Assembly (NCBI GenBank): GCA_020024395.1
Contig: JAHHTV010000005.1
Coordinates: 1 to 22,292, forward strand
From: Anaerotignum sp.
GTDB lineage: Bacteria; Bacillota; Clostridia; Lachnospirales; Anaerotignaceae
DNA: 22,292 bases
Direction of reading: 5' to 3'
Shown: piece after piece, positions 1 to 22,292 of the stretch
Layout: each line of letters begins with the position of its first letter
Numbering within the stretch: the first letter of the stretch is position 1
The notes under the pieces: generated by a model
Databases searched by the model: none
The model's input: only the letters and a program-made list of their open reading frames with translations
What the model was told of the DNA's origin: nothing
Made by a program: the position numbers and the translations under genes

Positions 1-25
1 TATAAAAAGAAGGAGGTTTTCAAAC

Positions 26-1774
26 ATGATACGAACATTGCTAGGCAGTGTTAGAGAATATAAAAAGAGTTCTCTTATGGCACCATTATTTGTGACATTA
101 GAAGTGGTTTTAGAAGTTATCATTCCATTGCTTATGGCAAAGCTCATTGACTTTGGGATTGAAGCAGGCGATATGCAATATATTTTGAAAATGGGATTTG
201 CATTGGTGGTCTGTTGCTTGATTTCATTGTTGTTTGGGGCGTTGTCTGGAAAATATGCGGCTGTGGCATCGGCTGGCTTTGCAAAAAATTTGCGGTCAGA
301 TATGTATGAAAAAGTGCAGGGATATTCTTTTTCTAATATTGATAAATTTTCTGCGGCAAGTATTGTAACACGTTTGACAACAGATATTACCAATATTCAA
401 AATTCCTATCAAATGGCAATTCGTGTGGCAGTACGTTCTCCCATTATGATGATTTTTGCTTTGTTTATGGCGTTTCGTGTGAATGCATCATTGGCACCAA
501 TATTTGTGATTGCATTGCCGATATTGGGTTTGGGGATTTGGCTGATTGTACGCAATGCAAAACCAATATTTGAACGGGTGTTTTTTACTTATGATAAATT
601 GAATAATGTGGTGCAAGAAAATTTGCATGGTATTCGTGTGGTAAAATCTTTTGTAAGAGAAGCACATGAAACGGAAAAATTTCGTTCGGTTTCTCATGAA
701 ATTTATCAGAATTTTTCAAAAGCAGAAAAAATATTGGCATTTGGTTCTCCTTTGATGCAGTTTTGTGCATATGGTTGTATGTTGATGATTTCATGGTTTG
801 GTGCAAATTTGATTGTATCATCTGGTAACAATCCTGCAATCGGTATGACAACAGGGGATTTGGCAAGTATGTTTTCTTACACCATGCAGATATTGATGAG
901 TTTGATGATGTTTTCTATGGTGTTTGTCATGATTACCATTTCTTATGCGTCTATGGAAAGAGCAGAGGAAATATTGAAAGAACAAAGCGACATTCATAAT
1001 CCAGAAAATCCGATATATACTGTTGCAGATGGTAGTATTGTATTTGATAATGTGGATTTTCAATATGGTACACATGCAGATGAATTGTGCTTAAATCGTA
1101 TCAATTTGACCATACCATCTGGGGCAACTGTGGGTATCATTGGTGGTACAGGTAGTGCAAAAAGTACATTGGTACAGCTTATCCCAAGATTGTATGATGT
1201 GACAAAAGGGTGTGTCAAAGTGGGTGGTAAAGATGTCAGAGCATATGATTTGGAAGCGTTGCGAAAAGAAGTGGCAATGGTTTTGCAAAAAAATGAGCTG
1301 TTTTCTGGTACAATAAAAGATAATTTGCGTTGGGGGAAAGAAGATGCCACAGATGCAGAAATGGAACACGTTTGCAAATTGGCACAAGCGGATGATTTTA
1401 TACAAGCGTTTCCAGATAAATATGATACGTATATTGAGCAAGGCGGTGCAAATGTGTCAGGTGGACAAAAACAAAGACTTTGTATTGCAAGGGCATTGCT
1501 CAAAAAACCAAAAATATTGATACTAGATGACTCCACCAGTGCTGTGGATACCAAAACAGATGCTTTAATACGAAAAGCTTTTGCAGAAGAAATCCCCAAT
1601 ACCACAAAAATTATTATTGCACAAAGAATTTCTTCTGTCGAGCATGCTGATATGATATTGGTATTGGAAAATGGAAAAATAGATGGCGTGGGTACACACA
1701 AAGAGTTGTTGCAAAATAATGCAATTTATCAAGAAGTGTATGCTTCTCAGCAAAAAGGAGGGATAGCAGAATGA
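26..1774 (+). CDS. ABC exporter half-transporter, degenerate-site subunit
   Basis: This encodes a 582-residue membrane-embedded half-transporter with an N-terminal six-helix permease region (about residues 15-310) and a C-terminal ATPase domain (about 338-575). It probably pairs with the next gene product to export a hydrophobic compound or drug across the cytoplasmic membrane. Visible motifs are Walker A GGTGSAKST (373-381), signature VSGGQ (477-481) and Walker B ILILDD (497-502). The catalytic glutamate after Walker B is Asp502, and the switch-histidine position is Gln533 (IAQRISS). Both changes are typical of the non-hydrolysing site of heterodimeric exporters. An AAGGAGG ribosome-binding site lies 9 nt before the ATG. 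The stop overlaps the next start (ATGA), which implies translational coupling. The substrate cannot be read from the sequence, and any promoter lies outside the window. Confidence 0.93.
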   Translation: MIRTLLGSVREYKKSSLMAPLFVTLEVVLEVIIPLLMAKLIDFGIEAGDMQYILKMGFALVVCCLISLLFGALSGKYAAVASAGFAKNLRSDMYEKVQGYSFSNIDKFSAASIVTRLTTDITNIQNSYQMAIRVAVRSPIMMIFALFMAFRVNASLAPIFVIALPILGLGIWLIVRNAKPIFERVFFTYDKLNNVVQENLHGIRVVKSFVREAHETEKFRSVSHEIYQNFSKAEKILAFGSPLMQFCAYGCMLMISWFGANLIVSSGNNPAIGMTTGDLASMFSYTMQILMSLMMFSMVFVMITISYASMERAEEILKEQSDIHNPENPIYTVADGSIVFDNVDFQYGTHADELCLNRINLTIPSGATVGIIGGTGSAKSTLVQLIPRLYDVTKGCVKVGGKDVRAYDLEALRKEVAMVLQKNELFSGTIKDNLRWGKEDATDAEMEHVCKLAQADDFIQAFPDKYDTYIEQGGANVSGGQKQRLCIARALLKKPKILILDDSTSAVDTKTDALIRKAFAEEIPNTTKIIIAQRISSVEHADMILVLENGKIDGVGTHKELLQNNAIYQEVYASQQKGGIAE

Positions 1775-3666
1775 GCAAAAAAAATGAAAAAACTGTCCCT
1801 GTTGGACGTCCAAAAGTGGAAAAAGAAACCATGAAACGGTTGATGGGTTATATCAAAAAATATAAATTGCGTTTTGCATTAGTATTGTTTTGTATTTTGT
1901 TGAGTGCTGTTTGCGGTGTAATGGGTTCTTTGTTTTTGAAAGTGGTCATTGATGATTATATTACGCCGTTGTTGCAAATGGCTTCACCTGATTTTGCTGG
2001 ACTGTTTCAGGCGGTTTGTTTGATGGGTGGTATTTATCTGATTGGGCTTACCAGTACATTTTTGTATAACTTCAATATGGTTACTATATCACAAGGTGTT
2101 TTGAAAGAAATTCGAGATACACTATTTGCACATATGCAAAAATTGCCCATACGATATTTTGATACCCATACACATGGGGACATCATGAGCCGTTATACCA
2201 ATGATATAGACACATTGCGACAAATGATTTCACAAAGTATTCCACAAATGTTTTCTTCTGTGGTGACGATTGTGGCAGTATTTTTTGCCATGTTGTATAC
2301 CAGTGTGCATTTGACAGTGCTTGTGATTGTGGTGATGATTGGTGTTATGCGTTGTATGAGATATATTGCAGGGCATAGTGGGAATTATTTTATCAAACAG
2401 CAAGAAGCATTGGGCGATATGAATGGTTATATTGAAGAAATGATACATGGGCAAAAAGTTGTGAAAGTATTTTGTCATGAAGAAAAAGCGAAAGCCGTAT
2501 TTCAACAAAAAAATGAACAGCTTTGCAACTGTGCCACAAAAGCAAACCAATATGCAAATATATTGATGCCCATTATGATGAATTTAGGAAATTTACAATA
2601 TGTATTGATAGCCATTGTAGGTGGTGCTTTGGCACTGCATGGCGTTGGCGGTTTGACTTTGGGAGCGATTGTATCTTTTTTGCAGTTGTCAAAAAGTTTT
2701 TCCATGCCCATTGGCCAAGTTTCGCAACAAATCAATGCAGTTGTTATGGCATTTGCAGGGGCAAAGCGTGTATTTACATTGTTAGATGAAGAAGTGGAAA
2801 CAGATGAAGGTTATGTGACACTGGTCAATGCAAAATATGATGCACAAGGCAAATTACAAGAATGTGCAAAACATACAGGACTTTGGGCTTGGAAACACCC
2901 ACATAGTGATGGTAGTATCAGTTATGTGGAATTGAAAGGCGATATTCGATTTTTTGATGTGGATTTTGGATATACAGAAGAAAAAACAATATTACACAAT
3001 ATCACATTATATGCAGAACCAGGGCAAAAAGTGGCATTTGTGGGGGCAACGGGGGCAGGTAAAACCACAATCACAAATTTGATTAACCGTTTTTATGATT
3101 TGGCAGATGGTAAAATTCGATATGATGGAATTAACATCAACAAAATCAAAAAAGCAGATTTGCGGCAGTCTTTGGGGATTGTATTACAAGATGTGAACTT
3201 GTTTACAGGTACAGTGATGGACAATATTCGTTATGGCAATTTGCAAGCAACGGATGAAGAATGTATTGCAGCAGCAAAACTTGCCAATGCAGATGGTTTT
3301 ATTCATATGTTGCCAGAAGGATATCAGACAGTATTGTCAGGAGATGGCTCTGGGCTTTCACAAGGACAAAGACAGTTGATTTCGATTGCAAGAGCAGCTG
3401 TGGCTGACCCGCCTGTGATGATATTGGACGAAGCGACATCTTCTATTGATACCAGAACAGAAGCGATTGTGCAAAGAGGTATGGACGCTTTGATGAAAGG
3501 CAGAACGGTATTTGTGATTGCACATAGGTTGTCTACTGTACAAAATGCAGATGTGATTATGGTTTTGGAACAAGGACATATTATCGAACGTGGAAATCAT
3601 GAACAACTGATTGCAGAAAAAGGCAAGTATTATCAATTATATACAGGAGCATTTGAACTGGAATAA
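1771..3666 (+). CDS. ABC exporter half-transporter, catalytic subunit
   Basis: This 631-residue partner of the upstream half-transporter has a permease region at about residues 30-330 and an ATPase domain at about 390-620. Motifs are Walker A GATGAGKTT (425-433), signature LSQGQ (529-533), Walker B VMILDE with catalytic Glu564, and switch His585. Its ATP site therefore looks hydrolytically competent. Its altered signature (LSQGQ instead of LSGGQ) would face the degenerate Walker B of the partner, the usual composite arrangement in heterodimeric exporters of the TM287/288 type. A linker of roughly 40 residues (about 348-388) is inserted between permease and ATPase, longer than in the partner. 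The start overlaps the upstream stop by 4 nt and is preceded by AAGGAGGG. Substrate is unknown; multidrug, lipid or peptide export are all possible. Confidence 0.93.
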   Translation: MSKKNEKTVPVGRPKVEKETMKRLMGYIKKYKLRFALVLFCILLSAVCGVMGSLFLKVVIDDYITPLLQMASPDFAGLFQAVCLMGGIYLIGLTSTFLYNFNMVTISQGVLKEIRDTLFAHMQKLPIRYFDTHTHGDIMSRYTNDIDTLRQMISQSIPQMFSSVVTIVAVFFAMLYTSVHLTVLVIVVMIGVMRCMRYIAGHSGNYFIKQQEALGDMNGYIEEMIHGQKVVKVFCHEEKAKAVFQQKNEQLCNCATKANQYANILMPIMMNLGNLQYVLIAIVGGALALHGVGGLTLGAIVSFLQLSKSFSMPIGQVSQQINAVVMAFAGAKRVFTLLDEEVETDEGYVTLVNAKYDAQGKLQECAKHTGLWAWKHPHSDGSISYVELKGDIRFFDVDFGYTEEKTILHNITLYAEPGQKVAFVGATGAGKTTITNLINRFYDLADGKIRYDGININKIKKADLRQSLGIVLQDVNLFTGTVMDNIRYGNLQATDEECIAAAKLANADGFIHMLPEGYQTVLSGDGSGLSQGQRQLISIARAAVADPPVMILDEATSSIDTRTEAIVQRGMDALMKGRTVFVIAHRLSTVQNADVIMVLEQGHIIERGNHEQLIAEKGKYYQLYTGAFELE

Positions 3667-3702
3667 TGATTTTGGTGAAAGTTCTGATTTGAAAACAAAA
3701 TA

Positions 3703-3732
3703 TTGCAAGAAATAATTATGGTATGGTATACT
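3703..3732 (+). promoter_or_regulatory. Candidate sigma-A promoter of the xanthine dehydrogenase operon
   Basis: TTGCAA (3703-3708), an 18-nt spacer and TATACT (3727-3732) match the vegetative promoter pattern. The predicted transcription start near 3739 leaves a leader of about 100 nt before the first gene. I searched that leader by eye for a purine or molybdenum-cofactor riboswitch and saw none. The only structure is a trivial GCG-T5-CGC hairpin at 3800-3810. No terminator was seen after the ABC genes, so read-through from them is possible. Confidence 0.55.
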
Positions 3733-3838
3733 CAAAAACAGTGCCAATTTGTAATATATCAAAACAAAATGGAAAAAAAGTAAAATGACAACAAAAATAG
3801 CGTTTTTCGCATGAGATAAAAGAATAGGAGGAACGTTT

Positions 3839-4630
3839 ATGTTTACCATTGGAAATTATGTAAAAGTTTCCAGTCTGGAAGAAGCATATAAATTAAACCA
3901 AAAAAAGTCCAATGTGATTTTTGGTGGTGGTGTTTGGTTGCGTTTGGGTAAAAAAAATATACAAACTGCCATTGATTTGTCACAGTTGGGGTTGGATACC
4001 ATTACAGAGAATGAAAATGAATTTTCCATTGGTGCAATGGTGCGTTTGCGTCAATTAGAAACACACAAAGGTATTGATGCATATACAAAAGGTGCTGTCA
4101 AAGAAAGTTTGCGTCATATTGTTGGGGTGCAAATGCGAAATTGTGCCACAGTGGGCGGCAGTATATTTGGCAGATTTGGATTTTCCGATATTTTGGCTTG
4201 TCTTTTGGCTTTTGATTGTGATGTGGAATTATATAAAGCAGGTAGAATATCTTTGCAAGCATTTGCAGGTATGAAAAAAGATAATGATATTTTGGTGCGT
4301 GTGATATTGAAAAAATCGCCTGTGGAAGCGGTATATTTGTCACAAAGAAATACGGCAACCGATTTTCCAGTGGTTTCTTGTGCAGTGGCAAAACATACAG
4401 ATGGTGTGTATGCAGTGATTGGGGCAAGACCTTGTCAACCCATTATCATCAAAGACGAATATAGCATTTTGCAAAATAATACTGCAGAAAATATACAACA
4501 ATTTGCAATACAAGCAGCCGAAAGTGTGGCTTTTGCAGATAATACAAGAGCAAGTGCAGCATATCGCAAACACGTTGCGGCGGTTTTGATAAAAAGAGGT
4601 ATGACAAAGCTTTTGGGAGGTGACAAATAA
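3839..4630 (+). CDS. xdhB: Xanthine dehydrogenase FAD-binding subunit
   Basis: This 263-residue protein is the flavin subunit of a three-subunit molybdenum hydroxylase. It would pass electrons from the iron-sulfur subunit to NAD or another acceptor in the cytoplasm. Two FAD-loop motifs are visible: FGGGVWL (28-34), a variant of the usual AGGTDL loop, and MRNCATVGGSI (99-109). The C-terminal segment around residues 236-253 (TRASAAYRKHVAAVLIKR) is the typical CO-dehydrogenase-flavoprotein C-terminal helix. Length is slightly short of E. coli XdhB. An AGGAGG site (3826-3831) sits 7 nt before the ATG. Its stop shares one base with the next start (TAATG). It is the first gene of a four-gene operon. 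Xanthine as substrate is inferred from the large subunit and from the guanine deaminase nearby; another purine or N-heterocycle is possible. Confidence 0.88.
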   Translation: MFTIGNYVKVSSLEEAYKLNQKKSNVIFGGGVWLRLGKKNIQTAIDLSQLGLDTITENENEFSIGAMVRLRQLETHKGIDAYTKGAVKESLRHIVGVQMRNCATVGGSIFGRFGFSDILACLLAFDCDVELYKAGRISLQAFAGMKKDNDILVRVILKKSPVEAVYLSQRNTATDFPVVSCAVAKHTDGVYAVIGARPCQPIIIKDEYSILQNNTAENIQQFAIQAAESVAFADNTRASAAYRKHVAAVLIKRGMTKLLGGDK

Positions 4631-5097
4631 TGCAAATCAAACTGCATTTGAATGGAAAAGAAGTGCTTGCAGATGTGGCACCAGATATGATGTTGCTGGA
4701 TTTTGTCAGAGAACAAGGGTGTTATAGTGTCAAAAGAGGGTGTGAAACTTCTAATTGTGGATTATGTACCGTATTGATGGACAATAGACCAATATTATCT
4801 TGTTCTACACTGGCTGTGCAGGCAGATGGACATGATGTGATGACAATGGAAGGCTGTCAGGAAGCGGCAGAAGAATTTGGTGCATTTTTGGCAGACCAAG
4901 GGGCAGAACAATGTGGTTTTTGTAGTCCTGGTTTTATTATGAATGTGCTTGCAATGTGCCAAGAAATGGAAAATCCTACAGATGATGAAATCAGAGAATA
5001 TTTGGCAGGGAATTTGTGCCGTTGTTCTGGCTATCAGGGGCAACTGCGTGCCATTCATAATTATATGGCATACAAAAGAAGGGAGGCGAAAGCATGA
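4630..5097 (+). CDS. xdhC: Xanthine dehydrogenase 2Fe-2S subunit
   Basis: This 155-residue subunit carries both [2Fe-2S] clusters that relay electrons from the molybdenum centre to FAD. The ferredoxin-type cluster ligands are Cys38, Cys43, Cys46 and Cys58 (GCETSNCGLC ... SC). The second, helical-domain cluster uses Cys95, Cys98, Cys130 and Cys132 (QCGFC ... CRCSGY). Length matches the family (E. coli XdhC is similar). The gene overlaps the upstream stop by 1 nt and the downstream start by 4 nt (ATGA), so the three subunits are probably made in equal amounts. All eight cluster cysteines are present. The symbol follows E. coli usage; other organisms apply xdhC to an unrelated maturation factor. 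Confidence 0.92.
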   Translation: MQIKLHLNGKEVLADVAPDMMLLDFVREQGCYSVKRGCETSNCGLCTVLMDNRPILSCSTLAVQADGHDVMTMEGCQEAAEEFGAFLADQGAEQCGFCSPGFIMNVLAMCQEMENPTDDEIREYLAGNLCRCSGYQGQLRAIHNYMAYKRREAKA

Positions 5098-7370
5098 AGT
5101 TTGTCAATCAACCCATTCGCAAAAAAGATGGTATGGCATTGGTAACAGGAAAACCAGTATATACCGATGATATTGCACCAAAAGATTGTTTGGTTGTAAA
5201 AGTGTTAAGAAGCCCACATGCACACGCCATCATAAAAGAAATCAAAACCGATATTGCAAAAAAATTGCCCGACATTGCTTGTGTATTGACATATGAAGAT
5301 GTACCACAAAATCGTTTTACAATGGCAGGGCAAACATATCCAGAGCCTAGCCCATATGATAGATTGATATTAGATAAAAGGGTGCGTTTTGTGGGTGATG
5401 CAGTGGCGATTGTGGCAGGGGAAACAGAAAAAGCGGTTGAAAAAGCCATGAAAACCATAAAAGTGACTTATGAAGTGTTGGAGCCAATATTGGATTTTAG
5501 AAAAGCAAAAGATAATCCGATTTTGATACACCCAGAGGAGGACTGGAAATCACTTTGTCCTGTGGGTGCAGATAATAAACGAAATTTGTGTGCTTGTGGT
5601 TTGGAAGAACATGGTGATGTAGATAAAGTGTTTGCAGAATGTGATGTTGTTATGGAAAATACATACCACACAAAAGCAAATCAACAAACTATGATGGAAA
5701 CATTCCGTACATATACACAGATGGACACATATGGCAGATTGAATATCATTAGTTCTACACAAGTTCCTTTTCATGTGCGTCGTATATTGGCAACTGCTTT
5801 GGATATTCCAAAATCAAAAATTCGTGTGATAAAACCAAGAATTGGTGGTGGTTTTGGTGCAAAACAAACGGTGGTTGCAGAGGTATATCCTGCTATTGTG
5901 ACGATGAAAACAGGTCGTCCTGCAAAAATCATTTATACCAGAGAAGAAAGTTTGATTGCTTCTACACCTCGTCATGAAATGGAAATTGATGTGCGTATTG
6001 GTGCAATGCAAGATGGTACAATTCGTGCAATTTCTGTCAATACACTGTCTAATACAGGTGCATTTGGGGAACATGGCCCAACAACTGTGGGACTTTCTGG
6101 TCACAAATCTATTCCTTTATACAGCAAAGCAGAAGCATTCCGTTTTCAATACGATGTGGTATACACAAACCATATGTCCGCAGGGGCATATCGTGGATAT
6201 GGTGCAACACAGGGGATTTTTGCCGTAGAATCTGCGGTGAATGAATTGGCAGCAAAGTTGAACATAGACCCGGTGGCATTGCGTCAAAAAAATATGACAA
6301 CACAAGGCGATGTCATGCACGCATATTATGGGGAACAGACAAACAGTTGTGCATTAGACCGTTGTTTACAAAAAACAGCTGAGATGATTGGTTGGAAAGA
6401 AAAATTTCCTGCACAGGTGATGGAAAACGGAAAAATCAGAGCTGTGGGGATTGCTATGGCAATGCAGGGTTCTGGTATCCCCAATTTAGATACGGGGGCT
6501 GTGACAATCAAAATGAATGATGATGGTTTTTATGCATTGTCCATTGGGGCTTCGGATATGGGAACTGGTTGTGATACCATATTGGCACAAATGGCAGCAG
6601 ATTGTTTGGATTGTTCTGTGGACGACATTGTAGTGCATGGGGTAGATACGGATATTTCTCCTTATGACTGTGGTTCTTATGCGTCTAGCACAACATATGT
6701 TACCGGTATGGCAACAGTCAAAGCCTGTGAAACATTGATAAATAAAATGAAACAATATACAGCAGAAAAATTGGGTTGTGATATGGAAGAACTAGAATTT
6801 GATGGTGAAAAAGTGTATCATATCAAAACAGGAGATAGTATTGCAAGAAAAGATTTGGGTAACATGAATATGTGTGCGGCAACAGAAACATTGGTGGCAA
6901 CAGAAGCACATTGTTCTCCTGTTTCTCCCCCACCTTTTATGGCAGGTGCGGCAGAAGTGGAAATTGACCCAGAAACAGGCGATATCAAATTGATAGATTA
7001 TGCGGCAGTTGTAGACTGTGGTACCGTTATCAATCCAAATTTGGCAAGAGTGCAAGTAGAAGGCGGTTTGGTACAAGGCATTGGTATGGCATTGCATGAA
7101 GATATTGTGTATAACGCATATGGCAGTTTGGCAGGCAATTCTTTGATGCAGTACAAAATCCCAACACGTTTGGACATGGGACAGTTGCGTGTGGAATTTG
7201 AAAGCAGTTATGAACCAACAGGGCCTTTTGGTGCAAAATCTATTGGGGAAATTGTTATCAATACGCCATCTCCTGCCATTGCACATGCAGTATATAATGC
7301 AACAGGTGTGCGTGTGACAGAATTGCCTATCACACCAGAAAAAATTGTTATGGGTATGAAACAAAAATGA
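5094..7370 (+). CDS. xdhA: Xanthine dehydrogenase molybdopterin-binding subunit
   Basis: This 758-residue catalytic subunit would hydroxylate xanthine (and perhaps hypoxanthine) to urate with water as oxygen donor. The N-terminal ald_Xan_dh_C domain (about 15-130) is followed by the molybdopterin-binding region. Visible family motifs are STQVPFHVRR (221-230), GGGFGAKQ (251-258), AYRGYGATQ with the active-site-region arginine (365-373), GASDMGTGCD (485-494), DCGTVINP (641-648), and Glu719 in KSIGE, matching the catalytic glutamate of the family. Length and motif spacing closely resemble E. coli XdhA. It sits between the 2Fe-2S subunit and a MocA-like gene with 4-nt overlaps on both sides. Substrate specificity within the purine hydroxylases cannot be fixed by eye; the guanine deaminase downstream favours xanthine. 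Confidence 0.88.
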   Translation: MKFVNQPIRKKDGMALVTGKPVYTDDIAPKDCLVVKVLRSPHAHAIIKEIKTDIAKKLPDIACVLTYEDVPQNRFTMAGQTYPEPSPYDRLILDKRVRFVGDAVAIVAGETEKAVEKAMKTIKVTYEVLEPILDFRKAKDNPILIHPEEDWKSLCPVGADNKRNLCACGLEEHGDVDKVFAECDVVMENTYHTKANQQTMMETFRTYTQMDTYGRLNIISSTQVPFHVRRILATALDIPKSKIRVIKPRIGGGFGAKQTVVAEVYPAIVTMKTGRPAKIIYTREESLIASTPRHEMEIDVRIGAMQDGTIRAISVNTLSNTGAFGEHGPTTVGLSGHKSIPLYSKAEAFRFQYDVVYTNHMSAGAYRGYGATQGIFAVESAVNELAAKLNIDPVALRQKNMTTQGDVMHAYYGEQTNSCALDRCLQKTAEMIGWKEKFPAQVMENGKIRAVGIAMAMQGSGIPNLDTGAVTIKMNDDGFYALSIGASDMGTGCDTILAQMAADCLDCSVDDIVVHGVDTDISPYDCGSYASSTTYVTGMATVKACETLINKMKQYTAEKLGCDMEELEFDGEKVYHIKTGDSIARKDLGNMNMCAATETLVATEAHCSPVSPPPFMAGAAEVEIDPETGDIKLIDYAAVVDCGTVINPNLARVQVEGGLVQGIGMALHEDIVYNAYGSLAGNSLMQYKIPTRLDMGQLRVEFESSYEPTGPFGAKSIGEIVINTPSPAIAHAVYNATGVRVTELPITPEKIVMGMKQK

Positions 7371-7951
7371 AAATTTGTTGGATATTGTTGGCAGCAGGCT
7401 GTGGCAGACGGTTTGGTGAAAATAAATTGTTATATCCTGTGAAAGGAAAATGCTTGTATCAACATGGATATGAACAGATAAAAGCCGCAGCAAAACAACG
7501 CCAAGAACAGTTGATTGTGGTGACATCACATCCAGAAATTGCAGATTGTGTAAAAAAAGAGGGTGTTATGGTTGTTTGGAATGATACACCAAAAAAAGGA
7601 ATTACTTTCTCTATACAATGCGGATTGTCTGCCGCAAAAGGGATACAAAATGATATGGCGTATTTGTTTGCAGTGGCAGACCAGCCGTTTTTGACAAAAT
7701 CTGTATTACTAGCCTTTGCAAATGCATTTTCACAATCCGGAAAAGACATGGGCTGTATGGCATATGGTACAAAGTGGGGAAACCCTGCAATATTTTCAGC
7801 AAAAATGGCAAAAAAACTGCTATATCTGAAAGGGGACAAAGGTGGAAAACAGTTATTGAAAAAAAATCCAACAAGTGTTTTTGTTTACCAATGCCCCACA
7901 GATAAAATGTTATATGATATTGATACAAAAGAAGATTTGGAGGGTATCTAA
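7367..7951 (+). CDS. mocA: Molybdenum cofactor cytidylyltransferase-like protein (MocA/MobA family)
   Basis: This 194-residue nucleotidyltransferase is likely to attach CMP to the molybdenum cofactor, giving the dinucleotide form used by xanthine-dehydrogenase-type enzymes. Motifs are the nucleotide-binding loop LAAGCGRRFGENKLL (8-22), VADQPF (103-108) at the metal site, WGNPAIF (137-143), LKGDKGGKQLL (154-164) and DIDTKEDL (184-191). These fit the MocA subfamily better than classical MobA. It starts within the stop of the molybdopterin subunit gene (ATGA overlap), consistent with a maturation factor dedicated to that enzyme. The 3' end of the gene forms the left arm of a terminator. CMP rather than GMP as the nucleotide is inferred from the family and the client. 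Confidence 0.85.
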   Translation: MKICWILLAAGCGRRFGENKLLYPVKGKCLYQHGYEQIKAAAKQRQEQLIVVTSHPEIADCVKKEGVMVVWNDTPKKGITFSIQCGLSAAKGIQNDMAYLFAVADQPFLTKSVLLAFANAFSQSGKDMGCMAYGTKWGNPAIFSAKMAKKLLYLKGDKGGKQLLKKNPTSVFVYQCPTDKMLYDIDTKEDLEGI

Positions 7952-7969
7952 AATGGATATCCTCTTTTT
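7940..7969 (+). terminator. Rho-independent terminator overlapping the mocA stop
   Basis: GAGGGTATC (7940-7948) pairs with GATATCCTC (7956-7964), giving 9 bp with one G-U pair around a 7-nt loop. T5 (7965-7969) follows. The left arm is coding sequence for the last residues of mocA and the loop holds its stop codon. It ends the xanthine dehydrogenase operon before the separate guanine deaminase promoter. Confidence 0.8.
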
Positions 7970-7985
7970 CATATCAAAAAATGGA

Positions 7986-8014
7986 TTGACTTTTTTTGTA
8001 CAAAAGTGTATACT
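7986..8014 (+). promoter_or_regulatory. Sigma-A promoter of the riboswitch-guanine deaminase transcript
   Basis: TTGACT (7986-7991), a 17-nt spacer and TATACT (8009-8014) are close to consensus with ideal spacing. The predicted start near 8021 lies about 7 nt before the riboswitch P1 helix, which supports the assignment. The terminator just upstream separates it from the xanthine dehydrogenase operon. Confidence 0.75.
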
Positions 8015-8027
8015 TCTATCGGATAAA

Positions 8028-8098
8028 AACTTATATAGACCCATAATTTGGTTGGGTGTTTCTACTGTGGTTACCGTAAATTTCCCGCACTATAAGTT
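8028..8098 (+). ncRNA. Purine riboswitch aptamer, guanine class
   Basis: P1 is a perfect 8-bp helix (8028-8035 with 8091-8098). P2 pairs ACCCA (8039-8043) with TGGGT (8053-8057) around a loop containing the conserved GG (8050-8051). The junction J2/3 is GTTTCTAC (8058-8065), identical to the xpt aptamer. L3 contains ACCGTAAA (8073-8080), whose CC can make the loop-loop contact with the GG of L2. J3/1 ends in AC (8089-8090) directly before the 3' strand of P1. The base equivalent to position 74 is C8090, which in this class specifies guanine/hypoxanthine rather than adenine. P3 is irregular (TGTGG with CCGCA, plus unpaired pyrimidines at 8081-8084), so it is a somewhat divergent member. It precedes guanine deaminase, which fits guanine as ligand. 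Confidence 0.9.
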
Positions 8099-8161
8099 TT
8101 TGTGTCATTCATTTTTTATTTGGAATGGGGCAAAATAAAAGGGATTTGGCGGTATTTTTTT
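8072..8161 (+). promoter_or_regulatory. Riboswitch expression platform: terminator competing with the aptamer (predicted ON switch)
   Basis: Bases 8072-8086 (L3 loop and 3' side of P3) can pair with 8141-8154 (GGGATTTGGCGGTA). The pairing is UACCGU with GCGGUA, AAAU with AUUU, and CCC with GGG, with small bulges. T7 follows at once (8155-8161). The enclosed loop holds a second hairpin (8098-8110 with 8123-8135, including CATTC/GAATG and TTTTG/CAAAA). Because the terminator's left arm consists of aptamer bases, guanine-bound aptamer and terminator exclude each other, so ligand should allow transcription. This is inferred from base pairing alone. Confidence 0.65.
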
Positions 8162-8186
8162 ATGCAAAAAAGGAGGATGTGTTGTA

Positions 8187-9467
8187 ATGAAAAGAGAAAA
8201 TTTTGTTTGCAAAGGTGATATTTGTTATAGCCAAAATTTACAGACATTGCATACAGTGCAAAATGGTTATTTGGTATGTGAAAATGGCGTTTGTGCAGGT
8301 GTGTTTGATACATTGCCAGAACAATATAAAAATTTTGACATTTTGGATTATACAGGAAAATTGATATTGCCCGGATTTACAGATTTGCATGTGCATGCAC
8401 CACAACACCGTTTTCGTGCATTGGGAATGGATTTGGAGTTGTTGGAATGGCTGGAAACACATACATTTCCACAAGAAGCAAAATATGCGGATACCACATA
8501 TGCAAAAGAAAATTATGCTCGTTTTGTAGAAGAAATGAAAAAAGGTCCCAATACAAGAGCTTGTGTGTTTGGTACAATACATGGTGCATCTACAGAAATT
8601 TTGATGGAACTTTTAGAAAATGCTGGTTTGTGTGCGATGGTTGGGAAAGTAAATATGGACAGAAATAGCCCTGATTATTTGCAAGAAGAAAGTGCAGAAG
8701 TTTCTGCAAAAGATACCATTACATTTTTGGAGCATATGAAACAAAAATACCCACATGTAACCCCCATATTGACACCCAGATTTTTGCCTACTTGCAGTGA
8801 TACATTGTTGACAAAATTGGGTGATATACAAAAAAAATACAAAATCCCTGTGCAATCCCATTTGTCTGAAAACACATCAGAAGTAGAATGGGTAAAAGAA
8901 TTGTTCCCTACGTCCAGTTGTTATGGCGATGCTTATGATAGTTTTGGTTTGTTTGGTGGGGAAAGTTGCCCGACTATTATGGCACATTGTGTTTTGAGTG
9001 GAGAAGTAGAAATTGCTTTGATGAAAAAACGTGGCATTTTTGTGGCACATTGTCCAGAGTCAAATAGCAATTTGCTGTCTGGTATTGCCCCCATACGTCG
9101 TTATTTGGATGAAGGGATTTCTGTTGGATTGGGAAGTGATATTGCAGGTGGTACACGATGTTCTATTTTTTATGCGATGGCAGAAGCTGTACGTATGTCA
9201 AAAATGCGTTGGCGTTTGGTAGATGAAAGTCTTGCACCTTTGACAGTGCCAGAAGTATTTTATTTGGCAACCGTTGGTGGGGGTGCATTTTTTGGAAAAG
9301 TGGGGAAATTTGAAAAGGGATATGCATTTGACGCATTTGTGTTAGATGACAGTAGATATGACAACAAAGGAGAATACAACATTGCACAACGTTTGGAAAG
9401 AGCTGTCTATTTGAGCAATGATGATGAAGTGTTACACAAATTTGTAGCAGGCAGACAGTTGTTCTAA
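8187..9467 (+). CDS. guaD: Guanine deaminase
   Basis: This 426-residue amidohydrolase converts guanine to xanthine and ammonia in the cytoplasm. Metal and active-site motifs of the guanine-deaminase branch are present: PGFTDLHVHAPQ with His68 and His70, SHLSEN (His225, Glu228), AHC with His267, HCPESNSNLLSG (288-299), and GLGSDIAGG with Asp318. Length fits bacterial and eukaryotic GuaD of the amidohydrolase type, not the short cytidine-deaminase-like guanine deaminase of Bacillus. An AGGAGG site (8171-8176) is spaced 10 nt from the ATG. The transcript begins with a guanine-class riboswitch. The gene lies directly after a xanthine dehydrogenase operon that would consume its product. A related aminohydrolase activity cannot be excluded but is less likely in this context. 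Confidence 0.9.
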   Translation: MKRENFVCKGDICYSQNLQTLHTVQNGYLVCENGVCAGVFDTLPEQYKNFDILDYTGKLILPGFTDLHVHAPQHRFRALGMDLELLEWLETHTFPQEAKYADTTYAKENYARFVEEMKKGPNTRACVFGTIHGASTEILMELLENAGLCAMVGKVNMDRNSPDYLQEESAEVSAKDTITFLEHMKQKYPHVTPILTPRFLPTCSDTLLTKLGDIQKKYKIPVQSHLSENTSEVEWVKELFPTSSCYGDAYDSFGLFGGESCPTIMAHCVLSGEVEIALMKKRGIFVAHCPESNSNLLSGIAPIRRYLDEGISVGLGSDIAGGTRCSIFYAMAEAVRMSKMRWRLVDESLAPLTVPEVFYLATVGGGAFFGKVGKFEKGYAFDAFVLDDSRYDNKGEYNIAQRLERAVYLSNDDEVLHKFVAGRQLF

Positions 9468-9484
9468 TCAAAAAAGGAAACCTA

Positions 9485-9512
9485 TCATATTTTTCATGCG
9501 GTATCATATATT
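9485..9512 (+). promoter_or_regulatory. Candidate sigma-E (mother-cell sporulation) promoter of sipL
   Basis: TCATATT (9485-9491) fits the Bacillus sigma-E -35 pattern kmATATT. After 13 nt, CATATATT (9505-9512) matches the -10 pattern CATACAnT except for T in place of C. The predicted start near 9519 leaves about a 70-nt leader. No good sigma-A promoter was seen in the same gap, and no clear terminator follows guanine deaminase. The match is by eye in AT-rich DNA, but the downstream gene is a mother-cell spore protein. Confidence 0.45.
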
Positions 9513-9587
9513 TACAAAGAAAGCATTGTCAGGCAATCCGCAAAAACGGGAAGCGTATGCCGATGAAAAATAAGGAGGTCAAACAGT

Positions 9588-11147
9588 ATGCCCTTAGAAT
9601 TGATGAAAGATGCCGTTACGCTAAAACAGCAAAGAGGAAAACAGAGTTCTCGTATTTTGCTGGAGGGCGACATGATTGTGCCAGATACGAAACCAGACGT
9701 GAAACAGGTGTTGCGTTGCAAAGGTCGTATTCGTTTACAAGAAGTCAAAACGGCAGAGGAAAAAGTCAGCTTTGGTGGGGAATTGGTTGTCACAATATTA
9801 TATCGTGCCATAGGGGGAGAGCGTCCGATATATACCATGTCATCTGCTTTGCCCATACAAGAAACATTGTATATGGAAGGTCTGCAAAAAGATGATATGG
9901 TTGATTTAGATTTGGAATTGGAGCATTTAGAGTGCAATTTAATCAATGACAGAAAAATTGGATTGCGCGCCGTAATTGAAGTGGAAGCAGAAGCAGAGTG
10001 GAAAGCAAATTGGCAAATGGTATTTGGTACAAAAGAAAACAATGCAGAGCTTTTATGGTCAAAGGTTTTGACAGAACAACCCATCATAGACAAAAAGGAC
10101 AGGTTTACGGTAAAAGGCAGAATGACAGTACCACATGACCAACCTGCGATAGGAGAAATACTGGATACATCTGTGACCATTTCCAATACGGATATTCGTC
10201 CAATGGATGGCAAAGTGAGCGTGAAGGGCAATTTGTGGGTGTCTGTGCTATACAGCGATGATACCAATGGTATGCCAATGGCTGTGGAACAAGAAATCCC
10301 ATTTCATGGATTTATAGAAGCAAATGGCGTGACACCACAAAGCATTTCTGATGTGAAATTGTCTGTGGGAGAAGCAGAAGTAAATCCAGAAGTAGATGAG
10401 GACGGAGAACCAAGAGAAATTGCAGTAGATGTAACCATTTATGAAGATTTGAAAGCGTCAGAAGTGGCAGAAAAATCATTTGTAACAGATGCGTATGGTT
10501 TGGAACAAAATTTGAAACCCATACAGGAAAATGTGACATTTCCTATGACAGCAGGTGTGGCACAAAATCGGTTTACGGTGAAAGAAACTGTGCGATTGGA
10601 AGAAAACGAAATGCCCATGATGCAGGCAGTGCGTGTATGGGGGAATGTGCAAATTACAGATACCACTGTAGATACAGATACCGTTACCGTAGAAGGGGTT
10701 TTGCATACAGAAATATTGTATTTGTGTCAAGATGATGAAACGCCTGTATGTGTGATACATAGAGGATTTCCATTTACACGTACCATAGAGGTCAAAGGTG
10801 CAAAAGCAGGCGATATGGTTTGTGTGCGTGGTACATGGGAAGAAGCGGATTTTCGTTTGTTGACAGAAAATGAGGGCGAATGTCGCATACAAGTGATGTT
10901 GTATATAAAAGTATTACGCAATCAAATGTTGACAATGGTGACAGATTTGCAGGAAGAAGAAGTTTTGGAAAATGTTGCACAACCAGGTGCTGTGATTGTG
11001 ACAGTACAGCCTGGAGATACATTATGGAATATTGCAAAAAAATATCGTACAACGCCTGAAAGAATACTGATGATGAATGATATTGAAAATCCTGACAGAT
11101 TGTATGTGGGACAGAAATTATTGATATTGCGAAAAAATTTTCGATAA
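9588..11147 (+). CDS. sipL: SipL-like spore envelope protein (SPOCS/DUF3794 and LysM)
   Basis: This 519-residue protein resembles SipL, the clostridial mother-cell protein that binds SpoIVA to anchor the coat on the forespore surface. Repeated SPOCS/DUF3794-type beta-rich domains fill residues 1 to about 465; the first contains LLEGDMIVPDTKPDVKQVLR. A single LysM domain ends the protein (about 472-515, with VQPGDTLWNIAKKY and LYVGQKLLIL). In C. difficile SipL the LysM domain mediates SpoIVA binding. No signal peptide or membrane segment is visible, fitting a protein made in the mother-cell cytoplasm. AAGGAGG lies 9 nt before the ATG. It has its own candidate sigma-E promoter and a terminator. 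Length agrees with SipL; other DUF3794-LysM spore proteins are the alternative. Confidence 0.85.
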   Translation: MPLELMKDAVTLKQQRGKQSSRILLEGDMIVPDTKPDVKQVLRCKGRIRLQEVKTAEEKVSFGGELVVTILYRAIGGERPIYTMSSALPIQETLYMEGLQKDDMVDLDLELEHLECNLINDRKIGLRAVIEVEAEAEWKANWQMVFGTKENNAELLWSKVLTEQPIIDKKDRFTVKGRMTVPHDQPAIGEILDTSVTISNTDIRPMDGKVSVKGNLWVSVLYSDDTNGMPMAVEQEIPFHGFIEANGVTPQSISDVKLSVGEAEVNPEVDEDGEPREIAVDVTIYEDLKASEVAEKSFVTDAYGLEQNLKPIQENVTFPMTAGVAQNRFTVKETVRLEENEMPMMQAVRVWGNVQITDTTVDTDTVTVEGVLHTEILYLCQDDETPVCVIHRGFPFTRTIEVKGAKAGDMVCVRGTWEEADFRLLTENEGECRIQVMLYIKVLRNQMLTMVTDLQEEEVLENVAQPGAVIVTVQPGDTLWNIAKKYRTTPERILMMNDIENPDRLYVGQKLLILRKNFR

Positions 11148-11156
11148 AAGAAACAA

Positions 11157-11201
11157 ACGGCATACTCATATGATTGGATGAGATATGCCGTATTTTGTTT
11201 C
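11157..11201 (+). terminator. Rho-independent terminator after sipL
   Basis: ACGGCATA (11157-11164) pairs with TATGCCGT (11184-11191), and CTCAT (11165-11169) with ATGAG (11178-11182), with one bulged A and an 8-nt loop. ATTTTGTTT follows. Flanking AAACAAA upstream can extend the stem into the T-tract, so it may also work on the opposite strand. Confidence 0.88.
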
Positions 11202-11222
11202 AAAAAGGAAAGTACGTTTTTT

Positions 11223-11251
11223 TTGATTATTCTGTTGTAGTATGATATAAT
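11223..11251 (+). promoter_or_regulatory. Sigma-A promoter of the tmk-rsmI operon
   Basis: TTGATT (11223-11228), a 17-nt spacer and TATAAT (11246-11251) are near consensus, and TGA directly before the -10 forms an extended -10 element. The predicted start near 11258 gives a leader of about 24 nt. No other promoter of this quality was seen before 16121, so it probably serves the whole block. Confidence 0.75.
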
Positions 11252-11281
11252 TTAGAAAAAGATTGAGATTGAGGTGCAAAC

Positions 11282-11908
11282 ATGAAAGGCTATTTGATTT
11301 CGGTAGAGGGCAGCGATGGTAGTGGAAAATCGACACAGTTGCAAAATATCATTGCATATTTGCAACAAAAACAGGTGGATTTGGTTGTTACCAGAGAACC
11401 AGGTGGAACAACATTATCAGAAGCCATTAGAGCATTACTGTTAGATGCAACATATACCGAAATGACGGCAAAAACAGAAATGTTGTTGTATGCGGCAAGC
11501 AGAGCACAACACGTGGAACAAAAGATTATGCCAGCATTGCAACAAGGAAAAGTGGTTGTGACAGACCGTTTTACAGATTCCAGCATTGCATATCAAGGAT
11601 ATGGCAGGGAATTGGGCGATATGGTGGAAAAAGTCAATGAGATTGCCACAGGTGGTTGTCAGCCAGATTTGACCATATTTTTGGATTTGCCGCCACAACA
11701 AGGTATTTTAAGGAAAAGACAAGAACAAAATCATACAATGGACAGATTGGAATTGGAAAAATTGGCATTTCATGAAAAAGTGTATGCAGGATATCAAGCA
11801 TTGTATCAAAAACAACCAAATCGAATTTGTTGTATTGATGCTTCTCAAAATGTGGAAAATGTGTTTGCCCAAATCCAAAAACAGATAGATGCTTTGCTTG
11901 GATTATAG
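11282..11908 (+). CDS. tmk: Thymidylate kinase
   Basis: This 208-residue kinase phosphorylates dTMP to dTDP with ATP for DNA synthesis. The P-loop EGSDGSGKST (9-18), TREPGGTTLSEAIR after the first helix-strand unit, and DRFTDSSIAYQGYGR (substrate-binding DR motif) are all clear, and length is normal for the family. The gene opens the conserved Firmicutes cluster tmk-darA-holB-ricT-trmN6-rsmI. A GAGGTG site lies 5 nt before the ATG, and a strong promoter lies just upstream. Confidence 0.96.
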   Translation: MKGYLISVEGSDGSGKSTQLQNIIAYLQQKQVDLVVTREPGGTTLSEAIRALLLDATYTEMTAKTEMLLYAASRAQHVEQKIMPALQQGKVVVTDRFTDSSIAYQGYGRELGDMVEKVNEIATGGCQPDLTIFLDLPPQQGILRKRQEQNHTMDRLELEKLAFHEKVYAGYQALYQKQPNRICCIDASQNVENVFAQIQKQIDALLGL

Positions 11909-11935
11909 TACACAAACATAAGGGAGGAATTGTTT

Positions 11936-12262
11936 ATGAAATTGATGATAGCGATTGTGCAGGATGAAGATGCGGGCGATGTGATTGCAGCATTGAATGA
12001 AGCAGAAATTCAGGTAACAAGACTGGCAACAAAAGGCGGTTTTTTGCGTAGTGGCAATACCACCATTATGACAGGTGTGGACGATGATAAAGTAGACAAA
12101 GCACTGCATATCATTGAAGAAAACAGTAGAGCAAGAACACAATATGCAACATTGCCATCTTCTTGTGGAACGATGCATGGCTTTATTATGGCGCCCATTG
12201 AAGTCAAAGTTGGTGGTGCAACGGTATTTGTTTTGGATGTAGAGCAGTTTTATAAATTTTAA
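11936..12262 (+). CDS. darA: Cyclic-di-AMP receptor, PII-like (DarA/PstA family)
   Basis: This 108-residue PII-like protein belongs to the YaaQ/DarA/PstA family, trimeric cytoplasmic receptors for c-di-AMP whose downstream partner is unknown. The N-terminal stretch MKLMIAIVQDEDAG, then TRLATKGGFLRSGNTTIMTGVDD (about 28-50) with the nucleotide-binding T-loop base, and the terminal strand ATVFVLDVEQFYKF are characteristic. I chose the ATG at 11936 rather than the in-frame TTG at 11930: the GGGAGG site (11922-11927) is 8 nt from the ATG but only 2 nt from the TTG. Position between tmk and holB is as in B. subtilis (yaaQ). Confidence 0.92.
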   Translation: MKLMIAIVQDEDAGDVIAALNEAEIQVTRLATKGGFLRSGNTTIMTGVDDDKVDKALHIIEENSRARTQYATLPSSCGTMHGFIMAPIEVKVGGATVFVLDVEQFYKF

Positions 12263-12282
12263 TCAAAAGGAGGCGAAAGGCG

Positions 12283-13272
12283 TTGTATCGCTTTTCAGAA
12301 GTATATGGCAATGCCCTTTTGCTTCGCCATTTGCAGCAGGCAGTTGCTACAAAAAAAATTTCTCATGCTTATTTGTTTGCAGGTAGTAGCGGAAGTGGTA
12401 AAAAAATGCTGGCAAATTTGTTTGCACAAACATTGCAGTGTGAGGCAGATGGTATAGAGCCTTGTGGCGTTTGCCAAAGTTGTAAGGCATTTGTTTCGCA
12501 CAATCACCCTGATATTGTTTATGTGCGTACAACAAAAAAGACATTGGGTGTAGATGATGTAAGAGAGCAGATATTGAAAGATGTGAAATTCAAACAATAT
12601 CAATATCGTTACAAAATTTATATCGTAGAACAGGCAGATACCATGACAGTACAAGCACAAAATGCATTGCTCAAAACATTGGAAGAACCGCCTGCTTTTG
12701 CTGTTTTTTTACTTTTGGCAGAAAATACAGCAGCTTTTTTACCAACGGTGCTTTCTCGTGTAGTGACACTGCAAATTAGACCTTTGTCTGAAAATTTGAT
12801 TGCACAGTATTTGATAAAAGAAAAACAACTTTCTGATACAGCAGCGGCAGAATATGCCGCATATGCACAAGGAAGTATTGGCAATGCTTTGGCATTGCTG
12901 GAGGATGAAACGTTTGTGCATATGCGGGAGGATATTCTGGACAAACTGACATCAATGGAACGAAAGTCTTTGGCAGAAGTACTCCTATATGCAAAAGATT
13001 TGGAACAATATAAAGACGATACCAGATTTTTGGATATGATACAGTTATGGTATCGAGATTTGCTCGTGGCAACGAGATTACAAGATGATAAATTTTTGAT
13101 ACAAAAAACACAGAAACAAGCATTATTTGCCCACACAAAAACAACGGTCGCTGAATTGGCAAGAAAAGCGGCAGCAGTACAACAGGCAAAAATGAATTTA
13201 GCAAGAAATGCAAATTTTCGGCTCACCATGGAAGTGATGTTGATGGAATTAAAGGAGAACAGATATTCATGA
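12283..13272 (+). CDS. holB: DNA polymerase III subunit delta prime
   Basis: This 329-residue AAA+ protein is the delta-prime subunit of the clamp loader. Walker A-like GSSGSGKK is at 34-41. A zinc module uses Cys53, Cys61, Cys64 and Cys67 (CGVCQSC). The QNALLKTLEEPP segment and the LPTVLSR sensor region follow. The usual SRC motif reads SRV here, and the last P-loop residue is Lys instead of Thr/Ser. Delta prime is commonly a non-hydrolysing subunit in many bacteria, so these changes may be harmless. Start is a TTG: AAAGGAGG (12266-12273) lies 9 nt upstream and no ATG fits. The stop overlaps the ricT start (ATGA). The gene lies in the conserved tmk-darA-holB-ricT order. Confidence 0.93.
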   Translation: MYRFSEVYGNALLLRHLQQAVATKKISHAYLFAGSSGSGKKMLANLFAQTLQCEADGIEPCGVCQSCKAFVSHNHPDIVYVRTTKKTLGVDDVREQILKDVKFKQYQYRYKIYIVEQADTMTVQAQNALLKTLEEPPAFAVFLLLAENTAAFLPTVLSRVVTLQIRPLSENLIAQYLIKEKQLSDTAAAEYAAYAQGSIGNALALLEDETFVHMREDILDKLTSMERKSLAEVLLYAKDLEQYKDDTRFLDMIQLWYRDLLVATRLQDDKFLIQKTQKQALFAHTKTTVAELARKAAAVQQAKMNLARNANFRLTMEVMLMELKENRYS

Positions 13273-14141
13273 TAGAAGTGGTTGGAATACGTTTCAAAAA
13301 AGCAGGCAAAGTATATTATTTTGACCCTTGTGGTATGCAATTTGCTGTGAATGACTTTGCCATTGTGGAAACAGCAAGAGGCGTGGAATATGGCGCAGTG
13401 ATGAAAGCAAATACATTTGTTTCAGAAGAAAGCATTATACCACCTTTGAAAAAAGTGTTGCGTGCGGCAACACAAGAAGATGCTGTGGTTGTTGCGGAAA
13501 ATATAGAACGAGAAAAAGAGGCATTTTCTGTTTGTTTGGAAAAAATATCTCGTTTACAGTTAGATATGAAATTGGTAGATGTGGAAATGACATTTGACCG
13601 CAACAAATTGATATTTTATTTCACATCAGATGGGCGTGTGGATTTCCGTGAATTGGTGAAAGAATTGGCAGCTGTGTTCCGCATGCGTATTGAATTGCGT
13701 CAAATTGGTGTGCGTGATGAAGCAAAAATGCTCAATGGTATTGGTATTTGTGGCAGGGCGTTGTGTTGTGCGACATTTTTGGGAGATTTTCAGCCCGTTT
13801 CCATTAAAATGGCAAAAGACCAAAATTTGGCACTCAATCCAACAAAAATCAGCGGTATTTGTGGTAGATTGATGTGTTGCTTGAAATATGAAGAAGATGT
13901 GTATGAGGAATTGAATAAAAAATTGCCATTTGTGGGTGATATTATCGCAACACCAGATGGTACAGGTGAAATACTGTCTACCAATGTGTTGATGCAACAA
14001 GTCAAAGCGGCTGTACGCAAAAAAGAAAATGACCCACCAACGATTGCATTTTATCATGTGGATGAAATCAAAGTATTGAAATCCAAAAAGAAACGCAAAC
14101 AACAACCTACATCAGAGGAGTTAGAAACATATGAGGACTGA
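13269..14141 (+). CDS. ricT: PSP1-domain protein RicT (YaaT)
   Basis: This 290-residue PSP1-domain protein matches RicT/YaaT. In Bacillus it works with RicA and RicF, binds [4Fe-4S] clusters, and helps RNase Y mature mRNAs; it also affects sporulation and competence. Six cysteines are arranged as GICGRALCC (Cys161, 166, 167) and GICGRLMCC (Cys198, 203, 204), the expected cluster-ligand pattern. The N-terminal part (EVVGIRFKKAGKVYYFDP) and the lysine-rich tail are usual. RicA and RicF are not in this window. The gene overlaps holB by 4 nt and trmN6 by 11 nt. Confidence 0.93.
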   Translation: MIEVVGIRFKKAGKVYYFDPCGMQFAVNDFAIVETARGVEYGAVMKANTFVSEESIIPPLKKVLRAATQEDAVVVAENIEREKEAFSVCLEKISRLQLDMKLVDVEMTFDRNKLIFYFTSDGRVDFRELVKELAAVFRMRIELRQIGVRDEAKMLNGIGICGRALCCATFLGDFQPVSIKMAKDQNLALNPTKISGICGRLMCCLKYEEDVYEELNKKLPFVGDIIATPDGTGEILSTNVLMQQVKAAVRKKENDPPTIAFYHVDEIKVLKSKKKRKQQPTSEELETYED

Positions 14142-14886
14142 TGTAGAAATTCGTGCAAATGAGCGTATAGACGATTTGCATAGAAATGGGTATGTCATAC
14201 TGCAAGACGCAAAACGTTTTTGTTTTGGTATTGATGCGGTGATATTGAGTGGTTTTGCAAGAGTAAAAAAAGGGGAATGTGCTTTGGATTTGGGAACAGG
14301 TACAGGCATTATTCCCATTTTATTAGAAGGAAGAACAAAAGGCAACCATTTTACAGGATTGGAAATACAACCAGAAAGTGCAGAAATGGCAAAACGCAGC
14401 GTTGCTTTGAATGATTTGGAGCAAAAAGTGGATATTGTGACAGGGGATATCAAGCAGGCAGCAGATTTGTTTGGTGGTTCTGTGTTTGATGTGGTGACAA
14501 GCAATCCACCTTATATGAATGCGGGTGGCGGTTTACAAAATCCATCGGATGCAAAAGCGATTGCAAGACATGAAATTCTTTGTACATTGGAAGATGTGGT
14601 CAAAAATGCAGCAAAAGTATTGAAACCATTTGGACGGTTTTATATGGTGCATAGACCACACCGTTTGACAGATATTTTATGTACACTGAGGCAATATGGA
14701 TTAGAGCCAAAACGCCTACGTTTTGTACATTCTTATGTGGAAAAACCACCAACCATGGTGCTTGTGGAAGCAGTGCGTGGCGGAAAAGCAATGCTAAAAG
14801 CAGAACCACCGCTTGTCATTTATGAAAAGACAAACGTTTATACAAAAGAAATTTATGATATTTATTATGGAGAGGGGCAAGCGTGA
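14131..14886 (+). CDS. trmN6: tRNA1(Val) (adenine-N6)-methyltransferase-like protein (TrmN6/YabB)
   Basis: This 251-residue SAM-dependent methyltransferase probably modifies adenine 37 of a valine tRNA. The SAM-binding motif DLGTGTG is at 53-59 and the N6-adenine catalytic motif NPPY at 125-128. The start RFCFGIDAVILSGFA (29-43) is typical of the YabB/TrmN6 family. The ATG is preceded by AGAGGAG with 10-nt spacing and lies within the end of ricT. In Bacillus the equivalent yabB is followed by yazA (GIY-YIG) and yabC (rsmI); here yazA is missing. The exact tRNA target is inferred from family membership. Confidence 0.88.
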   Translation: MRTDVEIRANERIDDLHRNGYVILQDAKRFCFGIDAVILSGFARVKKGECALDLGTGTGIIPILLEGRTKGNHFTGLEIQPESAEMAKRSVALNDLEQKVDIVTGDIKQAADLFGGSVFDVVTSNPPYMNAGGGLQNPSDAKAIARHEILCTLEDVVKNAAKVLKPFGRFYMVHRPHRLTDILCTLRQYGLEPKRLRFVHSYVEKPPTMVLVEAVRGGKAMLKAEPPLVIYEKTNVYTKEIYDIYYGEGQA

Positions 14887-14887
14887 T

Positions 14888-15742
14888 ATGGCAGGCACAC
14901 TGTATTTATGTGCAACACCCATTGGCAATTTGGACGATATGACATTGCGGGTGCTGAAAATATTGGAACAAGCAGATGTGATTGCGGCAGAAGATACCAG
15001 AAATACGTTAAAGTTATTAAACCATTTTGAAATCAAAACACCCATGACCAGTTATCATGAGCATAATAAAATGCAAAAAGGCATACAGCTTGTGGAGCGT
15101 TTGCAAAATGGAGAAAATATCGCACTGGTGACAGATGCGGGTATGCCGGGAATTTCTGACCCAGGTGCGGATTTGGTCAAATTGTGTTATGAAGCAGATA
15201 TTAAAGTGACAGTGGCACCAGGTGCGTCAGCAGCAGTTGTGGCATTGGTGCTTTCAGGATTGGATACCAGAAGATTTGTATTTGAGGGGTTTTTGCCGGC
15301 AGATAAAAAAGAACGCAGAGAAGTTCTGGAAATACTGGAAACAGAACATCGCACTATAATATTCTATGAAGCACCGCATCGGTTGTTAAGTACATTGGAA
15401 GAATTGGAACAGGTATTTGGCAAACAAAGAGAAATGGCAGCAATACGGGAATTGACCAAAAAATTTGAAGAGGTGCGTCGTGGTACAATCGAAACATTGA
15501 TAACATATTATACAGAACATACACCAAAAGGAGAATTTGTGCTTGTGTTTGCGGGGTATACATTGGCAGAGCAAAAACAGGCAAAACAACAAAGTTTTGA
15601 AAGTATTTCCATAGAAGCACATATGCAACAGTATGTATCAAAAGGTATGAGCGAAAAAGAGGCAATGAAACAAACAGCAAAAGACAGAGGGGTGTCAAAA
15701 CGGGATATTTACCAATATTTGCACCAACATAGAAAGAAATAA
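14888..15742 (+). CDS. rsmI: 16S rRNA (cytidine-2'-O)-methyltransferase RsmI
   Basis: This 284-residue tetrapyrrole-methylase-fold enzyme 2'-O-methylates C1402 of 16S rRNA. The diagnostic start GTLYLCATPIGNLDDMTLR, then AEDTRNT, the loop TDAGMPGISDPG, PGASAAVVAL and FEGFLP are all present. I chose the ATG at 14888 rather than an upstream in-frame ATG at 14813. The family begins at this point, and AGAGGGG (14871-14877) lies about 10 nt upstream. The 25 extra residues would lie wholly within trmN6. Only one base separates the trmN6 stop from this start. Confidence 0.95.
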   Translation: MAGTLYLCATPIGNLDDMTLRVLKILEQADVIAAEDTRNTLKLLNHFEIKTPMTSYHEHNKMQKGIQLVERLQNGENIALVTDAGMPGISDPGADLVKLCYEADIKVTVAPGASAAVVALVLSGLDTRRFVFEGFLPADKKERREVLEILETEHRTIIFYEAPHRLLSTLEELEQVFGKQREMAAIRELTKKFEEVRRGTIETLITYYTEHTPKGEFVLVFAGYTLAEQKQAKQQSFESISIEAHMQQYVSKGMSEKEAMKQTAKDRGVSKRDIYQYLHQHRKK

Positions 15743-15755
15743 AGGAAGTGATGGT

Positions 15756-16121
15756 ATGTTTGAAAATTTTGCAGCATTGAGCTGGCAACAAGTGGTTTTT
15801 GCAGCGGTATTGGCTTTGGTTGTATGGAGTGTATTACGCAAGTTGTTGTTTCGCAAACCCAATGAAAATGGTGGCAAAACATGGGGCGAAGTGGAAATGG
15901 CGAAAGTGATGACACGTTGTTTTGAAATGTTCCCCATTGATACGATATCTTTTCAAGAGAAAGAATTCAAAAGGGGCATGAAAATTCGTGTGATAACGGA
16001 CAATGAAGTGATAGATGGGGAATTGGTGGGTATGAACCAAATCAAAATGATTTGTATTTGCACCCATACCAAAATTGTGGCAACACCTTTGCACAAAATC
16101 AAAGAAATGATACAACAATAA
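15756..16121 (+). CDS. Small membrane-anchored protein of unknown function
   Basis: I do not recognise this 121-residue protein. It has one predicted membrane segment near the N-terminus (about residues 11-28, VVFAAVLALVVWSVL), a short basic stretch (RKLLFRK), then a soluble domain of about 85 residues. The domain ends in beta-like strands (IRVITDNEVIDGELVGMN and KIVATPLHKIKEMIQ), reminiscent of a small barrel, though this is only an impression. No catalytic motif is visible. The positive-inside rule would place the C-terminal domain in the cytoplasm. AGGAAGTG (15743-15750) precedes the ATG. It is the last gene before the operon terminator, so it is co-transcribed with rsmI and the replication and tRNA-modification genes. 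Confidence 0.75.
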   Translation: MFENFAALSWQQVVFAAVLALVVWSVLRKLLFRKPNENGGKTWGEVEMAKVMTRCFEMFPIDTISFQEKEFKRGMKIRVITDNEVIDGELVGMNQIKMICICTHTKIVATPLHKIKEMIQQ

Positions 16122-16141
16122 AGGGCGGCATGCCCTTTTTT
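16121..16141 (+). terminator. Short rho-independent terminator ending the tmk operon
   Basis: AAGGGC (16121-16126) pairs with GCCCTT (16132-16137) around a 5-nt loop, with the T-run continuing to 16141. It begins in the last base of the stop codon of the small membrane protein. The stem is short, so termination may be partial. No clear promoter was seen between it and traX, which could therefore depend on read-through. Confidence 0.65.
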
Positions 16142-16165
16142 GCTTTTAGAAAAGAGGTGGTATAT

Positions 16166-16975
16166 ATGGTGCGGGCGTTTACAAGATTGGATTTGAAAGT
16201 GATTGCCATTTGTTCTATGTTTTTAGACCATGGTATGAAATTGTTTGCACACCCTATCAAAATGTTGTTGCAGGATATGACAAATAGTGTGATATTGACA
16301 GAATGGATATTTTTATTTTTGAGTGGGTTTGGACGTGTGGCTTTTTTGGTGTTTGGGTTTCAGATTGCACAAGGGATACGATATACCCATGATATACAAG
16401 CATATTGGAAACGACTGGCATTGTTTGCACTGCTTTCGGAAATACCCTATCAAATGATGGTGTCATGGATACAGACAGGTCATGTGATTGTAAGATTTGC
16501 ATTTCAAAATGTGTTTGTGACGTTGTTTTTTGGTGCTTTGGCTTGCGGTTTGTTTGAAAAGATGATGCAACAAGGCAGAGCAAACACTGCAAAGTATATT
16601 GTGTGTGTTTGTGTGATGACTGCATTTTTATTGCATACGGATTATAGTGGCTGGGGCGTATTATATATTTTTTTATGTTATAGATTTCAAAAAACATCTT
16701 ATGAGAAAAAAGGCAGATTATGTGGTATGTTATTGATATATGGATTGTCGTTGCCAGTGCAATATTTGACATTAGTATTTTCAGGGCAAATGGCATTTAG
16801 CATAGCGGCTCGGTGTGTGGCAGTTTATTTGGCAAATGGTTTTTTGGCTCTGGCAATCATCAATCATTATCATGGAGAAAAGGGAAAAAATGTAAATCCG
16901 TATTTGTTTTATTTCTTTTATCCCATCCATATTTTGGTATTGGTGGGGGTGCGTATGGTGTTGGAAGAAATATAA
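16166..16975 (+). CDS. TraX-family multi-pass membrane protein
   Basis: This 269-residue protein has about seven or eight hydrophobic segments and resembles the TraX family. TraX itself acetylates F-pilin in plasmid conjugation; chromosomal relatives in Clostridia have no established role and may be membrane acyltransferases. Family-like features are RLDLKVIAICSMFLDH near the N-terminus (with the conserved Asp-His) and FYPIHILVLVGVR at the end. I chose the ATG at 16166 because AGAGGTGG (16153-16160) lies 5 nt upstream; longer in-frame starts run into the preceding gene and its terminator. There are no pilus or transfer genes here, so a conjugation role is unlikely. Confidence 0.82.
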   Translation: MVRAFTRLDLKVIAICSMFLDHGMKLFAHPIKMLLQDMTNSVILTEWIFLFLSGFGRVAFLVFGFQIAQGIRYTHDIQAYWKRLALFALLSEIPYQMMVSWIQTGHVIVRFAFQNVFVTLFFGALACGLFEKMMQQGRANTAKYIVCVCVMTAFLLHTDYSGWGVLYIFLCYRFQKTSYEKKGRLCGMLLIYGLSLPVQYLTLVFSGQMAFSIAARCVAVYLANGFLALAIINHYHGEKGKNVNPYLFYFFYPIHILVLVGVRMVLEEI

Positions 16976-17024
16976 AAAAACTTTCTGCAAAATATGACAA
17001 ACCCTTATTCTTAACGACATTTTA

Positions 17025-17040
17025 GCAATTTCTTAATTGC
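17025..17040. repeat. Inverted repeat overlapping the -35 box of the tetR promoter
   Basis: GCAATT (17025-17030) and AATTGC (17035-17040) form a perfect 6-bp inverted repeat around TCTT. It overlaps the proposed -35 (17037-17042) and lacks a following T-run, so it is not a terminator. It could be a protein-binding site or a chance AT-rich palindrome. Confidence 0.35.
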
Positions 17041-17066
17041 AACTTTATGGGGTTTACGCATATAAT
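17037..17066 (+). promoter_or_regulatory. Sigma-A promoter of the tetR-activase operon
   Basis: TTGCAA (17037-17042), an 18-nt spacer and TATAAT (17061-17066) form a good vegetative promoter. The predicted start is near 17073, at the left edge of the palindromic operator. The leader to the TetR start codon is about 48 nt. Confidence 0.65.
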
Positions 17067-17074
17067 GAACGAAA

Positions 17075-17092
17075 ACAGACCAAGTGGTCTGT
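17075..17092. promoter_or_regulatory. Palindromic operator for the TetR-type regulator
   Basis: ACAGACCAAGTGGTCTGT is two perfect 8-bp half-sites (ACAGACCA and TGGTCTGT) around a central AG. It starts 8 nt after the -10 box, at or just past the predicted transcription start. GACCA-n2-TGGTC is a common half-site layout for TetR-family repressors. Binding here would block initiation, giving autorepression and joint control of the downstream activase. Inferred from sequence and position. Confidence 0.75.
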
Positions 17093-17120
17093 ATCGGTAT
17101 GTAAGTGAGGTGGTTATTTT

Positions 17121-17783
17121 ATGAAAACAGAAGAACATATTTTGGAAACTGCCTTTCGTTTGTTTTTGGGAAAAGGATTTTCTGATATTTCCACAAATGA
17201 AATCATACGAGAAGCAGAAACCACAAAAGGTGGTTTTTATTATTGCTTCAAAAGTCGAGAAGATTTGGTGGCAAAAGTGATAGAAAAATATTTGAAGCCA
17301 TATTATTTTTGCCCGATTGCAAAAATGCAGGAAGTATGGGAGAAAAAACAAGATGATGTTTCTACAAAAACATTGTTATGGGAAGTTTTTTTTGCACCAC
17401 AACGATTTTGCACATATCAAAAAGAAATTGATATGGATATTGCTTTTCGTGATTTTTATTTTTTATTATACGAAGGTATGAAAAAATATGAAATTGTGCA
17501 AAATTTGTTTGCAGAAAATACAAAACAGAGAAGATGTTATTTGAGATATGTGTTGGAACGTGGTAAGCAAAGAAAAGAAATTGACGAAGAAGTCGATATT
17601 GATAATTGTATTATGATGACATTGGCGATGCAAGATGGTATTTTGGCATTGAAAGTGTTAGATGACAGTATAGATGATGAACAAAAATATCGTTATCTCG
17701 AAGAACAGCTTTGGTGTCACATTACAACAAAAGATGCGTATTTCGAGTATTTACATGGGGGTGTGAACAGTGCAGTATCATAA
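17121..17783 (+). CDS. TetR/AcrR-family transcriptional regulator
   Basis: This 220-residue protein has an N-terminal TetR-type helix-turn-helix (about residues 5-60: [32 protein letters not shown]). The C-terminal ligand-binding region (about 65-210) is variable and gives no hint of the ligand. GAGGTGG lies 7 nt before the ATG. A perfect palindrome sits between its promoter and start codon, so it probably represses itself. The end of the gene overlaps the giant activase by 14 nt, so both are co-transcribed and probably translationally coupled. The ligand may be a CoA thioester or other metabolite linked to the activase, but this is speculation. Confidence 0.92.
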
Positions 17784-20700
17784 AGAATGTACTTATCGTA
17801 TGGGGATAGATATTGGCTCTACGACTGTAAAAGTGGTTTTGGTGGATACAATGAATGAAATGGTATTTAGCCAATATCGCAGACATTATTCTGAAATCAA
17901 AAAAACAGTCAAAGAAATATTGCAAGAAGCACAAGAGACATTGGGAAATTGTACGTTTGGGACAATGATTACAGGTAGTGGCGGTGTTTCTCTTGCAAAT
18001 GCGCTTGGTGTTGGGTTTATACAAGAAGTTGTGGCAACCGCAAATGCCATAGAAACGGTTGCACCACAAACAGATGTTGTGATTGAATTGGGCGGTGAAG
18101 ATGCCAAAATCATCTATTTTACAGGTGGTAATGTAGAACAACGTATGAATGGTGTTTGTGCAGGTGGTACAGGTTCTTTTATCGACCAGATGGCAAGCTT
18201 GTTGCAGACAGATGCAACTGGTTTGAATGAATATGCCAAAAAGCATGAAGTGATTTATCCGATTGCTTCTCGTTGTGGTGTGTTTGCGAAAACAGACATA
18301 CAGCCTTTGATTAACGAAGGTGCAAAAAAAGAAGATTTGGCAGCATCTATATTTCAAGCGGTTGTAAACCAAACCATTGCAGGGCTTGCTTGTGGCAAAC
18401 CCATCAGAGGACATGTGGCGTTTTTGGGCGGGCCTTTACATTTTCTTTCTGAACTTAGACAACGTTTTATTGAAACATTGCATTTGACAGAAGAAACAGC
18501 ACTTTTGCCTGAAAATTCACATTTGTTTGCGGCTTATGGTACAGCAGTTTCCAATAAGGGAGATTGCGATTTGGATTTTGATACATTGTTATATCGTTTG
18601 GAAAATGGTACAGAATTGGCTGTGGAAGTAGAACGTTTACAACCGTTATTCCAAAACCAAACAGAATATGAACAATTCAAAGAACGTCATGACAAAGATA
18701 AAGTGAAAAGACTGCCATTGTCTACATACAAAGGAGATGCCTTTTTGGGCATTGATGCAGGTTCTACAACAACAAAAGTGGCTTTGGTCAGTGACAAAGG
18801 AGAGTTGTTATATTCTTTTTATGCAGGCAATGAAGGCAATCCTTTGAAAGTAGTTATGCAAAGCTTGAATGAAATGTATGATTTGATGCCAGAAGATGTG
18901 ACAATACGCAATTCCTGTGTCACAGGGTATGGCGAAGGATTGCTCAAAGAAGCATTGATGATGGATTTGGGCTATATTGAAACCGTTGCACACTATAAAG
19001 CAGCACAATTTTTCAAACCTGATGTTGATTTTATATTGGATATCGGCGGTCAAGATATGAAGTGTATTCGTATCAAAGATGGCGTTATCGACAGTGTGCT
19101 TTTGAATGAAGCATGTTCTTCTGGTTGTGGCTCTTTTATTGAAACATTTGCAAAATCATTGAATTATCATGTGGCAGATTTTGCAAAAATTGCAGTGACA
19201 GCAAAAAATCCAATTGATTTGGGTTCTCGTTGTACAGTGTTTATGAATTCCCGTGTTAAACAAGCACAAAAAGAAGGGGCGGATGTTGCAGATATTTCCG
19301 CAGGGCTTGCATATTCTGTTATCAAAAATGCATTGCTGAAAGTTATCAAAATTGCAGACCCAAAAGCAATGGGCAAATCTATGGTAGTGCAAGGTGGTAC
19401 ATTCTATAATGATGCAGTGTTAAGAAGTTTTGAATGTATCAGTGGCAGAGAAGCGGTACGCCCAGATATTGCAGGGATTATGGGGGCATTTGGTGCAGCA
19501 TTGATTGCAAAAGACAAATATCATACAGGATATCAGACAACGCTCATCAATCGACAAGAAATGAATGATTTGGAAATCAAATCTACCATGACAAGATGTC
19601 AAAGTTGTACCAACCATTGTTTGTTGACCATCAATCAGTTCAATGGTGGCAGAAGATTTGTGACAGGTAACCGTTGCGAAAGAGGTTTGGGCAAAGAAAA
19701 AATAGAAAATCCTGCCCCCAATTTGTATGAATATAAAAGAAATAGATTGTTTGGTTATACGCCTTTGACCGCAGAACAGGCAAAAAGAGGTACAGTGGGT
19801 ATTCCTCGTGTGTTGAATATGTGGGAAGATTATCCATTTTGGTTTACATTCTTTACAAAATTAGGCTACCGTGTGGAATTGTCACCCTATTCTTCAAAGG
19901 CATTGTTTGAACGTGGTATGGACTCCATTCCAAGTGAGTCTGTTTGCTATCCTGCAAAATTGGTGCATGGACATATTATGTATTTGATTGACAAAAATGT
20001 GGATTTTATATTCTATCCTGGTATTGTGTATGAAAGACGTGACAGCAATGCCGCAGATAACAACTATAACTGCCCCATTGTTGCGTCATATAACGAAAAT
20101 ATCAAAAACAATGTGGAAGATTTGAAAGAAAAAAATATTCGTTTTATGAACCCATTTTTGGCACTGGATAAAGTGGATACCATTATCAAACGTATGACAG
20201 AGGAATTTGTGCCTTTGGGTTGCAGTGCAAAAGAAATTAAAATGGCTGTAGAAGCTGGCTGGAAAGAATGGGGCAATTTTAGAGAGGATATGAACAAAAA
20301 AGGCGAAGAAACCATTGCATATCTGAAAAAAAACAATATGACAGGTATTGTTTTGGGTGGTCGTCCTTATCATGTAGATCCAGAAATTAACCATGGTATT
20401 CCGGAATTGATTGCAGGATATCACATTGCAGTGTTGACAGAAGATAGTGTGGCTCATTTGGGCAATGTAGAACGGCCAACGGTGGTGCGTGACCAATGGA
20501 CATATCATTCCCGTTTGTATGAAGCAGCAGGATTTGTAAAACGACAAAAAAATATAGAATATGTACAATTAAATTCTTTTGGTTGTGGTTTGGACGCTGT
20601 GACAACAGATGAAGTCAAAACCATATTGACAGCAGCAGGAAAGATTTATACTGCTTTGAAAATTGATGAAGTGAACAACTTGGGGGCTGCAAGAATTCGT

Positions 20701-22080
20701 ATTCGGTCTTTGATTGCAGCTATCGAAGAAAGAAAAGAAAAAAATGTACCAATCAAAAAAGCAGATACATCTTTGAAACGGGTAGCATTTACAAAAGAAA
20801 TGCGCAAAGACTATACCATTATCTGCCCACAGATGTCACCCATACATTTTGACATTTTGCAACCTGCACTGCGTAATTGTGGATATAATTTGGAAATTAT
20901 GGAAGCTATGGATAAAAACGCCATTGATGTGGGTCTGAAATATGTGAACAATGATGCTTGCTACCCTGCATTGATTACCATTGGACAGTTGATGAATGGT
21001 TTGCTTTCCGGTAAATATGATTTGAACCGTACTGCTGTGTTGATTACACAAACGGGTGGTGGTTGTCGTGCAACAAATTACATTGCATTTTTAAGAAAAG
21101 CATTAGAAAATGCAGGTATGCCAAATATTCCGGTTATTTCTGTAAATCCAGCAGGCTTGGAGAAAAATCCAGGCTTCCAATACAAACCATCTATGTTGCA
21201 TAGAGCGTTGCAGGCAATGATATATGGGGATACATTTATGCGTGTACTGTATCGTACAAGACCATATGAAAAAGTCAAGGGTTCTGCAAATGCTTTGTAT
21301 GAAAAATGGAATGAAAAAGTCAAAAAAGATATTTTGAAAGCAGATAGAAAAACATTCTGCAACAATATCACAAATATTATAAAAGATTTTGAAGAACTTG
21401 AAATTTTTGAAGATATGAAAAAACCACGTGTAGGCATTGTGGGTGAAATATTGGTAAAATTCCATCCAACAGCAAACAATGATTTGGTCAATCTTTTGGA
21501 AAGAGAAGGTGCAGAAGCAGTTGTACCAGATTTGATGGGATTTGGTTTATATTGTTGTTACAATGCCACACAAAAAGAAAAATATTTGGGTGGTACGAAA
21601 AAAGGACGCATGATTGCAAATTTGGTGCTGAAAGGCATTGAGTATTATCAAAAACCGATGTTGAAAGCATTGGAAAAGAGCAAACGTTTTGATTGTCCAG
21701 AAAGTATTCGTACCATAGGAGAATATGCAAAGAAAGTGGTTTCATTGTGTAACCAGACAGGAGAAGGTTGGTTCTTGACCGCAGAAATGATTGAATTGAT
21801 ACACAGTGGTGTGCCGAATATTGTATGTACACAGCCATTCGGTTGTTTGCCAAACCATGTGGTGGGCAAAGGGGTTATCAAAGAGTTACGGAAACAATAT
21901 CCAATTTCCAATATTGTTGCCATTGACTATGACCCAGGTGCAAGTGAAGTCAATCAATTAAATCGTATCAAATTGATGCTTTCTTCTGCGGAAAAGAATT
22001 TGGCGGCAAGTGAAACAAAAATGCCAAAACAAAAACATTCTGTTACATCTGCAGCATTTTCTGTGAAAGATGAAATATAA
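17770..22080 (+). CDS. Giant acyl-CoA dehydratase activase-related protein (double BadF/BadG/HgdC ATPase plus DUF2229)
   Basis: This 1436-residue cytoplasmic protein belongs to the family of ATP-driven electron activators of radical 2-hydroxyacyl-CoA dehydratases and benzoyl-CoA reductases. Two ASKHA-fold activator domains occur in tandem: domain 1 (about 11-262) starts [11 protein letters not shown] with ELGGEDAK at 106-113; domain 2 (about 325-582) starts [12 protein letters not shown] with DIGGQDMK at 424-431. Cluster cysteines are Cys130/Cys169 and Cys449/Cys488, each 39 apart as in HgdC (Cys127/Cys166). A cysteine knuckle follows (Cys610, 613, 617, 636), then a DUF2229-like region (about 676-900) and a dehydratase-subunit-like C-terminus (about 1010-1400) with further cysteines. 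Start is GTG at 17770, 6 nt after GGGGGTG; the next ATG (17800) would begin inside the domain. It is coupled to TetR. The physiological client is unknown. Confidence 0.9.
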
Positions 22081-22090
22081 TGGATTTTAT

Positions 22091-22124
22091 AAAATGCCGT
22101 AATGCAAATTGCGGCATTTTTGCT
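22091..22124 (+). terminator. Strong rho-independent terminator after the activase gene
   Basis: AAAATGCCGTAAT (22091-22103) pairs with ATTGCGGCATTTT (22108-22120): 13 bp including one G-U, closed by a GCAA tetraloop of the GNRA type. The T-rich tail runs into TGCTTT. Flanking A and T runs mean it may also act on the opposite strand. Confidence 0.88.
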
Positions 22125-22144
22125 TTACAAAAAGGGGTATGATG

Positions 22145-22292
22145 ATGCAGCAAACAATATTTGATGTGATAAAAAAACAAGATTTACAAACATTGTATCA
22201 ATATCAAAATGAAATTTTGACACAAAATCAATATGGTTATACACCGCTGATATACGCCATTACAAAAAAGGTGGATATGGAGATGATAAAGG
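22145..22292 (+). CDS. Ankyrin-repeat-like protein, 5' part only
   Basis: An open frame runs to the window edge: 49 complete codons beginning MQQTIFDVIKKQDLQ. The segment NQYGYTPLIYAI matches the start of an ankyrin repeat (G-x-TPL-x-x-A). It is preceded by a short helical region that could be a capping repeat. Three consecutive in-frame ATGs occur (22139, 22142, 22145). AAAAAGGGG (to 22137) best fits the third, though 22142 is possible. No separate promoter was seen between the terminator and this gene. Only the N-terminus is available, so the total number of repeats and the role are unknown. Confidence 0.65.
   Translation, partial: MQQTIFDVIKKQDLQTLYQYQNEILTQNQYGYTPLIYAITKKVDMEMIK

Follow-up and report, generated by a model that had tools for sequence, protein, structure and literature searches.

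A guanine-type riboswitch upstream of a guaD-like gene of Anaerotignum sp. is predicted to be a transcriptional ON switch

Results

A guaD-like gene of Anaerotignum sp. is preceded by a leader that very probably acts as a transcriptional ON riboswitch of the guanine type, inducing guaD. The leader lies in the window, i.e. the whole 22,292-nucleotide stretch of DNA that was analysed (Table 1). Sequence comparison supports the aptamer, a mutually exclusive helix, covariation of that helix, conservation of the leader in relatives, and the gene. A note made earlier from the letters alone (the original prediction) had inferred that guanine would prevent termination in this leader. The ON logic held up at the sequence level, since aptamer and terminator exclude each other, 30 of 35 guaD terminators take their arm from the 3′ half of the aptamer, and the helix covaries.

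Table 1. Features of the guaD leader and the following gene (window coordinates)
Feature	Position	Strand	Basis
Promoter-like TTGACT-17-TATACT, start expected at ~8021, just before P1	7986..8014	+	motif; counterparts in relatives
Purine riboswitch aptamer, guanine-type (C at position 74)	8011..8112	+	RF00167, 50.1 bits, gathering 37
P1 5′ strand (partner 8091-8098)	8028..8035	+	RF00167 alignment and fold
J2/3 GUUUCUAC, predicted ligand pocket, U51 kept	8058..8065	+	sequence, RF00167 alignment, fold
L3 and P3 3′ strand, serving as predicted terminator 5′ arm	8072..8086	+	8072-8077 and 8083-8086 pair with the 3′ arm in the free fold
J3/1 A73 C74, predicted guanine specificity	8089..8090	+	sequence and RF00167 alignment
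Terminator 3′ arm	8141..8154	+	fold, shuffle test; CGGTA kept in 7/7 leaders aligned
T7 tract of the intrinsic terminator	8155..8161	+	sequence; kept in the 7 leaders aligned
Shine-Dalgarno AGGAGG of guaD	8171..8176	+	sequence
guaD-like gene, 426 aa, probable guanine deaminase	8187..9467	+	TIGR02967, 352 bits; best PDB match 2i9u

The aptamer and the downstream gene

A covariance search with the Rfam Purine model, proposed as a check in the original prediction, gave a match above the gathering score (50.1 versus 37 bits; E 5.9e-6) at 8011-8112 of the + strand. This match covered the whole model (1-102) and was the only Rfam match at the gathering score within the window. The predicted guanine-class aptamer with C at the specificity position was thereby recovered, with C74 at 8090. 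P1 (8028-8035/8091-8098, 8 pairs) and P2 (8039-8043/8053-8057, 5 pairs) are intact. P3 (8067-8070/8084-8088) consists of 4 pairs with one bulged base, two non-standard pairs and two one-base insertions, and because of this weakness the affinity of the aptamer in the window could be low. The remaining pocket letters are also of guanine type, with U51 at 8063, U47 at 8059 and U22 at 8036, under position numbers that we take to be those of the xpt structures. U22, U51 and C74 are named as pocket positions in the accessible part of PMC9295807.

The RF00167 alignment places one inserted base after J2/3 in the window, which is absent from six close relatives. The UCUAC of J2/3 and C74 were kept in all 31 guaD aptamers compared. 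At position 73 of J3/1, the 5′ neighbour of C74, these 31 aptamers have A (18), U (nine) or C (four), the Rfam consensus being A. The pocket letters ruled out two other classes: xanthine-II, as GUUUCUAC keeps U51 where that class has U51G, and adenine, as position 74 (8090) is C, not U. A false Rfam match was rejected on the basis of the score and of the conservation of the leader in relatives.

The product of 8187-9467 is an amidohydrolase and probably, as judged from its family matches, a guanine deaminase. Its best NCBIfam match is TIGR02967 (guanine deaminase) at 352.2 bits, which is below the equivalog cut-off of 375.4 and still the best among the families matched. Among PDB entries, the protein matches 2i9u best (402 bits), which is a cytosine/guanine deaminase related protein. 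Of the guanine deaminase gene originally predicted at this place, the GuaD-like gene thus stands, while the identity of the enzyme is still inferred, the TIGR02967 cut-off being missed.

Three promoter-like sites were found in the region, compared with 3.4 expected by chance from shuffles, and the elements corresponding to the one listed in Table 1 read TTGACA and TATACT in relatives L235-L238. The upstream unit may end at a terminator-like hairpin (7939-7965). The region directly upstream (window 3839-7951) carries xanthine dehydrogenase-like genes for FAD, iron-sulphur and molybdenum subunits, together with a MocA-like cytidylyltransferase gene.

A terminator built from aptamer bases

In the minimum free energy fold of 8021-8161 (-30.3 kcal/mol), 8072-8077 pair with 8149-8154 (6 pairs) and 8083-8086 pair with 8141-8144 (4 pairs), followed by T7. 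The pairing of L3 and the P3 3′ strand with 8141-8154, as originally proposed, is therefore present in the free fold. When P1, P2 and P3 were enforced, as the original prediction had suggested for comparison, the terminator was lost: the energy rose by 5.6 kcal/mol, to -24.7 kcal/mol, and the closest predicted helix (4 pairs) stopped 4 bases short of T7. The two folds indicate that aptamer and terminator are mutually exclusive, and ligand should therefore favour read-through. A terminator 5′ arm built from aptamer bases (8072-8086/8141-8154, before T7) is the mark of a pbuE-like ON platform.

When the post-aptamer segment was shuffled with its dinucleotides preserved, a duplex as good as that of the two arms (-15.0 kcal/mol) arose in only three of 2000 cases. 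The 6-pair run by itself arises readily by chance (198/2000 shuffles), and the stability of the whole-leader fold is ordinary (z -1.11).

Six close leaders (L213 and L235-L239, of which L235-L237 share one aptamer) precede genes whose GuaD products are 71-76% identical to that of the window. Aligned with the window, these leaders retain the aptamer, TACCG, CGGTA and the T-run, with a spacer that varies in both length and sequence. TACCG and CGGTA are paired in the free fold of six of the seven leaders, the best fold of L239 being in a shifted register, and enforcing P1 costs 3.2-6.7 kcal/mol across the set. The P3 of the window is poorer than, and different from, that of the six relatives, which have A facing C at the base of L3. 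A mismatch at the same place in pbuE is reported to aid strand exchange (available text of PMC7707468), and for this reason an ON switch may be well served by a weak L3 base.

Covariation of the terminator helix

The original prediction had been made to depend on covariation of this helix in homologous leaders, and the helix was found to covary in 27 guaD and in 29 non-guaD leaders. Among the 27 guaD leaders, 6 of the 9 pairs changed on both sides, the covariation score was 0.301 versus 0.233 when shuffled (0/500), and 87.2% of cells were paired versus 28.8-50.3% when the arms were slid; registers in both alignments were picked for best pairing, which inflates pairing. The 29 non-guaD leaders agree (0.298 versus 0.153 shuffled). 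The count of pairs changed on both sides was reached by 8/500 shuffles in the guaD set and by 16/500 in the non-guaD set. The guaD alignment retained 27 of 29 rows, as L025 had no usable register and L067 is identical to L066, and the tract of L002 was set by hand to the overlapping terminator. The non-guaD alignment retained 29 of 38 rows, nine having been dropped because their register was absent or poor or because they were near-identical to a kept row.

Changes from A-U to G-C at the last base of P3 must also fit P3. Changes within L3 that are matched by the arm (CCC/GGG in L124, CCTTA/TAAGG in L208) need not, and they therefore argue for the terminator itself.

A swapped-arm test, in which T-tracts were chosen on T content only and related sequences inflate the result, compared each leader's own arms with those of other leaders. 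Own pairing was reached by 0/5000 permutations for 37 guaD leaders, and likewise for a 24-leader set, compared with 760/5000 for 28 xpt, BMP-lipoprotein and ncs2 leaders. By class, the counts were 3/5000 for the FAD-dependent protein group, 366/5000 for xpt and 3672/5000 for BMP. In the window itself, the T-content rule selects a different, earlier tract. Only 13 of 24 guaD arms were better than shuffled arms at p 0.05, versus 0/10 for BMP and xpt.

Distribution of purine aptamers and guaD leaders

A Lacrimispora locus (L001; family Lachnospiraceae, order Lachnospirales), whose GuaD is 59% identical to that of the window, likewise carries an RF00167 aptamer in front of guaD. In 299 genomes of this family, 82 Purine matches were found in 65 genomes, and guaD in 67 genomes. 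The commonest gene behind the aptamer was guaD (30/82 matches, the window being additional). A class-wide search for guaD matched 20 of 391 genomes, with an aptamer in 2 of the 19 loci scanned; scans of other guaD loci with Rfam at the gathering score found an aptamer in 0/9 and 0/20. An order-wide aptamer search of 392 genomes gave 127 matches in 95 genomes. The class-wide and order-wide searches added 22 guaD leaders, for a total of 53, of which 47 have distinct aptamers.

From the 82 family matches plus the window, L074 and L077 were dropped for lack of a gene on the contig. Of the 127 order-wide matches, 15 were already in the set, 26 were left out, one (G537) was the same as L123, 30 were taken as loci and 55 were added to the set. 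Two of these 30 loci (L167, L174) were dropped because the aptamer could not be placed, and the 55 additions were picked mainly by lower score, in order to reach window-like leaders. Collapsing identical aptamers reduced the total from 166 to 154 and the guaD leaders from 53 to 47.

Position of the terminator arm by gene class

The 154 distinct aptamers were classified by the pairing partner of the last 8 bases before each T-tract. Apart from guaD, gene classes were defined by clustering and one member of each was checked, and in the newly added non-guaD leaders start codons are approximate, so that T-tracts may be missed or added. A terminator was detected in 35 of the 47 distinct guaD leaders, with the arm on the 3′ half of the aptamer in 30 (P3/L3 in 28, J3-1/P1 in two). 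An arm on P3/L3 or J3-1/P1 was found in 0/14 xpt leaders, in which it lay after the aptamer (10/14) or on the aptamer 5′ half (4/14), and in 0/10 BMP-lipoprotein leaders with a tract. The contrast between guaD (30/35) and xpt plus BMP (0/24) gave a Fisher p of 5e-12, with leaders treated as unrelated. The four xpt arms on the 5′ half weaken this predicted contrast, but it remains strong: with these arms counted as overlapping, p is 1.2e-7, with leaders again treated as unrelated.

The same arm positions were found in xanthine dehydrogenase-like (5/5), MATE (4/4), adenine deaminase-like (1/2) and unclassified leaders (7/18), as well as in leaders of ncs2-type (2/2, eight more being without a tract) and azgA-type (4/9) permeases. 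By predicted pairing, then, aptamer overlap is shared beyond catabolic genes, as the two permease types illustrate.

The terminator was classed as post-aptamer in five of the 35 guaD leaders (L071, L089, L002, L197 and L207). L002 also has an overlapping terminator and L197 was half assigned elsewhere, while L071 and L089, with the terminator after the aptamer, do not fit ON and may not be ON switches. L089 and L223, both guaD leaders, share one aptamer sequence, have a separate terminator 3′ of the aptamer, and are exceptions to the ON architecture.

A terminator was not found in 12 of the 47 distinct guaD leaders. The Shine-Dalgarno sequence is predicted to pair with the aptamer (≥0.5), mostly with J2/3, in 11 of these 12, compared with 5/27 guaD leaders with a terminator. 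Translational ON control in the terminator-less leaders is a suggestion only, because for most of the 12 comparable pairing was obtained with shuffled spacers.

A FAD-dependent protein with a PF21688 C-terminal domain (one representative checked) is encoded after the purine aptamer in 28 distinct leaders, with the arm on P3/L3 in 22 of the 25 that have a terminator. These leaders include L009, L012, L017, L019, L028, L030, L065, L070, L076, L078, L084, L085, L087, L090, L099, L109 and L110.

Discussion

We propose that RNA polymerase would start at ~8021 and transcribe the aptamer. Without ligand, 8141-8154 would invade L3 and the P3 3′ strand (8072-8086), breaking the L2-L3 contact and the ligand pocket; the terminator ending at T7 would form and guaD would be left untranscribed. 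Guanine, the presumed ligand, would have to bind at the three-way junction fast enough during transcription to block the invasion, allowing read-through and production of GuaD, which would in turn deaminate guanine to xanthine. Such a circuit would be made by RNA alone.

The same ON architecture could have hypoxanthine, xanthine or the purine pool as its physiological inducer rather than guanine, which we consider unlikely. Guanine-class pockets discriminate only ~10-fold against hypoxanthine and xanthine (accessible part of PMC9295807), and a C. difficile permease riboswitch of the guanine class is reported to be xanthine-specific (available text of PMC11477304). The xanthine dehydrogenase-like genes just upstream in the window and the variable position 73 of the guaD aptamers point the same way. 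On the other hand, the first gene is GuaD-like, with guanine as its expected substrate, U51 and C74 are kept, and no XDH gene is present in the ~9 kb examined upstream of guaD in L247, L248 and L249. Because xanthine, the product, may itself be a ligand of such aptamers, the circuit may be driven by the purine pool and not by guanine alone.

Drift of P3 could also have left a decayed, non-switching leader, with the gene constitutive or always terminated. This is rather improbable: the P3 of the window, with its mismatches and insertions, is unlike that of the six relatives and the score is only 50 bits, but the pocket letters, L3 CCG, L2 GG, both arms and the T-run are all kept, and strand exchange in pbuE reportedly benefits from a weak L3 base (PMC7707468, as far as its accessible text goes). 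Control at translation instead of transcription has little to recommend it in the window, where a terminator is present and the Shine-Dalgarno sequence (8171-8176) lies beyond the T7 tract; the pairing seen in 11 of 12 guaD leaders without a detected terminator would favour it, were it not similarly produced by shuffled spacers in most of them. Least probable is an ordinary OFF switch as in xpt, in which ligand promotes termination. This is the textbook direction of the guanine class (PMC9295807 and PMC11477304, accessible parts), yet it was ruled out as a candidate because the terminator before the start codon takes its 5′ arm from aptamer bases and cannot coexist with the formed aptamer, and because the xpt and BMP leaders of the same survey use neither P3/L3 nor J3-1/P1 (0/24). 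We therefore retain the guanine-type transcriptional ON switch as the preferred explanation.

Previously described ON switches with this aptamer fold are pbuE and the predicted guanine-II and xanthine-II classes. B. subtilis pbuE, an adenine-responsive transcriptional ON switch that controls an efflux pump, has the same aptamer fold as the guaD leader. The latter differs in having C at position 74 (U in pbuE), a gene for a degradative enzyme, and an outer arm that starts in L3/P3. The Vibrio add adenine riboswitch is a translational ON switch of a deaminase gene; in both cases a deaminase gene would be turned on by its substrate, through adenine and translation in add and through a guanine-type aptamer and termination here. 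The guanine-I switches of xpt type (OFF) share the aptamer family and pocket letters with the guaD leader and are opposite in direction. According to the accessible text of PMC7707468, formation of the pbuE terminator disrupts P1 and P3, and ligand prevents it.

The available part of PMC9295807 describes guanine-II (Paenibacillus, phosphoribosyltransferase genes) as a guanine-binding aptamer of this fold that is predicted to be ON. It is characterised by a single insertion in J2-3 and differs in its further junction variations and salvage genes; one base is inserted after J2/3 in the window and none in its six aligned relatives. Xanthine-II, according to the same source, is also predicted to be ON, precedes purine degradation genes and has some terminators that partly overlap the aptamer. 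It carries U51G and junction insertions, whereas U51 is kept here; in both, a purine-catabolic gene is predicted to be turned ON. A guanosine variant of the fold is likewise predicted to be ON there, and the word 'deaminase' is absent from the main text of that paper.

Our literature search, which covered mostly papers outside subscription, turned up no description of guanine deaminase under a guanine-type switch. In the accessible parts of the sources, some deaminase genes occur with the xanthine-I motif (PMC7373994), C. difficile has four guanine riboswitches, all OFF (PMC11477304), and the C. acidurici riboswitch described is a glycine one (PMC3519856). A B. thuringiensis purine switch precedes nupR, guanine deaminase being treated separately (PMC9430930, accessible text), and guaD appears only in a pathway legend in the portion of PMC11566853 that was available.

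The usual description of guanine riboswitches is that of OFF devices acting on synthesis, salvage and uptake, and here the direction is apparently reversed. We give even chances to the broader proposal that the guanine-type aptamer of Lachnospirales serves a two-way RNA regulon, OFF on xpt and nucleoside uptake, and ON on guaD, xanthine dehydrogenase-like genes, the PF21688 FAD-dependent protein and MATE. If so, the same purine signal would shut salvage and open degradation and export with no protein regulator, and the FAD-dependent protein would probably be an unrecognised purine-catabolic enzyme. One aptamer class seems to bear opposite platforms within one order, depending largely on whether the gene is one that uses purine or one that destroys it, which offers a natural set for studying how platform direction flips with the sensor unchanged. 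From the switch one would expect purine degradation in these bacteria to be induced by its substrate, and the recurrent FAD-dependent protein would be linked to purine metabolism.

Guanine-type aptamers with overlapping terminators also precede MATE transporter genes in L008, L098, L101 and L226 (one representative checked), and these leaders are possible purine efflux ON switches like pbuE. Purine aptamers lie ahead of adenine deaminase-like genes in L011 (the representative checked), L181, L185 and L186. In genome G165, two purine aptamers (L013 and L064), both with overlapping terminators, are ~1.5 kb apart, one located before guaD and the other after guaD and before an xdhA-like gene.
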